DNA of 64,000 nucleotides, taken from NCBI RefSeq assembly GCF_947494025.1, contig NZ_CANLTQ010000001.1:496001-560000 (forward strand), given 5' to 3'. A program made the translations under genes and the position numbers. Source of the stretch: an uncultured Jannaschia sp. (GTDB taxonomy: Bacteria > Pseudomonadota > Alphaproteobacteria > Rhodobacterales > Rhodobacteraceae). Of the stretch, positions 1 to 64,000 are shown piece by piece (position 1 is the stretch's first letter; every line of letters starts with the position of its first letter). The notes under the pieces were generated by a model, which did not search any database, was not told the DNA's origin, and saw only the letters and a list, made by a program, of their open reading frames with translations.

Positions 1-149
1 GCGTCTTCCGAGGATCGGATACGCTCGCCGTCCAGCACGCTCGCGGTCAGGAAATCCCAGTCGTATTCGCGTCCCGAATGCGGACTCGACACGACGAGGG
101 GGGCGGTCGCGACGGCCGGCTCCGTCAGGCGGAAGGTCTTGCGCAGCAT
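1..149 (-). CDS. N-formylglutamate amidohydrolase family protein (5' part, cut by window edge)
   Basis: Only the first 49 codons lie in the window; the gene continues beyond position 1. The reverse-strand reading from the ATG at 149-147 gives an N-terminus containing SSPHSGREYDWDF followed by RSSEDA. This PHSGR...SEDA pattern is the N-terminal signature of N-formylglutamate amidohydrolases (HutG/FGase family), zinc enzymes that release formate from N-formylglutamate, often in histidine breakdown. The gene is divergent from the tRNA-Val locus. With only the first sixth of the protein visible, the family is fairly sure but the exact substrate is not. Confidence 0.75.
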   Translation of the reverse strand, partial: MLRKTFRLTEPAVATAPLVVSSPHSGREYDWDFLTASVLDGERIRSSED

Positions 150-209
150 GGGAACCGGGCCTCCTTGTTCCGCCCTGATAAGGCAGTCGCGAAACACGAG
201 AAAGCCCCC

Positions 210-238
210 TTGCACGACAAGGTGAAAGACTCTATCCA
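210..238 (+). promoter_or_regulatory. candidate promoter for tRNA-Val
   Basis: TTGCAC at 210-215 and TATCCA at 233-238 are separated by 17 bases, a sigma-70-like arrangement about 58 bases before the mature tRNA 5' end. The match to the -10 consensus is weak, so this is a suggestion only. Confidence 0.3.
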
Positions 239-295
239 CCGCGCACCTGATCGACGGGGGGCCGGACTTCCATCCGAATCCCTCGACGTAACGGG

Positions 296-370
296 GGGCG
301 ATTAGCTCAGCGGTAGAGCACTTCGTTGACATCGAAGGGGTCACTGGTTCGATCCCAGTATCGCCCACCA
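296..370 (+). tRNA. tRNA-Val (anticodon GAC)
   Basis: The acceptor stem GGGCGAT (296-302) pairs with ATCGCCC (360-366), followed by discriminator A and an encoded CCA. The D-arm starts TTAGCTCAGCGGTAGAGC. The anticodon stem CTTCG/CGAAG encloses TTGACAT, giving anticodon GAC, which reads GUC (and GUU) valine codons. The T-arm contains GGTTCGATCC. All four arms fold without mismatches that matter, and the 75-base length including CCA is normal. Confidence 0.97.
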
Positions 371-469
371 CGCCATCCTCCGGGACGGCACGAATTCATC
401 GTCCCGCCGTGCGGGGCACGAGAGAAACCCGAGGCGTCCTAGCGCGCCGAGACGAAGGAGAGCCGACCC

Positions 470-595
470 ATGAAGGTTCGCAATTCCCTCCGGTCGCTGA
501 AGAACCGCCACCGCGATTGCCGCGTGGTGCGCCGCAAGGGCCGGGTCTACGTGATCAACAAGACACAGCGGAAGTTCAAGGCGCGCCAGGGCTGA
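470..595 (+). CDS. rpmJ: 50S ribosomal protein L36
   Basis: A 41-residue basic protein beginning [17 protein letters not shown] and ending [11 protein letters not shown], the alphaproteobacterial form of L36 in the large ribosomal subunit. The zinc ribbon (CxxC...C...H) of classical L36 is missing: only one cysteine remains, so this is the zinc-independent C-minus type. A purine-rich AAGGAGAG stretch precedes the ATG at a suitable distance. It is a single-gene unit between tRNA-Val and a strong terminator. Confidence 0.95.
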
Positions 596-616
596 CGCCG
601 CGACCGGACGTTTTTG

Positions 617-646
617 GGGGCCGCCCTTCGGGAGCGGCCCCTTTTT
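617..646 (+). terminator. Rho-independent terminator of rpmJ
   Basis: GGGGCCGC (617-624) and GCGGCCCC (634-641) form a perfect 8-bp stem around CCTTCGGGA, followed immediately by five T residues (642-646). It lies 22 bases after the rpmJ stop codon and is a textbook intrinsic terminator. Confidence 0.9.
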
Positions 647-776
647 CGTTGGTTCCTGCCGCGATCTCCCCGGACGACCCTGTCCGAATACGTGCGGTTC
701 AAACCGGGCCACCGAATTTCGGACGGCAGGAACGCAACGGCACGTCGTGCCGTTCCTGCTCCGGAAGGACGAAGCC

Positions 777-1952
777 ATGGCACCGATCTACAAACTCCCC
801 GCTGCCGGCTTCGCCGCGACGGCGATGACCTACGGGCCGGCCCGGATGGGGTTCGGCCTGTTCCTGTCGGATTTTCGCGAAACGTTCTCGATCTCGACCC
901 AGGTCGCGGGTCTGATCGCCGGCCTCGGCTTCTTCGGCTTCCTGCTGGGGCTGCTGCTCGCGACCTTCCTCACGCGGCGCTTCGGGCCGAAATTCGCCGT
1001 GGTCGCGGGGCTCGCCGCCGCGGCGGGGGGCATGGCCCTGATCGCGGGCGCGCCGGGCCTGCCGGTCTTCGTCGCCGGAGTGTTCCTCGCCATGTCGAGC
1101 GCGGGCTTCACTTGGGCACCGTTCAACGACGCCGTCCACGACGAGATCCCCGACGGATCGCGGGCGCCGACGCTCTCCGTGATCAGCACGGGGACCAGTC
1201 TCGGGATCGCGGCCGCGGGGCTGACGGCGCTTGGCCTGAACGCGGCGGGCCTGTCCTGGCGCATGGGATGGACCGGCTTCGCGGCCGCGTGCGCGCTCGT
1301 CCTGCTGGTGAACTGGCTCGCATTGCCGCGGGGGGCGGGGACCGAAGCCCCGGTGACGAAGCGGCAATGGCGCGATCTACGGGAACGCTCGGCGATCCCC
1401 CTCTATATTATCGCGCTGTCCTTCGGGACGACCTCCGCCATCTATATCTCCTTCGCGGCCGAGCGCGTCGCGGCGTCGGGCGGCCTGCCCGGAATGCCGG
1501 GCGCCGCCTCGGCCGCGATCGTCTTCGTCCTCTACGGCTTGGTCGGCCTAGCCGGGCTCGGCACCGGGCGGCTGGAACCGTTGCTCGGGCTCGCGAACCT
1601 GCTGCGGCTGCTGATGGCGGCCTCGACCGCATCGCTCCTGCTTGTGGCGCTGACGCCGACCTCGTGGATCGGCATCGGCGTGTCGGCCGGGCTGCAGGGC
1701 GTCTTCGTGATGATGATGAGCGCGGTGCTGGCCTTCTGGTCGGAACGTCTGTTCCCCGCGCTGCCGGCCTTCAGCTTCGCCGCGGTGCTCCTGTTCGTGG
1801 CCACCGGCAGCGTGCTCGGGCCCATCGCCGCGGGCTTCGTTTCCGGCGTCTTCGGGCCGACCGCGATGTTTGCGGCAGCGGCCGTCGTCCCGGGGGCGAC
1901 GGCCCTCATGCTGCGACCCGGCGCGATCCAGGCACGCGCCGTGGCGGCCTGA
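777..1952 (+). CDS. MFS transporter
   Basis: A 391-residue, very hydrophobic protein with about twelve membrane segments, the layout of major facilitator superfamily permeases. The loop after the second segment contains FLTRRFGPK, close to the family motif between TM2 and TM3. Overall feel is of the YbfB/CynX-like branch, but the substrate cannot be told from the sequence. The ATG at 777 was chosen because GGAAGGA (763-769) sits 7 bases upstream; an in-frame ATG at 747 lacks such a site. It is convergent with the peroxiredoxin gene. Confidence 0.82.
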   Translation: MAPIYKLPAAGFAATAMTYGPARMGFGLFLSDFRETFSISTQVAGLIAGLGFFGFLLGLLLATFLTRRFGPKFAVVAGLAAAAGGMALIAGAPGLPVFVAGVFLAMSSAGFTWAPFNDAVHDEIPDGSRAPTLSVISTGTSLGIAAAGLTALGLNAAGLSWRMGWTGFAAACALVLLVNWLALPRGAGTEAPVTKRQWRDLRERSAIPLYIIALSFGTTSAIYISFAAERVAASGGLPGMPGAASAAIVFVLYGLVGLAGLGTGRLEPLLGLANLLRLLMAASTASLLLVALTPTSWIGIGVSAGLQGVFVMMMSAVLAFWSERLFPALPAFSFAAVLLFVATGSVLGPIAAGFVSGVFGPTAMFAAAAVVPGATALMLRPGAIQARAVAA

Positions 1953-1953
1953 G

Positions 1954-1982
1954 CGCCGCCCGGACGCGATCACCGGGCGGCG
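1954..1982. terminator. hairpin between convergent MFS and peroxiredoxin genes
   Basis: CGCCGCCCGG (1954-1963) and CCGGGCGGCG (1973-1982) form a 10-bp perfect stem with a 9-base loop, placed exactly between the two stop codons. There is no T-run on either side, so it may act as a bidirectional, less canonical terminator. Confidence 0.5.
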
Positions 1983-1988
1983 GACGGA

Positions 1989-2642
1989 TCAGACGGGGTC
2001 CTTGGTCATCCGCAGATACGGGAAGTGCGTCGTGAACTCGCCGAACTTCGCCTTGGCGTCCTCGTCGGAAACCGTGGCGGGAATCACCACGTCGCGTCCC
2101 GTCTCCCAGTTCGCGGGCGTCGCTACGCCGTGCTTGGAGGCCTTCTGCAACGCGTCCACCGCGCGCAGGATCTCTGCGAAGTTGCGGCCCACGTTCATCG
2201 GGTAGGTCATCGACAGCTTCAGCGTCTTGTCCGGCCCGATGATGTAGACCGCCCGCACCGTGGCGGTGTCGTTGGGCGTGCGCTCGTCCGGAAGGTAGGC
2301 GTCGGCCGGCAGCATGTCGTAGAGTTTCGAGACCTCGAGCGACTCGTCTGCGATAAGCGGGAAGCCCACCGACGCGCCGCCATAGGTTTCGATGTCGCTC
2401 CTCCACGCCCGGTGGCTCTCCGCGTCGTCCACCGAGACGCCGATCACCTTGACCCCGCGCTTTTTCCACTCCGCGTCGAGCTGCGCGACGGCGCCGAACT
2501 CGGTGGTGCAGACGGGCGTGAAGTCCTTCGGGTGGCTGAACAGGATCGCCCAGTCGTCACCGATCCAGTCGTGGAACCGGATCGGCCCCTCCGTGGTCTC
2601 GGCCTCGAAATCGGGGACGGTCTGGTTGATGCGCAGGCTCAT
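1989..2642 (-). CDS. 1-Cys peroxiredoxin (Prx6 type)
   Basis: A 217-residue thioredoxin-fold peroxidase that reduces hydrogen peroxide and alkyl hydroperoxides. The peroxidatic cysteine is C45 in HPKDFTPVCTTEF; no resolving CP motif is seen near the C-terminus, and the length and the tail SDEDAKAKFGEFTTHFPYLR fit the Prx6 subfamily. The start at 2642 (MSLRINQTVP) is supported by GGAGGA just upstream; a longer frame starting 12 codons earlier has no ribosome site. It is monocistronic, divergent from nothing nearby and convergent with the MFS gene. Confidence 0.93.
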   Translation of the reverse strand: MSLRINQTVPDFEAETTEGPIRFHDWIGDDWAILFSHPKDFTPVCTTEFGAVAQLDAEWKKRGVKVIGVSVDDAESHRAWRSDIETYGGASVGFPLIADESLEVSKLYDMLPADAYLPDERTPNDTATVRAVYIIGPDKTLKLSMTYPMNVGRNFAEILRAVDALQKASKHGVATPANWETGRDVVIPATVSDEDAKAKFGEFTTHFPYLRMTKDPV

Positions 2643-2711
2643 GACGGCCTCCTCCGGCGTTGACGTTTCGAATACCACATAATGCGCCGAACGAGATCGA
2701 AAAAGAACCGT

Positions 2712-3368
2712 TCAGAACGGACAGGGCGCTTCGAGCCGCAGAACCTTGCCGGTGACGGGATGCTCGAACTTCAGGCCCTCGGCATGAAGCATCATCCGGG
2801 GGAAGTCCCGCGCGGCCCCCTCGGCGTAGAACGGGTCGCCCAGGATCGGGTGGCCGAGCTCGCGCATGTGGACGCGGAGCTGGTGGCTGCGCCCGGTCCG
2901 GGGCATCAGCCGCATCCGGGTCGTGCCGCTCTCGACGGCGCCGCGCTGCCAGTCGGTCACCGCCGGCTTGCCGCGCTCGTGGTTCACGTGCTGCAGCGGC
3001 CGGTTCGGCCAGTCCACGATCAGGGGCAGGTCGATGGTGCCCGACGCCTCCGCCACCTCGCCCCAGACGCGCGCGACATAGCGTTTGCGGACGCGCTTCA
3101 CCTCGAACATCCGCCCCATCTTGCGCTGCGCCAGCTTGGTCAACGCGAAGACCATGATACCCGACGTGTCCCGGTCGAGTCGGTGGCAGAGCAGCACCTC
3201 CGGGTCGCGCTCGGCCAGCCGCCCGATCAGGCAGTCCGCCAGATGCGCCCCGCGACCCGGCACGGAGAGAAGCCCGTGCGGCTTGTCCACGACGAGCAGG
3301 TGCGCGTCGCGGTAGATTTCGGGGATCGGCCCGTCGGGCGGATCGTAGGGGGTGGAAACGTCCGTCAT
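2712..3368 (-). CDS. RluA family pseudouridine synthase
   Basis: A 218-residue enzyme that isomerises uridine to pseudouridine in rRNA or tRNA. The catalytic motif HRLDRDTSG (around residue 63, aspartate catalytic) and the late motifs GRSHQLRVHM and HPILGDPFY are typical of RluA, which modifies 23S rRNA U746 and tRNA position 32. There is no N-terminal S4 domain, as in RluA itself and unlike RluC/RluD. The ATG at 3368 begins MTDVSTPYDPP. A decayed gene tail lies immediately upstream. Confidence 0.9.
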   Translation of the reverse strand: MTDVSTPYDPPDGPIPEIYRDAHLLVVDKPHGLLSVPGRGAHLADCLIGRLAERDPEVLLCHRLDRDTSGIMVFALTKLAQRKMGRMFEVKRVRKRYVARVWGEVAEASGTIDLPLIVDWPNRPLQHVNHERGKPAVTDWQRGAVESGTTRMRLMPRTGRSHQLRVHMRELGHPILGDPFYAEGAARDFPRMMLHAEGLKFEHPVTGKVLRLEAPCPF

Positions 3369-3380
3369 GGCGTGCCGGCC

Positions 3381-3567
3381 CTACCCTGCCCCGCGGCGAA
3401 GAGCCAGCACGACGCCGATCCAAGCCGCCTCCGTCGCCTCGGCGTCGCGACGCCGGCGCGCCGCTGTGAACGCCGTGGTTCACGTTCGGCCGAATCTGCC
3501 TCTCGTAGCGCTTGCCGTTCTCCACCAGCGCCTTCTGGCGGGCCGCTCAGCCCTGGTTGATGCGGCC
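3381..3567 (-). pseudogene. remnant of a dienelactone hydrolase-like gene (C-terminal part)
   Basis: Reading the minus strand from 3567 gives GRINQG, then an in-frame TGA (3549-3547) where family members have a tryptophan codon. It continues as ALVENGKRYERQIRPNVNHG, closely resembling the C-terminal region of dienelactone hydrolases (ANGVKYE...YPGxNHGFH). After GVH the similarity jumps to another frame, DAEATEAAW..., and ends at TAG 3383-3381, matching the family's RYDxAAAxxAWxRT ending. One stop and one frameshift in less than 190 bases, with no N-terminal half upstream, indicate a decayed fragment. The resemblance is from recalled motifs, so the call is moderate. Confidence 0.55.
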
Positions 3568-3624
3568 CGGCACGGGTTTCGGCCTCGCGAGGGAACGAAG
3601 CGTCACGACCCCGCGTTTTTCCGC

Positions 3625-4095
3625 ATGACACACACACCGCTTTTCGCCGCCCTCGCCACCAGTCTCGCCCTCGCCGCGCCGGCCTCCGCCGAACAGGTCG
3701 GCGAAGTCGGCGTCGATTGGGTCGGCAACGACATCATCATCGACGCGATCCAGGACCCGAAGGTCGAAGGCGTCACCTGTCACATCGCCTATTTCGAGCG
3801 TTCGCTGATCGACCGGCTGAGCCAGGGCAACTGGTTCGAGGACCCGTCGAACGCCTCGATCGCCTGTCGGCAGACGGGGCCGATCCGGCTGGGCGACATC
3901 GACCGCTCGGAGGATGGCGAGCAGGTGTTCCGCGAAAGCCGCTCGATCGTGCTGAAGTCACTCCGCATCAAGCGCATCTTCGACGAGGCGAACCAGACGC
4001 TTGTCTACCTCGCCCACGCGCAGGAGCTGAGCCAGGGCTCGGCGAAGATGTCGATCTCGACGGTGCCGCTCTACGACGCCGCAATGGCGGAATGA
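3625..4095 (+). CDS. CreA family periplasmic protein
   Basis: A 156-residue protein with a signal peptide (MTHTPLFAAL...APASA, cleavage near residue 21) followed by EQVGEVGVDWVGNDI and DPKVEGVTCHI, hallmarks of the CreA family. Two cysteines (in VTCHI and IACRQ) could form a disulphide. CreA is a conserved exported protein of unknown biochemical role; in enterobacteria it lies beside the CreBC two-component system, but no such genes are near here. The chosen ATG directly precedes the signal peptide; the frame is open far upstream but that part is not protein-like. Confidence 0.88.
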   Translation: MTHTPLFAALATSLALAAPASAEQVGEVGVDWVGNDIIIDAIQDPKVEGVTCHIAYFERSLIDRLSQGNWFEDPSNASIACRQTGPIRLGDIDRSEDGEQVFRESRSIVLKSLRIKRIFDEANQTLVYLAHAQELSQGSAKMSISTVPLYDAAMAE

Positions 4096-4321
4096 GCCGG
4101 GCCGCGACCGCGGCGACGGACAAACCGGCGCAGCCGGTCGCGGATGCGCAGCCGCCGGTCGGAGTCTCTCCGGATTAAACGGATTTGCGAGCCACCACCA
4201 CTTTGACGGGAACCCGCCCTCCCCCGTCGCGCATTAACTCAACGTAGGTTTATTAACAAAGTTTAGCCGTTAATCGCATGACCGTCGGCGCTTCAGAACG
4301 TGCCGGCTCCGAGGTTCGTCG

Positions 4322-4891
4322 ATGCCCTTTCTGATCATTCTGCTTATGGGCATCGCGATTGCCGGTCTCGGCTTCTGGGGGATCCGCCGCATCGCGAGCT
4401 TCAAGGCGCAGCGATCCGAGGATTACCGTGAGAGCGAGCCCCGCCTCGACCTCAGACGCCACGTGACGGGGCAGATGAATTGCCGTGGCATCATCTTCGG
4501 GCCGACCGGTCGTGTCACCTCGCAGTTCCGCGCCGTGATGGAGACACGCTGGAGCGGGCCGACCGGCGTGATGGACGAGCTTTTCGTCTACGATGACGGC
4601 AGCCGGCAGTCCCGCCAGTGGCGCTTGACGATCGGTGGCGACGGGTCGCTCCGGGCGGAGGCCGACGACGTGATCCGGGCGGGGCATGGTCAGGTGGCGG
4701 GAAACACGCTGCGCCTCGAATACGTGATCCGCCTTCCGCGGGAGAATGGCGGTCATGTGCTCGACGCCGTGGACTGGATGTACCTGCAGGCCGACGGAAC
4801 GATCCTGAACCGCAGCCAGTTCCGCAAATGGGGCGTCAAGGTCGCCGAGCTGTTCTGCGTGATGACCCCGGAGGAGCACAGCGACGCCTGA
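4322..4891 (+). CDS. DUF3833 family protein
   Basis: A 189-residue protein with one N-terminal membrane anchor (FLIILLMGIAIAGLGFWGI) and a soluble domain. Matches to DUF3833 include IIFGPTGRVTSQFRAVM, ELFVYDDG, GQVAGNTLRLEYVI and the ending DWMYLQADGTILNRSQF. These proteins look like small beta-barrel, lipocalin-like envelope proteins; function is unknown. An AT-rich stretch (about 4230-4280, containing ATTAAC and GTTAAT elements) precedes it and probably holds its promoter. No clear Shine-Dalgarno is seen, so the start is tentative. Confidence 0.8.
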   Translation: MPFLIILLMGIAIAGLGFWGIRRIASFKAQRSEDYRESEPRLDLRRHVTGQMNCRGIIFGPTGRVTSQFRAVMETRWSGPTGVMDELFVYDDGSRQSRQWRLTIGGDGSLRAEADDVIRAGHGQVAGNTLRLEYVIRLPRENGGHVLDAVDWMYLQADGTILNRSQFRKWGVKVAELFCVMTPEEHSDA

Positions 4892-4996
4892 CCCGGGCCG
4901 CGACGAAAGTCGGCGTCGGAGACAGGCGGTACCCGGTCGCGGGCGGATTTTCATTCTCGGCCGATGGGCCTAACCTGTCGGGCGGAGGTGCTGCCC

Positions 4997-7756
4997 ATGT
5001 CCGACGCCATCACGTTCACCCTCGACGGCGAGACCGTCACCGCCGCGCCCGGCACGACGATCTGGGAGGTCGCGAACGGCCGCGGAGTGGTCATCCCGCA
5101 TCTTTGCCACAAGCCGGCGCCGGGCTACCGTCCCGACGGCAATTGCCGCGTCTGCATGGTGGAGATCGAGGGAGAGCGCGCGCTCGCCGCCTCCTGCATC
5201 CGCGAACCGTCCGAGGGCATGGTCGTCACCACGTCGAGCGCGCGCGCGAAGCATGCCCGCAAGATGGTGATGGAGATGCTGGTCGCCGACCAGCCGGAGC
5301 GTCCGGTCGCGCACGACCGTTCCAGCCATCTGTGGGACATGGCCGAGGCGACCGGCGTGACGGAAAGCCGCCTGCCCACGATCGAGGCCGAGCGTATCCC
5401 GCTCCTCGACGACAGCCATGTGGCCATGCGCGTCAATCTCGACGCCTGCATCCAGTGCGGGCTCTGCGTCCGCGCCTGCCGCGAGGTTCAGGTCAACGAC
5501 GTGATCGGCATGGGCGGCCGTGGCCACGACGCCTACCCGATCTTCGACTTCGACGACCCGATGGGCGCCTCAACCTGCGTCGCCTGCGGCGAATGCGTGC
5601 AGGCTTGCCCGACCGGCGCGCTCATGCCCGCGACGATGGTGGATGCCGAACAGGTCGGCGACGGCGCGGCCTATGACAGCGAGACGCGCTCGATCTGCCC
5701 GTTCTGCGGCGTCGGCTGCCAGGTGTCGCTCAAGGTGAGGGATGGCCGCGTGGTCAAGGTGGACGGCATCGACGGCCCGGCGAACGAGGGCCGCCTTTGC
5801 GTCAAGGGCCGGTTCGGCTTCGACTACATCCATCACGCGCACCGCCTGACGAAACCACTCATCCGTCGCGAGGATGCGCCGGCGAAGGGCCTGAACGTCG
5901 ATCCGGGCGATTACAGCGCCGTGTTCCGCGAGGCGACATGGGAGGAGGCGCTCGACGCGGCTGCGACCGGGCTCCGCGGCCGCGGGCGCGAGGTGGCGGG
6001 CTTCGGCTCCGCCAAATGCTCGAACGAGGAAGCCTATCTCTTCCAGAAGTTCATCCGGCAGGGCTTCGGGCACAACAACCTCGACCATTGCACCCGGCTT
6101 TGCCACGCCTCGTCGGTCGCAGCGCTGATCGAGAACGTGGGCTCCGGCGCCGTCACCGCGACCTTCAACGAGATCGAGAATTCCGATGTGGCCATCGTCA
6201 TTGGCGCCAACCCGATCGAGAACCACCCGGTCGCGGCGACCTACTTCAAGCAATTCGCGAAGCGCGGCGGCAAGCTCATCGTCATGGACCCGCGCGGGCA
6301 GGCGCTGAAGCGGCATGCGAGCCATATGCTCCAGTTCCGCCCCGGCGCCGACGTCGCGCTGCTCAACGCGATCATGCACGTCATCTCCGAGGAGGGGCTG
6401 ACCGATCGGCAATACATCGAGGCGATGACGGAGAACTGGGAGGCCGAGCGCGAGCACCTGAAGGGTTTCGCGCCGGAGAAGATGGAGAGCCTGACCGGTA
6501 TCGACGCTGCCACGCTGCGCGAGGTCGCCCGCACCTTCGCCGGGGCGCGCGCCGCGATGATCTTCTGGGGCATGGGGATCAGCCAGCACGTTCACGGCAC
6601 CGACAATTCCCGCTGCCTCATCTCGCTCGCGCTGATGACCGGGCAGGTGGGCCGCCCCGGCGCCGGGCTGCATCCGCTCAGGGGCCAGAACAACGTGCAG
6701 GGGGCGTCCGATGCGGGCCTGATCCCGATGTTCCTGCCCGACTACGCCAGTGTCCTCGACGACGGCGTGCGGCAGTTTTACGCGGGCCTCTGGGGCGACG
6801 CGCCGGATGCCGAGAAGGGCCTGACGGTCACCGAGATCCTCGACGCGGTCCATGCGGGCGGCATCCGGGCGATGTACATTCTGGGCGAGAACCCGGCCAT
6901 GTCGGACCCGGACGTGGACCATGCCCGCGCGGCGCTGGCCTCGCTCGACCATCTGGTGGTGCAGGACATCTTCCTGACGGAGACGGCGAATTACGCCGAC
7001 GTGATCCTGCCCGCCTCGGCCTTCGCGGAAAAGACCGGGACGGTCACCAACACCAACCGTCAGGTGCAGATGGGCCGCCCCGCCCTGCCCCCGCCGGGCG
7101 AGGCGCGGGAGGATTGGTGGATCGTCACGGAGCTGGCCCGCCGCTGCGGCCTCGACTGGCGCTACGGCCATCCACGCGACGTGTTCGCCGAGATGACGCA
7201 GGTCATGCCGTCGCTCGACAACATCACCTGGGACCGCCTCGAAGGCGAGAACGCGGTGACCTATCCGTCGCTCTCGCCCACCGATCCGGGGCAGCCCATC
7301 GTCTTCGGCGACGGCTTCCCCCGCGCCGACGGCCGCGCCCGGTTCACTCCGGCGAGCGTCGTGCCCCCGGACGAGACGCCGGACGCGGAATATCCGATGG
7401 TCCTGACGACCGGACGACAGCTCGAGCACTGGCATACCGGCTCCATGACCCGGCGGGCGAGCGTACTCGACGCGGTGGAGCCGGAAGCGAACTGCTCGCT
7501 GCACCCGTCCACGCTGCGCAAGCTCGGCGTCGCGCCGGGCGGCATGGTACGGCTTTCCACCCGCCGCGGGTCCGTCGAGCTGATGGCACGGGCGGACCGG
7601 GCCGTGGCGCCGGACATGGTGTTCCTGCCCTTCGCCTATGTGGAGGCGGCCGCGAACCTTTTGACCAACCCCGCGCTCGACCCGGTGGGCAAGATTCCGG
7701 AGTTCAAGTACGCTGCGGTCAAGGTGGAGGCGGGCGCCCCGATGGCGGCGGAATAG
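4997..7756 (+). CDS. formate dehydrogenase subunit alpha (molybdopterin, Cys type)
   Basis: A 919-residue molybdenum enzyme expected to oxidise formate to CO2. Domains in order: 2Fe-2S ferredoxin-like domain (CHKPAPGYRPDGNCRVC), a CIQCGLCVRAC / CVACGECVQACPTGA two-cluster ferredoxin domain, the CPFCGVGC 4Fe-4S cluster, then the bis-MGD catalytic domains. The molybdenum ligand is C369 in HCTRLCHAS, cysteine in place of the selenocysteine of E. coli FdhF. The layout matches the alpha subunit of NAD-dependent FDHs (FdsA type). GGAGG about 8 bases upstream supports the ATG at 4997. No fdsG, fdsB, fdsD or fdhD is adjacent, so its electron partner is not known from this window. Confidence 0.92.
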   Translation: MSDAITFTLDGETVTAAPGTTIWEVANGRGVVIPHLCHKPAPGYRPDGNCRVCMVEIEGERALAASCIREPSEGMVVTTSSARAKHARKMVMEMLVADQPERPVAHDRSSHLWDMAEATGVTESRLPTIEAERIPLLDDSHVAMRVNLDACIQCGLCVRACREVQVNDVIGMGGRGHDAYPIFDFDDPMGASTCVACGECVQACPTGALMPATMVDAEQVGDGAAYDSETRSICPFCGVGCQVSLKVRDGRVVKVDGIDGPANEGRLCVKGRFGFDYIHHAHRLTKPLIRREDAPAKGLNVDPGDYSAVFREATWEEALDAAATGLRGRGREVAGFGSAKCSNEEAYLFQKFIRQGFGHNNLDHCTRLCHASSVAALIENVGSGAVTATFNEIENSDVAIVIGANPIENHPVAATYFKQFAKRGGKLIVMDPRGQALKRHASHMLQFRPGADVALLNAIMHVISEEGLTDRQYIEAMTENWEAEREHLKGFAPEKMESLTGIDAATLREVARTFAGARAAMIFWGMGISQHVHGTDNSRCLISLALMTGQVGRPGAGLHPLRGQNNVQGASDAGLIPMFLPDYASVLDDGVRQFYAGLWGDAPDAEKGLTVTEILDAVHAGGIRAMYILGENPAMSDPDVDHARAALASLDHLVVQDIFLTETANYADVILPASAFAEKTGTVTNTNRQVQMGRPALPPPGEAREDWWIVTELARRCGLDWRYGHPRDVFAEMTQVMPSLDNITWDRLEGENAVTYPSLSPTDPGQPIVFGDGFPRADGRARFTPASVVPPDETPDAEYPMVLTTGRQLEHWHTGSMTRRASVLDAVEPEANCSLHPSTLRKLGVAPGGMVRLSTRRGSVELMARADRAVAPDMVFLPFAYVEAAANLLTNPALDPVGKIPEFKYAAVKVEAGAPMAAE

Positions 7757-7820
7757 GCCCGGAACGGGATGCGCGCGGCGACCGGTCAGGCGGGCCCGGC
7801 CCCATTCCCGCGGGATCGTG

Positions 7821-8363
7821 TCAAAACGGGATCGCGAGGGACAGGTTCAGGACGCTGTCCACATCGTCGCTCATATAAGGCAGGACATTGAGGCGGACCT
7901 CCACGCGGTCGGTGCGGTAGGTACCGCTGACGAAGCCCATCGGAATGAAGCCTCCGACATTCGGGATGCCGTGACGATCCTCCAGGATCTCCGATAGTTC
8001 CTTGTAATAAGCGAGACCGACGCTGCCGCCGATCCGAACCGCTCCGGGCCCAAGCCTCGCCACCTGCCGGGACAAACCCACGACCGCGATGGGGGACACC
8101 TCTTCGTAACTGTTGTAGAAGACGCCCGCCTCGGCATGCGCTTCGGTAAGGCCCCGCTCCAGCGGCCAGCGACTCCCGAGGGTCAAGCCGGGATTGATGT
8201 CGTTGTAGGCATCGCTGCCGAAATGCTCGGAACCGAGGATGATGCCGAGGTAACGCTCCCCCGCCGATGCCGGGACGGGAAGCGCCAGGAGGGCGAGGGC
8301 GAGGCGAATCACGAGCGCGGCTCCGGTGGTTTTCGCCCTGATGGGGCCGGACGCGTTGCGCAT
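7821..8363 (-). CDS. exported protein of unknown function, possible small beta-barrel
   Basis: A 180-residue protein with a late N-terminal signal sequence (LVIRLALALLALPVPASA, cleavage near residue 34). The mature part has alternating short strands, glycine-rich turns (YLGIILGSEHFGSD, GLTLGSRWP) and ends in a phenylalanine (LNLSLAIPF), features of small outer-membrane beta-barrels. I do not recognise the family. The first 15 residues before the hydrophobic run suggest the true start may be downstream, but no better ribosome site is evident. It is 26 bases downstream of rnj and could be its last operon member. Confidence 0.6.
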   Translation of the reverse strand: MRNASGPIRAKTTGAALVIRLALALLALPVPASAGERYLGIILGSEHFGSDAYNDINPGLTLGSRWPLERGLTEAHAEAGVFYNSYEEVSPIAVVGLSRQVARLGPGAVRIGGSVGLAYYKELSEILEDRHGIPNVGGFIPMGFVSGTYRTDRVEVRLNVLPYMSDDVDSVLNLSLAIPF

Positions 8364-8389
8364 CCGTTAACCGCCGGAGCCGTCTGGCT

Positions 8390-10069
8390 TTAATCCGCCG
8401 TCAGGCGCGTGATCAGGACCGAGACCTCGGGGCGCTTGCCGACTTCGTCCTGCGCGACCTTGCGGATCCCGCGCACGATCAGGTTCTCGAGCTTCTCGTC
8501 GTCGTCCGCCGTCCGCGTGTCTACGCGGGCGAGGATCCCGGCAAGGTGATCCTCCATCGTTTCGGCCAGCGGTGCGGCGCCGTTGCCCTGTCCAGGCAGG
8601 CCGCGCAGATCGACCCACGTGTCCTCGAGCACCTCGCCGTCGTCGTCGACCATGACGGCCACGACGACGTGACCGTTCAATGCCATTCGGATCCGGTCGC
8701 GGATCACCCCGTCGAACTGTCCCACAAGTGCCGCGCCGTCGAGATAGGTGCGGCCCGTCTCGACATGATCGACGACCTTCGGCGCGTTGCCCGACAGGTC
8801 CAGCATGGTCCCGTTCGGCGCGACGATTCCGGTCCGTCCGAGAGCCTTGGCGAGCTTCGCATGCTCTCGCAGGTGCCGGTGCTCGCCGTGCATGGGGATC
8901 ACCACCTGCGGATCGACCAGTTGATGGACCGTTTCCAGGTCCGGCCGGTTCGCATGGCCGGAGACGTGGTAGAAACCGTCATCGTCGGTCACCACGTCCA
9001 CGCCGAGCTCGGAGAGGTTGTTCATGATGATGCCGACGTCGCGCTCGTTGCCGGGGATCGTCTTCGACGAGAAAAGGAACGTGTCCCCCTCGCTGAGCTC
9101 GATGCCGAAATACTTGCCGCGCGACAGCTGCGCCGAGGCGGCCCGCCGCTCGCCCTGACTGCCGGTCACGATCAGCATCAGGTTCTCGCGCGGGATGTTC
9201 ACCGCGTCCTCAGGCGAGACGGTCTTCGGGAAGTCCGTGAGCAGACCCTCCTCCGTCGCGGCCTCCGTCATGCGGCGCATGGCCCGGCCCATCAGGCAGA
9301 CGGACCGTCCGGCCGCCGCCCCCGCCTCCGCGAGCGACTTCAGCCGCGCCACGTTGGAGGCGAAGGTCGTGGCGACGAACATGCCCGATGCCGCCTTGAC
9401 CAGCGGCTTCAGGTTCGGCGCGACCTCGGATTCGGAACGCCCGGGATGCTTCGAGAACACGTTGGTGGAATCGCAGACCAGGGCACGCACGCCAGGCCTC
9501 GCGGCCTCCGCCCAGAGGTCGGGGTCGAACGCCTCGCCCACGACGGGGGACCGATCGATCTTGAAGTCGCCGGTATGGATGATGCGGCCGGCCGGCGTGT
9601 CGACGACGAGGCCCGCGCTTTCGGGGATCGAGTGCGACACCGGCAGGAAGCCCACGCGGAAGGGGCCCGCCTCGATCATGGCCGGGAAGGTTTCCGCGGT
9701 CTTCACTACGTTCGGGTCCAGCCCCTTCTCCACCATCTTGCGTCGGGCGAGGTTGGCGGTGAAGCGGCGGGCATGGACCGGGACGCGGAGTTCGGGCCAC
9801 AGATGGCCGATGCCGCCGACATGGTCCTCGTGCCCGTGGGTGATGAAGATCGCCTCCAGCCGGTCGAGGTTCTCGCGCAGCCAGGCGATGTCGGGCAGGA
9901 TGACGTCGACGCCAGGGGTGGTATCCATGTCGGGGAAGGCGATGCCGAGATCGACGAGGATCAGCCGTTCCTGCCCTTCAGGTCCGTAGCCGTAGACATA
10001 GGCGTTCATTCCGATTTCACCGGCCCCGCCGAGGGGGAGATATATAAGCCGCTCGCGCTTGGCGCTCAT
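8390..10069 (-). CDS. rnj: ribonuclease J
   Basis: A 559-residue metallo-beta-lactamase/beta-CASP RNase with endonuclease and 5'-3' exonuclease activity in mRNA and rRNA processing. The metal-binding motif is HGHEDHVGG, followed by HSIPESAGL, HTGDFKID and, later, the beta-CASP motif VSGHANRPDL and MHGEHRHL. In alphaproteobacteria a single RNase J works beside RNase E and matures 23S rRNA 5' ends. Its ATG overlaps the coaX stop codon (ATGA at 10069-10066), implying translational coupling in the birA-coaX-rnj unit. Confidence 0.95.
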   Translation of the reverse strand: MSAKRERLIYLPLGGAGEIGMNAYVYGYGPEGQERLILVDLGIAFPDMDTTPGVDVILPDIAWLRENLDRLEAIFITHGHEDHVGGIGHLWPELRVPVHARRFTANLARRKMVEKGLDPNVVKTAETFPAMIEAGPFRVGFLPVSHSIPESAGLVVDTPAGRIIHTGDFKIDRSPVVGEAFDPDLWAEAARPGVRALVCDSTNVFSKHPGRSESEVAPNLKPLVKAASGMFVATTFASNVARLKSLAEAGAAAGRSVCLMGRAMRRMTEAATEEGLLTDFPKTVSPEDAVNIPRENLMLIVTGSQGERRAASAQLSRGKYFGIELSEGDTFLFSSKTIPGNERDVGIIMNNLSELGVDVVTDDDGFYHVSGHANRPDLETVHQLVDPQVVIPMHGEHRHLREHAKLAKALGRTGIVAPNGTMLDLSGNAPKVVDHVETGRTYLDGAALVGQFDGVIRDRIRMALNGHVVVAVMVDDDGEVLEDTWVDLRGLPGQGNGAAPLAETMEDHLAGILARVDTRTADDDEKLENLIVRGIRKVAQDEVGKRPEVSVLITRLTAD

Positions 10070-10839
10070 GCGTTTTCCTTGTTGTATCTGTGGATCACGG
10101 TCAGACCGTGCATCGTGAGGTCATCCTCGAAGGCATCGAAGAGCACTTCGGCCTGCTGGAAGAGCGGCGCAAGCCCTCCAGTGGCGATTACCTTCATCGG
10201 GCGATCACGTTCCGCGCGGATGCGCGCCGCGATCTCCTTGATGAGGCCGACATAGCCCCAGAACACCCCCGACTGCATGCAGGCGACGGTATTCGTGCCG
10301 ACGACGCGCTGCGGCTGGGTGATGTCGACGTGCGGAAGTGCCGCGGCCGCCATGTGCAGCGCCTCGAGCGAGAGGTTGGCGCCCGGCGCGATGACGCCGC
10401 CGACATAGGCGCCGTCGGTTTCAACCACGTCGAACGTCGTCGCGGTCCCGAAATCGACCACGATCAGATCGCCGCCGTGACGGTCGTAGCCCCCCACCGT
10501 GTTGACCAGCCGGTCGGGACCGACCTGCGTGCCGGCATCCACGCGGACATCGACGGGCAGCTTCGTTTCCGGCTTGCCCACGACGAGGGGTCGGGTGCCG
10601 AAATACCGGTCGCACAGGACGCGCAGGTTGAACACGACGCGCGGAACAGTGGACGACACTATGACGTCGGTGATCGACATCTCGATCCCGTTCAGCGCCA
10701 TAAGCGTGCGGAGCCAGGTGTAGTACTCGTCGGCCGTGCGCTGGTGCTGCGTGGCGCAGCGCCAGGAGGCGAGGAACCGCGCGCCGTCCCAGATGGCGAA
10801 GACGGTGTTGGTGTTGCCGCAATCGACGGTCAGGAGCAT
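10066..10839 (-). CDS. coaX: type III pantothenate kinase
   Basis: A 257-residue ASKHA-fold kinase that phosphorylates pantothenate, the first step of coenzyme A synthesis. Visible motifs: the phosphate-binding DCGNTNTVFAIWDG at the N-terminus, GPDRLVNTVGGY, DFGTATTFD, and the C-terminal VIATGGLAPLF. Type III kinases need a monovalent cation and are not feedback-inhibited by CoA. It overlaps birA upstream by 10 bases and rnj downstream by 4 bases, so the three are surely co-transcribed. Confidence 0.95.
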   Translation of the reverse strand: MLLTVDCGNTNTVFAIWDGARFLASWRCATQHQRTADEYYTWLRTLMALNGIEMSITDVIVSSTVPRVVFNLRVLCDRYFGTRPLVVGKPETKLPVDVRVDAGTQVGPDRLVNTVGGYDRHGGDLIVVDFGTATTFDVVETDGAYVGGVIAPGANLSLEALHMAAAALPHVDITQPQRVVGTNTVACMQSGVFWGYVGLIKEIAARIRAERDRPMKVIATGGLAPLFQQAEVLFDAFEDDLTMHGLTVIHRYNKENA

Positions 10840-11573
10840 GGCGCCTCGGCGAAGAAGATGTCGGCGGCGGCGATGCGGTGACGCGTCGGCCTCTGGGCGA
10901 GGATCAGGTGGCCCTCCACATCCACGTCCTCGAAGATGCCGGTTCGCGTCCGTGACATGGTGCGGGCGGTAACGGTCTGCCCCAGCCGGGCCGCGCGGGC
11001 GAGCCAGCCTGCGCGGATCGGCGCGAAGCCTTCCACGCGCAGTTCGGTCTCCCGGGCGGCATAGGCCGGTGCCAATGCGTCGAGCAGCTGTTCCGGTTCG
11101 ATGGCATGGCCTGCGGGGGCCAGGGCGGCCGGCGGCACGGCCCCCGGCTCAATCGCGCCCATGTCCGGCGCGGCGGCGAGATTCAGGCCGATGCCGACGA
11201 TCAGGCGGCCGGGCTCGGGACATTCGAGGAGGATGCCGGCGAGCTTCCCATCCCGAAAAAGCACGTCGTTCGGCCATTTGAGCGTGAGGTCGTCGACGCC
11301 GAGGACCGCGAGCGCATCGTGAAGCGCAAGCGCCGCGACGAAGCTTCGCAAGGCGATGCGGGCCGGCTCGTCGGCGAGCGTGTAGCCCAGCGAAGCGGCA
11401 AAGTTGCCCGGCGGCATCGCCCAGGCACGACCCCTTCGGCCGCGCGCGGCGGTCTGATGCCAAGCGAACAGCCATGTCGGTCGCGCGGGCCGACGCCGCG
11501 CGAGCTCCGCGGAGGTGCTGTCGGTTTCAGGCAGGACGACGCGGTCCACCCCCTCGGGCCAGGGGGCGGCCAT
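10830..11573 (-). CDS. birA: biotin--[acetyl-CoA-carboxylase] ligase
   Basis: A 247-residue biotin protein ligase that attaches biotin to the BCCP subunit of acetyl-CoA carboxylase. Motifs: TDSTSAELARR near the N-terminus, the biotinyl-AMP loop TAARGRRGRAW, LKWPNDVLF and GIGLNLAAAPD. It lacks the N-terminal DNA-binding domain of E. coli BirA, so it is a class I ligase without direct repressor function. Its ATG follows the nuoN stop codon without a spacer, so it sits at the end of the complex I operon. Confidence 0.94.
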   Translation of the reverse strand: MAAPWPEGVDRVVLPETDSTSAELARRRPARPTWLFAWHQTAARGRRGRAWAMPPGNFAASLGYTLADEPARIALRSFVAALALHDALAVLGVDDLTLKWPNDVLFRDGKLAGILLECPEPGRLIVGIGLNLAAAPDMGAIEPGAVPPAALAPAGHAIEPEQLLDALAPAYAARETELRVEGFAPIRAGWLARAARLGQTVTARTMSRTRTGIFEDVDVEGHLILAQRPTRHRIAAADIFFAEAPCS

Positions 11574-13004
11574 TTACCGGACCAGCGCGGCGGCGGCGTT
11601 CGCGGCGGCCGGTTCCAGCCCCAGCAGGTTCGGGAACAGCGCCAGCATCAGTACACCCGACGCGGCGAGCGCGACCATCTGGAAGACCGGCACCTCGTTG
11701 TCGAGCGGCGTCCCGCTCTCGCCGAAATACATGTAGTAGACGATACGCAGGTAGTAGAACGCGCCGATGACGGAGGCGATCATGCCGAGCACGGCGAGCC
11801 AGACGAGTCCCGCATCCACCGCCGCCTGCAGCACCGCGAACTTGGCGAAGAAGCCGAGCGTCGGGGGAATGCCGGCCAGGCTGAACATCAGCAGAAGCAG
11901 CGCAAGCGCCGCGCCGGGACGCGCCTTCGACAGTTGGTTCAGCGACGTGATGTCCGTGGTCTCGAGTCCGTCGCGCGTCATCGACAGGATGAAGGCGAAG
12001 GTGCCGATGTTCATCACGACGTAGATCGCCATGTAGAGGAGCATCGCCTCCACCCCGCCCGCGGTGCCGGCCGCGAGGCCCATCAACGCATACCCCATAT
12101 GGGCGATCGAGGAATAGGCCATCAGCCGCTTGATGTCGCGCTGACCGATGGCGGCGATGGAGCCCACGAACATCGACAGGAGCGACAGGAGCGCGATGAT
12201 CTGCTGCCAATCGCTGACGACGTTGCCAAAGGCGTCGTGCGTGACACGGGCGAACATGCAGATCGCGGCGACCTTGGGAGCCGTCGCCATGAAGGCGGTG
12301 ACCGGCGTCGGCGCGCCCTCGTAAACGTCGGGCGTCCACATGTGGAACGGTGCGGCGGAGACCTTGAACGCGAGGCCCGCCAGCATGAAGACGAGCCCGA
12401 AGAGAAGGCCGAGCGGAACGCTGCCGGACGCAGCGAGGATCACGGCGGAGAACTCGGTGGAGCCGGCATAGCCGTAGGTCAGCGAGATGCCGTAGAGCAG
12501 CAGCCCCGAGGACAGTGCGCCAAGGACGAAATACTTGAGCCCGGCCTCCGTCGATTTCACGTTGTCCCGCCGCAGGGAAGCCACGACGTACATCGACAGC
12601 GATTGCAGTTCCAGCCCCATGTAGAGCGTCAGCAGGTTGCCCGCCGAGACCATGACCATCATGCCGATGACGGCGAGCGTGATCAGCAGCGGATACTCGA
12701 ACTTCTCGAGCCCGAACCGGGCCATGTGGTCCTGCCCCATGATGAGCACGACGGCGGCGGACAGGAGGATCGTCACCTGCGCGAAGCGGCTGAACCCGTC
12801 CTTCACGATCATGGCGGAGAAACCGGTCCCGATCTCGGAGGAGACGCCGATCCAGAACGCGACCACGATGAAGACCGCAGCGGTCAGCCAGATAAGCAGC
12901 CGCGTCAGCGCGTCCTTGCCGGTATAGACGGCGGCGAGCAACGCGCCGAGCGCGTACACGGCAAGGACGATCTCGGGCAGGATGATGGTCAGATCAGCGC
13001 TCAT
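11574..13004 (-). CDS. nuoN: NADH-quinone oxidoreductase subunit N
   Basis: A 476-residue membrane protein with about 14 transmembrane helices, one of the three antiporter-like proton-pumping subunits of complex I. Recognisable are the Proton_antipo_M region ([23 protein letters not shown], in which the lysine is part of the proton channel) and [18 protein letters not shown]. It is the last of the fourteen nuo genes; the stop codon abuts the birA start codon. Separation from nuoM is 12 bases. Confidence 0.97.
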
Positions 13005-13016
13005 CGGCGGCCTCTC

Positions 13017-14564
13017 TCAATGTCCGGCATCCGCGACCGCGCGATCCAGAACCAGATCGGCGGTGGCGATGTCGTAAGTCTCGACAAGGTTGGCGACCGA
13101 GGGGCCGATGATGTCGGTGATCAGGCTCGGATACACGCCCAGCAGGATCGTGGCCACAACCAACGGCGCGAAGATCGCCCGCTCCCGCCCCGTCATGTCG
13201 GTGATCGAACGCAGGCTCTCCTTGATGAGGTCGCCGAAGACGACCCGGCGATAGAGCCAAAGCGCGTAGCAGGCCGAGAAGATCACCCCGGTCGTGGCGA
13301 CGAGGGCGACCCAGGTATTGACCTGGAAGACCCCCATCAGCGTCAGGAACTCGCCCACGAAACCCGATGTGCCCGGGAGGCCTACATTGGCGAGCGTGAA
13401 GAGCATGAAGACGAGCGCATAGGCCGGCATTCGGTTGACGAGGCCCCCATAGGCCGCGATCTCCCGCGTGTGCATCCGGTCGTAGATCACACCGACGCAG
13501 AGAAAGAGCGCGCCCGAGACGAAGCCGTGGCTGATCATCTGAAAGATGGCGCCGTCGATCCCCTGCTGATTGGCGGCGAAGATGCCCATCGTCACGAAGC
13601 CCATATGCGCCACGGAGGAATAGGCGATCAGCTTCTTCATGTCCTCCTGCATCATCGCGACGAGGGAGGTGTAGACGATGGCGATGGCCGAAAGCCACAG
13701 GACGAGCGACCCCATCACTTCGGAGCCGACGGGAAACATCGGCAACGAGAAACGAAGGAACCCGTAACCGCCCATCTTGAGGAGGATCGCGGCCAGCACG
13801 ACCGAGCCCGCCGTCGGCGCCTGGACGTGCGCGTCGGGCAGCCAGGTATGGACCGGCCACATCGGCATCTTGACCGCGAAGGACGCGAAGAAAGCCAGCC
13901 ACAAGAGCGTCTGCGCGCCGCCCACGACCTCGAGCCCGAGCACGTTCAGCGGCGCGTAGCTGAACTGGTGCGCGAGCAGCGTGGGGATGTCGGTCGTGCC
14001 CGCGTCGAGATACATCGCGATCATGGCGACAAGCATCAGAACGGAGCCGAGCAGCGTGTAGAGGAAGAACTTGAAGGATGCGTAGATCCGGTTCGCCCCG
14101 CCCCAGATGCCGATGATGAGGAACATCGGAATGAGGCCGGCCTCGAAGAACAGGTAGAACAGGATCAGGTCGAGGGCGCAGAACACGCCGATCATCAGCG
14201 ATTCCAGCACGAGGAGGGCTACCATGTAGTCCTTCACCCGTGTCGTCACATCCCAGCAGGAGGCGATGACGAGCGGCATCAGGAACGTCGTGAGCATCAC
14301 GAACAGCACCGAGATTCCGTCCACGCCCAGCTTGTATCGCAGTCCGAGGACCCAGTCCCGCTCCTCGACGAGCTGGAAGTCCGTGTTCGAGGCGTCGAAG
14401 CCCGACAGCACGAAGAGCGAGACGATGAAGGTGAAGGTCGTTGCGCCGAGCGCCAGCCACTTGGCGTTGCGCTGCGCGGCAGCGTCGTCACCGCGCAGGA
14501 ACAAGGCGAGGATCGCGGCGGCGATCATCGGCGTGAAGGTGACGATGGAGAGAAGGTTGTCCAT
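13017..14564 (-). CDS. nuoM: NADH-quinone oxidoreductase subunit M
   Basis: A 515-residue antiporter-like subunit of the complex I membrane arm. The conserved proton-channel segments are present: [23 protein letters not shown] with its lysine and histidine, and [19 protein letters not shown]. The extended hydrophilic loop after TM1 (around residues 40-90) matches alphaproteobacterial NuoM. It lies between nuoL and nuoN with 12-base spacers, as expected for a single transcript. Confidence 0.97.
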
Positions 14565-14576
14565 GACGTTCGGCCC

Positions 14577-16661
14577 TCAGTTTCCGGCGGCGATCGTCGT
14601 CCAGGTGATCAGGACGACGATCCCGATCACCATCGCGAAGGCATAGGTGAAGATGTAGCCGGATTGCGCCCGGTTGAGCGCGCGGGTGACGAACGGCACG
14701 ATCCCCATGGCGAGGCCGTTGATCGAGCCGTCGATCACGGTACCATCGCCGCGCTTCCACAGGAACGAGCCGATCCGCTTGGCCGGGCGCACGAAGATCG
14801 CATCGTAGATCTCGTCGAAGTACCATTTGTGGAACAGGAAGCGATGCAGCGGCGAAAGCGTCGCGGCCCATTGCGCGGGCATGCCCGGCTTCCGGATGTA
14901 GCCCAACCAGGCCACACCGAAACCGACGAGCATCGCGAGGAAGGGTGAGATCTTGACCCAGACCGGAACGTGGTGCGCATCGTCGATGATGGTGTTCCCG
15001 GCACCCATGTAGATGGCGCCCTCGCCCGGGACCGACATCGCGACGGGCTCGGATGTCTCCGCCTCGCCGAGCTCGGTGATGTCCGCGCCCGAGGCGTGCC
15101 CGCCGGTGCCGGCAGGCGCGGCAGCGTGGACCTCTCCACCCGATATGCCGAAGAACTCCTCGATGGCGTGGTGGTCGCCGAAGAAGCTGTTGTACCAGAT
15201 CATGCCTGCGAAGACCGAGCCGAGCGCCAGCACGCCGAGCGGAACCGTCATCACGGACGGACTCTCGTGGGCGTGCTCGTGCGTATGCTTGTCCCCCCGC
15301 GGGGCGCCATAGAAGGTCAAGAACATCAGCCGCCAGGAATAGAAGCTGGTGAACATAGCCGCGACCACAAGCGCCCAGAACGCGCCGGGCGCGCCGGCAT
15401 AGGCAACCTCGATCACCGCGTCCTTCGACAGAAAGCCCGCGAAGCCGATATGGGTGAGCGGGATGCCGACGCCGGTGATGGCGAGCGTGCCGATCATCAT
15501 CGCCCAGAACGTATAGGGGATCTTCTTCCGCAGACCGCCGTAGTTCCGCATGTCCTGCTCGTGATGCATCGCGTGGATGACGGAACCGGCGCCGAGAAAC
15601 AGCATCGCCTTGAAGAAGGCATGGGTGAAGAGGTGGAACATCGCCACCGAATAGGCACCGAGCCCGGCGGCCACGAACATGTAACCCAGCTGCGACATGG
15701 TAGAGTAGGCGATCACGCGCTTGATGTCGAATTGCACGAGCCCGATCGTCGCGGCCACGAAGGCGGTCGCCGCGCCGATCCCCACGACGAAAGTCATCGC
15801 CTCGGGCGCGAACTCCATCAGGGGCGACATGCGGCAGACGAGGAACACGCCGGCCGTCACCATCGTCGCGGCGTGGATCAGCGCCGAAACCGGGGTCGGG
15901 CCTTCCATCGCGTCGGGCAGCCAGGTGTGCAGGCCGAGTTGGGCCGACTTACCCATCGCGCCGACGAAAAGGAGGAAGGCCAGCAGGTTCGCCGCGTTCC
16001 AGTCGCGCCACAGGAAGTGGATCTGCGTTTCCGCGATCTCGGGCGTCATCGCGAAGATGTCGGAGAAATTGATCGAGTCGGTCAGGTAGAACAGCCCGAA
16101 GATGCCGAGCGCGAAGCCGAAATCGCCGACCCGGTTGACGATGAACGCCTTCATCGCGGCGCCCGAGGCCGACGGCTTGCGCCAGTAGAACCCGATCAGG
16201 AGATAGGAGGCGACGCCCACGCCTTCCCAGCCGAAGAACATCTGTAGCAGGTTGTCGGACGTCACCAGCGCCAGCATCGCGAAAGTGAAGAACGACAGGT
16301 AGGCGAAGAAGCGCGGCTTGTAGGTCTCGCCCTTCCGCCATTGCGGATCGTGATCCATGTAGCCGAAGCTGTAGAGGTGGACGAGCGACGACACCGTCGT
16401 CACCACGATCAGCATGATCGCCGTCAGCCGGTCGAGCCGGATCGACCAGTCGGTCAGGAGCGATCCGCTCTCGATCCAGCGCATGAGCGGGATGATGTGC
16501 GTCGCGCCGTCATGGGCGAAGAACACGATCCACGACAGGAACGCCGACAGGAACAAAAGCGCGGTCGCCGTGACCATCGCGGCCTTCTCGCCGAGGACGC
16601 GCCAGCCGAAACCACACAGGAGGCTGCCTAGAAGAGGCGCGAGGAGGATGATTGTGGTCAT
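14577..16661 (-). CDS. nuoL: NADH-quinone oxidoreductase subunit L
   Basis: A 694-residue, distal antiporter-like proton-pumping subunit of complex I. The quinone oxidoreductase core is clear: [57 protein letters not shown] and [14 protein letters not shown]. The C-terminus carries the long lateral helix region and final TM helix characteristic of NuoL. A histidine-rich insertion ([13 protein letters not shown], near residue 450) interrupts a loop. It is longer than the 613-residue E. coli protein, normal for this order. A 5-base gap separates it from nuoK. Confidence 0.97.
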
Positions 16662-16666
16662 GTCGC

Positions 16667-16972
16667 TCAGCCCTTCATCACGTTGACGTCTTCGACGTCG
16701 ATGGTGCCGCGATTGCGGAAGAAGCAGACGAGGATGGCAAGCCCGATCGCCGCTTCCGCGGCGGCGACGGTCAGGACGAACAGGGTGAAGACCTGTCCCG
16801 TCAGATCGCCGAGGAAGCCCGAGAAGGCGACGAAGTTGATGTTCACCGCGAGCAGCATGAGCTCGATCGACATCAGGATGATGATCACGTTCTTCCGGTT
16901 CAGGAAGATGCCGAAGATGCCGATCACGAAAAGCGCGGCGGCCACGGTCAGGTAGTGTTCAAGTCCGATCAT
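16667..16972 (-). CDS. nuoK: NADH-quinone oxidoreductase subunit K
   Basis: A 101-residue protein with three transmembrane helices. The two conserved buried glutamates lie in [11 protein letters not shown] and [11 protein letters not shown], which are part of the proton pathway of complex I. A strong GGAGGA site precedes the ATG at 16972. Upstream, a 64-base spacer and a tiny membrane ORF separate it from nuoJ. Confidence 0.97.
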
Positions 16973-17036
16973 CGTGTTCCTCCGGGGCGCGCGCGTCCGG
17001 CCGCCCCCTCGTGTTCGTGGTTCCGCGCCCGGAGGC

Positions 17037-17108
17037 TCAGAGGAAGCTGTAGCCGCCGATCAGAAGGACGATCAGGACGATAACGATGATGATGGTCGTC
17101 TGGGACAT
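17037..17108 (-). CDS. 23-residue membrane microprotein between nuoJ and nuoK
   Basis: The minus strand from ATG 17108-17106 to TGA 17039-17037 encodes [20 protein letters not shown] followed by three more residues (SFL): a single hydrophobic helix with a short polar N-terminus. The sequence AAGGAAG, overlapping the nuoJ stop codon, lies about 8 bases before the ATG, a believable ribosome site. It starts 13 bases after nuoJ and ends 64 bases before nuoK, so it would be co-transcribed with complex I. I cannot name a family. It might be an assembly or small accessory peptide, or a fortuitous ORF. Confidence 0.55.
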
Positions 17109-17121
17109 TCCGGGGTCTTCC

Positions 17122-17736
17122 TTACAGGCCTTGGCCGGGTTTCACGTCGTGCGTCGTCATCGCCGTCGCCGGGTCGCGCCACATCTGATGCATCACGTTC
17201 TGGCGCTTGACGTCCTTGCGGTGGCGAAGCGTCAGCGCGATGGCGCCGATCATCGCGACGAGGAGAATCAGACCGGCGAGCTGGAACATCAGGAAGTAGC
17301 GGTCGTAGAGCACCAGGCCGAGCGCGGCGGTGTTGATCCCCTGCGGAACGGGAATCGCATGAAGCCCTTCGGCCACCACAACGCCCTCGGCCGCCTCCCA
17401 TACGCCATAGGCGATGGCGAGCTGCATCAGGAGCACGATGCCGATCAGGCCGGCGAGCGGGATATAGCGCGCCATCTCCGCCTTCAGCTCGGCGAAGTCG
17501 ATGTCGAGCATCATCACCACGAACAGGAACAAAACAGCGACCGCGCCCACGTAGACGATGACCAGAAGCATGGCGACGAACTCCGCACCGAGCAGCACGA
17601 AGAGGCCCGCCGTCGACAGGAAGCAGGCGATGAGCCAGAGCACCGAATGGACCGGATTGCGCGAGACGACCGTGAAGAGGCCGGAGCCCACGGTGACGAT
17701 CGCGAACAGGTAGAAGGCGAAGTCGAGAACGCTCAT
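17122..17736 (-). CDS. nuoJ: NADH-quinone oxidoreductase subunit J
   Basis: A 204-residue protein with five predicted membrane helices (ND6 homologue). Conserved segments [30 protein letters not shown] and [17 protein letters not shown], the latter containing the pi-bulge helix that couples quinone reduction to proton pumping. The start codon overlaps the stop of the upstream carboxymuconolactone-decarboxylase-like gene (ATGA, 17736-17733). Confidence 0.97.
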
Positions 17737-18131
17737 CCCTGGTCCTCCTCGAGCGCTTCGGTTGCGAGCGTCATCGCCTTGTTCATCGCCGGCAGCCCGC
17801 CGAACAGGCCCATCAGGCCGATCGTCTCGGCGATCTCCTGCTTGGTCGCGCCCTGCGCCTTGGCCTGACGGACGGTCAGACGCACCTGCGCCTCCGCCTG
17901 CGCGCCGAGGACGGTGAGGCCCGCGAGCGTGAGCAGCATCTTGGTCTTGGCGTCGAGCCCTTCGGGGTTCATTCCTTTTCCGGCGAACTGCTCCATCATG
18001 TCGCGCGGCATGGTCGGCCAGAGCTTCTCGAAGCCCTGCGGCGTGAAATGCTCGAGCGCGGGGTTCATCGTCCGCGCCATGTCCTGCATGTGCGTCATCC
18101 AGGTGGCGAAGGGGTTCTGCGGCTCGCTCAT
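17733..18131 (-). CDS. carboxymuconolactone decarboxylase-like protein in the nuo operon
   Basis: A 132-residue soluble protein whose C-terminal two thirds match the CMD/AhpD fold: [54 protein letters not shown]. The CxxC redox motif of AhpD is absent, so peroxidase activity is unlikely. Overlaps of 4 bases with nuoI upstream and nuoJ downstream tie it firmly to the complex I transcript. Such an insertion is seen in other Rhodobacterales nuo operons; its role in complex I is not known to me. Confidence 0.88.
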
Positions 18132-18622
18132 CGGTAGGGCGCGTCCAGCTCGAGGTTCTTGGCCAGGATCGGCTCCCATCGTTCGCCGTTGTCGAGAAGC
18201 TTCTGCTTGTCGTAAATCAGCTCTTCCCGCGTCTCGGTGGAGAATTCCAGGTTCGGCCCCTCGACGATGGCGTCGACCGGGCAGGCCTCCTGACAGAAAC
18301 CGCAATAGATGCATTTCGTCATGTCGATGTCGTAGCGCGTCGTGCGGCGCGACCCGTCCTCGCGCGGCTCCGCGTCGATTGTGATGGCCTGCGCCGGGCA
18401 GATCGCCTCGCAGAGCTTGCAGGCGATGCAGCGTTCCTCGCCGTTCGGATAGCGGCGCAGCGCGTGCTCGCCGCGGAACCGCGGCGATTGCGGACCCCGC
18501 TCGTGCGGGTAGTTCAGCGTGGCCTTCGGCGCGAAGAAATATCGCAGCCCGATCTTCAGGCCCGACCACATGTCGGCCAGCAGGAAGTATTTGACCGAGC
18601 GGGTCCAGTCGATCTGCGTCAT
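18128..18622 (-). CDS. nuoI: NADH-quinone oxidoreductase subunit I
   Basis: A 164-residue protein carrying two 4Fe-4S clusters (N6a/N6b) in the peripheral arm: [16 protein letters not shown] and [16 protein letters not shown]. The N-terminus [23 protein letters not shown] is an amphipathic anchor, and [20 protein letters not shown] is the family block. The ATG at 18622 is chosen because it starts at the conserved N-terminus one base from the nuoH stop codon; the frame stays open upstream without homology. Confidence 0.97.
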
Positions 18623-18623
18623 G

Positions 18624-19661
18624 TCAGCCTCCGATGGCCCAGCGGGCCCAGAAGCCCCCGAGCACTTCGTAGCGTGCGAGGAATGCAACCACCACGACCC
18701 AGGCGAGCGAGAGCGGCAGGAACACCTTCCAGCCGATCCGCATGAGCTGGTCGTAGCGGAAGCGCGGGACGACGGCCTTCACCATCGCGAAGAGGAAGAA
18801 GAAGAACGCCATCTTCAGCACCATCCAGAACGCCCCGTCCGGAAGGAACGGCACCGGCGAGAGCCAGCCGCCGAAGAACAGCAGCGAGTTGACGGCGCAG
18901 AGGAGGAAGATGGCGATGTACTCGCCGGCCATGAAGAGCAGGAACGGCGTCGAGGAATACTCGACCTGATAGCCCGCGACGAGCTCCGATTCCGCCTCGG
19001 GCAGGTCGAACGGGGCGCGGTTCGTTTCGGCGAGGCACGAGATGAAGAACAGGAACACCATCGGGAAGTGCGGCAGCCAGTACCAGCCGAAGAAGCCCCA
19101 GCCGGTATCCTGCGCCCGCACGATGTCGCCGAAATTGAGCGAGCCCGTCGACAGGATGACGCCGATGATGATGAGGCCGATCGAGACTTCGTAGGAGATC
19201 ATCTGCGCCGCGGATCGCAGGGATCCCAGGAACGGGTATTTCGAGTTCGAGGCCCAGCCGCCCATGATCACGCCGTAGACCTCCAGCGAGGAGACGGCGA
19301 AGACGTAGAGGACGGCGACGTTGATATCCGCGAGAACCCAGCCGTCGGAGAACGGAATCACGGCCCAGGCCACCATCGCCAGCACGAAGGACAGAAGCGG
19401 CGCGAGCATGAACACGAAGCGGTCGGCGCCCGCCGGGATCACGATCTCCTTCAGGACGTATTTCAGCGCATCCGCGACCGACTGCAGCAGGCCCCAGGGG
19501 CCCACGACGTTCGGCCCGCGACGCATCTGCACCGCCGCCCAGACCTTGCGGTCGCCGTAGACGAGGAACAGCAGCGAGATCATCACGAAGGCCACGACGG
19601 CCATGCATTGCGCGAGGATCAGGAGCGTGATCCCGAAAGGTGAGGCCAGAAATTCCGCCAT
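18624..19661 (-). CDS. nuoH: NADH-quinone oxidoreductase subunit H
   Basis: A 345-residue membrane subunit (ND1 homologue) that forms the quinone-binding channel with NuoB and NuoD. The diagnostic segments are [23 protein letters not shown], the loop [24 protein letters not shown] and the C-terminal helices. About eight transmembrane helices are predicted. The start ATG at 19661 gives [10 protein letters not shown]; the preceding in-frame sequence does not resemble NuoH. Confidence 0.97.
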
Positions 19662-19671
19662 TGTCACGTCC

Positions 19672-19914
19672 TCATACGGTCGGGATGCCCCGGATGTGGC
19701 CTGCGTCGAAGGCCACCGCGGCATCCATCGTCCTGTGCCCGCCCGGAAGCGATGGCGAGACGGTGTAAACCGCATCCGGGCGCCGAACGCCACCCTCCCG
19801 GTTCAGCTTTGTTCGCACATCCGGCACGAGTCCATCCCCCGCGGCCGACAGGGCCGCCACCGGCGCGACCGCCCGGGGGGCAAGCGTCACCGGGACGGCC
19901 ATGCGCGCGCTCAC
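19672..19914 (-). CDS. small hypothetical protein between nuoG and nuoH
   Basis: An 80-residue frame starting with GTG at 19914-19912, whose last three bases overlap the nuoG stop as GTGA, and ending 10 bases before nuoH. This tight packing is the main evidence for a real, translationally coupled gene. The protein has an alanine/valine-rich N-terminus ([20 protein letters not shown], residues 5-24) and ends in [17 protein letters not shown]; no membrane helix or known motif is clear. An ATG at codon 5 is an alternative start. Function unknown. Confidence 0.5.
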
Positions 19915-21929
19915 TCCGCGGCGATCGGTTGCGGCTCGCGGCCCTGCGCAAGCTGCGACAGTTCCGCCATCAGCACGCTGGCACGCGCGATCGGGTTGGT
20001 CAGGTAGAAGTCACGCACGGCAAGGCCGAACGCCCCGTCTCCCAGATCGGGCAGTGGGTCCGCCGGCGCGAAGCCGTTGACCGGCACGGCGTCGAGCTCC
20101 GTCAGCTGCGGCGCTTCCTCCACGAGCGCCCGGCGCAGCTCGGCCAGGCTGTCGAAGGGCAGCTGAAAACCGATCTCGGCGGACAGCGCGCGCAGGATCG
20201 CCCAGTTCTCCTTGGCCTCGCCCGGTGCGAAGCCCGAGCGCAGCGCGAGCTGCGGGCGGCCTTCGGTGTTGACGAACAATCCCTGTTCCTCGGTCCAGGC
20301 GGCGCCGGGCAGGATCACGTCGGCGCGGTGCGCGCCACGGTCGCCGTGGCTGCCTTGGTAGACCACGAACGGCCCCGGCGGAACGTCGATTTCGTCGACG
20401 CCGAGGTTGTAGACCACGTCGGCGCCGAGCGCGGCGTCGATCCCGCCTTCGTTGTGGCAGCCGGCATCCATCGCGCCGACGCGCGCGGCGGCCGAATGCA
20501 GGACCAGCAAGCCGCCCCCCGAGGCCTCCGCCATCGCGCGGGCATGGGCGAGCACGGCGGCCCCGTCCGCCCCGGTCATCGCGGCGTTGCCGAGGATCAC
20601 GAGCGTCGCCACGTCACTCTCCCCCTCGTCGCGCATGCGACGGAACAATTTGGAGAGCGCGGCCCGGTCGGTGCCGAGATGATCGTAATCGTAGGTCATA
20701 TCGGCGGCCTCGCCGATCACCGAGACATCGGCTCCGCGCAGCCAGGCCTTGCGGATGCGGGCGTTCAGCACCGGCGCCTCGCGGGCCGGGTCGGTCCCGA
20801 TCAGGACGATGCGCTTCGCCGTATCGATGTCCTCGATCGCCGCGGTGCCCGCATAGCCCGCACGCTCCGTCGGCAGGGCCGCGCCGTCGGTCCGGCATTC
20901 GATGACGCCGCCCATCGTGTCCATCAGACGGCGCAGCGCGAAGGCCGCTTCGGTGGAGACAAGATCGCCGACGATGCCCGCGACCTTGCGGTCCTTCACC
21001 GCCTCGGCCACCGCCGCGAAGGCCTCGGGCCAGGTGGCGGGACGCAGCTTGCCGTCGCGTCGGATATAGGGCCGGTCCAGTCGCTGCCGGCGCAAACCGT
21101 CCCAGACGAAGCGGGTCTTGTCGGAGATCCATTCCTCGTTCGTGCCGTCGTTGTTGCGCGGCAGGATGCGCATGACCTCGCGCCCCTTGGTGTCCACGCG
21201 GATCGCGCTGCCGAGCGCGTCCATCACGTCCACCGTCTCGGTCTTGGTCAGCTCCCAGGGCCGCGCGGTGAAGGCGTAGGGCTTGGATACCAAGGCGCCC
21301 ACGGGGCAAAGGTCGATGATGTTGCCCTGCAGGTTCGATTTCAGCGTCTCGCCCAGATAGGACGTGATCTCCGAATCCTCGCCACGCCCCGTCTGTCCCA
21401 TCTGGGTGACGCCCGCGACCTCGGTCGTGAAACGCACGCAGCGGGTGCAGGAGATGCAGCGCGTCATATGCGTCTCGACGAGGGGCCCGAGATCGAGGTC
21501 GATGGCGGCGCGCTTCGGCTCGCGGTAGCGGGAGAAATCGACGCCGTAGGCCATCGCCTGATCCTGCAGGTCGCATTCCCCGCCCTGATCGCAGATCGGG
21601 CAGTCGAGCGGATGGTTGATGAGCAGGAACTCCATCACCCCCTCGCGGGCCTTCTTGACCATCGGGGAGTTCGTCTTCACCGTCGGCGGCTCACCGTCCT
21701 TGCCGGGCCGCAGGTCGCGCACCTGCATGGCGCAGGAGGCGGCGGGCTTGGGCGGACCGCCCACGACCTCGACGAGACACATCCGGCAATTGCCGGCGAT
21801 GGACAGACGCTCATGGTAGCAGAAGCGGGGGATCTCGACGCCGGCCTGCTCGCAAGCCTGGATCAGCGTCATCTCGCCCGGGACCTCGAGCTCCTTGCCG
21901 TCGATCACGACCTTCCTGAGATCACTCAT
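19911..21929 (-). CDS. nuoG: NADH-quinone oxidoreductase subunit G
   Basis: A 672-residue peripheral-arm subunit carrying several Fe-S clusters. Visible: the 2Fe-2S N1b site ([15 protein letters not shown]...ASCAMQ), the His-containing N5 site ([18 protein letters not shown]) and the N4 site ([10 protein letters not shown]...CPVGAL). The molybdopterin-oxidoreductase-like domain that follows is degenerate, as usual for this subunit. It is shorter than E. coli NuoG (about 910) but normal for alphaproteobacteria, which lack cluster N7. Start ATG 21929 ([11 protein letters not shown]). Confidence 0.96.
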
Positions 21930-22031
21930 AGCGTCAGCCTCCGATGGCGATGGATGCCAGGGGCATCCTGTCTCCCGCCCCGCTTACCCGTCGGGCCGGG
22001 TCCTGCGCAAGGCGCCCGGGCCAGCGACGCA

Positions 22032-22430
22032 TCAACGCGGAGCGAGCAGGCGTCCGACCTGTGTGTCGCGGTCGACCTCCGACCGGCCGACCGCACAATG
22101 CGCCGCGACGTCGCCCCGGGCCGCGCCGAGTCCGGCCAGGCGGTCGCGCGCGATCGCCTCGAGCCGGTCCTTCTCGGCGTCGTCGTCGATGAACGCCTCG
22201 ATCTCCGCGCGCGAATAGCCGAGGTCGGACGCCGCCCCGCGCAAGGCCAGAAGATAGCGCAGCCCTCGGACGCGGCGCGCGCCGATCGTGGGGCAGACCT
22301 CGGAGATCTCGTAGGCGATGCCGACGTTGATCAGCCCTTCCGTGATCCCGCGCTCCTCGCCCAGCCCGGCGGCGGCGGGCGCGGCGAAGACGAGCGCGAC
22401 ACAGAGGAGAAGCGGACGAAGGACGGACAT
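22032..22430 (-). CDS. DUF5333 family protein (nuo-operon accessory)
   Basis: A 132-residue exported protein: signal peptide MSVLRPLLLCVALVFAAPAAA, then a small domain with VCPTIGARRVRGLRYLLAL and a final AHCAVGR. The two mature-part cysteines could form a disulphide. This pattern is that of DUF5333, which sits in the nuo operons of Rhodobacterales; its role is not established. GGAG lies 6 bases before the ATG at 22430; the longer open frame upstream is unlikely. A 102-base spacer separates it from nuoG. Confidence 0.82.
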   Translation of the reverse strand: MSVLRPLLLCVALVFAAPAAAGLGEERGITEGLINVGIAYEISEVCPTIGARRVRGLRYLLALRGAASDLGYSRAEIEAFIDDDAEKDRLEAIARDRLAGLGAARGDVAAHCAVGRSEVDRDTQVGRLLAPR

Positions 22431-22503
22431 GGGGCACTCCGGAAGGACGGACACGCCCGAAATCGTCGCGGATCGCCGGATATTCAATATCCGTCCGGCC
22501 GGG

Positions 22504-22914
22504 TCAGCGTGTGATGCAGACACCCCGAAGGACGAGCGCGCCCCGGTCGTCGCGCAAGGGGCGCACCGGCACGCTGTCCGGCCCGACGCTCCAGACGATA
22601 TCGGAGCCCCCGAAGCGGCGCAGGCAATACTCGACCGCCCGCACGCGGCCGGCTTCGGCGGCGTCCGTCGCGGCGCCCGGCCCGGTCGTGGCCGTCGCGA
22701 AGGACCGCCGGTCCTCGGTCCCGACCGTCATGCGCGTCCGGTAGCGCACCCCGCCGAACTCCGTCGGCGCGCCGCGCAGACCGCCCGCGCCGTTCCTGTC
22801 GAACAGGCCCGAGGCGCCGGAGCTCAACCCCTCGAGCCGCCCGCAAGAGGCGAGGAGGCTCAGCCCGACGAGCAAGGCGGCCACGCGCGCCACAGGCCCT
22901 CGGATCGACCTCAT
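22504..22914 (-). CDS. hypothetical lipoprotein in the nuo operon
   Basis: A 136-residue protein with a lipoprotein signal: charged start, hydrophobic ARVAALLVGLSLLASC with the lipobox LLAS/C at cysteine 24. The mature part contains RYRTRMTVGTEDRRSFATAT and ends in a strand pair with GGSDIVWSV and LVLRGVCITR. A pair of later cysteines (CLRRF and VCITR) may be disulphide-bonded. I recognise no named family. It lies between nuoF and the DUF5333 gene on the same strand, with gaps of about 75 bases, so it belongs to the transcript. Confidence 0.68.
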   Translation of the reverse strand: MRSIRGPVARVAALLVGLSLLASCGRLEGLSSGASGLFDRNGAGGLRGAPTEFGGVRYRTRMTVGTEDRRSFATATTGPGAATDAAEAGRVRAVEYCLRRFGGSDIVWSVGPDSVPVRPLRDDRGALVLRGVCITR

Positions 22915-22992
22915 TTCGGATGGACTCCGGCGAACGGCGTCCGACGCCGAGAATCGCGGAGGAACGGGGAGGCGATCATGCGGCGCGACCGG

Positions 22993-24288
22993 TCATTCGG
23001 CGGCGACGGCGCTGACGCGGCCCGCCCGCTTGTGCTTGATGCGGTCCTCGATCTCGTCGCGGAAATGCCGGATCAGGCCCTGGATCGGCCAGGCCGCAGC
23101 GTCGCCCAGGGCGCAGATCGTGTGTCCCTCCACCTGCTTGGTGACGTCGAGCAGCATGTCGATCTCCTCGACCTCCGCGTCGCCCTTCACCAGACGGTCC
23201 ATGACCCGCATCATCCAGCCCGTCCCCTCCCGGCAGGGCGTGCACTGCCCGCAGCTCTCGTGCTTGTAGAACGCGCTCAGCCGCCAGATAGCCTTGATGA
23301 CGTCGGTCGAGTTGTCCATCACGATCACGGCGGCGGTGCCGAGGCCGGATTTCTGCTCCTTCAGATAGTCGAAATCCATGATCGCGTCGCGCATCTGCCC
23401 GCCGGGGATCAGGGGCACGGAGGAGCCGCCGGGGATCACCGCCTTGAGGTTGTCCCAGCCGCCGCGGATGCCGCCGCAATGCGTCTCGATCAGTTCCTCG
23501 AAGGAGATCGACATCGCTTCCTCGACGACGCAAGGCCGGTTCACGTGGCCCGAGATCGCGAAGAGCTTGGTGCCGGCGTTGTTCGGCCGGCCGAAGCCCG
23601 CGAACCATTCCGCGCCCCGGCGCAGGATGGTCGGGACGACGGCGATGGATTCGACGTTGTTGACCGTCGTCGGACAGCCGTAGAGCCCGGCCCCTGCCGG
23701 AAAGGGCGGCTTCATGCGCGGCATGCCCTTCTTGCCCTCGAGGCTCTCGATCAGCGCCGTTTCCTCGCCACAGATATAGGCGCCGGCGCCGTGGTGGAGG
23801 TAAAGGTCGAAGTCCCAGCCCGAGCCGCAGGCGTCGGACCCCAGCAGGCCCGCCTCGTAGGCCTCGTCGATGGCGTTCTGCAACGCCTCCTTCTCGCGGA
23901 TGTATTCGCCACGGATGTAGATGTAGCAGGCATGCGCGCCCATCGCGAAGCTCGCGATCAGCGCGCCCTCGATCAGCGTATGCGGATCGTGGCGCATGAT
24001 CTCCCGGTCCTTGCAGGTACCGGGCTCCGACTCGTCGGCATTGATGACGAGATAGGCCGGGCGGCCGTCGCTTTCCTTGGGCATGAAGGACCACTTGAGC
24101 CCCGTGGGGAAGCCCGCCCCGCCCCGGCCGCGCAGGCCGGAGGCCTTCATGATCTCCACGATCTTGTCGCGCCCAAGCCCGATCAGGTCGGCGGTGCCGT
24201 CCCAGTGGCCGCGCGCCTGCGCGCCCTTCAGGCTACGGTCGTCCATCCCGTAGATGTTGGTGAAGATCCGGTCCTGATCCTTCAGCAT
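22993..24288 (-). CDS. nuoF: NADH-quinone oxidoreductase subunit F
   Basis: A 431-residue subunit that binds NADH, FMN and cluster N3 at the tip of complex I. Motifs: the FMN/NADH site [39 protein letters not shown], and the 4Fe-4S motif [15 protein letters not shown] with a more distant C. The ATG at 24288 ([11 protein letters not shown]) fits the family N-terminus and has GGAG 8 bases upstream; a GTG three codons earlier overlaps the DUF5337 stop and is possible. Confidence 0.97.
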
Positions 24289-24293
24289 TCTCT

Positions 24294-24521
24294 TCACTCC
24301 TTGTCGCGGCGCGCACGCCAGAGGCCTGCGGCCACGATCATCGCCCAGACCATCGCGGCCAGCGCGGCAAGGTCGATCAGGACCATCCAGCGCACCGGCA
24401 CGCCCAGCCGGGCCCCCGCGAACTGCGCCGCCATCCAGATCAGCGCCGTTATGACGATCACCGCGCCCACCTGACGGGAGCGCGCGGCGATCGTATTGCT
24501 ATGATCCGGTGCGGCAGGCAT
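24294..24521 (-). CDS. DUF5337 family membrane protein (nuo-operon accessory)
   Basis: A 75-residue protein with two transmembrane helices ([20 protein letters not shown] and [20 protein letters not shown]) and a basic end WRARRDKE. The order of features matches DUF5337, a small family found next to nuoF in Rhodobacterales. Its role is unknown; the position suggests a link with complex I assembly or stability. It ends just before nuoF, sharing a GTGA overlap with an alternative nuoF start. Confidence 0.82.
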
Positions 24522-24591
24522 GTCGCGCCCCCTTCAACAGCGCGGGCGGCAGCGCGTCAAGCCGGCGCCGCGCCCCCGCGACCTCCCGTCC

Positions 24592-25539
24592 CTAGGACGG
24601 CGACGTTCCCCCGGATCGTCCGCCGTCCAAGGCCCGGGCCTGCGCCACCCAATCGTCGCGGCGGACGCGGCCCTTGAAGCCCTCGAGATGCTGATCGACC
24701 CAGGCGACCTCCTCGTCCGTCCAGCCCGCGATCTGGTCGAAATGCCAGATACCCAGCCGGTTGCAGAGGGCTTCGAGCTTCGGCCCGACGCCCTTGATCC
24801 GCTTCAGGTCGTCGGCCCCGCCCGTGCGCGGCGCGTCGAGCGTTTCGGGCTTGCGCCCCTCGCCCGCCGCATCGGCCACGGCCTCGGCGGCCGGATCCTC
24901 GCCGGACGGATCGCCGTCGGGGCTGAGGGTTCGATCCTCGGGCTCGTCCTCCGGCATCGGCTCCGCGGGGGGCATGGCGACCGGGTCGGAAGATGGCGCC
25001 GGCTCGGGCGTCGGCGTGGCTTCGGCATCCGGCGCCACGCTGCCGCCCGCCGCGTCGGCCGCCTGCTTGGACGCGGGCGAGGTCGGGACGACGGGCGGCG
25101 TCTCGTGGGTCGGGTCCGACATCTCGGCGTTCGCCGCGGCGATCTCGTCTTCCCGGCGCCTTTCGGCCGTCCCGGCGCCCTCCCCGGCAGGCGTGCCCGT
25201 CACCGCGTCGGAGGTCGCGCCGGTCGCGGCGCCTCCCGCACCGGCCCCGCCGCCGGCCGGGCCTGGCGGCACCGTGCTGCCGCCGGCCATGCCCGTTCGA
25301 TCGTCCGTGCTCGATACCGGAGGCGCGGTCGCGGTGAAGCTCGATCCCTGCGCCTCCGGCTCGTCGGTGCCGATCATGCCGATGACGACCAGCAGAAGCA
25401 CGAAGACGACGACCCCGAGGATCAGCGCGCCGAGAAAGCCCCAGCCGATGGACAGCCAGAAGAGCACGAAGGCGATCGCGCCCCCGATGCCCGCAATCGT
25501 CCAGCGATGGCGGTAGACCGTGGTGGTTGTGTCGTCCAT
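24592..25539 (-). CDS. membrane-anchored protein with GVGPKLE (HhH-like) C-terminal domain
   Basis: A 315-residue protein in three parts: two adjacent N-terminal membrane segments (residues about 14-55), a low-complexity Pro/Ala/Glu/Asp-rich linker (about 60-235), and a C-terminal domain beginning DDLKRIKGVGPKLEALCNRL and including WHFDQIAGW and [10 protein letters not shown]. This domain resembles the helix-hairpin-helix-like module found in nuo-linked and ribosomal-protein L21-linked proteins. The same domain closes NuoE just upstream, so the pair probably arose by duplication. No catalytic residues are evident; a scaffold role around complex I is an inference. Confidence 0.75.
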   Translation of the reverse strand: MDDTTTTVYRHRWTIAGIGGAIAFVLFWLSIGWGFLGALILGVVVFVLLLVVIGMIGTDEPEAQGSSFTATAPPVSSTDDRTGMAGGSTVPPGPAGGGAGAGGAATGATSDAVTGTPAGEGAGTAERRREDEIAAANAEMSDPTHETPPVVPTSPASKQAADAAGGSVAPDAEATPTPEPAPSSDPVAMPPAEPMPEDEPEDRTLSPDGDPSGEDPAAEAVADAAGEGRKPETLDAPRTGGADDLKRIKGVGPKLEALCNRLGIWHFDQIAGWTDEEVAWVDQHLEGFKGRVRRDDWVAQARALDGGRSGGTSPS

Positions 25540-25587
25540 GAAATCACTCCCCGTGTCATGCGGAGCGCGAAATCGGTCCCCGCTTCC

Positions 25588-26964
25588 TTACTTGGCGCGG
25601 GACGAGCCGCTGGTCCCACCCCGCTCGAGTAGAACCTTAGCCTGTTTGACCCATTCGTCACGCCTGACGCGGTCCTTGAAGGCTCCGAGGTGCTGATCGA
25701 CCCAGGCGACTTCTGCCTCGGACCAGCCCGCGATCTGATCGAAATGCCAGAATCCGAGCGAATGCAGCAGGTCTTCGAGCTTGGGGCCGACACCGCGGAG
25801 CCGCGTCAGGTCGTCTCCCCGCCCGTCGCGCGGGGCGTCGAGCGTCTGCGGTTTCACGCCGATCCCGGCGCCGTCGGCGGTCGGGTCCGAAGGACTTTCC
25901 GACGTGTCCTTGGCGGGCGTGGCGAGCGATTCCGTCGCCGTCTGCGACCCCCGGGGCTCGCCGTCGGTGTCGACCGGCTCGTCGGCAGGCTGCGCGTTGC
26001 GGTCGCCCCCGGGCTTGTAGGCACCGTCGATGTCGACATCGCGCTCCGGCTCGGGCGCGACCGTACCCTCATCCGGCCGGCCCGTGGCTTCGGCCTCCGT
26101 GCCTTCGACGTTCGAGACCTTGTCGCTCGCATCGCCACGCGTGCGATCGGGCTCCGCCTCGCCCGGAACCGTGCCGCCCTGCCGCCCCGTCGGCCCGGCC
26201 GGCCCGAGCTTGGGGTCGCGGGCGGCGGTTTCGGGATCGGGGTCGGCCTGCTCGGCGCGGTGCCACGGGGTCCGCAGCGGCACCTCCGTTCCGTCGATCC
26301 GCTTCACCGTATCGCCGACTGTCGTGGCAAGCGTCACGCTGGCGTTGCGGTCGTGGTCGCGGTTCTCCGCATGCGCGCCGAGCGCGGTCACGCCGTTGAG
26401 GGGTTCGGACGCGTAGCGGCCGTTCTGCGGGCCGGGAACCGGCACCTCGCCCGCGCGGAACGCGTCGAGCATCTCGTCCAGCCGTTCGGGGGTCAGGTCC
26501 TCGTAGTAATCCTTGCCGATCTGCGCCATCGGCGCGTTCGCACAGGCGCCGAGGCACTCGACCTCCTCCCAGGACAGCTGCCCGTCGGCGCTGATCTCGT
26601 GCGGGCGCGGCGCGATCTTCTCGCGACAGACGGCGATCAAATCCTCGGAGCCGCAGATCATGCACGACGTCGTGCCGCAGATCTGGATATGCGCGGCCTT
26701 GCCCACCGGCTGAAGCTGGAACATGAAGTAGAAGGTCGCGACTTCCAGCGCACGGATATAGGCCAATCCCAGCATCTCGGCCACATGTTCGATCGCGGGG
26801 CGGGAAAGCCAGCCCTCCTGCTCCTGCGCACGCCAAAGCAGCGGAATGATCGCGGAGGCCTGCCTGCCCTCGGGGTATTTCGTGATCTGCGCTTCGGCCC
26901 AGGCCTGGTTGGCCGGCGTGAAGGCGAAGGACTCGGGCTGTTCGGCGGAAAGGCGGCGGAGCAT
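25588..26964 (-). CDS. nuoE: NADH-quinone oxidoreductase subunit E with C-terminal extension
   Basis: A 458-residue protein. Residues 1 to about 185 are a normal NuoE holding the 2Fe-2S cluster N1a: [15 protein letters not shown], then [16 protein letters not shown]. They are followed by about 190 residues of acidic, low-complexity linker (many Asp, Glu, Pro, Gly). The last 75 residues form a domain [20 protein letters not shown]...WHFDQIAGW...AWVDQHL. E. coli NuoE is only about 166 residues, so this is a fusion. The last domain is repeated in the next gene. Extended NuoE proteins of this sort are known in Rhodobacterales. Confidence 0.93.
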
Positions 26965-27031
26965 CTGGGGTCCCTTCGTCGTGTCGTGGCCTCTTTAGGC
27001 GCGGGCCGCAGGGCGCTGCAAGGGCAGCCGG

Positions 27032-27409
27032 TCAGCCGCCGCAGCCCACGAGGTGGAGCACCTCGCCCTCGGACGCGACCAGACCGCGCCCTTCGAGCCG
27101 GACGACCGCTTCGCGAAGCGCCCGCCGGTGCGGCGAACGCCGGTCGGTGATCTGGACCGAGGTCAGCCCGAGTTTCGGCGCCACCTGACGGGCAAACCGC
27201 ATTTCGGCCCCATCGGCAGAATTGTCGTAACGGCACTCGCCGTAGCGCAGCGTGTCGAGCACGGCCTGCTCGTATTCGAGTGTGGTCTGGGCCGATGCCG
27301 TCAGGGCGATCAGCGTCGTACCCGTCAGGAACGCCGCGAGCCAACCGACCGCCCGCCTCGCGGTCTCGGCCGGTTTCTCGTCGAATTGCGATGCGGCAGG
27401 ATGATTCAT
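27032..27409 (-). CDS. hypothetical exported protein between nuoD and nuoE
   Basis: A 125-residue protein with an N-terminal hydrophobic segment (VGWLAAFLTGTTLIALTASAQ) that could be a signal peptide or anchor, preceded by about 20 polar residues. The mature part has two cysteines (GECRYDN, HLVGCGG) and a winged-helix-like ending (RALREAVVRLEGRGLVASEGEVLHLVGC). The start is uncertain: ATG at 27409 or an in-frame ATG at 27451, neither with a good ribosome site. It follows a similar, frameshifted lipoprotein gene. Function unknown. Confidence 0.6.
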   Translation of the reverse strand: MNHPAASQFDEKPAETARRAVGWLAAFLTGTTLIALTASAQTTLEYEQAVLDTLRYGECRYDNSADGAEMRFARQVAPKLGLTSVQITDRRSPHRRALREAVVRLEGRGLVASEGEVLHLVGCGG

Positions 27410-27490
27410 AATATGACTCACGACGGCTATGCTTCGAGGTACGACTGACATCCGTCGTCCCGTCGGGCAACCGCTTCCCGATCAGGCCTG

Positions 27491-27819
27491 TCAGGGCGCA
27501 CAGGCTCCGAAGTTCGATACGACGCGTTCCGTGCCGTCCTCCGACCGGACCCGCCTCAGGTGGCCGTCCTCGACGAGCTTGCGGGTTTTCACCTTAGCCC
27601 AGACCTGTCCGTCTCCGGGGTTCGCTCGACGCCGGGGTTGAGCGCATAGCTGTTTCTGAACGAAACGATGGGCGGATCGTCCGCTTCGAAGCTGCACCCC
27701 CTCGCTTCGACCGCCGACAGAAAGCGCCCCTCGTCGGATTGAGGCGCGACACCGTTGGAGACGCAGCCCGTCAGGCCGAAAAGACCCGCGAGACCCAGAG
27801 CGGCAGCGATGATTCTCAC
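27491..27819 (-). pseudogene. frameshifted lipoprotein gene after nuoD
   Basis: The frame opens with GTG 27819-27817, overlapping the nuoD stop (GTGA), and encodes a lipoprotein signal [19 protein letters not shown] (lipobox LTG/C) plus FLSAVEARGCSFEADD. It runs into a stop at about 27591. The minus-strand frame shifted by one base then carries on with GDGQVWAKVKTRKLVEDGHL and ends in NFGACAP at 27491, the expected small winged-helix-like ending with a final cysteine. One more C in the CCCC run near 27615 would join both halves into one protein of about 109 residues. So this is a recent single-base deletion, or a sequencing error. Confidence 0.65.
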
Positions 27820-29051
27820 CTATCGATCTCACCAAACACGACGTCGAGCGTGCCGATGATCGCCGCCACGTCGGCGAGCTGGTGGCCCCGGGTGATATGG
27901 TCCATCGCCTGAAGGTGCAGGTAGCCCGGCGCGCGCAGCTTCGCGCGGTAGGGTTTGTTCGATCCGTCGGAAACCATGTAGACGCCGAACTCCCCCTTTG
28001 GCGCCTCCACCGCGGCATAGACCTCGCCCGCGGGCACGTGGAACCCTTCGGTATAGAGCTTGAAGTGATGGATCAGGCTTTCCATCGAGGTCTTCATGTC
28101 GCCGCGCGAGGGCGGGGTCATCTTGCCGCGCGCGAGGATATCGCCTTTCCCCGACGGCTCGCGCAGCTTGGCGATGGCCTGCTTCATGATCGCGTTGGAC
28201 TGGCGCATCTCCTCCATGCGAACGAGATAGCGGTCGAAGCAATCGCCGTTCTTGCCGGTCGGGATCAGGAAGTCGAACTCGTCGTAGCATTCATAGGGCT
28301 GCGCCCGGCGCAGGTCCCAGGCGAGGTTGGAGCCGCGCGCCATCACGCCGGAGAAGCCCCAGTCCATCACCTCCTGCTCGGAAACGATGGCGATGTCGAC
28401 GTTGCGCTGCTTGAAGATCCGGTTCTCGGTCAGGAGCGTGTCGATGTCGTCGAGCACGGCCGGGAAGGCGTCGCACCAGGCGTCGATGTCGTCGAGAAGG
28501 TCGGGCGTTACGTCCTGATGCACGCCGCCGGGCCGGAAATAAGCGGCGTGAAGGCGGGCGCCGGACGCCCGCTCGTAGAACACCATCAGCTTCTCGCGCT
28601 CCTCGAAGCCCCAGAGCGGCGGGGTCAGCGCGCCGATATCCATCGCCTGCGTGGTCACGTTCAGCAGATGCGACAGGATACGCCCGATTTCGCAGTAGAG
28701 CACGCGGATAAGCTGCGCGCGCCGCGGCACGGGCGTCCCGGTCAGACGCTCGATCGCGAGGCACCAGGCATGCTCCTGGTTCATCGGGGCGACGTAGTCG
28801 AGCCGGTCGAGATAGGGCAGGTTCTGAAGGTAGGTCCGGCTTTCCATCAGCTTCTCGGTCCCGCGATGGAGCAGGCCGATATGCGGATCGCACCGCTCCA
28901 CGATCTCGCCGTCGAGCTCCAGCACAAGGCGCAGCACGCCATGCGCCGCGGGATGCTGCGGACCGAAGTTGATGTTGAAGTTGCGGATCCGCTGCTCGCC
29001 GGTCAGGGCGTCCTCGAAGCCGCGAGGGTTGGTCAGGTCGCCGTCCATCAT
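27816..29051 (-). CDS. nuoD: NADH-quinone oxidoreductase subunit D
   Basis: A 411-residue subunit related to [NiFe] hydrogenase large subunits that lines the quinone pocket of complex I. Conserved blocks: [22 protein letters not shown] with the quinone-site histidine, [29 protein letters not shown], and the C-terminal [39 protein letters not shown]. The metal-binding cysteines of hydrogenases are absent, as expected. Two consecutive ATGs (29051, 29048) are possible starts. Confidence 0.97.
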
Positions 29052-29060
29052 CGCACCCGT

Positions 29061-29270
29061 TTATTTATGATCTGGCCATCGCTTGAACGCGGCGTACCAA
29101 AGCAAGCCAAAGAAAAGCACCGGAAACAGTCCGAACAGCGCAAGCCAGCCCGGTGATCCGCTTCGTGCCAGCAATTTCCAGAGCGCCCAGATATTCACGA
29201 TCCAGACAACGATAAACAACAATCCCGGCAGGCCCATGTGATTAAGCACCGATCGGTCCGCCCCGATCAT
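29061..29270 (-). CDS. small two-helix membrane protein between nuoC and nuoD
   Basis: A 69-residue protein: GLPGLLFIVVWIVNIWALWKLL forms one helix and WLALFGLFPVLFFGLLWYAAF another, followed by a basic tail KRWPDHK. It resembles small bacterial integral proteins of the superinfection-immunity/PLD-N type in size and helix spacing, but no family can be named. GC content of the gene falls to about 50-58%, below its neighbours, hinting at later acquisition. ATG 29270 or ATG 29237 may be the start. It ends 9 bases before nuoD, so it must be transcribed with complex I. Confidence 0.68.
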   Translation of the reverse strand: MIGADRSVLNHMGLPGLLFIVVWIVNIWALWKLLARSGSPGWLALFGLFPVLFFGLLWYAAFKRWPDHK

Positions 29271-29306
29271 AAAACGGCGGCATAAAGGCTGATCGCATCG
29301 TCCTCA

Positions 29307-29933
29307 CTAGTTGCCCCGCGCCTTGTCCACCTGCGCCCGACCCTTCTCGTCCCCGGGCAGGACGTAGTCCGCGCCCTCCCAGGGAGATGCGAAGTCGAAC
29401 TGCCGGTATTCCTGGGTCAGATTTACCGGTTCGTAGACAACGCGCTTCTGCACCTCGTCGTAGCGCACTTCGGTATAGCCCGTCGTCGGAAAGTCCTTGC
29501 GGAGCGGATGACCACGGAAGCCGTAATCGGTGAGGATGCGCCGCAGATCCGGGTGGCCGGAAAAGAGAATGCCGAACATGTCGAACACCTCCCGTTCGAA
29601 CCAGTTGGCGGCGGGATAGATGCCGGTGATGGACGGCAAGATCTCGTCCTCGCGGGCATAGGCCTTCAGACGGATGCGCTGGTTCCGGTACATCGACAGA
29701 AAGTGGTAGACGAGGCAGAACCGCCGGTCGTCGCCGGGATAGTCGATCGCGGTGATATCCACGAGCGAGGCGAACCGGCACTGCTCATCGGTCTTGAGGA
29801 ACTCGACGAGCACGGGAATGTCGGAGGGCGTCGTTTCCACCGTCAGCTCGTCGCGTTCGATCGTGTGCGACGCGATACGGTCGCCCTCGCGGGTCTCGAT
29901 ATGCGCGATCAGTTCCTGCAACGTCTCTCTCAT
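29307..29933 (-). CDS. nuoC: NADH-quinone oxidoreductase subunit C
   Basis: A 208-residue peripheral-arm subunit (30-kDa subunit). The signature [22 protein letters not shown] and the block [39 protein letters not shown] are unmistakable. It is a separate gene, not fused to NuoD as in E. coli. The ATG at 29933 overlaps the nuoB stop (ATGA). The next gene downstream is a 69-codon ORF rather than nuoD. Confidence 0.97.
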
Positions 29934-30463
29934 CGCACCAATGTCCCCGTCCGCCGTATCTTGCGCTGCAACTGCAGCAGCCCGTAGAGCAGCGCCTCCG
30001 CCGTCGGCGGGCAGCCGGGCACGTAGAGGTCGACCGGGATGATCCGGTCGCAGCCGCGCACGACGGAATAGCTGTAGTGGTAATAACCGCCCCCGTTGGC
30101 GCAGGATCCCATCGAGACCACGTAACGCGGCTCGGGCATCTGGTCGTAGACCTTGCGGATCGCCGGCGCCATCTTGTTCGTAAGCGTGCCGGCCACGATC
30201 ATCAGGTCGGATTGCCGCGGGGAGGCGCGCGGCGCCATCCCGAAGCGCTCGGCATCGTAGCGCGGCATCGCGGTATGCATCATCTCGACCGCGCAGCAGG
30301 CCAGGCCGAAGGTCATCCAGTGGAGCGATCCGGTGCGGGCCCAGTTTATGATGTCCTCGGTGGAGGTCAGCAGGAAGCCCTTGTCCTGCAATTCGCGGTT
30401 CAGAAGCTGCGTCCCGTGCTCCTTGTCGCCGCCCGCAGTGTTCAGTCCGGTCTGCACGCCCAT
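29930..30463 (-). CDS. nuoB: NADH-quinone oxidoreductase subunit B
   Basis: A 177-residue subunit carrying cluster N2, the electron donor to quinone. The tandem cysteines are seen in [13 protein letters not shown], with the remaining ligands in [21 protein letters not shown] and [12 protein letters not shown]-terminal residues before about 30 are variable. A 400-base non-coding gap separates it from nuoA, which is unusual, so a promoter of its own or a lost gene is possible there. Confidence 0.97.
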
Positions 30464-30863
30464 GTCGCCGCTCCTTGAGAGTGTCGCGAGGCGCTGGCCC
30501 CGTCCGGTCGGGAAGCTGTGTAGCCCGCGCCCCCGGAGGGGTCAACGCGCGCCCTTCCCTTCGATATGGGAGAAACGAACACGAATTGCAGGGGGATCGA
30601 CCGCGACATCCCGTCCCGCGCGCCCCGATCGCGAGGCCTTCGGCAAGAGTATTTCCGCTAGGTAGTAAGGCGCGGTCACCCCGGCTGTCCGAGACGCCGC
30701 ACACAAGGCCCGCCGGGCGGAAGCACGTCGGCTTTTCCTCGAGCGGTCATCGGCTCTCCAGCCTGACCCACCGGCCATTAAAGAAAGGCTCAACGAGCAT
30801 TCTTCTTGGCGGACACGCTCGAACCCGACGCGGCGTTGCGCGGCAGTCGCGGATCGGACCCGA
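30464..30863 (-). other. 400-base gap within the nuo operon, no convincing gene
   Basis: Between the nuoA stop and nuoB start there is no protein-like ORF: the best candidate (30542-30793, minus) is arginine/alanine/serine-rich without hydrophobic order or a ribosome site. The stretch 30640-30670 and 30770-30800 is relatively AT-rich (AAGAGTATTTCCGCTAGG; ATTAAAGAAAGG). I see no tRNA, terminator with T-run, or known repeat in it. Confidence 0.5.
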
Positions 30864-31229
30864 TCACTCCCAGTCCAGTGCGCCCTTCTTCCACTCGTAA
30901 GCGAAACCGACGGTGAGGACCGTCAGAAAGACCATCATCGACCAGAACGCCGCGTCCGTCAGGCCGGCGAAGCTGACCGCCCAGGGGAACAGGAACGCGA
31001 TCTCGAGATCGAAGATGATGAACAGGATCGCGACGAGGTAGAAGCGGACGTCGAACTTCATCCGCGCGTCGTCGAAGGCGTTGAAGCCGCATTCGTAGGC
31101 GGAGACCTTCTCGGGGTCGGGCGCGCGCACCGCGACGACGGCGGCGGCAAGGATCAGCACCACGCCCAGACCCACGGCGACGCCGAGAAACATCAGGATC
31201 GGCAGGTATTCCAGCAGCATGATTTCCAT
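30864..31229 (-). CDS. nuoA: NADH-quinone oxidoreductase subunit A
   Basis: A 121-residue membrane subunit (ND3 homologue) with three helices. The conserved loop [43 protein letters not shown], containing the cysteine of the quinone-gating loop, is intact. CGGAGG sits just upstream of the ATG at 31229. The spacer to the MltB-type gene is only 42 bases, so no obvious nuo-specific promoter is visible directly upstream. Confidence 0.97.
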
Positions 31230-31271
31230 CGTGGGCCTCCGGTCGCGTGCGGTCCCGGCATCTCTAGGCCG

Positions 31272-32384
31272 TCAGAGCATCGCCAGCAAGGCCGGCGACG
31301 GATCGCCGGTGGCCGGCAGGCCCCGGCTCGCCTGAAATGCGGCAATGGCGGCGCGGCTGTTCGGGCCGATCACGCCGTCGGTTCCGCCCGTATCGAAACC
31401 CGACGCGGTGAGGCGCCGCTGGAGGTCCTGCCGCTGGTCGATGGTCAGGCCGTAGCGGTCCGGCCCGAAGCCCTGCCGCAGCGGTCCGCCCCCTGCGATC
31501 CGGTCGGCAAGATACCCGACGCCGAGCGCGTAGCTGTCGGAATTGTTGTAGCGCTTGATGACGCGAAAGTTCGGCCCGGTCCGGAAGCTCGGACCGCCCG
31601 CATCGGGCGTCAGGTTGCCCGCCGGGTCCTCGACCGCCCAGGATCCGCCCCTCTGCCACCCCGCGCCAGCGAGGTACGAGGCCGCGGAAGCCAGCGCGTC
31701 GGTCGGATCCTCGCCCCAGATGTCGCGCCGCCCGTCGCCGGTGAAATCCACGGCCGATTGCAGGTAGGAGGTCGGGATGAACTGCGTATGCCCCATCGCC
31801 CCGGCCCAGGAGCCGACCATCCGGCCCGCCGTCACGTCCCCCGCCTGGAGGATGCGCATCGCCGCGAGAAGCTGGCTTTCGAAGAACGCGCCGCGCCGGC
31901 CGTCATAGGCCAGCGTCGAGAGCGCGGAGATCGTCGGGATGTCGCCGCGCCGTGCGCCATAATTGCTCTCCACGCCCCAGATCGCGCAGACGATCTCCGC
32001 CGGCACGCCGTAGCGCGCCTCGATCGCCGCGAGCGTGCCGCGTTGCCGCGCGAAGGCGGCTCGGCCGGCCTGCACCTTCGCTTCGGGGGCGACGATGGCG
32101 AGGTAGTCCTCGAAGCTGCGCCGGAACTCGGTCTGGTTGCGATCCCGCTCGACCACGCCCGGAAGGAAGCCCGCGCCGCGAAACGCGCCGTCGATCACGT
32201 CGGCTGGAATGCCCGCCGCCGCGGCGCGCGGCCGGAACGCGGCGACCCAGGCGTCCCAGCCGGGATCGGCCTGCGGGCGCAGGCCCGGATCCGCGGGGAT
32301 CACGCCGGAGACGGTCGGCTCGCCCGTGCAGCCGGACGCGACCATGGCCAAGGCGGCGGACAGAAAGGTGCGGCGCGTCATCAT
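31272..32384 (-). CDS. lytic murein transglycosylase (MltB family)
   Basis: A 370-residue lipoprotein-type enzyme that cleaves peptidoglycan glycan strands, forming 1,6-anhydro-muramic ends. N-terminal lipobox MVASGC (cysteine about 19). The catalytic glutamate lies in AIWGVESNYGARRGDIPTI, followed by AGAMGHTQFIPTSYLQ and DFTGDGRRDIWGEDPTDALAS. A C-terminal peptidoglycan-binding domain (IDQRQDLQRRLTASGFDTGG...AIAAFQ) completes it. Two adjacent ATGs (32384 and 32381) can serve as start. Confidence 0.92.
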   Translation of the reverse strand: MMTRRTFLSAALAMVASGCTGEPTVSGVIPADPGLRPQADPGWDAWVAAFRPRAAAAGIPADVIDGAFRGAGFLPGVVERDRNQTEFRRSFEDYLAIVAPEAKVQAGRAAFARQRGTLAAIEARYGVPAEIVCAIWGVESNYGARRGDIPTISALSTLAYDGRRGAFFESQLLAAMRILQAGDVTAGRMVGSWAGAMGHTQFIPTSYLQSAVDFTGDGRRDIWGEDPTDALASAASYLAGAGWQRGGSWAVEDPAGNLTPDAGGPSFRTGPNFRVIKRYNNSDSYALGVGYLADRIAGGGPLRQGFGPDRYGLTIDQRQDLQRRLTASGFDTGGTDGVIGPNSRAAIAAFQASRGLPATGDPSPALLAML

Positions 32385-32467
32385 GTCCCGAAGGTCCTCA
32401 ATGGGGGCGTTCGGCGTCACCCTAGCCAAGGGCGACGTAACGGCAAGGAACTTCGGACAGGTCTCTG

Positions 32468-32962
32468 TCAGACCTCGTCCAGGGCCGCGCTGAGCGTCCG
32501 CGCGTCGCGATCGGAGAAGGCGACGAGCGTGACCGTCTGACCGTCTTGCACTTCCGCGTGCAACGTCCGCACCGCGATCCGTGCGGCGCGGTCGGGCGGA
32601 AAGCCGTAGATGCCGGTCGAGATGGCCGGAAAAGCGACGGTCCGCGCGCCGAGCTCGCGCGCCCGTGCCATCGCGTTGCGGTAGCAGGCGGTCAGCGCGT
32701 CGTCCTCCCCCGCGTCGCCGCCCTTCCAGACTGGCCCGACCGCATGGATGACGTGGCGGGCGGGCAGATCGTAGCCCCTGGTCGCCTTCGCCCCGCCCGT
32801 CTCGCAGCCGCCGAGGGTGCGGCATTCCGCGAGCAGCCCCGGTCCGGCTGCCCGATGGATCGCCCCGTCCACCCCGCCGCCGCCGAGCAGCGACGCGTTT
32901 GCCGCATTCACGATGGCGTCCACGTCGAGCGTCGTGATGTCGGCCTGCCTGACCTCGATCAT
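32468..32962 (-). CDS. macro domain protein, O-acetyl-ADP-ribose deacetylase-like
   Basis: A 164-residue single macro domain. The ADP-ribose-binding motif [26 protein letters not shown] and the second loop [18 protein letters not shown] match the YmdB/MacroD branch, which hydrolyses O-acetyl-ADP-ribose and mono-ADP-ribosyl groups. The start at 32962 ([10 protein letters not shown]) is the usual family start. It sits between the LprI-like and MltB genes, all on the same strand with short spacers, but no functional link to them is obvious. Confidence 0.92.
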
Positions 32963-32981
32963 CGTTCCGTCCCGGCGCGGA

Positions 32982-33476
32982 TCATTGGGTTTGCCGCTCG
33001 GACAGATCCTGCTCCAATGCCAGAGCCTGCCGCGCGGTTTGCCGCAGAAGGCAGGCCGCGCCGGCCGGCCCCTGCCCCGAGCCGCCGCCCCACTTGCTGC
33101 GCTCGTAGGCACAGGCGGCGTCGCGGAACGGAATCCAGGCGCGCTGCATCGCCTGTAGCGCCTCTGACTGCGACGGACCCGCATGTCCGTAATCGGCGGA
33201 TTCCGCGTCGATGACCCGGGTGCGCACGCGGAGGGCATCGTAGGCGGCGTTCAGCCTGTCGTCCCAATAGGCGACCTCCCCCGCGAGGCAGGTGCCCATG
33301 CCCACCGTCGTGTCGCCGCCCTCGGTGGCGCGCATGCAGGCATCGGCGGCCAGACCGACGCAGCTTTCCGCGGGCGCGTCCGTCGCAAGACAGGATTCCG
33401 TCGCGAAGGCGTCGAAGACCACGTCCTGCGCTGCGGCGGGCCAGGCCAGGAACATCAGGGGGATGGCACGCATCAT
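32982..33476 (-). CDS. LprI-like (DUF1311) exported protein
   Basis: A 164-residue protein with signal peptide [16 protein letters not shown] and six or more cysteines. The central [16 protein letters not shown] and the later [28 protein letters not shown] fit the LprI N-terminal (DUF1311) family, some members of which inhibit lysozyme. The cysteines (ESCLA, ESCVG, DACMR, GTCLA, AACAY, AACLL) would be oxidised in the periplasm. The ATG overlaps the upstream DUF1622 stop codon (ATGA). Being next to a lytic transglycosylase, a cell-wall link is plausible. Confidence 0.82.
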
Positions 33477-33916
33477 TTGTTCAGATCCTCCTTCACGGCA
33501 CGAAGCTCCCGCTCGAGAAAATACGCGATCGTCGAGCGGATGGCGACAAGAACGGCGAGAAAGACCAGATCGCCCATGCGCAGGCTCAACGCGGTGTGGA
33601 TGATGTCGGACACGATCAGCATCATCAGCCCCGCAAGGATCGAGCGGCCGAAATGCAGGCGGTTGTCGTTGACGATCTGCATGCGCTCGTCATGCCCGTT
33701 TGCGCGGATCTCGGAACGGACGAACCCGACGATGAAGCGCGCCGCTCCCAGAAGCAGAATGATGCAGCCGAAAAGCTTGGTGACCGTCGCGCCCCAATCG
33801 AGGACGACGAAGAGCAGGTGCAACTGCTCGTGCAATGCCGGAGGATCGGCCACGTAATCGAGAAAGCTCGACCGGTTCTGATCGCCTTCGGCGGCCTGCA
33901 CTTCTTCGGGATCCAT
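33473..33916 (-). CDS. DUF1622 membrane protein
   Basis: A 147-residue protein with three membrane segments: LFVVLDWGATVTKLFGCIILLLGAARFI, LHFGRSILAGLMMLIVSDIIHTAL and DLVFLAVLVAIRSTIAYFL. The third runs into a charged end [14 protein letters not shown]. This fits the DUF1622 family of unknown function. GGAGG (from CCTCC at about 33921) precedes the ATG at 33916; earlier in-frame codons lack homology. It is the first gene of the long minus-strand run and starts beside two strong hairpins. Confidence 0.85.
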   Translation of the reverse strand: MDPEEVQAAEGDQNRSSFLDYVADPPALHEQLHLLFVVLDWGATVTKLFGCIILLLGAARFIVGFVRSEIRANGHDERMQIVNDNRLHFGRSILAGLMMLIVSDIIHTALSLRMGDLVFLAVLVAIRSTIAYFLERELRAVKEDLNK

Positions 33917-33933
33917 CGATCCTCCTTTCGCAT

Positions 33934-33984
33934 GCCGGGACGACATCCCGGCCATTCCGCGCCGCCCCCCGTCGGGGCGGCGCG
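33934..33984. repeat. two adjacent perfect hairpins upstream of the DUF1622 gene
   Basis: GCCGGGA (33934-33940) pairs with TCCCGGC (33946-33952), and CGCGCCGCCCC (33958-33968) pairs with GGGGCGGCGCG (33974-33984). Both have 5-base loops. No T-run follows on either strand. They lie in the divergent spacer, in or near the 5' leader of the DUF1622 gene. Confidence 0.6.
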
Positions 33985-34167
33985 TGGCAGCGGACGAGGC
34001 GGACCGCTTGCGGGCCCGTCATCACCGACCTTACTCTGCGCACGTTTCTCCGCCGCGTCCACCACGGGACGGAGGTCGGGAATACCCGACTTGACCTTAC
34101 GGCATCCGATCGGCAGCCTCGTCGCGGGCACGAGACGGGGGGCGGATACAGGACGGGAGTGGGCGAA

Positions 34168-34677
34168 ATGGCGCGATGCTACGTTGCGTTCTACCGCGGC
34201 AGGGGGGACTGGGCCGACAGGATCGTCCGCTTCGCCACACGTTCCGCATATTCGCATTGCGAGCTGATCCGGAGCGAGAGGCGTCCCAAGCTCGGCACGG
34301 GCGTCGAGTGCCTGAGCGCGTCGCGGCGCGACGGCGGCGTGCGGCTCAAGCGGATCGAGCTCGATGCGGCGAAATGGTGCATCTACGACGTCGCCTGGGC
34401 GCCGGACGGGACGTGGGACCGGGCGATGGAGAAGCTCGGCGCGCCCTACGAGCTCTGGTCGCTCGTCACGACGCATCTGCTCAACTTCCGGCGCGGGAAC
34501 CGGGAGAGGTGGTTCTGCTCGGAGCTCATCGCCTATGCCCTGCGCCTCGACATGCCGCATGCCTATTCGCCGGGCGACCTCCTGCGCGCGATCCGGGACC
34601 ATACGGACACATATCATGCCGCAAGGCGGGCGGCGCGCGCGGACCTCCGAAGCGGCGCCCGCGGCCCGGACGCCTGA
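34168..34677 (+). CDS. NlpC/P60-like (YiiX/YebB-type papain fold) protein
   Basis: A 169-residue protein with the permuted papain-like layout: histidine in TRSAYSHCELI early and the putative catalytic cysteine in RWFCSELIAYAL late. The family cleaves amide bonds of peptidoglycan or lipids, but members of this branch are mostly uncharacterised. No signal peptide is seen, so it may be cytoplasmic or exported by another route. Start ATG 34168 (MARCYVAF) follows GGGAG about 8 bases upstream. It is likely monocistronic. Confidence 0.75.
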   Translation: MARCYVAFYRGRGDWADRIVRFATRSAYSHCELIRSERRPKLGTGVECLSASRRDGGVRLKRIELDAAKWCIYDVAWAPDGTWDRAMEKLGAPYELWSLVTTHLLNFRRGNRERWFCSELIAYALRLDMPHAYSPGDLLRAIRDHTDTYHAARRAARADLRSGARGPDA

Positions 34678-34828
34678 GACGACCGGCCGGATCGGCGATA
34701 AAACGGCGTAACGCTCCCCGGTACGGAAAAGATTTTGCCTGAAAGGTGGCTTGGGTTACAGCTGCCGTGGGCAACGCGGTCATGGGGGGTGGTGTCGTCC
34801 GCATTACGTCTCGCATGCGGAGTGCGGC

Positions 34829-36724
34829 ATGAAAGAAACCAGGATCGACCTTCCGCCACGTCTCGATGTGGAGGAGGGCGAGATCATCGCCCAGCAGGTC
34901 TTCGCGATTTCGCGGCTGACGCCCGTGATGATGACGGCGAACGTCGTGAACGTCCTCGCCACGCTCTTTGCCCTGTCGCAGGACGGTCCGCTCGAGGACC
35001 GGGTCATCGTCTGGGGCATCGTCGGCGTCGTCTTCGCGGTGTTGCTCAAGGCGCGGTGGTTCTGGCGGCTCAGGCGCCCCTTTCCGAAATCCTTGTCGCG
35101 ACGGACCCGGAACAAGGTCGTTCTGTTCGCCGGCGTTCTGGGCGCGATCTGGGCCTATCCGGGCCTTTTCGTACTGCCCGAGGCCGGTATCCTGACGCAG
35201 GGCTTCCTTGTCGCCCTCGCGGCCGGAATGGTATCAGGCGGAGCTATCGCGCTTTACCCCGTCCCGTCCGCTGCGTTCCTTTATTCCGGCGTGATCGCGG
35301 CCGGCTACCTCGTCGGGTTCGCGCTGACGGGGCAACCGATATTCCTCAGCTTCATCGCCGTCGCCTGCGCGTTCTTTTACGCCGTCGCGCGCAGTGTGCT
35401 GCGGCACGAGCAGATCTTCGTCTCGGAGTTCCGCACCCGCAGGGAGCTCGACGAGAGGAACGCCCTTATCGCGCAACTCCTCGACGAGACGCGGTCCGAA
35501 GCCGACGTCCAGCAACGCGAATCCGAGGCGCGGCTGGCGCAGGTCCAGAAGCTCGACGCCGTGGGGCGGCTGACCGCGGGCGTCGCGCACGACTTCAACA
35601 ACCTCCTCGCCGTGATCATGGGCAATCTGGAACTCATGCAGATCGTCCGGAAGGACGAGGAGCGGACGGAGTTGATCGAGGCGGCGCTGGCATCGACGAA
35701 GCGGGGGGCGGACTTGACGAAGCAACTTCTCGCCTTCGGGCGGAAGGCGCCGCTCGCGCCCGAAACCATCAACCCCGCCACCGTCATCTCCGAGATGTAT
35801 TCGCTTTTGCGACGCACGCTGCCGACGAGCATCCGGATCGGTACCGACCTGCCGCCGGATGCCTGCCACGTTCGCGTCGATCGGTCACAGCTCGAGAACG
35901 CGATCCTCAACCTGTGCATCAACGCGCGGGACGCGATGCCGGAGGGCGGGGCGATCACCCTTTCCGTCCGGTGCGTGGACGGGAGCGTGATCGAGGCGAA
36001 GCCCGAGGATGGCGATGCCCATGCGGGCGCCCACGTGATGGTCGGCGTTCGCGACACCGGAACGGGCATTCCGCCCGACCATCTCGACCGGGTGTTCGAG
36101 CCGTTCTACACCACGAAGCCGGTCGGCGAGGGATCGGGGCTTGGTCTCGCCATGGTCTACGGCTTCGCCAAGCAGTCGGGCGGCCACGCCGAGGTCGAAA
36201 GCGAGCCGGGGCGCGGCACGCAAATCCGTCTCTACTTCCCGGCCTTCGACGATGCGCAGGGCACGTCCGAGACGGAACCGGAGCTTCCGGTGGCCAAGGC
36301 GACCGAAAGTGCCCGGATCCTCGTCGTGGACGACAGCGCGGACGTACGCTCGGTCATTGCCCACCAGCTGCGCACCCTCGGCTACACCGTGCTGGAGGCG
36401 GAGGACGGGGCGACCGCGCTCGAGACGTTGCGGACCCGCGTCCGTATCGACCTTCTGCTGACCGACGTGGTCATGCCGGGGGCGATACAGGGGGCCGACC
36501 TGATGCTGGCCTGCCGCAAGGAACGGCCGGACACCAGAGTCATCCTCATGTCGGGCTATCCCAAGGACGCGCTCGACGGGCACAGGGATGCGATCCGCAA
36601 CGTCACGACGATCATAAAGCCGATCCCGCTGGTCGAACTCGAACGGCTGGTACGGACGGAACTCGAACCGAAGGACAACGAGCGGGACGCCACCGGGGAT
36701 CGGAACGCGGGCGCGAAACGCTGA
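34829..36724 (+). CDS. hybrid sensor histidine kinase/response regulator
   Basis: A 631-residue signalling protein. Residues about 30-190 hold some six membrane helices with no recognisable extracellular sensor; a coiled-coil-like stretch (about 195-240, FRTRRELDERNALIAQLLDE) leads to the HisKA box GRLTAGVAHDFNNLLAVIMGN with phospho-acceptor H254. The HATPase_c domain shows INARDAMPEGG, DTGTGIP and GEGSGLGLAMVYGFAKQ. A C-terminal receiver domain has phospho-acceptor D546 in LLLTDVVMP. Kinases of this HDFNN type often pass phosphate to a separate regulator; none is adjacent. Start chosen at ATG 34829 since the upstream in-frame sequence is not conserved-looking. Confidence 0.92.
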   Translation: MKETRIDLPPRLDVEEGEIIAQQVFAISRLTPVMMTANVVNVLATLFALSQDGPLEDRVIVWGIVGVVFAVLLKARWFWRLRRPFPKSLSRRTRNKVVLFAGVLGAIWAYPGLFVLPEAGILTQGFLVALAAGMVSGGAIALYPVPSAAFLYSGVIAAGYLVGFALTGQPIFLSFIAVACAFFYAVARSVLRHEQIFVSEFRTRRELDERNALIAQLLDETRSEADVQQRESEARLAQVQKLDAVGRLTAGVAHDFNNLLAVIMGNLELMQIVRKDEERTELIEAALASTKRGADLTKQLLAFGRKAPLAPETINPATVISEMYSLLRRTLPTSIRIGTDLPPDACHVRVDRSQLENAILNLCINARDAMPEGGAITLSVRCVDGSVIEAKPEDGDAHAGAHVMVGVRDTGTGIPPDHLDRVFEPFYTTKPVGEGSGLGLAMVYGFAKQSGGHAEVESEPGRGTQIRLYFPAFDDAQGTSETEPELPVAKATESARILVVDDSADVRSVIAHQLRTLGYTVLEAEDGATALETLRTRVRIDLLLTDVVMPGAIQGADLMLACRKERPDTRVILMSGYPKDALDGHRDAIRNVTTIIKPIPLVELERLVRTELEPKDNERDATGDRNAGAKR

Positions 36725-36776
36725 CCCGGACGGAAGCGGCGCAGCTCTCCCCCGGCGGTCCGGACGGGGGGCGCGC

Positions 36777-37448
36777 CTAGCCGAGAACGCGGTCGAGCAC
36801 CCGGTCGAGATCCCCGTAATCGTCGAGCACCGCGTCCGGGTCGAGATCCGCGACGGAGGCTCCGGCGGGCGCGAAGCTCACGAGGATGCAGGGCACGCCC
36901 GCCGCCAAGGCCGTGCGTCGGTCGGTGATCGTGTCGCCGATCAGAACGGCCCGCGCCATGTCGCCCCCGGCCTCCCGCACGCTTTCCGCGAGGTGCTCCG
37001 GCCGCGGCTTGCGGACGGCGAGGCGGTCCGCGCCGACAAGGCTGTCGAACAGGTCGCGCGCGCCGAGCGCCGCCATCAACTGCTCGGCCAGCCCCTCCGG
37101 CTTGTTGGTGCAGATGCCGACCGCGTCGCCGCGGTCGCGCAGACGGCGAACCGCCTCGACGGCGCCGGGATAGAACGACGTGTGCCGGCAGATGTCGCGC
37201 TCGTAGGCGTCGAGGAGCGGCCGGTAGCCCGCATCCACCTCCGACTCGTCCACCTCTCCCGCCCGCGAGAAGCCGAGACGCAGCATGGCCCGCCCGCCGC
37301 GCAGCGCAGTCGCCCGGTCTTCGGAACCCGCGGGATCGAGGCGGATCGCGTGCCCGCGCATCGCAAAGGCCGCGTTGGCCGCCGCGATCAGGTCGCCCGA
37401 CGTGTCGCAGAGCGTGCCGTCGAGATCGAAGATCACGCAACGTTTCAT
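36777..37448 (-). CDS. gph: HAD family hydrolase, phosphoglycolate phosphatase
   Basis: A 223-residue HAD phosphatase removing phosphate from 2-phosphoglycolate. Motif I is FDLDGTLCDTS with both aspartates, motif II GICTNKPE, motif III lysine in VRKPRPEH, motif IV GDTITDRRTA. The alpha-helical cap between residues 15 and 80 is of the C1 type. The start at 37448 has AAAGGA upstream; an ATG three codons earlier is possible. It is divergent from glmU, with about 80 bases between them that must hold both promoters. Confidence 0.88.
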   Translation of the reverse strand: MKRCVIFDLDGTLCDTSGDLIAAANAAFAMRGHAIRLDPAGSEDRATALRGGRAMLRLGFSRAGEVDESEVDAGYRPLLDAYERDICRHTSFYPGAVEAVRRLRDRGDAVGICTNKPEGLAEQLMAALGARDLFDSLVGADRLAVRKPRPEHLAESVREAGGDMARAVLIGDTITDRRTALAAGVPCILVSFAPAGASVADLDPDAVLDDYGDLDRVLDRVLG

Positions 37449-37529
37449 CGGGGCCATCCTTTGCGATGCCGGGTTGCGGCAGGTCGCGCCGGGGGTAGAA
37501 CGGGAGGCGACCGAGGGAAAGGGCTCCCG

Positions 37530-38873
37530 ATGCCGATTGCTTTGATCGTTCTCGCCGCCGGACAGGGCAGCCGGATGCAATCCGACCTGCCGAAGGTCCT
37601 CCACCGGGTGGCACATGCCCCCCTTCTCGCCCATGCGCTGCGCGCGGGCGGCGTTCTGCAACCCGATCGCGTCGTGGTGGTCGCGGGGCACGGTGGCGAG
37701 GCCGTCGAGGCCGCCACCCGCGCACTCGACCCGGAGGCCGTCGTCGTCCGGCAGGCGGAGCAGCGGGGCACGGCGCATGCCGTCGCGCAGGCCAGCGCGG
37801 CGCTGGAGGATTTCTCGGGCGATGCGATCATTCTCTACGGCGACACGCCGTTCATCCGACCCGAAACGCTCGACGCGATGCTTGCCGCCCGCGCGGAGGG
37901 CGCCGATGTGGTCGTTCTCGGCTTCGAGGCGGCCGATCCGGGCCGCTACGGCCGGCTGATCGTTCAGGACGACCGTCTGGAGCGCATCGTGGAGGCGAAG
38001 GACGCGACCCCGGAGGAGCTGGCCATCCGCCTTTGCAATTCGGGCGTGATCGCGGCCGACAAGCATCTGCTCTTCGAATTGATCGAGCAGGTCGGGGCCG
38101 ACAACGCGGCGGGCGAGCACTACCTCACGGACATCGTGGCGCTGGCCCGCGCGGCGCGGCGCGCCGCCCGCGTCGTCATCTGCCCCGAGGCCGAGACGCT
38201 TGGCGTGAATACCCGAGCCGACCTCGCGCGGGCCGAAGCGGCGTTCCAGGATCGCGCGCGGCTCGATGCGATGGCCACCGGCGCGACCCTGACCGCGCCG
38301 GAGACGGTGTTCTTCGCGCATGACACCGTGATCGGCCGCGACGTGGCAATCGAGCCGAACGTCGTCTTCGGTCCCGGAGTGACCGTCGAGACCGGCGCGA
38401 CGATCCGCGCCTTCTCCCACCTGGAAGGCTGCCACGTTTCCGCGGATTGCGTCGTCGGCCCCTATGCCCGGCTGCGCCCCGGCGCGGAACTCGACCGAGG
38501 GGTGAAGATCGGCAACTTCGTCGAGGTGAAGGCCGCGCAGATCCACGAAGGCGCGAAGATCAACCACCTCACCTATATCGGCGACGCGGAGATCGGGGCG
38601 CGCGTGAATGTCGGGGCCGGAACGGTGACGTGCAACTACGACGGCGTGGCCAAGCACCGCACGACCATCGGGGCGGACGCGTTCATCGGGTCGGACACGA
38701 TGCTGGTCGCGCCGGTGACGATCGGCGCGGGCGCGATGACGGGGTCCGGCAGCGTGGTGACGGACGACGTGCCCGACGGCGCGCTGGCGATGGGACGGGC
38801 GCGGCAGGAGACGAAGCCGGGCTACGCCGAGCGGTTGCAGCAGGCCTTCCGCGCACGGAAGGAGACACGCTGA
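37530..38873 (+). CDS. glmU: bifunctional UDP-GlcNAc pyrophosphorylase / glucosamine-1-phosphate acetyltransferase
   Basis: A 447-residue enzyme making UDP-N-acetylglucosamine for cell wall and lipopolysaccharide. The N-terminal uridylyltransferase carries LAAGQGSRMQSDLPKVLH and YGDTPFI; the C-terminal part (from about residue 250) is a left-handed beta-helix of hexapeptide repeats with RPGAELDRGVKIGNFVEVK, GTVTCNYDGVAKH and TIGADAFIGSD. GAGGGAAAGG lies before the ATG at 37530. Its stop overlaps the glmS start by one base (TGATG), so the two pathway enzymes are co-translated. Confidence 0.96.
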   Translation: MPIALIVLAAGQGSRMQSDLPKVLHRVAHAPLLAHALRAGGVLQPDRVVVVAGHGGEAVEAATRALDPEAVVVRQAEQRGTAHAVAQASAALEDFSGDAIILYGDTPFIRPETLDAMLAARAEGADVVVLGFEAADPGRYGRLIVQDDRLERIVEAKDATPEELAIRLCNSGVIAADKHLLFELIEQVGADNAAGEHYLTDIVALARAARRAARVVICPEAETLGVNTRADLARAEAAFQDRARLDAMATGATLTAPETVFFAHDTVIGRDVAIEPNVVFGPGVTVETGATIRAFSHLEGCHVSADCVVGPYARLRPGAELDRGVKIGNFVEVKAAQIHEGAKINHLTYIGDAEIGARVNVGAGTVTCNYDGVAKHRTTIGADAFIGSDTMLVAPVTIGAGAMTGSGSVVTDDVPDGALAMGRARQETKPGYAERLQQAFRARKETR

Positions 38874-40675
38874 TGTGCGGGATCATCGGCATCCTCGGCT
38901 CCCACCAGGCCGCTCCAATCATGCTCGACGCGCTGAAGCGACTGGAATATCGCGGCTACGATTCTGCCGGCATCGCCACCGTCGAGGGCGCGCGGCTGGA
39001 CCGCCGGCGGGCGGTGGGCAAGCTCGTCAACCTGTCTGACCTGCTCGTGCACGAGCCGCTGGCCGGGCGGGCGGGGATCGGCCATACACGTTGGGCCACG
39101 CACGGCGCCCCCAGCGTCGCCAACGCGCATCCGCACCGCGCCGCGCGCGTGGCCGTCGTGCATAACGGCATCATTGAGAACTTCCAGGCGCTCAAGGCCG
39201 AACTCGACGGCCCCTGGGAATCGGAGACGGACACCGAGGTCGTCGTGCGGTTGTGCGAGCGTTTCCTCGACGAGGGGCTGCCCCCGCGGGAGGCCGCCTT
39301 CGCCACGATCGACCGGCTCGAAGGGGCCTACGCGCTCTGCTTCCTGTTCGAAGGCGAGCCGGACCTGCTCGTCGTCGCGCGGGCCGGCTCCCCGCTCGCG
39401 ATCGGACACGGGGACGGCGAGATGTATGTGGGTTCCGACGCGATTGCGCTCGGTCCGCTCACGGACCGGCTGACCTATCTCGAGGAGGGCGACCGGGCCG
39501 TGGTCACGCGGACGGGCGCGCAGATCTTCGACGCCGCGGGGCACCAGACCCACCGCGAGATACGCCGCATCCGGATGGAGGCGACGCGGATCGAGAAGGC
39601 CGGACACCGGCACTTCATGGCCAAGGAGATCCACGAGCAGCCGCGGACGCTCGCCCGCGTCGTCGACGCCTATCTCGACGGGGACAGGGTCGCGGATCCC
39701 GGTTTCGACTTCGCCTCGGTCGCGCGGCTCCAGATGGTCGCCTGCGGCACCGGCTTCCTCGCCTGCTCGGTGGCGAAGTACTGGTTCGAGCGGATCGCGC
39801 GGATGCCGGTCGAGGTCGATGTGGCCTCCGAATACCGCTACCGAGAGGGTCCGGTCGGCCCGGACACCGCCTCGCTCTTCCTCAGCCAGTCGGGGGAGAC
39901 GGCGGACACCTTGGCCGCGCTGCGCTACGCGAAAGGGCGGGCCGGGGCGATCCTGTCGATGGTCAACGTGGACCAGTCCTCCATCGCGCGGGAGGGGGAC
40001 GTGATGTTCCCGATCCACGCCGGCGTGGAGGTCTCCGTCGCCTCGACCAAGGCTTTCACCAACCAGCTCGCCATCCTGCTGATGCTGGCGATCCTCGCGG
40101 CACGGCAGCGGGGGGTGATCGACGCGGCGGAGGAGGCGAAGCTCGTCGCCGAGATCCGGCGCCTGCCCGGCCTCGTGAGTCAGGCCCTTGCCATCGAGGA
40201 GCGCTGCGCCGACCTCGCGGGCTGGCTCGCCGAGGCGTCCGACATCCTCTTCCTCGGGCGCGGGCCGATGTACCCGCTGGCGCATGAGGGCGCGCTGAAG
40301 CTGAAGGAGATCAGCTACATCCACGCGGAGGCCTACGCTTCGGGCGAACTCAAACACGGGCCGATCGCGCTGGTCGACAAGGCGCTGCCGGTGGTCGTCT
40401 TCGCGCCCACCGACGCGCTTTTCGACAAGACGGTCAGCAACATGCAGGAGGTCATGGCGCGCGAGGGGCAGGTGCTGCTGGTGACCGATCCCGAGGGAGC
40501 GGAGCGCGGCGGCAGGGGGGTGCGCGAGGTGCTGGTCCTGCCGCGGGTCGACCCGATGCTGGCGCCGATCCTCTATGCGATCCCGGCGCAGCTGCTGGCC
40601 TACCACACGGCGGTCCACAAGGGGACGGACGTGGACCAGCCCCGCAACCTCGCGAAGTCCGTCACCGTCGAGTAG
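38873..40675 (+). CDS. glmS: glutamine--fructose-6-phosphate aminotransferase (isomerising)
   Basis: A 600-residue enzyme converting fructose-6-phosphate and glutamine into glucosamine-6-phosphate. The N-terminal nucleophile is Cys2 (MCGIIGILG), and the glutaminase domain holds RRAVGKL, HTRWATHG and HNGIIENF. Two SIS sugar-isomerase domains follow (CGTGFLACSVAKYWFE; SQSGETADT; LGRGPMYPLAHEGALKLKEISYIHAEAYASGELKHGPIALVD), and it ends with the conserved DVDQPRNLAKSVTVE. No glmS riboswitch is expected or seen in this group. It follows glmU in one operon. Confidence 0.97.
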   Translation: MCGIIGILGSHQAAPIMLDALKRLEYRGYDSAGIATVEGARLDRRRAVGKLVNLSDLLVHEPLAGRAGIGHTRWATHGAPSVANAHPHRAARVAVVHNGIIENFQALKAELDGPWESETDTEVVVRLCERFLDEGLPPREAAFATIDRLEGAYALCFLFEGEPDLLVVARAGSPLAIGHGDGEMYVGSDAIALGPLTDRLTYLEEGDRAVVTRTGAQIFDAAGHQTHREIRRIRMEATRIEKAGHRHFMAKEIHEQPRTLARVVDAYLDGDRVADPGFDFASVARLQMVACGTGFLACSVAKYWFERIARMPVEVDVASEYRYREGPVGPDTASLFLSQSGETADTLAALRYAKGRAGAILSMVNVDQSSIAREGDVMFPIHAGVEVSVASTKAFTNQLAILLMLAILAARQRGVIDAAEEAKLVAEIRRLPGLVSQALAIEERCADLAGWLAEASDILFLGRGPMYPLAHEGALKLKEISYIHAEAYASGELKHGPIALVDKALPVVVFAPTDALFDKTVSNMQEVMAREGQVLLVTDPEGAERGGRGVREVLVLPRVDPMLAPILYAIPAQLLAYHTAVHKGTDVDQPRNLAKSVTVE

Positions 40676-40704
40676 GCCCGCGAAGCGCCCCACGGGGTGT
40701 GTCA

Positions 40705-40748
40705 CGGCCGTGTTATGGCTGTGTTACGGCTGTGGCACAGCTGTGGGA
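40705..40748. repeat. four imperfect 11-bp tandem repeats after glmS
   Basis: Four units in a row: CGGCCGTGTTA, TGGCTGTGTTA, CGGCTGTGGCA and CAGCTGTGGGA. The third and fourth units also create the palindrome GCTGTG-G-CACAGC (40729-40741), and GTTACG (40723-40728) is mirrored by CGTAAC (40752-40757). It begins 29 bases after the glmS stop codon. It may be a slippage-made microsatellite or a protein-binding array. Confidence 0.65.
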
Positions 40749-41162
40749 CGGCGTAACGACATCGGCTTCGGACGGGACGCGCGCCGGTCGGCGCCGGGGC
40801 ATCCGCGCCGGGGCTGTCACGCGCCCGTCCGGCCGATCCCGGTCCCGTGAGACGCGACGATCCGCAGGCCGACAGCGCTGTTGCAGCGGCGACCGTTCCG
40901 AAGAGGTGTCGGAAGAAAAACTTCGAGGCATCGGATTCGCCGCCGGGCGACACCACGTCCCCGGTGAGCTTCCGACGACAGGGAAATCGAGCCCTGTCGG
41001 GGCTTCACGATCGAGCCACCCGACATCGCCGCGCCGCCGAGGGCCGGTGTCGGCCGTGCAAGGCCGCAAATGGCGCGACCCGGAATGGAGGGGTTTCGAT
41101 CACGGTATCGCGAAGGGGGCTCCTCGCCCTCCGGGGCGGTCCGCACCATCCACGGATTGCGA
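40749..41162. other. intergenic stretch without a convincing gene
   Basis: Open frames here are arginine/serine/proline-rich and show no protein-like order. One small hairpin, GACAGGG (40977-40983) with CCCTGTC (40992-40998), is present but lacks a T-run. I see no tRNA or known RNA fold. A purine run GGAAGAAAAAC at about 40911-40921 stands out in composition only. Confidence 0.5.
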
Positions 41163-41196
41163 CAAAAAAAAAGGGGCGCGGCTTGCACCGCGCCCC
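41163..41196 (-). terminator. Rho-independent terminator of the DUF481 gene
   Basis: Read on the minus strand, a perfect 9-bp stem GGGGCGCGG/CCGCGCCCC (41196-41188 with 41181-41173, 6-base loop) is followed by ten T residues (41172-41163). It lies 23 bases after the DUF481 stop codon and is the strongest intrinsic terminator in the window. Confidence 0.93.
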
Positions 41197-41219
41197 TTTC
41201 GAAATCCGGTCCGGCCGGC

Positions 41220-42041
41220 TCAGAAGCCGACGACGAGGGAAACGCCCAGCGTGTTGTCGGTGGACTTGAAGCCCGGCTCCGGGTCGGTGGTGTAATCCGT
41301 CCGGTAGCTGATGCGGGTCGAGAGCGTCTCGTTCACCCGGAAGTTCACGCCGAAATCGTTGACCACCGCCGTGTCGGCATCCGAGGACAGGATGTCGGTG
41401 TCGTTGGTCAGCGCGACGGTGTCCGTCAGGCCGTAGTACAGGCGCGAGGACGCGATGCCGGCGGCTTCGGTCTCGGAATCCCCGTTCTGCTCGCGGACGT
41501 AGCGGACGCCCGGTCCGGCCTGGACCCGCCAGGCGACTTCCGACGTGTTGACGACGCGGTAGCCCAGACCGCCGCCGACGAAGGCGTCCTGACGGTTCGA
41601 ACCGAAGCTGTCGTACTCGAACCGGCCGGTGCCGAAGGCGTAGAACTGGGGCGTGAAGTAGCGGCTGCCCTCGTAGATGACGAAGACTTCCTCGTCGTCG
41701 GTTTCTCCGTCCGACTCACCGTATTCGCCCGCGAAGCCGAAAAGGTGGTTCCAGCTGCCGGCGCCGTAGGTGATGCGGCCGGCGAAGCTCAGGTCGGAGG
41801 TCTCGGTGTTGCCGTCGGTGCCCGAGAAGGTCAGCGCGGCCGAACCGCGGAAGCCCTGGACGACGTCGTTCTCGCCGAAGCGCTCGGCATCCTCGCCACG
41901 GCTGAGGCCGCGCTGCGCGTCGCGTTCGATGTCGTCGATGCGGTCATCGAGGTCGCGGATGCCGGTAATGGTGGTCTGCGCGAAAGCCGGAAGTGCGGTC
42001 GTCATCGCGAGGACGACGGCAAGGCTTGCAATCTTGTTCAT
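41220..42041 (-). CDS. DUF481 family outer-membrane beta-barrel protein
   Basis: A 273-residue exported protein: signal peptide MNKIASLAVVLAMTTALPAFAQ, a short charged segment (DLDDRIDDIERDAQRGLSR), then regular beta-strand pairs to a C-terminal phenylalanine (LGVSLVVGF), the targeting signal for the BAM machinery. FRGSAALTFSGTDGNTETSDLSFAGRITYG is the DUF481 (YdiY-like, salt-induced outer membrane) opening. AAAGGA is found 7 bases before the ATG at 42041. A strong terminator follows and a palindrome-rich leader precedes, so it is a single-gene unit, probably well expressed. Confidence 0.88.
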   Translation of the reverse strand: MNKIASLAVVLAMTTALPAFAQTTITGIRDLDDRIDDIERDAQRGLSRGEDAERFGENDVVQGFRGSAALTFSGTDGNTETSDLSFAGRITYGAGSWNHLFGFAGEYGESDGETDDEEVFVIYEGSRYFTPQFYAFGTGRFEYDSFGSNRQDAFVGGGLGYRVVNTSEVAWRVQAGPGVRYVREQNGDSETEAAGIASSRLYYGLTDTVALTNDTDILSSDADTAVVNDFGVNFRVNETLSTRISYRTDYTTDPEPGFKSTDNTLGVSLVVGF

Positions 42042-42062
42042 TCCCAATCCTTTCAGGAAGTT

Positions 42063-42148
42063 CGTACGACTGACGTACGGGCAGATCGTCTGCTGATCCG
42101 GCATCTAATCCCCCCACGCCCCCAAACAATTCCTGGACCGTTAACGGT
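42063..42148. promoter_or_regulatory. palindrome-rich divergent regulatory region
   Basis: Four symmetrical elements lie between the DUF481 gene (minus) and the epimerase (plus): two CGTACG palindromes exactly 11 bases apart (42063 and 42074), GCAGA-TCG-TCTGC (42081-42093) and the perfect 12-bp ACCGTTAACGGT (42137-42148). One-turn spacing of equal palindromes suggests dimeric regulator sites. No clear -35/-10 pair was identified. Confidence 0.4.
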
Positions 42149-42300
42149 ATTCGACTGTTGCCGAAGCGCCACGAATCCATACGCCGCGATCCGCTCGCGT
42201 CTGCAACATTCGACGTGAAGCCCGGCACATTCCGTGTGGGGGCTGGCCGCCCGCATGCCGGCCGACTAGATCTCCCGGAGATCATTACGGAGAAGCGAGC

Positions 42301-43197
42301 ATGCGGATTCTGTTCACGGGCGGGAGCGGCAAGGCGGGACGGCACGTCGTGCCCTATCTGCTGGCGCAGGGGCACCGGGTCACGAACCTCGACCTCGTGC
42401 CGCTCGACGTCGAGGGGGTGGAGAACCTGACGGCCGACCTTACCGATCCCGGTCAGGTCTGGGGCGCGCTGACGCAGCCGTCGGATTTCCGCGACCTGGA
42501 GCCGCCGCGGGGCGTGCCGCCCTACGACGCGGTGGTGCATTTCGCGGCCATCCCCCGGATCATGATCCGGACCGACAACGAGACCTACCGCATCAACACC
42601 ATGAGCACCTACAACGTGATCGAGGCGGCGCTGGGCGTCGGCATCCGCAAGGTGATCTTCGCCTCCTCGGAGACGACCTACGGGATCTGCTTCGCCGATG
42701 GCGAGCGCAAGCCCGAATACATCCCCGTGGACGAGGAGCATCCGACCCTGCCGGGCGACAGCTACGCGATGTCGAAGGTCTGCAATGAGGCGACGGCGCG
42801 CTGCTTCCAGCAGCGGTCGGGCGCGGATATCTACGGGCTGCGGATCAACAACGTGTTCGAGCCGCACGAATACGCCGCGAAGTTCCCCGATTTCGTCGCC
42901 GACCCGAGCCTGCGCCGGCGCAACATCTTCGCCTATATCGACGCGCGCGACCTCGGGCGGATGGTGCAGTGCTGCCTCGACACGGACGGGCTGGGCTACG
43001 AGGTGTTCAACGTGGCGAACCGGAATTCCTCGGTCGCGATCTCCACCGATGAGGTCGTCGCGCGCTTCTACGAGGGCGTGCCGCAGCGGCGGGAGATGGC
43101 GCCGGACGAGACGTTCTATTCCATCGACAAGGCCCGCAGGCTGCTCGGGTTCGAGCCGCAGGTGGATTGGCGCGACGAGGTCGGCACGGCCGTCTGA
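42301..43197 (+). CDS. NAD-dependent epimerase/dehydratase family protein
   Basis: A 298-residue extended short-chain dehydrogenase/reductase acting probably on a sugar or sugar-acid. The Rossmann motif is FTGGSGKAGRHVV (GxxGxxG), the D/E-type cofactor residue lies in NLDLVP, and the catalytic YxxxK is YAMSK preceded by FASSETTYG. Substrate-side motifs such as GLRINNVFEPHEY cannot fix the reaction. ATG 42301 has GGAG 8 bases upstream. It converges with the cold-shock gene across a hairpin. Confidence 0.85.
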   Translation: MRILFTGGSGKAGRHVVPYLLAQGHRVTNLDLVPLDVEGVENLTADLTDPGQVWGALTQPSDFRDLEPPRGVPPYDAVVHFAAIPRIMIRTDNETYRINTMSTYNVIEAALGVGIRKVIFASSETTYGICFADGERKPEYIPVDEEHPTLPGDSYAMSKVCNEATARCFQQRSGADIYGLRINNVFEPHEYAAKFPDFVADPSLRRRNIFAYIDARDLGRMVQCCLDTDGLGYEVFNVANRNSSVAISTDEVVARFYEGVPQRREMAPDETFYSIDKARRLLGFEPQVDWRDEVGTAV

Positions 43198-43211
43198 GGG
43201 TCCCGAAACGA

Positions 43212-43239
43212 CGAAACGCGGCCCGGAGGCCGCGTTTCG
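43212..43239. terminator. bidirectional terminator-like hairpin
   Basis: CGAAACGCGGCC (43212-43223) and GGCCGCGTTTCG (43228-43239) form a perfect 12-bp stem with tetraloop CGGA, between the convergent epimerase and cold-shock genes. The GAAAC/GTTTC base of the stem gives a short T-rich edge on either strand, so it can serve both. Confidence 0.75.
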
Positions 43240-43261
43240 CTCTTCTCACTGATCGGATGGA

Positions 43262-43468
43262 TCAGGCGAGTTGCAGGTTCGACGCGGAGCTGCGGCCGTC
43301 GCGGCCGGATTCGATGTCGAAGGTGACCTTCTGGTTGTCGGCGAGGTCGGAGAGACCCGCGCGCTCAACAGCCGAGATGTGCACGAAGACGTCGTTTCCG
43401 CCGCCATCGGGGGCGATGAAGCCGAAGCCTTTAGTTGCGTTGAACCATTTTACGGTGCCGGTGGCCAT
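43262..43468 (-). CDS. cold-shock protein
   Basis: A 68-residue single cold-shock domain. RNA-binding motifs are intact: [14 protein letters not shown] (RNP1, KGFGFI) and DVFVHISAV (RNP2). It would act as an RNA chaperone during cold or stationary phase, or constitutively. About 130 bases of untranslated leader could precede it, as in many csp genes, but no cold box is recognisable with confidence. It closes on the strong hairpin shared with the epimerase. Confidence 0.95.
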
Positions 43469-43666
43469 ATCCGTATCTCCTGTTCGGTGCTGCCCGCGGG
43501 ATGCGGCAGCGCGGCGTGGTCGGTCTGGATCGATTAGACTGAGCGCCGTGAAAGGAGACAGTGTCGAAATAGAATAACGTTCGCCCGTCGCCTTTACCGC
43601 AGGTCGGCCGCGATGCCAAGAGCGAAGGCCCCCGACATCACGAAAATGGCATCCGGCGTCCGCCGC

Positions 43667-44971
43667 TCAGCCTCCGACGAGGCCGAGGTTCAGTGCGCCG
43701 GTATCGGCGTTGGTGAATTCCGGCGCCGGACGATCGGAGGCCGCGTCGCCCTCGTAGGTGATCCGGTAGATCACCCCGCCGGTGTCGTCGGACAGGTAGA
43801 GGCTTCCGTCCGGCCCCTGTGCCAGCCCGCTCAGGCGGCCCATGTTGCCCCAACCCGTGGGGCTTTCGGCGTCCTCCATCAGGAAGCCGGTCAGGAACGG
43901 CTCCATCGCGACGGGCCGGCCGTCCTCGAAATCGACGCGCATCACTTCGTAGCCGGAGGGCGGCTGACGGTTCCAGGAGCCGCGGAACGCGACAAAGGCG
44001 TCGCCCCGGTATTCCTCGGGGAAGGCGTCGCCGGTGTAGAACGCCATCTGCATGGGCGCGGCATGCGGGGTATGGAGGCCGATCGGCTCCTCGCTGCCGG
44101 CGGCGTAGTCGGAGAAGGACGCGTTCGGCGGCGTGTCCTGCGGATTGAAGCGCGACATCGCGTAGACATAGGGCCAGCCGTAGCGGTCGCCTTCCGTGAT
44201 GCGGTTGAACTCCTCGTGCTGCTCGTTGTCGCCGAGCCAGTCGATGCCGTGGTCGAAACCGTAGAGCTGCCCGGTCTCCGGCTCGAACCCGTAACCGATC
44301 GTGTTGCGGAGGCCGGATGCGTGGATCGTGCGCGCCGTGCCGTCGGGGTTCAGGGAGACGATGGTGGCGTTCTCCTCGTCGGTCTCGCCGCACGCGTTGC
44401 AGGTCGAGCCGACGGACACGTAGAGCTTGTCGTCCGGGCCCTTCACGACCATGCGGTTCGGGTGCTGCCCGCCCTCCGGGAAGTCGTCGGCGACGGTCTC
44501 CAGCGTGCCGAAGGTGCCGTCCTCCTGCAGCGTGGTGTGGAAGAGCTCGTTCACGGTCATCAGCCAGACGTCGCGGCCGTCGATCTCGATCCCGTGCATC
44601 TGCTCCTTCCGGGCGACGACCTCCCTCTCGTCGGCGGTGCCGTCGCCGTCGGTGTCGCGCAGCATCATCACGTCGCCCGGCTGCCGGCGGGTGACGTAGA
44701 GCGTGCCGTCCTCGGCCACGCGCATCATGCGGGGGTTCTCCACATCGCGCGCGAAGACAGAGATCTCGAAGCCCTCGGGCAGGGCGAGGCGGGCCATCCG
44801 CTCCTCGCTCCAGTCGAGCGGAACGGGTTTCAGGACGTGGCCCACGATCTCCACGCCCTGCCGGCCGCGGTCTTCGGCGGCGGAGGGCTCACTGCTGCCG
44901 GCGCCGGCCTGGGCCAGCGCCGCCTGCGGGGCGATCAGGGTGGAAGCCAGAAGAAGGACGATGCGACGCAT
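43667..44971 (-). CDS. PQQ-dependent sugar dehydrogenase-like protein (sorbosone dehydrogenase family)
   Basis: A 434-residue exported protein: signal peptide MRRIVLLLASTLIAPQAALA, then a six-bladed beta-propeller of the soluble aldose sugar dehydrogenase/L-sorbosone dehydrogenase group. Typical blocks are LPEGFEISVFARDVENPRMM, GQHPNRMVVKGPDDKLYVSVGSTCNAC, DHGIDWLGDN and FRGSWNRQPPSGYEV. It would oxidise sugars or aldehydes in the periplasm using pyrroloquinoline quinone; whether this strain makes PQQ is not visible here. AGGAG precedes the ATG at 44971. Confidence 0.88.
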   Translation of the reverse strand: MRRIVLLLASTLIAPQAALAQAGAGSSEPSAAEDRGRQGVEIVGHVLKPVPLDWSEERMARLALPEGFEISVFARDVENPRMMRVAEDGTLYVTRRQPGDVMMLRDTDGDGTADEREVVARKEQMHGIEIDGRDVWLMTVNELFHTTLQEDGTFGTLETVADDFPEGGQHPNRMVVKGPDDKLYVSVGSTCNACGETDEENATIVSLNPDGTARTIHASGLRNTIGYGFEPETGQLYGFDHGIDWLGDNEQHEEFNRITEGDRYGWPYVYAMSRFNPQDTPPNASFSDYAAGSEEPIGLHTPHAAPMQMAFYTGDAFPEEYRGDAFVAFRGSWNRQPPSGYEVMRVDFEDGRPVAMEPFLTGFLMEDAESPTGWGNMGRLSGLAQGPDGSLYLSDDTGGVIYRITYEGDAASDRPAPEFTNADTGALNLGLVGG

Positions 44972-45090
44972 GGCGGGCGCTCCTGCGGGGGATTTCCGCT
45001 TCAACGCGGACGACATGCCCCCCGGTTCCGCAGACCAAGCGCCGGATCGGGACCGGGGGCGGGCGTCGCCGCCCCCGGTCGCGGGTCGCC

Positions 45091-46248
45091 TCAGGCCGCG
45101 ACGTTGGAGACGTCGGAGACGTCGAGAGCGGGATAATCCGTATAGCCCTCCGCCCCGCCGCCGTAGAAGGTCGACGTGTCCGCCTCGTTGTAGGGACCGC
45201 CGGACGCGATCCGCACGGGCAGGTCCGGGTTCGCGATGAACATCCGCCCGAACGCCACGGCGTCCGCGCGCCCGTCCGCGACCCATTCGGCCGCCTCCGA
45301 GGGCGAGAAGTTGCCGTTGACGACGAACGGGCCGTCGAAGGCCGCGCGCAGGGCCGCCACGATCCGGTCGCCCCGCATCCGGTCGGCCCCGGCACTGAGG
45401 AAGTCGTTCGGCCGCACGACGTGCAGATAGGCGAGGCCCCGGCCCGCGAGGGCTTTCGTCGCGGCGGAATAGGTCGTCAACGGATCGTCGTCGAAGCTCT
45501 TGCCCGCCCCGCCCTCGGGGGACAGGCGCACGCCGATCTTCTCCGCCGGCATCACCTCGCACAGCGCCTCCAGCGCCTCGGTCAGGAAGCGCAGCCGGTT
45601 GTCGAGCGTGCCGCCGTAGGCATCGTCCCGCCGGTTGGAGGAGCTGCGGATGAACTGGTCGATGAGGTAGCCGTTCGCCGCGTGGAGCTCGACCCCGTCG
45701 AAGCCGGCCCGCAGGGCGCAGGCCCCGGCATGGCGGTAATCGTCCATGATCCGCGCGATCCCGTCCACGTCGAGCGCGCGCGCCCCGGGATGCGGCACGG
45801 TCGGGCCGTCGGGATGCAGGTCGCCGACGAAGGCCTCGCCCTCCGGCGTCCATTCGCTCGCGGAGACCGGGGCGCCGCCGTCCGGCTGGAACACGTTGTG
45901 GCTGATCGCGCCCACGTGCCAGAGCTGGCAGAAGATGCGCCCGCCGGCAGCATGGACGGCGTCGGTCACCTTCTTCCAGCTCTCGACCTGGGCATCGGTG
46001 AAGATGCCGGGCGTCCAGGCGTAGCCCTGCCCCTCCGGCGAAATCTGCGTGGCCTCGGACACGATGAGGCCGGCGCCCGCGCGCTGCGCGTAGTATTCGG
46101 CATGCATGTCGGTCTGCGTGTTCTCGGGCGCGACGGATCGCGACCGCGTGAGCGGCGCCATCACGATGCGGTTCCGCGCCGCGGTCGCGCCGAACGCGAT
46201 CGGCGCGAAGAGGGGGGCGTTGGCGGTCGGGGTCGGGGTGTCGGTCAT
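45091..46248 (-). CDS. alkene reductase (Old Yellow Enzyme family)
   Basis: A 385-residue FMN-dependent ene-reductase of a TIM-barrel fold, which uses NADPH to reduce alpha,beta-unsaturated carbonyls or nitro compounds (NemA/XenA group). Recognisable are IVMAPLTRSRSVAPEN, the active-site HAANGYLIDQFI (His/Asn pair), SSSNRRDDAYGG and NGRADAVAFGRMFIANPDL. The physiological substrate cannot be read from sequence. It lies alone between a sugar dehydrogenase and lysC, with about 120 and 200 bases of spacer. Confidence 0.92.
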   Translation of the reverse strand: MTDTPTPTANAPLFAPIAFGATAARNRIVMAPLTRSRSVAPENTQTDMHAEYYAQRAGAGLIVSEATQISPEGQGYAWTPGIFTDAQVESWKKVTDAVHAAGGRIFCQLWHVGAISHNVFQPDGGAPVSASEWTPEGEAFVGDLHPDGPTVPHPGARALDVDGIARIMDDYRHAGACALRAGFDGVELHAANGYLIDQFIRSSSNRRDDAYGGTLDNRLRFLTEALEALCEVMPAEKIGVRLSPEGGAGKSFDDDPLTTYSAATKALAGRGLAYLHVVRPNDFLSAGADRMRGDRIVAALRAAFDGPFVVNGNFSPSEAAEWVADGRADAVAFGRMFIANPDLPVRIASGGPYNEADTSTFYGGGAEGYTDYPALDVSDVSNVAA

Positions 46249-46453
46249 GGGATGCTCCTTCGATGGCCCGGAAGGGGCCGGGCGCGTTCTGCGGTGCAGC
46301 TAGGTCCGGCGCGCCGCGCCGCAACGGGCGGCGGCCCTGCACGGGCGCGGAGGTCGGTCTCTCACGATGCGCGAGCCGACCGGCGGGGCGGCGCCCGTCT
46401 TGCCCTCGCGCGCCCCCTCCCCTAACAGGCCACGACGGTGGACAGAGGCCCGC

Positions 46454-47689
46454 ATGCCGCGACTCGTGATGAAATTCGGCGGAACCTCCGTCGCCAATCT
46501 CGACCGGATCCGACGGGTGGCGAAACGCGTCGGCGTCGAGGTCGCCAAGGGCTACGACGTGATCGTCGTCGTTTCCGCCATGTCGGGCAAGACCAACGAG
46601 CTCGTGGGCTGGGTGGGCGAGACCGGCGCCTTCTTCGACGCGCGCGAATACGACGCCGTGGTTTCCTCGGCCGAGAACGTGACCGCGGGCCTCCTCGCGC
46701 TGACGCTGCAGGAGAACGGGATCGACGCGCGGTCCTGGCAGGGCTGGCAGGTGCCGGTGCAGACGAACTCCGCGCATTCCTCCGCCCGGATCGGCGCCAT
46801 CCCCAGCGACAACCTCGACGCGAAATTCCGTCAGGGCATGCGCGTGGCCGTGGTGGCGGGCTTTCAGGGGATCAGCCCCGAGGGCCGGATCACCACGCTG
46901 GGCCGCGGCGGTTCGGACACGACGGCGGTGGCCTTCGCGGCGGCCTTCGACGCGGAGCGCTGCGACATCTATACCGACGTGGACGGCGTCTACACGACCG
47001 ACCCCCGGATCACGTCCAAGGCCCGCAAGCTCGACCGGATCGCCTTCGAGGAGATGCTGGAGCTCGCCTCGCTCGGCGCCAAGGTGCTGCAGACGCGGTC
47101 GGTGGAACTGGCGATGCGCTACAAGGTGAAGCTCCGCGTGCTGTCGAGCTTCGAGGAAATGAGCGACGATGCGGGCACGCTGGTCTGCGACGAGGAGGAC
47201 ATCATGGAATCGAACGTGGTCGCCGGGGTCGCCTTCAGCCGCGACGAGGCGAAGATGACGCTGGTCTCGGTCGCCGACCGCCCCGGCGTGTCCGCGGCGA
47301 TCTTCGGGCCGCTCGCCGAGGCGGGCGTCAACGTCGACATGATCGTGCAGAACATCGCCGAGGACGGGCGCACGGACATGACCTTCTCCCTGCCGGTCGA
47401 TCAGGTCGCCCACGCCGAGAAGGCGGTGCGCGACGCGATGGCGCGGGAGGAGATCAACTTCCACGACCTGATCGCCGACGAGGGGGTGAGCAAGGTCTCC
47501 GTCGTGGGCATCGGCATGCGCTCCCATGCGGGCGTCGCGGCGCGGATGTTCAAGGCGCTCTCGGCCGAGGGGATCAACATCAAGGTCATCACCACGTCCG
47601 AGATCAAGATCAGCGTGCTGATCGACCGGAAATACATGGAGCTCGCCGTGCAGGCGCTGCACGACACGTTCGAGCTCGAGAAGATCTGA
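46454..47689 (+). CDS. lysC: aspartate kinase
   Basis: A 411-residue enzyme catalysing the first step of the aspartate pathway (lysine, threonine, methionine, diaminopimelate). N-terminal signature VMKFGGTSVAN, then GRGGSDTTAVAFAAAFDAERCDIYTDVDGVYTTDPRI. Two C-terminal ACT domains (from about residue 265: VSVADRPGVSAAIFGPLAEAGVNVDMI and VSVVGIGMRSHAGVAARMF) imply feedback control by lysine and/or threonine. The ATG at 46454 (MPRLVMKFGG) fits the usual family start; the frame stays open upstream. Confidence 0.96.
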   Translation: MPRLVMKFGGTSVANLDRIRRVAKRVGVEVAKGYDVIVVVSAMSGKTNELVGWVGETGAFFDAREYDAVVSSAENVTAGLLALTLQENGIDARSWQGWQVPVQTNSAHSSARIGAIPSDNLDAKFRQGMRVAVVAGFQGISPEGRITTLGRGGSDTTAVAFAAAFDAERCDIYTDVDGVYTTDPRITSKARKLDRIAFEEMLELASLGAKVLQTRSVELAMRYKVKLRVLSSFEEMSDDAGTLVCDEEDIMESNVVAGVAFSRDEAKMTLVSVADRPGVSAAIFGPLAEAGVNVDMIVQNIAEDGRTDMTFSLPVDQVAHAEKAVRDAMAREEINFHDLIADEGVSKVSVVGIGMRSHAGVAARMFKALSAEGINIKVITTSEIKISVLIDRKYMELAVQALHDTFELEKI

Positions 47690-47818
47690 GCGGCCGGCGT
47701 CTCGACGAGATCGGACGGATGGCTGCCCGGCCCCGGGGATGGGCGATGGCGGCCCGCAAGCGGATCCTGTCGGTTGCCTTAGCGGAACGTTAAGCCATCG
47801 GGCATAAATGTGGCGGCC

Positions 47819-47929
47819 ATGCCGTCCCTCGATCGCCTTTCGCTGTTCTGGTGCCTGCTCTGCGTCGGCGTGCTGCTGCTTCTGCCCGCGCTGACCGGCG
47901 ACGCGACCGCGCTGATCGTCCGGCCCTGA
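47819..47929 (+). CDS. possible 36-residue membrane protein between lysC and ptsP
   Basis: The ORF encodes MPSLDRLSLFWCLLCVGVLL, then LLPALTGDATALIVRP: one hydrophobic helix with a short N-terminus. It occupies the otherwise empty 330-base spacer between lysC and ptsP, following an AT-richer patch (TTAGCGGAACGTTAAGCC...ATAAATG). No Shine-Dalgarno sequence is evident, so it may be leaderless, weakly expressed, or not a gene. No family recognised. Confidence 0.35.
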   Translation: MPSLDRLSLFWCLLCVGVLLLLPALTGDATALIVRP

Positions 47930-48019
47930 CGGGGGCGAACGCGCGGCCGGGGCCGCCAAGCCCCCTCCCCATCTTGACGCGCCTCGGCTAAGAAGGGTGC
48001 GGACGCGGACGGGGGGCTC

Positions 48020-50251
48020 ATGGCAGCGCCGAAGGACAGCGACAGCCGCAAGCTGCTGCGGCGGCTCCAGGCCGTCATGGCCGAGGCGGCCGAGGGGCAG
48101 GAACGGCTCGACATGATCGTGCGGCTTGTCGCATCGTCGATGATGACCGACGTCTGCTCCGTCTACCTGCATCGCGACGAGCAGACGCTGGAGCTTTGCG
48201 CGACCTGCGGGCTCAACCTCGAAGCGGTGCATGTCACCCGGCTGCGGGTGGGCGAAGGGCTCGTGGGTCGCGTGGCGCGTTCGCGCGGGCCGCTCAACAC
48301 CGCCGACGCGCCCTCGACCAAGGGGTACCGCTTCATGCCGGAGACCGGCGAGGAGGTGTTCTCGAGCTTCCTCGGCGTGCCGGTGCAGCGGCTGGGCGAG
48401 CGGCTCGGCGTGCTGGTGGTGCAGTCGAAGGATGCCCGCGAGTTCAAGGAGGACGAGATCTACGCCCTCGAGGTCGTGGCCATGGTGCTGGCCGAGATGA
48501 CCGAGCTCGGCGCCTTCACCGGCGAGGGCGAGGCGCTCCGGCCGCGGCATGCGAGCCAGGTCCTGTTCAAGGGCGTGACCGGGCAGGAGGGCGCCTGCGA
48601 GGGCACAGTCTTCCTCCACGATCCGCGCGTGGTCATCACCAATCCCGTCACCGACGACCCCGAGGCGGAGGTCGTGCGGCTCCATTCCGCGGTGGACGAG
48701 CTGCGGATGTCCGTGGACCGGATGCTGGGCGAGGCCAGCGGCGACCGCGCGCAAAAGGAGGTGATCGAGGCGTTCCGCATGTTCGCCTATTCGCGCAGCT
48801 GGGTCCGGCGCATGGAGGAGGACATCAACGCCGGCCTCACCGCCGAGGCCGCCGTGGAAAAGCAGCAGACCGTCGCCCGGGCCCGGATGCGGGTGGCGGA
48901 GCCCTACCTGCGCGACCGGCTGGCCGATCTGGACGACCTGTCGAACCGGCTCCTGCGGATGCTGACCGGACAGGGGCGCGACCGCGGCGCCCTGCCCGAC
49001 AAGGCCGTCCTGGTGGCGCGCAACATCGGGCCGGGGGAGTTGCTGGAATACGGCCGCAAGCTCCGGGGCGTGGTGCTCGAAGGGGGATCGGTCGGAAGCC
49101 ATGCGGCGATCGTGGCCCGGGCCTGGGCGATCCCGCTGGTGATCCAGGCGGAGGGGATCACCACCGAGGCGCTGTCGGGCGACCGCATCCTCGTGGACGG
49201 CGATCAGGGCGTCGTGCATCTGCGGCCCGATGAGATCGTCCGCAAGGCCTTCAGCGAGAAGCTGGAGATGGCGGCGCAGGCGCAGAAGCGCTACGCCACG
49301 ATCCGCGACACCGATTGCGTCACGCTGGACGGGCAGCGCATCGAGCTGATGATGAATGCGGGGCTTCTGGCGGATCTGCCGTCGCTGCCGAGCTCGGGGG
49401 CCGAGGGCGTCGGCCTGTTCCGCACGGAGTTGCAGTTCCTCGCCCGCAACGTCGTGCCGAAGCGGGGCGAGCTGGCCGCGCTCTATTCGGGCGTGATGGA
49501 CGCGGCGGGCGGCAAGCCGGTCACTTTCCGCACGCTCGACATCGGGTCCGACAAAGTGCTGCCCTACATGAACCGCCCCGAGGAGCCGAACCCGGCGCTC
49601 GGCTGGCGGGCGATCCGCGTCGGCCTCGACAAGCGCGGCGTCATGCGGATGCAGCTGCAGGCGCTGCTGCGCGCGGCCAACGGGCGCGACCTTAAGGTCA
49701 TGTTCCCGTTCATCGCGCAGCTGCAGGAATTCATCGACGCCCGCGGGCACCTGAGCCGGGAGATCGCGCGTGAGAGGGTGCTCGGCCATACGCTCCCCAG
49801 CCGGATCACCGTCGGCGCGATGCTGGAAACGCCGTCGATGGCCTTCGCGCCGCGGCGCTTCTTCGAGGAGGCGGACTTCATCTCCGTCGGCGGCAACGAT
49901 CTCAAGCAGTTCTTCTTCGCCGCCGACCGGGAGAACGAGCGCGTGCGCCGCCGCTACGACACGCTGAACGTCAGCTACCTGTCCCTGATCGAGCAGATCG
50001 TCGGGCGCTGCGCGGAGACGGACACGCCGGTCTCGTTCTGCGGCGAGGATGCGGGGCGTCCGGTCGAGGCGCTGTGCTTCGCGGCGATGGGGCTGCGCTC
50101 CTTCTCGATGCGCCCGGCGAGCATCGGGCCGGTGAAGCACATCCTGCTGCGCGCGAACGTGGCGGAGGTGCGCGAGGTCATCGACCGTGCGCGGGAGGCC
50201 GGGGAGCAGACGGTGCGCGACGTGGTGATGGAGTATCTGCGCGCCCGCTGA
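48020..50251 (+). CDS. ptsP: phosphoenolpyruvate--protein phosphotransferase PtsP (EI-Ntr)
   Basis: A 743-residue nitrogen-related PTS enzyme I that starts the PTS-Ntr phosphorelay (PtsP to PtsO/NPr to PtsN). An N-terminal GAF domain (about residues 20-160, DVCSVYLHRDEQTLELCATCGL) can bind glutamine or 2-oxoglutarate-like signals. Then come the swivelling domain with phospho-accepting H361 in GGSVGSHAAIVARAW and the PEP-binding TIM barrel with SVGGNDLKQF and VSFCGEDAG (active cysteine). It couples nitrogen status to regulation. No ptsN/ptsO is nearby. GGGGGC before the ATG at 48020 is a weak ribosome site. Confidence 0.95.
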   Translation: MAAPKDSDSRKLLRRLQAVMAEAAEGQERLDMIVRLVASSMMTDVCSVYLHRDEQTLELCATCGLNLEAVHVTRLRVGEGLVGRVARSRGPLNTADAPSTKGYRFMPETGEEVFSSFLGVPVQRLGERLGVLVVQSKDAREFKEDEIYALEVVAMVLAEMTELGAFTGEGEALRPRHASQVLFKGVTGQEGACEGTVFLHDPRVVITNPVTDDPEAEVVRLHSAVDELRMSVDRMLGEASGDRAQKEVIEAFRMFAYSRSWVRRMEEDINAGLTAEAAVEKQQTVARARMRVAEPYLRDRLADLDDLSNRLLRMLTGQGRDRGALPDKAVLVARNIGPGELLEYGRKLRGVVLEGGSVGSHAAIVARAWAIPLVIQAEGITTEALSGDRILVDGDQGVVHLRPDEIVRKAFSEKLEMAAQAQKRYATIRDTDCVTLDGQRIELMMNAGLLADLPSLPSSGAEGVGLFRTELQFLARNVVPKRGELAALYSGVMDAAGGKPVTFRTLDIGSDKVLPYMNRPEEPNPALGWRAIRVGLDKRGVMRMQLQALLRAANGRDLKVMFPFIAQLQEFIDARGHLSREIARERVLGHTLPSRITVGAMLETPSMAFAPRRFFEEADFISVGGNDLKQFFFAADRENERVRRRYDTLNVSYLSLIEQIVGRCAETDTPVSFCGEDAGRPVEALCFAAMGLRSFSMRPASIGPVKHILLRANVAEVREVIDRAREAGEQTVRDVVMEYLRAR

Positions 50252-50279
50252 GGGCGCGCTGGACTTCGCGCCGCCCTAG

Positions 50280-50291
50280 CCGTATATACGG
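50280..50291. promoter_or_regulatory. 12-bp palindrome, probable operator of the toxin-antitoxin operon
   Basis: CCGTATATACGG is a perfect palindrome ending 23 bases before the antitoxin start codon. AbrB/VapB-type antitoxins typically bind GTATAC/GTATATAC-containing dyads in their own promoter, and the TATA core may also serve as the -10 element. The position fits autoregulation. Confidence 0.6.
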
Positions 50292-50314
50292 GCGGATACA
50301 CCCCGGAGGCCGCC

Positions 50315-50539
50315 ATGATCGAGACCAAGATCCGCAAGGTCGGCAATTCCGCCGTCATGACCCTGACCGGCGAGATGCTGGCGATGCTCGACGCCAAGGC
50401 CGGGGATTCGCTGTTCGTGGTCCGCGGCGACGATGGCTCGCTCCGGATCATGGCGCACGATCCGTCGGTGGCCGAGGCGCTGGCGGCGGCCGAACTGGTG
50501 ATGGACGAGAACCGCGACCTGCTGGCCGCCCTGGCGTGA
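50315..50539 (+). CDS. AbrB/MazE-type antitoxin
   Basis: A 74-residue protein with an N-terminal SpoVT/AbrB swapped-hairpin DNA-binding domain (ETKIRKVGNSAVMTLTGEMLAMLDAKAGDSLFVV) and a C-terminal helical tail (VAEALAAAELVMDENRDLLAALA) that would wrap around the toxin. Such antitoxins repress their own operon and neutralise the partner. CGGAGG about 7 bases upstream supports ATG 50315. The stop codon overlaps the start of the toxin gene as GTGA, the normal arrangement for stoichiometric production. Confidence 0.88.
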   Translation: MIETKIRKVGNSAVMTLTGEMLAMLDAKAGDSLFVVRGDDGSLRIMAHDPSVAEALAAAELVMDENRDLLAALA

Positions 50540-50925
50540 CCGCGCCGGTCTGGGTGCCGCTGCCGGCGATCCGGATCGTCCACGACCGACAGATCGCCCG
50601 CCACGGCGGCGCGCCGGGCCTGCGCGATGCGGGACTGCTCGAGATGGGCGCGGCGCGGGCGCTGAACCGCGCCGCCTACGGTACGCCGAGCCTTTTCGCG
50701 CTGGCGGCCGCCTATGCCTACGGGATCGCCAAGGCCCATGCCTTTGTCGACGGCAACAAGCGCACCGCCTTCGTGACCGCGCTCACCTTTCTGCGCCTCA
50801 ACGGCCTGGCCTTCCGGCCCGACCCCGTGGAGGGCGTGCGGATGATGGAGGATCTGGCCGCCGGGGCGGTGACGGAAACGGCCTTCGCCGCCTGGCTCGA
50901 ACGGGGCAGCGCGCGGATCGCGTGA
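50536..50925 (+). CDS. death-on-curing (Doc/Fic) family toxin
   Basis: A 129-residue Fic-fold protein. The motif HAFVDGNKRTAF (H68) corresponds to the Doc variant HxFx[D/N]xNKR, whose members phosphorylate elongation factor Tu and stop translation, unlike the AMP-transferring HxFxxGNGR Fic enzymes. The N-terminus WVPLPAIRIVHDRQIARHGG matches Doc as well (second strand and helix). It starts with GTG overlapping the antitoxin stop, indicating coupling. No frame damage is seen, so the module looks functional. Confidence 0.9.
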   Translation: MTAPVWVPLPAIRIVHDRQIARHGGAPGLRDAGLLEMGAARALNRAAYGTPSLFALAAAYAYGIAKAHAFVDGNKRTAFVTALTFLRLNGLAFRPDPVEGVRMMEDLAAGAVTETAFAAWLERGSARIA

Positions 50926-50930
50926 AAACC

Positions 50931-50952
50931 CCCGCCGGATCGCTCCGGCGGG
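50931..50952. terminator. terminator between the toxin and OmpA-family genes
   Basis: CCCGCCGGA (50931-50939) and TCCGGCGGG (50944-50952) form a perfect 9-bp stem with a 4-base loop. On the minus strand it is followed by GGTTTTC, so it best serves the OmpA-family gene, and may stop the toxin transcript as well. Confidence 0.75.
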
Positions 50953-50976
50953 CGTCGTTCCGGGAACCGGGCGGGT

Positions 50977-51624
50977 TCAGACCGGCGTGATGACGACTTC
51001 CACGCGGCGGTTCTGCTGCTTGCCGGCGGCGGTGTTGTTGGTCGCGATGGGCTGCGACTCACCGCGGCCGATCGGGATGATCCGCGCGGCGGGCACGCCC
51101 TGCGAGATCAGGACGCTCGCCACCGAGTTCGCGCGCCGTTCGCTGAGGTCCTGATTGTAGGCCGCCTCGCCGTCGCTATCGGTGTGGCCGATCACCTGCA
51201 CCGTGGTGTTCGGATATTGCAGCAGGTTGCCGCCGAGCGCGCGGATGTCGCCCTGCAGATCGGGACGGAGCGTCGCGCTGTCGGTCGCGAACAGGATGTC
51301 CTGCGGCATCGTCACGATCAGCTCGCTGCCGGTGTTGTTGATGGTGATGCGATCGTCGCCGAGCTGGTTGCGCAGATCGGCGGCCTGCCGGTCGAGACGG
51401 GAGCCGACGGCGCCGCCGATCAGGCCGCCCGCGAGCGCGCCCCCGGCAATCTCGTCCGCGCGGCTGCCGCTGCCGGCCAGCGCGCCGGCCGCGGCGCCCA
51501 CGCCCGCGCCGATCAGCGCGCCGTTGCGAGTGCGGTTCGGCTCGCCGGTGGTCGCGTCGACGCAGCCTGCGAGAACGAGGCTGCCGGCAAGGGCGGCCAG
51601 AACGGGGGTCTTGATACGTGTCAT
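50977..51624 (-). CDS. OmpA family lipoprotein with glycine-zipper domain
   Basis: A 215-residue outer-membrane lipoprotein. Lipobox LVLAGC (cysteine about 21); a glycine-zipper segment NGALIGAGVGAAAGALAGSG...GGALAGGLIGGAVGSRLD; then a C-terminal OmpA domain with FATDSATLRPD, VIGHTDSDGEAAYNQDLSERRANSV and NRRVEVVITP that binds peptidoglycan diaminopimelate. It probably stabilises the envelope (YiaD-like). Start ATG 51624 (MTRIKTPV). Ends next to the shared terminator. Confidence 0.92.
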   Translation of the reverse strand: MTRIKTPVLAALAGSLVLAGCVDATTGEPNRTRNGALIGAGVGAAAGALAGSGSRADEIAGGALAGGLIGGAVGSRLDRQAADLRNQLGDDRITINNTGSELIVTMPQDILFATDSATLRPDLQGDIRALGGNLLQYPNTTVQVIGHTDSDGEAAYNQDLSERRANSVASVLISQGVPAARIIPIGRGESQPIATNNTAAGKQQNRRVEVVITPV

Positions 51625-51777
51625 GTCGGTCTTTCCAGATGAATCCTTGGTGGGTCGTGCGGCGCGACAACGCGTGCCCGGACGGCCTGTTCCGTCCCGC
51701 TCCCGGCGACGAATCGCGCGGGCGGCGCCCTGCCGCAGATGACCGGAGCGCCGCCGATAGGCAATATCGCTCGGGCG

Positions 51778-52653
51778 TCAGGCGCGTGCCGCCTCCGCCC
51801 GCCCGCTTTCCCAGGCGAGCATCGCGCGCTTCACCGGCAGGCCCCAGTGATAGCCGCCGAGCCCGCCCGACTTCCGGAGCGCCCGGTGGCAGGGGATGAG
51901 CCAGGCCACCGGGTTGCGCCCGATCGCGGTGCCCACGGCCCGGACCGCGCCGGGATTGCCGATCGCGCCGGCGATCTCGCCATAGGTGGTGACATGGCCC
52001 GAGGGAATGCGCATCAGCGCCTCCCAGACCTTGATCTGGAACGGGCCGCCGATGAGGTGCAGCCGCGCCTCGCCCCGCATCTCGCCCAGGGATTCGGCGA
52101 AGGGCGCGATGGCCGAAGGCTCCTCCACCAGCCGCGCCGCGGGCCAGCGCGCGCCCATATCGGCGAGCGCGGCGTCGCGCCCGGTCTCCGCCGCGAAGGA
52201 CAGGCCGCAAAGCCCGCGCTCCGTGGCCATCGCCAGCATCTCCCCGAAGGGTCCGTCGAGCCAGCCGTAGCGAATCGCGAGCCCGCCGCCCCCCGCCGCG
52301 TAATCGCCGGGCGACATCGCCTCCCACCGCAGGAACAGGTCGTGCAGCCGCCCCGTCCCCGACAGACCGGTCGAGGCCGCCGTCTCCAGAAGCGTGAACC
52401 GCTCCCGCAGGAGCGCCTTGGCATGGCCGAGCGTCAGGTATTGCCCGAACCGTTTCGGGCTCACCCCCGCCCAGGCCGAGAAGGTGCGTTGGAAATGCGC
52501 GGGGCTCATCCGCATCTCGGTGGCCAGGTCTTCCAGCGAGGGCGGGTCGTCCGCGCGCGTGTCGATCAGGTCGATGGCGCGGCGAATGACGGCGTAGTGG
52601 TAGCGCGTCGGGGGATCCGCATCGGGGGCGATCTGCAGGGCGGTCTGTGACAT
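51778..52653 (-). CDS. Ada-like protein: AraC-type regulator fused to methylated-DNA--cysteine methyltransferase
   Basis: A 291-residue fusion. Residues about 20-115 are an AraC/XylS helix-turn-helix domain (LEDLATEMRMSPAHFQRTFSAWAGVSPKRFGQYL). From residue 120 follow the N-terminal and catalytic domains of O6-alkylguanine transferase, with the acceptor cysteine in NPVAWLIPCHRAL and the helix-turn-helix GHVTTYGEIAGAIGNPGAVRAVG. Ada's own N-terminal zinc cysteine domain is missing, so methyl-phosphotriester sensing is not expected. It repairs O6-methylguanine and may regulate repair genes. GGAGG lies close upstream of ATG 52653. Confidence 0.93.
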   Translation of the reverse strand: MSQTALQIAPDADPPTRYHYAVIRRAIDLIDTRADDPPSLEDLATEMRMSPAHFQRTFSAWAGVSPKRFGQYLTLGHAKALLRERFTLLETAASTGLSGTGRLHDLFLRWEAMSPGDYAAGGGGLAIRYGWLDGPFGEMLAMATERGLCGLSFAAETGRDAALADMGARWPAARLVEEPSAIAPFAESLGEMRGEARLHLIGGPFQIKVWEALMRIPSGHVTTYGEIAGAIGNPGAVRAVGTAIGRNPVAWLIPCHRALRKSGGLGGYHWGLPVKRAMLAWESGRAEAARA

Positions 52654-52779
52654 CAAAGCCTCCGGCGCGACGAGTGTCGATGCCCGACCATAGCCGCCCC
52701 GCCCCGCCCCGCGCGACCCGGAACCTGCGGCAACGGCACGGGCTTGCGAGGCCGCCCCGCCCGCGTCAGAAGGGGCGCC

Positions 52780-53436
52780 ATGCCGCGCCCGCTCGACTAC
52801 CCGACCCAGAAGGCGATCTTCGCGCGCTTCCACGCGGCGGAGCCCGAGCCGAAGGGCGAGCTCGAGCACGTGAACGCCTATACCCTCGTCGTCGCCGTGG
52901 CCCTGTCCGCGCAGGCCACCGATGCGGGGGTGAACCGCGCGACCCGCGCGCTCTTTCAAGTGGCCGACACGCCGCAGAAGATGCTCGACCTCGGACTGGC
53001 GGGCCTGACCGAGCATATCCGCACCATCGGCCTTTACCGCAACAAGGCGAAGAACGTGATGTCGCTGAGCCGCATCCTCGTGGAGGCGCATGGCGGCGAG
53101 GTCCCCTCCAGCCGCGCCGCGCTGCAGGCCCTGCCCGGCGTCGGCCGCAAGACGGCGAACGTGGTGCTCAACATGTGGTGGGGTCATCCCGCACAGGCGG
53201 TGGACACCCATATCTTCCGCGTCGGCAACCGCACCCGCATCGCCCCCGGCAAGGATGTCGAGGCCGTCGAGCGCGCCATCGAGGACAACGTTCCCGCCGA
53301 ATACCAGCGCCACGCGCATCACTGGCTGATCCTGCACGGCCGCTACATCTGCGTCGCGCGCAAGCCGAAATGCCCGGCCTGCCCGATCCGCGACCTTTGC
53401 CCCTACGAGAGCAAGACGCCCGAAGCGTCGGCCTGA
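52780..53436 (+). CDS. nth: endonuclease III
   Basis: A 218-residue DNA glycosylase/AP-lyase that removes oxidised pyrimidines in base-excision repair. The helix-hairpin-helix LPGVGRKTANVVLNMWWG holds the catalytic lysine and VDTHIFRVGNR the catalytic aspartate. The C-terminal 4Fe-4S cluster CVARKPKCPACPIRDLC has the canonical C-x6-C-x2-C-x5-C spacing. ATG 52780 is preceded by AAGGGG. It is divergent from the Ada-like repair gene and 24 bases ahead of the adenosine kinase gene. Confidence 0.95.
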   Translation: MPRPLDYPTQKAIFARFHAAEPEPKGELEHVNAYTLVVAVALSAQATDAGVNRATRALFQVADTPQKMLDLGLAGLTEHIRTIGLYRNKAKNVMSLSRILVEAHGGEVPSSRAALQALPGVGRKTANVVLNMWWGHPAQAVDTHIFRVGNRTRIAPGKDVEAVERAIEDNVPAEYQRHAHHWLILHGRYICVARKPKCPACPIRDLCPYESKTPEASA

Positions 53437-53460
53437 CCCCATCCTGCGAGGACAAATCCC

Positions 53461-54438
53461 ATGAGCTACGACGTCATCGGCATCGGCAACGCCATCGTCG
53501 ACGTGATCGCGCCCGCCACCGACACGTTCCTCGACCGGATGGGGATCGAGAAGGGCATCATGCAGCTCGTCGAGCGCGAGCGGGCGGAGATGCTCTACGC
53601 GTCCATGTCCGAGCGGGTGGAGGCGCCGGGCGGCTCGGTCGCCAACACGCTCGCGGGGATCGGCGCGCTTGGCCTGTCGACGGCGTTCATCGGCAAGGTG
53701 AAGGACGACGCGCTCGGCCGCTTCTACGCGAACACGATGGAGGGGGCGGGCACCGCCTTTCCCCATCCGCCGCAGCATGTGGACCTTCCGACCTCGCGCT
53801 CGATGATCTTCGTTTCGCCCGAAGGGGAGCGGTCGATGAACACCTATCTCGGCGCGGGGGCCGATCTGGGCCGTGCCGACGTGCCCGACGTGTTCGGGCC
53901 GGGCATCCTGTTCCTCGAGGGTTATCTCTTCGACAAGGACGAGGGGAAGACCGCCTTCGCCGAGGCGGCCGCGAAGATGAAGGCGGCGGGCGGCAAGACC
54001 GCGATCACCATTTCCGACCCGTTCTGCGCCGACCGCCACCGCGCCGACTTCCAGCGCCTGATCGCCGGGGACATGGACATCGCCATCGGCAACGCCGCCG
54101 AGTGGACGACGCTCTACCAGACCGACGACCTCGACCGGGCCATCGGAATGGCGGCCGAGGCCTGCGAGATCGTCGCCTGCACCCGGTCCGGGGAGGACGT
54201 GTGGATCCGCTCGGGCGACACCCGCGCCACCGCCCCCGTCACCGCCATGACGGTCGTGGACGCCACCGGCGCGGGCGACCAGTTCGCCGCGGGGTTCCTT
54301 TACGGCCTTTCCTCGGGCCGCGACCTCGAAACCGCGGCGCGCATGGGCGTGATCGCCGCGCGGGAGGTGATCGGCCATATCGGCCCCCGGCCGGCCACCG
54401 ACGTCGCCGCCTTGTTCCGCGAGGCGGGGCTCCTCTGA
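53461..54438 (+). CDS. adenosine kinase (PfkB family)
   Basis: A 325-residue ribokinase-fold kinase that phosphorylates adenosine (or another nucleoside) to the monophosphate. N-terminal GIGNAIVDVIAP and the PfkB signature 1 region GGSVANTLAGIGALG; the ATP/anion-hole signature is DATGAGDQFAAGFLYGL with its catalytic aspartate. The gene follows nth by 24 bases, and nth-adoK co-location recurs in Rhodobacterales. The exact nucleoside is inferred by family only. Confidence 0.9.
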   Translation: MSYDVIGIGNAIVDVIAPATDTFLDRMGIEKGIMQLVERERAEMLYASMSERVEAPGGSVANTLAGIGALGLSTAFIGKVKDDALGRFYANTMEGAGTAFPHPPQHVDLPTSRSMIFVSPEGERSMNTYLGAGADLGRADVPDVFGPGILFLEGYLFDKDEGKTAFAEAAAKMKAAGGKTAITISDPFCADRHRADFQRLIAGDMDIAIGNAAEWTTLYQTDDLDRAIGMAAEACEIVACTRSGEDVWIRSGDTRATAPVTAMTVVDATGAGDQFAAGFLYGLSSGRDLETAARMGVIAAREVIGHIGPRPATDVAALFREAGLL

Positions 54439-54516
54439 CGCCTTCGGTGCCGTCGGGGCTTTCCGCCGGGCCGATCCGGGCCTAGCGTCGCGTCCGAACC
54501 ATCGGGGGAGCCTCAC

Positions 54517-55500
54517 ATGCATATTCTCGTCACCGGCGCCGCCGGCATGATCGGCCGCAAACTGACCCAGGCGCTTTGCGCGCGGGGGGAGCTGCGCGGC
54601 CGGAAGATCACCGGACTCACGCTCGTCGATGTCCAGCCGCCGGTCCTGCCCGACGGCGTGCCCGGCGCGGCGATGGCCGTGGACCTCGCCGATCCCGCCG
54701 CCGCGCCGGCGCTGATGGAGGCGCGGCCGGACGTCGTCTTCCACCTCGCCGCGATCGTCTCGGGCGAAGCGGAGGCGGACACGGCGAAGGGCTATGCGGT
54801 CAACCTGAACGGCACGGTCGCGCTTTGCGAGGCGATCGTCGCGCAGGCGGAATACTGCCCCCGCTTCGTCTTCACCTCCTCCATCGCGGTCTTCGGCACC
54901 CCCCTGCCGGAAGTGATCGACGACGCGGTGCCGCCCCGGCCCCTGACGAGCTACGGTACGCAGAAGCTGATGGGCGAGATGCTGGTCGACGACCTGTCGC
55001 GGAAGGGCCGGCTCGACGGCGTGTCGCTGCGCCTGCCGACGATCTGCATCCGGCCGGGCAAGCCCAACGCGGCGGCGTCGGGCTTCTACTCCTCGATCCT
55101 GCGCGAGCCGCTGATCGGGCAGGAGGCGGTGCTGCCGGTTTCCGACACGGTCCGGCACTGGTTCGCTTCGCCCCGCGCGGCCGTGGGTTTCCTGCTTCAC
55201 GCGGCCGAAATGGACACCGCGCCGATGGGTCAGTCCCGCGCGCTGAACCTGCCCGGCGTGAACGCGACCGTAGCCGACGAGATCGCCGCGCTCGAGCGGA
55301 TCGCCGGCCCCGCGGCCACCGCCCTGATCCGCCGCGAGCCGGACGAGACGACCGCGCGCATCGTCGCCGTCTGGCCCGAGGCGTTCGACCCCGCCCGCGC
55401 CCGCGCGCTGGGCTTCGAGGCGGATGCCGACATGGATGCCATCATCCGGGCGCATTTGGAGGACGAGCTCGACGGACGCATCCCGGTCGCCGAGAGCTGA
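54517..55500 (+). CDS. D-erythronate dehydrogenase-like NAD-dependent SDR
   Basis: A 327-residue extended SDR. The Rossmann motif is VTGAAGMIGRKL; catalytic Tyr-Lys lie in SYGTQKLMGEML after FTSSIAVFG. The regions LRLPTICIRPGKPNAAASGFYSSILREPL and VRHWFASPRAAVGFLLHA are typical of DenD proteins, which oxidise D-erythronate C2 in tetronate catabolism, so this name is preferred, though related nucleoside-sugar epimerases cannot be excluded. No other tetronate genes are next to it. GGGGGAG precedes the ATG. Confidence 0.82.
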   Translation: MHILVTGAAGMIGRKLTQALCARGELRGRKITGLTLVDVQPPVLPDGVPGAAMAVDLADPAAAPALMEARPDVVFHLAAIVSGEAEADTAKGYAVNLNGTVALCEAIVAQAEYCPRFVFTSSIAVFGTPLPEVIDDAVPPRPLTSYGTQKLMGEMLVDDLSRKGRLDGVSLRLPTICIRPGKPNAAASGFYSSILREPLIGQEAVLPVSDTVRHWFASPRAAVGFLLHAAEMDTAPMGQSRALNLPGVNATVADEIAALERIAGPAATALIRREPDETTARIVAVWPEAFDPARARALGFEADADMDAIIRAHLEDELDGRIPVAES

Positions 55501-55521
55501 GCACCCGGCCGGACCCGCAGG

Positions 55522-55554
55522 GCCTCCGGCGGGGATATTTGGAAAGCAAAGACG
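55522..55554 (+). repeat. left arm of a 33-bp inverted repeat pair
   Basis: This 33-base element begins GCCTCCGGCGGGGATATTT and ends GCAAAGACG. Its reverse complement occurs at 55682-55714, with mismatches only in the middle five bases or so. It begins 22 bases after the denD-like stop codon. Elements with the core CCTCCGGCGGGGATATTT recur at gene ends in many Rhodobacterales genomes, as I recall. Confidence 0.8.
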
Positions 55555-55681
55555 ATGGGGCCCCGCCACCGGGTCCGACATGCGGAGGGGTGACGGGGCC
55601 GTCTTCGCTTGCGGTCATCGGCGTCCCCGCCTGTACCGCGCCGCTGATCTCGCACGTCAGGCATTAAAAGGCGGTCAAGGG

Positions 55682-55714
55682 CGTCTTTGCTTCGAAAATA
55701 TCCCCGCCGGAGGC
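55682..55714 (-). repeat. right arm of the 33-bp inverted repeat pair
   Basis: Begins CGTCTTTGCTTCGAAAATAT and ends CGCCGGAGGC; it is the inverted partner of 55522-55554 with about 29 of 33 positions matching. The 127 bases between the two arms contain no gene. The arm lies 33 bases beyond the slyX stop codon, so each arm faces the 3' end of one convergent gene. Confidence 0.8.
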
Positions 55715-55747
55715 TCCGACCCGTCGGCGTGCGCCACGGCGGGTATC

Positions 55748-55942
55748 CTACCAGTGCGGCGGGCGCTGATCGGCCAACGGCACGGTGCCGCCGGTCGCGG
55801 CCTCCGCTTCCGCCGCGCGTTCCATCAGGAGGCGGACGCGGCGTTCCAGCGTGGCGATCTCGCCCGCCTGCCGCGCCACGACGTCGGAGAGATCCTCGAC
55901 CGTGCGGGTCAGGTGGGCGATGCGCTCTTCGAGTTGTTCCAC
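55748..55942 (-). CDS. slyX: SlyX family protein
   Basis: A 64-residue coiled-coil protein: [20 protein letters not shown] and [19 protein letters not shown] show heptad repeats, and the C-terminal ADQRPPHW is the conserved SlyX ending. Function is unknown in all species. The GTG at 55942 was chosen as start since GGAGG lies 8 bases upstream and the family begins with the coiled coil; the longer open frame to 56041 has no homology. It is divergent from hisS, whose start is only 70 bases away. Confidence 0.88.
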
Positions 55943-56012
55943 GGGCAGAGCCTCCGGGTTGTGCGCGCGGGGCGCGGAACGTATGGACCGGGCGAATTCG
56001 AGGGACCGGGTC

Positions 56013-57584
56013 ATGGCAAGGAAAGACAAGCCCCGCCGCACGCGGGCGGAGACGCCGAAAGGCTTCCGCGACTATTTCGGCGCCGAGGTCGTGGAGCGCA
56101 AGGCCATGCTCGACGCGATCGCCGAGGTCTACCATCTCTACGGCTTCGACGCGCTCGAAAGCTCCGCCGTGGAGACGGTCGAGGCGCTGGGCAAGTTCCT
56201 TCCCGACGTGGACCGCCCGAACGAGGGCGTGTTCGCCTGGCAGGAGGACGCGGACTGGCTGGCGCTGCGCTACGACCTGACCGCGCCTCTGGCCCGCGTC
56301 TACGCGCAGCATCGCAACGACCTGCCCACGCCCTATCGCCGCTACGCGATGGGTCCGGTCTGGCGCAACGAGAAGCCCGGGCCGGGGCGGTTCCGGCAGT
56401 TCTACCAATGCGACGCGGACACGGTGGGCACAGCGAGCGTGGCAGCCGACGCCGAGATCTGCATGATGCTTGCCGATACGCTTGAGGCGGTGGGGATCGC
56501 GCGGAGCGACTACGCCATCCGAGTCAACAATCGTAAGGTTCTGAATGGTGTGATGGAAGTCGTAGGGCTCCTTGACCCTAGTAATCCTCACGCGAGCCTC
56601 CTTGAGCGGGGCATCGTTCTTCGTGCCATCGATAAGCTTGATCGTCTGGGCGAAGCCGGCGTCCGCGCGCTCCTCGGCGAGGGCCGAGTTGACGAGAGCG
56701 GCGACGTGGCCAAGGGTGCAGGCCTTTCTGAGGGGCAAATAGACATCATAACGGCGTTTCTCGGGTCTGCGAAAAACGCGCGTCTGCTCTTGAGTGAAGG
56801 CGTCACATTGGCAGAACGGGAGAAAGGTGCCGAGCGGAGGGAAAAGATCGATGCCGCGGCTTCTGGATGGAACGAGCTAATCTGCAATGAGCTGAAATCC
56901 ATCGTTGGAGACAGCACTCAAGGACAAGAAGGGGTTCAAGAACTTGAGAAGATTGCCGAGCTTGTGGCTATTGGTGGTTACAATCAAAATCAGATAACGA
57001 TTGACCCCTCCGTCGTGCGCGGGCTCGGCTACTATACCGGTCCCGTCTTCGAGGCCGAACTGACCTTCGAGATCACCGACGAGAAGGGCCGGCCGCAGCG
57101 GTTCGGCTCGGTCGCGGGCGGGGGGCGCTACGACGACCTCGTGACCCGCTTCACCGGGCAGGCCGTGCCGGCCACCGGCGTCTCGATCGGCGTGGACCGC
57201 CTCCTTGCCGCGCTGCGCGCCAAGGGGCGGCTGGGGGACGCGGCGGCGGGGCCGGTCATCGTCACCGTCATGGATCGCGACCGCATGGCCGAATACCAGC
57301 GGATCTGCGCCACGCTCCGGCAGGCCGGCATCCGGGCGGAGGTCTATCTCGGCAACCCGAAGAATTTCGGCAACCAGCTCAAATACGCCGATCGGCGGGG
57401 CAGCCCGGCCGCGATCATCCAGGGCTCCGACGAGGCCGCGCGCGGCGTGGTGCAGGTCAAGGACCTCGTCCTCGGCACGCGGCTCAGCCAGGACGCCACC
57501 GTCGAGGAGTGGAAGGAGAACCCGTCCCAGAGCGAGGTGCCGCTCGATGAGCTCGTCACCCATCTCAGCCGCCTGCTGAAATGA
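56013..57584 (+). CDS. hisS: histidine--tRNA ligase
   Basis: A 523-residue class II aminoacyl-tRNA synthetase. Motif 2 is around [26 protein letters not shown], the HisA-type motif is [16 protein letters not shown], and motif 3 is [14 protein letters not shown]...[10 protein letters not shown]; the anticodon-binding domain follows (from about residue 415). GC and codon use change sharply inside the gene: about 56515-57005 is 40-57% GC with codons such as CTT, AAT and ATA, against about 70% on either side. This block is the insertion domain and looks recombinant. The stop overlaps hisZ (ATGA). Confidence 0.95.
56515..57005 (+). other. low-GC mosaic block inside hisS
   Basis: Line-by-line counts give about 57% GC near 56590, 48% near 56910 and 40% near 56970, against roughly 70% in the flanking hisS sequence and in hisZ. 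The block corresponds to residues about 168-331, from VNNRKVLNG to the [10 protein letters not shown] junction, and reads through without frame damage. Confidence 0.75.
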
Positions 57585-58684
57585 TCACGCCCGAAGACCG
57601 CGACCGCGCCGCGGCCATCCTCGCGCGGTTCCGCGAGGCCGGCGCGCGGCCGGTCGCGGCGGAGATCCTGCAGCCCGCCGGCACGCTGCTCGACCTTTAC
57701 GGCGAGGACATCCGCGCGCGGGCCTTCACCACGCAGGACCCGCTGGCCGGGGAAATGATGCTGCGCCCCGACTTCACGGTGCCGGTGGTGCAGGCGCATA
57801 TGGCGGGCGCCGCCGACCCCGCGCGCTACTGCTACGCGGGCGAGGTGTTCCGCCGGCAGGAAAGCGACCCGGACCGCCCGCGTGAATACCTGCAGGCGGG
57901 CTACGAGGTCTTCGACGCCGCCGACCCCGCCGATGCCGATGCGGAGGTCTTCGCGCTCCTTCACGAGGTACTGGCGCCGTGGCGGCCGGTCGCGGCGACG
58001 GGCGATCTGGGCATCCTGATCGCCGCTGTCGCGGGGCTGACGACATCCCCGCGGCGGCGCGCGGCCCTGCGCCGGCATATCTGGCGCCCGGTGCGGTTCC
58101 GCCGCCTGATGGAGCGCTTTACTGGCCGATCCGTCCGTCCCGCGAAGCGCGCGGCCCTGCTAGCGGCATTGGAAGGCGTTCCGCCCGAGGATCTGGTCGC
58201 GCGGGCCGGCACGATGGTCGGCCTGCGCGAAAGCGGCGAGATCGCGGCACGGCTCGACGCGCTGCGCGAGGACGCCGCGGAGCCGCCGGTGGCGCGGAGC
58301 GAGGCCGACGTGCTCGACACGCTGCTGACGATGGAGGGGTCGATGGCGGCGGCGATCGGCCCGCTGCGCGACATGGCGGTGGACCTGCCGACGCTCGGTC
58401 CCGCCGCCGACCGGCTCGAGGCGCGCGCGGAGGCGCTTGCCCGGCGCGGCCACGACCCCGCCGCCCTGCCCTTCGCGCCGGCGCGGAACCGGACGGCGAT
58501 GGAATATTACGACGGATTCACCTTCACCCTTTCCGCGGCGGGCCGACCGGACCTCGCCCCGCTCGGCACCGGCGGGCGCTACGACGCGCTGACCGCGGTG
58601 CTGGGCGGCGGGCGCGGCGTGCCGGCCGTGGGCGGGGTCGTGCGGCCGGGCCTGCTGGCCGGCCTCGCGGAGGGCGCGCGATGA
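57581..58684 (+). CDS. hisZ: ATP phosphoribosyltransferase regulatory subunit
   Basis: A 367-residue HisRS-like paralogue lacking the anticodon-binding domain, which activates the short form of HisG in histidine biosynthesis. HisRS-like motifs are seen: [44 protein letters not shown] and the late [25 protein letters not shown]. It overlaps hisS by 4 bases and hisG by 4 bases (both ATGA), so the three genes form a tightly coupled operon. Confidence 0.94.
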
Positions 58685-59373
58685 TCCGGCTGGGCGTGCC
58701 GTCAAAGGGGCGGCTCATGGACAAGGCTTTCGACTGGTTCGGCCGCCACGGCCTGACGCTCAGCCGGACGGGCAATGACCGCGAATATGCCGGCCGGGTC
58801 GAGGGGGCGGAGATCGCGCTTGTCTTGCTTTCCGCAGGGGAAATCCCGCGCGAGCTCGCCGCCGGACGCATCCATCTGGGCGTGACCGGCAGCGACCTCG
58901 TTCGCGAGAAGCTCGTCCGTTGGGAGACGAAGGTGGAGACGGTCGCGCGGATGGGGTTCGGCCATGCGGATCTCGTCCTTGCCGTGCCGCAGGTCTGGAT
59001 CGACGTGGACACGCTCGACGACCTCGACGCGGCGGCGGCGCAGTTCCGCGCCACGCACGGGCACCGCCTCCGGATCGCGACCAAGTACCACCGACAGGTC
59101 CGCGAGTTCCTGCGCGAGCACGGCGTGGCCGATTATGCCCTCGTCGACAGCCAGGGCGCGACCGAGGGAACGGTCCTGAACGGCACGGCGGAGGCCATCG
59201 CCGACATCACGTCAACCGGGGAGACGCTTCGGGCGAACCACCTGAAGGTGCTCGACGACGGGCTCGTCCATGCCAGCCAGGCCACGCTCTTCCGGTCGCG
59301 CCCCGCCCCGTGGGACGCAGCGGCGCGGCGGGAGTTCGACGCGCTGCGAGCGCGGCTCGGGACGGCGAACTGA
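58681..59373 (+). CDS. hisG: ATP phosphoribosyltransferase, short form
   Basis: A 230-residue catalytic subunit for the first step of histidine synthesis (ATP plus PRPP). Motifs: RLGVPSKGRLMDKAF, LGVTGSDLVREK and the PRPP loop DSQGATEGTVLNGTAEAIADITSTGETL. The C-terminal regulatory domain of the long form is missing, consistent with dependence on HisZ encoded just upstream. The ATG overlaps the hisZ stop by 4 bases. A hairpin 43 bases later marks the operon end. Confidence 0.95.
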   Translation: MIRLGVPSKGRLMDKAFDWFGRHGLTLSRTGNDREYAGRVEGAEIALVLLSAGEIPRELAAGRIHLGVTGSDLVREKLVRWETKVETVARMGFGHADLVLAVPQVWIDVDTLDDLDAAAAQFRATHGHRLRIATKYHRQVREFLREHGVADYALVDSQGATEGTVLNGTAEAIADITSTGETLRANHLKVLDDGLVHASQATLFRSRPAPWDAAARREFDALRARLGTAN

Positions 59374-59415
59374 CCGCGACGGCCGACGAAGCCGCCATGC
59401 CGGACTCTCGGCCCC

Positions 59416-59434
59416 GCCCGGCGGCACGCCGGGC
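59416..59434. terminator. hairpin between convergent hisG and DUF938 genes
   Basis: GCCCGGCG (59416-59423) and CGCCGGGC (59427-59434) form a perfect 8-bp stem with a GCA loop, between the stop codons of hisG and the methyltransferase. No T-run follows, so its terminator role is inferred from position. Confidence 0.5.
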
Positions 59435-59451
59435 CTCCCCCGTCCAGTGTC

Positions 59452-60078
59452 TCAAAGCCCCGGCACGGCGGCCGCGCGGCCGAAGACCATGACGTTGCCT
59501 GCCGGCATCTCCACCACCTCGACGTCGAAGCCCAGCACGCGCAGCACGGTCTCCAGCACCGCGATATCCTTCAGGCCCACGGCCTCGTCCTGCGCGCGCA
59601 GGCCGGCGTCGAAGGCGCGGTCGGCGGCGCTGATCGCGCGGCCGTTGCGCAGGAACGGGCCGTAGATCGCCATCGTGCCGCCGGGCGAGAGCGCGCGGTG
59701 CGCCTCGTCGAGGAGCACCGACATCTCGCCGTCGGACACGAGGTGCAGCAGGTTGACGATCACGACCGCGTCCACCGAGCCCGGCGTGGCCCAGCCGGTG
59801 CGGCAGGCGTCGAGCTCCGTCGCCTCCATCACGTTCGGCAGGCCCCGGCAATGCGCGTCGATCGAGGCGCGGCGGGTGGCGTCCGGCTCCGTCGGATGGA
59901 AGATCACGTCGGGCCGATGCGCGGCCAGCGCGGCGATGTGCTGCCCGGTTCCGGACGCGATCTCCAGCACGTGACCCGTTTGCGGCAGGCGCGGCAGCAG
60001 CGCGTCGAGGATCGGTCGGAGGTTGCGATCCGCGGATGGCGCCGTCATCCGGCCCTCCGCATCCGTCTCCGCGTCCAT
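59452..60078 (-). CDS. DUF938 SAM-dependent methyltransferase-like protein
   Basis: A 208-residue protein with the SAM-binding motif I VLEIASGTGQHIAALA, acidic motif FHPTEPD and the motif IV area VDAVVIVNLLHLVSD, together with TAPSADRNLRPIL at the start, which marks the DUF938 family. Its substrate is unknown. The ATG at 60078 fits the family N-terminus; an ATG at 60048, with GGAGG 5 bases upstream, is a serious alternative giving 198 residues. It is 23 bases downstream of the FAD oxidoreductase gene. Confidence 0.85.
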   Translation of the reverse strand: MDAETDAEGRMTAPSADRNLRPILDALLPRLPQTGHVLEIASGTGQHIAALAAHRPDVIFHPTEPDATRRASIDAHCRGLPNVMEATELDACRTGWATPGSVDAVVIVNLLHLVSDGEMSVLLDEAHRALSPGGTMAIYGPFLRNGRAISAADRAFDAGLRAQDEAVGLKDIAVLETVLRVLGFDVEVVEMPAGNVMVFGRAAAVPGL

Positions 60079-60101
60079 TCCCGCCGTGCTGAGCCGACGG
60101 A

Positions 60102-61166
60102 TCACGCGAAGCGCCCCGGATCGAGGGCCGCGACGGTTTGCGGGTCGAGCGCGGGCGGCCGCCCCGCCATCAGGTCGGCGAGCAGGGCCGACGCGGCCGG
60201 GGCGGTCTGGAAGCCGTAGCCGCCCTGCCCGGCGAACCACCACAGACCCGGACGCGCCGCGGGTCCGATCACGAGCGAGCGGTCGGGCGCGAAGGTGCGC
60301 AACCCGGCCCAGGTCGAAAGCGGACGCGTGACCGTCACCGTCACCGCCCTCTGGTAGCGGTCCAGCCCCTCGGCCAGGGTCATGTCGTCCGCGAAGGCAT
60401 CCATCGGCGCCGACGGAACCTCCTCGGCCGGCGACACGATCAAGGCACCGGCATCCGGCTTGGCGTACCACGCCTCGTCCACGCCAAGCAGCATGGGCCA
60501 GCCGGCGACGTCGTGCCCCCCGGGCGCCGCGATCCGCGCCATGGAGCGGCGGAGCGGCCCGAGGCCGAGCGGGGCCAGACCGGCCAGCGCCGCCACGGAA
60601 TCGGCCCAGGGCCCGGCCGCGATCACCACCTCGCGGGCCGTGATCTCCGCGGCGCCTGCGCCGACCGACCAGCCGCCGGACACGGGCGCGATCCGGTCCA
60701 CCCGCCGCCCGGTCGCGATTTCGCCGGCCGCGCGGATCGTCGCGAGACAGCTTTGCAGCATCCGGTCCGTGTCGATGTCGAAGGCCTCCGCATCCACAGC
60801 CACGCGCGTCACCGCGTCCGACAGGATCGGCACCATCCCGCGCGCCGTTTCCACATCCGTCTCGCGCAGCCCCATGACATTCAGGTCACGCTCGAACGTC
60901 GCTTCCTCCCCCGCGCACCCGACCAGCATCAGGCCGCGCGGGCCAAGCCATCCGCCGGCCTCGTGGGCGGCGCGCGAGGCGCGGTTGAGCGCGACGACCG
61001 ACGCCGCGCCGTAGCTTTCCTCGAAAAGGGCGGCGGAGCGGCCGGTGGCGTGGTATCCGAACGCGTCCTCCGCCTCCCACAGCGCGACGGAGCCGAGCGA
61101 TGCCAGCGCCGCCCCGGCCGCCGCGCCGGCGATGCCGCCGCCGATTATCAGAATATCGCGATCCAC
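60102..61166 (-). CDS. FAD-dependent oxidoreductase (DAO family)
   Basis: A 354-residue flavoprotein of the D-amino-acid-oxidase/GlpD-like fold. The dinucleotide-binding motif is ILIIGGGIAGAAAGAALA, and the late FAD contact is GLWWFAGQGGYGFQTAP. Amine-bearing substrates (D-amino acids, sarcosine, opines) are normal for this fold, but no substrate-deciding residues could be recognised. It may be co-transcribed with the DUF938 gene downstream. The start is clear: MDRDILIIGGG. Confidence 0.88.
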   Translation of the reverse strand: MDRDILIIGGGIAGAAAGAALASLGSVALWEAEDAFGYHATGRSAALFEESYGAASVVALNRASRAAHEAGGWLGPRGLMLVGCAGEEATFERDLNVMGLRETDVETARGMVPILSDAVTRVAVDAEAFDIDTDRMLQSCLATIRAAGEIATGRRVDRIAPVSGGWSVGAGAAEITAREVVIAAGPWADSVAALAGLAPLGLGPLRRSMARIAAPGGHDVAGWPMLLGVDEAWYAKPDAGALIVSPAEEVPSAPMDAFADDMTLAEGLDRYQRAVTVTVTRPLSTWAGLRTFAPDRSLVIGPAARPGLWWFAGQGGYGFQTAPAASALLADLMAGRPPALDPQTVAALDPGRFA

Positions 61167-61254
61167 GGCCGCTCCCTTTCACATCGTTCCTTGTTGTCTC
61201 AACCGTCAGCGGCTGGCACGGCCGGTTCCGCCCCGTTTCCGCTCGTCCGGTCTC

Positions 61255-62193
61255 TCACGCCTCTTCCAGCCGGTCCGTGGCCGGTGCGGGCGTCGGGCCG
61301 AGCGCGTCGAGCCGGTCCTTCAGCGCCGGATCGAGCGCAAGGTCCATCGCGGCGAGCGAGGGCGCGAGCTGTTCGGCGTCCCGCGCGCTGACGATCGGCG
61401 CGGTTACGGCCGGATTGGCCGCGGCCCACGCCACGGCCAGCGTCGCCGGATGGTGCCCGGACTCGGCCGCGATCTCCGCGAGGCCCACGGCGGCGCGGTG
61501 CATCCATTCCGGTCCGTAGCGTTTGGCGTAGCGGTCGTCGGTCGTCAGCCGTCCGGTTCCGCCGCGCGCGTACTTGCCCGACAGGAGGCCGCCGCCCAGC
61601 GGGGAATAGGGTGCGACGGCGATGCCCTCGGACGCGGCCATCGGCAGAAGCTCCACCTCCGCCTGCCGCTTCACGAGGTTGTACATCGGCTGGATCATGT
61701 CGATGCGGATGTCGAAGCGCGCGGCCACCGCCTGCGCCTTCATCACCTGCCAGGCGGCGAAGTTGCTGACCGCGACGTGGCGGATCGTGCCCGCGTGCCG
61801 GAACTCCGCCAGTGTCTCGAAGCTCGCCTCGAGCGGCGTGTCGCCGTCCCAGCGATGGAGGTAGAGGATGTCGATCACGTCGGCGCCGAGGCGCGCGCGG
61901 CTTTCCTCGAGGCTCGCGCGGATGTTTTCCGGCGACGCGCCGCCGGAATAGGCGGCCTTGGTCGCGATCACGAGCGCGTCGCGCTCGGCGGCGGCGAAGC
62001 GGCCGAGCAGCGTTTCCGAACGGCCCCCGGTATAGGCGTGGGCCGTGTCGAAGAAATTGATGCCGGCCGCGCGGCAGGTTTCGTACATGGCGCGCGACGC
62101 GGTCTCGTCGGCATTGCCGCCGAATTGCATGGCGCCGAAGCAGAGGGGCGAAAGGGCGGAGCCATCGGAGGCTGTGATGGTGTGCATGCCCAT
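61255..62193 (-). CDS. aldo/keto reductase
   Basis: A 312-residue NADPH-dependent reductase of TIM-barrel fold. The catalytic tetrad is recognisable: aspartate and tyrosine in INFFDTAHAYTGG, lysine in VIATKAAY and histidine in YLHRWD. SNFAAWQ and the C-terminal PIVSARDAEQL (cofactor phosphate) also fit. Substrate is unknown. The start is uncertain among ATGs at 62214, 62202, 62193 and 62187, none with a strong ribosome site; the conserved part begins with TASDGSALSPLCFG. Confidence 0.9.
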   Translation of the reverse strand: MGMHTITASDGSALSPLCFGAMQFGGNADETASRAMYETCRAAGINFFDTAHAYTGGRSETLLGRFAAAERDALVIATKAAYSGGASPENIRASLEESRARLGADVIDILYLHRWDGDTPLEASFETLAEFRHAGTIRHVAVSNFAAWQVMKAQAVAARFDIRIDMIQPMYNLVKRQAEVELLPMAASEGIAVAPYSPLGGGLLSGKYARGGTGRLTTDDRYAKRYGPEWMHRAAVGLAEIAAESGHHPATLAVAWAAANPAVTAPIVSARDAEQLAPSLAAMDLALDPALKDRLDALGPTPAPATDRLEEA

Positions 62194-62248
62194 TCGTGCC
62201 ATGCGCGGCCGCATCCGCCAAGTCCCGGCGGTGCGGCATGGCGGCCCC

Positions 62249-62272
62249 GGCGGACGGGACGGGTCGTCCGCC
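62249..62272 (-). terminator. hairpin after the BMP-family gene
   Basis: GGCGGACG (62249-62256) and CGTCCGCC (62265-62272) form a perfect 8-bp stem with an 8-base loop, 27 bases beyond the stop codon of the substrate-binding protein gene. No T-run is seen, so this is a tentative terminator. Confidence 0.4.
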
Positions 62273-62298
62273 CGGCCGCGAGGGCCGCCGACGCGGAC

Positions 62299-63387
62299 TC
62301 AGTTCGGGATTTCGCCCGTGATCCCCTCGACATAGAAATCCATGCCGGCGAGCTCGCCATCCTCGGCCACCTCGCCCTCGGCCAGCCATTCGCTGCCGTC
62401 CTGCTTGTTGATGGGGCCGGTGAACGGGTGGTAGCTGCCGTCCGAGATGTTCGCGATCATCTCCTCGGCGGCGGCCTTGGCCTCCGCGGGCACGGCGTCG
62501 GTGATCTCCCCGATCACGACTTCGCCCTCCGGCATGCCGCCCCAGCTCGCCTGCTGCTTCCAGGTCCCGTCCATCACCGCGCCGACCCGGTCGATGTAAT
62601 AGGGCGCCCAGTTGTCGATGATCGAGGCGACCCGCGGTTCGGGCTTGAACTCGGCCATGTCGGAGGCCTGCCCGAAGGTGAAGACGCGGCCGCCATTCGC
62701 GTTGGCCTCCTCCGCGGCGGCCTGCGGCGCGGTCGAGTCGGTGTGCTGCAGGATGACGTCCACGCCCTGGTCGATCATCGCGCGCGCGGCGTCGGCCTCC
62801 TTGGCGGGGTCGAACCAGGTATAGGCCCAGGTCACGACCATCTCGACATCGGGGTTGATCTTCCTGGCGTGCAGGTAGGACGAGTTGATGCCCTGGATGT
62901 TCTCGGGGATCGGGAAGGAGCCGATATAGCCGATCTTGTTCGTTTCGGTGAGGTAGCCCGCCAGCGTGCCCAGCACGGCCCGACCCTCGTAGAAGCGCGC
63001 GTCGTAGGTGGAGACGTTCGGATGCTCGCGCTTGTAGCCGGTCGCGTGCTCGAACTTCACGTCGGGGAACTTGGCGGCGACCGCGTTGGTCGCGTCGCCG
63101 AAGCCGAACGAGGTGGTGAAGATGATGTCCGCGCCGCCGAGCGCCATCTGCGTGATCGCCCGCTCCGCGTCGGCGCCCTCGGGGACCGATTCCTGGTACA
63201 CGGTCTCGACCCGGTCGCCGAATTCCTCCTCGAGCGCGAGGCGGCCCTGGTCATGCTGATAGGTCCAGCCGCCGTCGCCGATCGGGCCGACATAGATGAA
63301 CCCGACCTTGGTGGGGTCGTCCTGTGCCATGGCCGGGCCGGCGAGGCCGAGCGTCGCCGCAAGGGCGAGGAATGTCTTGAACGTCAT
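62299..63387 (-). CDS. BMP family ABC transporter substrate-binding protein
   Basis: A 362-residue periplasmic binding protein: signal peptide MTFKTFLALAATLGLAGPAMAQ, then the BMP/PnrA-like fold with KVGFIYVGPIGDGGWTYQHD, IIFTTSFGFGD and NKIGYIGSFPIPENIQGIN. BMP proteins deliver nucleosides or purine bases to an ABC importer. It is transcribed after the permease gene (27 bases apart), matching the usual ATPase-permease-permease-BMP or similar gene order of such importers. GGGAG lies before the ATG. Confidence 0.93.
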   Translation of the reverse strand: MTFKTFLALAATLGLAGPAMAQDDPTKVGFIYVGPIGDGGWTYQHDQGRLALEEEFGDRVETVYQESVPEGADAERAITQMALGGADIIFTTSFGFGDATNAVAAKFPDVKFEHATGYKREHPNVSTYDARFYEGRAVLGTLAGYLTETNKIGYIGSFPIPENIQGINSSYLHARKINPDVEMVVTWAYTWFDPAKEADAARAMIDQGVDVILQHTDSTAPQAAAEEANANGGRVFTFGQASDMAEFKPEPRVASIIDNWAPYYIDRVGAVMDGTWKQQASWGGMPEGEVVIGEITDAVPAEAKAAAEEMIANISDGSYHPFTGPINKQDGSEWLAEGEVAEDGELAGMDFYVEGITGEIPN

Positions 63388-63414
63388 GGAAAGCTCCCGG
63401 TTGGATCGCCCCTC

Positions 63415-64000
63415 TCAGGTGGAGGCGTGGAAAGGTCTGGCCAGATCGGCGGGGGCGGCCCCGCCCCGTCCGGCGCGGACGGATATGAGCACGAGGACGA
63501 GGATGGTGACAAGGTAGGGCGCGGCCGAGAGCAGCTCGACCGGGACGCGCGCGCCCGCCGTCTGCAGGTTGAGCTGCAGAACCGTGATGCCGCCGAAAAG
63601 ATAGGCGCCGACCAGAACCCGCTCCGCCCGCCAGGAGGCGAAGACCACGATGGCGAGCGCGATCCAGCCCGCCCCGGCGGTCATCCCCTCGGTCCATTGC
63701 GGCACCCGCACGAGCGAAAGGTAGGCTCCGCCGAGCCCCGCGCAGGCGCCGCCGAAGGCGATCGCCAGCATCCGGACCCGGCGCACGTGGTAGCCGAGCG
63801 CGTGGGCGGCGTCGTGGCTTTCCCCCACCGCGCGCAGGATCAGGCCCGCACGGGTGAAGCGCAGGAACGCCCAGACGCCCAGGACGAGGAGAAGGGAAAG
63901 ATAGACGATCGGGTCGTGCCCGAAAACGACGCGGCCGACGAAAGGCAGATCGGAGAGCGCGCCGAGGTCGATCCGGCCGAGCGAGGTCGCCTTGATCCCG
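63415..64000 (-). CDS. ABC transporter permease (3' part, cut by window edge)
   Basis: The last 194 codons of a membrane protein; the start is beyond position 64000. The reading shows FLRFTRAGLILRAVGESHDAAHALGYHVRRVRMLAIAFGGACAGLGGAYLSL, the cytoplasmic loop (EAA-like) of branched-chain amino-acid/nucleoside-type permeases, then helices ending PYLVTILVLVLISVRAGRG. Together with the following BMP gene it is one permease subunit of a probable nucleoside importer; the ATPase should lie just outside the window. Confidence 0.9.
   Translation of the reverse strand, partial: GIKATSLGRIDLGALSDLPFVGRVVFGHDPIVYLSLLLVLGVWAFLRFTRAGLILRAVGESHDAAHALGYHVRRVRMLAIAFGGACAGLGGAYLSLVRVPQWTEGMTAGAGWIALAIVVFASWRAERVLVGAYLFGGITVLQLNLQTAGARVPVELLSAAPYLVTILVLVLISVRAGRGGAAPADLARPFHAST

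Follow-up and report, generated by a model that had tools for sequence, protein, structure and literature searches.

How does a block of low-GC, foreign-looking DNA come to lie inside hisS, the gene of an essential housekeeping enzyme, the histidyl-tRNA synthetase (HisRS), and did this happen only once? The question is raised by the window, i.e., the whole stretch of 64 kb which was analysed here, from an uncultured Jannaschia species of the family Rhodobacteraceae. An earlier note on this DNA had proposed that in this genome the insertion domain of HisRS was replaced by recombination with a distant donor. Exchange of this domain is supported by the comparisons described below, but not its restriction to one genome, since it recurs across the Rhodobacteraceae.

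The hisS gene and its low-GC block

The following features of the window are referred to in the text:

56013..57584, + strand: hisS, histidyl-tRNA synthetase, 523 amino acids (TIGR00442, PF13393, PF03129)
56493..57005, + strand: replaced block, residues about 161-331 (drop in identity and change in pS against G012, GC3 of 0.56 in residues 168-331; left edge approximate)
56517..56720, + strand: left part of the insertion domain, residues 169-236 (protein conserved among relatives, low GC here with GC3 of 0.56 and 0.67, 62% identity to G012)
56730..56930, + strand: hypervariable module, long form, residues 240-306 (from the alignment of relatives; residues 239-309 without a relative at E <= 1e-3 among 394 genomes of the family)
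56766..56864, + strand: additional helical hairpin predicted for the long form, with helices 252-268 and 273-284 (AlphaFold2 model of the window HisRS compared with a short HisRS)
56931..57005, + strand: right part of the insertion domain, residues 307-331 (GC3 at its lowest, 0.39 in residues 296-331)
57581..58684, + strand: hisZ-like gene, directly 3' of hisS (named from position, length and PF13393; rejected as the source of the module)

The whole protein scored 370.1 bits with TIGR00442, above the curated cut-off of 286.75, and was the single match to this HisRS in its own genome (G000). It is a HisRS with a conserved core, for which aminoacylation is predicted.

Between positions 56515 and 57005 the GC content was 0.548, as compared to a mean of 0.684 for the window. 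Only 6 of 63510 windows of 491 bases were as low as this block, all of them starting at 56511-56517, and the lowest one not overlapping it had a value of 0.578 (start 29047; this region was taken by eye for a respiratory complex I operon). The low-GC block described in the earlier note is therefore the lowest 491-base stretch of the 64 kb. The accompanying shift in codon usage was found as well, with a GC3 of 0.898 in residues 1-167, 0.561 in residues 168-331 and 0.932 in residues 332-523, and the reading frame was uninterrupted across the block, as had been stated. The range of 40-57% GC given for the block applied better to its ends than to its middle, the GC content being uneven (0.47-0.63 in 150-base windows). 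Further length-variable stretches of HisRS within the genus were noticed at about residues 75-82 and 186-198 of the window protein (sliding identity 0.34 and 0.20).

Comparison with the nearest relative

The closest relative of the window HisRS was that of G012, with 93% identity in residues 1-165 (N segment) and 92% in residues 335-523 (C segment). The inner parts were 62% (residues 169-236), 16% (residues 240-306, gaps counted) and 44% (residues 307-331) identical. In windows of 20 codons, nucleotide identity to G012 was 0.82-0.98 outside residues ~161-331 and 0.22-0.68 inside; pS was 0.27 in the N segment and 0.22 in the C segment, and rose to 0.69, 0.79 and 0.93, respectively, in the parts between them. 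The right edge of the block was thus found where it had been placed, at residue 331 (position 57005), whereas the left edge lay slightly earlier than assumed, near residue 160-165 (about 56493), when judged against G012.

Trees constructed separately for the segments of hisS differed in topology: the 20 rows of the genus required 4 changes with the N segment, 2 with the C segment and 12 with the flanks of the insertion domain; these trees were built quickly from 112 rows out of the 180 described below, with few supported forks, several long branches meeting on the flank tree, and L050, a further Jannaschia, counted outside the genus group. Replacement of the whole gene does not agree with these data, as both the N and the C segment stay with the genus. 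What was found is a mosaic gene, its segments having different nearest relatives and sharp edges. An ancestral block, which the earlier note had considered as the alternative, is contradicted by the disagreement of the segment trees and by the low-GC blocks of relatives, which have other sequences. Taken together, identity, pS and trees show that homologous recombination has replaced the insertion domain alone, the edges of the exchange lying near residues 160-165 and 331. The replaced copy may be that of the window, that of G012 or each of them.

Short and long forms in the Rhodobacteraceae

For a wider comparison 200 hisS loci were examined, namely 40 from the first searches, the best 80 of 588 named ones, and 80 from the top of a further list. 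After removal of 13 exact duplicates 187 rows remained, in which the number of residues between the anchors 228 and 312 was about 55 in 126 rows, 74-108 in 54 rows, and otherwise 42-66 in 7 rows. Without five rows from other families and two truncated ones, 180 HisRS sequences of Rhodobacteraceae were obtained, of which 126 were short (53-56 residues), 52 long (74-108 residues) and 2 intermediate. HisRS of the window type was present in all 20 genomes of the genus which were analysed, and 12 of them had the long form. Other families were sampled with one to three genomes each; here 52 genomes possessed a related HisRS, which aligned to the short form unbroken, apart from about 20 extra residues in two of the 52. 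One alphaproteobacterium of another family (G501) possessed two full-length HisRS, C24 and C51, with 59% and 56% identity to the short-form query.

Since the genome of the window consists of 215 contigs, an artefact of assembly or alignment might be thought of. Its probability is negligible, because long forms occurred in the single-contig genomes G015 and G312 and in named isolates, and were always in frame.

Low GC content accompanied the long form. When the GC3 of the core was subtracted from that of the module, the average was -0.026 for the short form and -0.281 for the long one (Mann-Whitney p = 6e-19); for the right flank the values were -0.045 and -0.173 (p = 2e-6), and for the left flank, with a weak effect, +0.012 and -0.058 (p = 2e-4), these p values serving as a guide only, since the rows are related. 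Exceptions were 2 of 52 long modules, which were GC-rich, and 11 of 126 short modules with low GC. The left edge of the low-GC region varied; residues 169-200 had a low GC3 in the window and in G011, but not in G013, G006, G010 and G016.

On a FastTree tree of the core (180 rows) at least 38 changes of form were required, whereas 200 shuffles required 45.1 on average and never fewer than 40. With a profile of 33 of the 54 long modules (A4), 40 of the 394 family genomes, which represent nearly one per genus, gave one match each at E <= 1e-5. These counts are lower bounds, as the module of the window itself was missed at this threshold.

Hypervariability and exchange of the module

Identity of the modules was compared with that of the core for pairs drawn from 179 rows, with one genome per species. 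Between long forms the median module identity (gaps counted) was 0.15, 0.15, 0.14, 0.16 and 0.19 in successive bins of core identity from 0.78 to > 0.94 (n = 669, 440, 75, 9 and 6); between short forms it was 0.49, 0.51, 0.64, 0.70 and 0.89. For example, G017 and G006 were 95% and 94% identical in the N and C segments, respectively, and 30% in the module. These values show that long alleles are replaced faster than species diverge. Relatedness was recognizable in many pairs of long modules, at 20-40% identity and with hydrophobic positions in common; the comparisons show hypervariable, low-GC long forms on one shared helical scaffold.

Module types cross genera. The modules of L012, from the genus of the window, and of L100 (Sedimentitalea xiamensis) were 73% identical over 59 amino acids, equal to the identity of their C segments, and those of L010, L059, L088 and L182 had mutual identities of 40-60%. 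Taken together, the comparisons show that one domain of HisRS is exchanged by recombination again and again, and that most alleles in the pool from which it is drawn are low in GC.

Could such turnover be neutral, the domain tolerating almost any helical hairpin and recombination supplying it from a large pool, without selection? HisRS would work in both forms, as their numbers indicate, and in the predicted structures the module forms an additional hairpin, as this explanation would have it. Yet when 180 kb of G017 were compared with G006, local divergence was strongest in hisS among the 63 syntenic ORFs examined, identity falling by 0.50 (by 0.37 in the ORF ranked second); the 63 were taken from 67 reciprocal-best ORFs of this one genome pair and represent a few percent of a genome; turnover of the module is thus out of proportion to the divergence of the other genes. 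Furthermore, long modules differed in five of the six pairs with a core identity > 0.94, the short form is well conserved, and in the sole near-identical long pair, L074 and L087 (Limimaricola), pN of the module was 0.01 and pS 0.11. From this one pair a long module looks constrained as long as it is kept. Neutral turnover is therefore regarded as rather improbable.

Search for the source of the modules

The distant hisS donor which the earlier note had postulated was not encountered: a search of 394 family genomes at E <= 1e-3, in collections which are partial, matched the module of the window in its own genome alone, and none of nine sampled low-GC relatives carried a long module. Cellular donors of low GC were likewise rejected as the source of long modules in general; in a sample ranked by similarity to the window, which is no census, one of 180 sequences had a core GC3 at or below the median GC3 of long modules, and none of the nine with a core GC3 < 0.6 was long. 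The hisZ-like neighbour was rejected too as a donor in gene conversion, the best of 54 long modules matching the HisZ of the window with an E value of 0.026 over 46 amino acids.

Profile A4 was also used to look for modules elsewhere in the genomes. Of its 40 matches, the 23 for which the position of hisS was known all lay inside hisS, and 17 had no position for comparison, among them those in G276 (frame of 407 amino acids) and G423 (frame of 285 amino acids at a contig edge). Within the genus, at E <= 1, 13 of 16 matches were inside hisS; three weak ones elsewhere (E of 0.23, 0.39 and 0.49) are taken as chance. These data bear on the possibility that the long module, or its DNA, is selfish and promotes its own transfer into short alleles by copying, as a homing element without an intron would do. 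Repeated appearance on unrelated backgrounds and the low GC content would fit such an element; the modules, however, differ in sequence instead of representing one spreading element, and matches of known position were confined to hisS. The module is also in frame and predicted to form part of the HisRS fold. Selfish spread is accordingly held to be very unlikely.

No convincing known domain was detected in 33 long modules with Pfam and PADLOC, which gave weak matches of single members only (best 2.2e-4, Rsbr_N), and in comparisons of the module fold the matches listed were filled by whole enzymes. A search for RNA elements yielded none in the block and one sub-threshold match outside it. No match at E <= 0.01 was found for the modules of L058 and L088 in plasmids, or for those of L058 and the window in phages, and there was no confirmed match of the block of the window in viral contigs. 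Whole HisRS was found in 82 plasmid records; among the 15 listed, ten were of the Rhodobacterales type, all with the length of the short form. Records filed as plasmids carry hisS of the window type in several Rhodobacterales (H1-H10), including one of 21.9 kb from Cereibacter sphaeroides (H2).

A viral contig with hisS

In phage records 18 matches to whole HisRS were obtained, all with < 60% identity (15 listed). Three viral scans revealed a single contig with a hisS of the type considered here, IMGVR_UViG_3300025759_000462 (L282), with a length of 29.7 kb. It contains a full-length hisS (8001-9605), tyrS (9826-11076) and a permuted tmRNA of alphaproteobacterial type (12854-13261); among ten scanned ORFs a helicase, a thymidylate synthase, PhoH, an endolysin and an exonuclease were recognized. 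The contig is AT-rich, whereas its hisS and tyrS are GC-rich, with a dip in GC at the insertion domain of hisS. Compared with cellular HisRS, the best identities were 91% (N segment), 88% (C segment), 77% (left flank), 92% (right flank) and 46% (module); the module has the short length. Huge phages encode aminoacyl-tRNA synthetases (aaRSs), according to the accessible part of PMC7162821; compared with what is described there, the present contig is one of 29.7 kb, combines hisS and tyrS with an alphaproteobacterial-type tmRNA, and has an unusual insertion domain in hisS.

TyrRS was considered as a second case and showed only moderate variation (12 of 17 loci, and the phage copy). The TyrRS type shared by the phage and 17 of the 20 genomes of the genus was not matched at E <= 1e-30 in the other three (G016, G005 and G008), and the TyrRS of G015 was divergent (64%); TyrRS has possibly been replaced.

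tRNA-His and HipA-type kinases

The insertion domain of HisRS contacts tRNA, and co-evolution with a cellular partner, for example tRNA-His or HisZ, might have been expected to change it. The tRNA-His of 18 genomes of the genus was 94-100% identical to that of the window; those of G016 (L278; 88%) and G011 (L279; 83%) were divergent and both genomes have the long form, so that a link to tRNA-His may exist in these two. As the main cause, co-variation with tRNA-His was rejected, the molecule being nearly invariant (0-1 substitutions) in 10 of the 20 genomes, seven with the long and three with the short form. Together with the lack of resemblance between the modules and the HisZ of the window, this leaves only a slight chance for co-evolution with a partner. 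In the genus tRNA-His has no gene-coded G-1, and a T is present at that position. Alphaproteobacterial HisRS goes back to an ancient transfer, by which recognition of tRNA-His was altered, as described in the accessible part of PMC3937112. The HisRS discussed there is of the same type as here, and the absence of a gene-coded G-1 is common to both; that case, however, as far as the accessible text describes it, was one ancient transfer of a whole gene with a co-change of the tRNA, while here one domain is exchanged repeatedly and tRNA-His is nearly unchanged.

HipA-type kinases were the only candidates for an antagonist that were tested. They were present in 11 of 33 genomes with the long and 17 of 47 with the short form (p = 0.82), i.e., without an association, in counts which include some fragment matches. 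HipA1 and HipA2 of Caulobacter act on GltX, TrpS and LysS (PMC7029023, accessible part). Alphaproteobacterial aaRSs can thus be attacked by proteins, although HisRS is not among the targets named in that part and HipA does not follow the long form in our data.

Possible causes of the exchange

Selection is read here from the pattern and would have favoured novelty, because hisS was singled out in the control, turnover exceeds the divergence of species, and the one allele that could be tested looks constrained. Frequent swapping of the domain suggests an attack on HisRS at that spot. We infer that escape from an inhibitor of HisRS, an idea put forward in the earlier note, may be involved. The explanation to which we incline, by a modest degree and for the whole chain of steps, is that an antagonist binds to this surface of HisRS, and that selection for novelty there maintains the variability of the exchange site. 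The agent would be a protein recognizing the outside of the insertion domain, since the variation in sequence is nearly limitless while the helical plan is kept. It could be an inhibitor from a phage or mobile element, a toxin of a rival, or a resident toxin or defence effector. Judging from one pair, novelty seems to arise by swapping and not by fast point mutation; for this it would be enough if short pieces of DNA arrived through gene transfer agents, phages or by some other route.

A more specific version is conceivable, but we would sooner doubt than accept it: a widespread phage, toxin or defence protein recognizes the insertion domain in an arms race, cells import new low-GC hairpins, and some phages carry a variant hisS, with tyrS and tmRNA, which keeps translation running. 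Antibiotics against other aaRSs exist, and the antagonist might be a small-molecule inhibitor of HisRS made by neighbours, the many alleles then being resistance alleles. The conserved catalytic segments do not include the variable part, however, and unlimited variation of a hairpin would fit a contact between proteins better, so that we consider a small molecule improbable.

Relation to known systems

Transfer of whole aaRS genes and mosaic core genes are already known kinds of events. Mosaic core genes arise by homologous recombination between species, e.g., the genes of penicillin-binding proteins, and they likewise show a sharp-edged foreign block within a conserved gene; the block in hisS differs in being one hypervariable domain, with a change in length, in an aaRS and across a family. 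In restriction specificity subunits and other genes of conflict, target-recognition domains are exchanged. A constant scaffold with an exchangeable hypervariable domain is common to these subunits and HisRS, but the host of the domain is here an essential housekeeping enzyme instead of a protein of defence or of the surface. The open-licence literature searched, as judged by titles and the opening of abstracts, contained no paper on a hypervariable or exchanged insertion domain of bacterial HisRS, nor on such a domain in another aaRS.

Conclusions

The genes of aaRSs are usually seen as slowly evolving, conserved housekeeping genes, whereas the HisRS domain described here acts like a gene of conflict. 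For Rhodobacteraceae, hisS is consequently a risky phylogenetic marker. Should selection be the cause, an undiscovered agent would be aimed at HisRS, and the alleles of the module would offer a direct route to find it.
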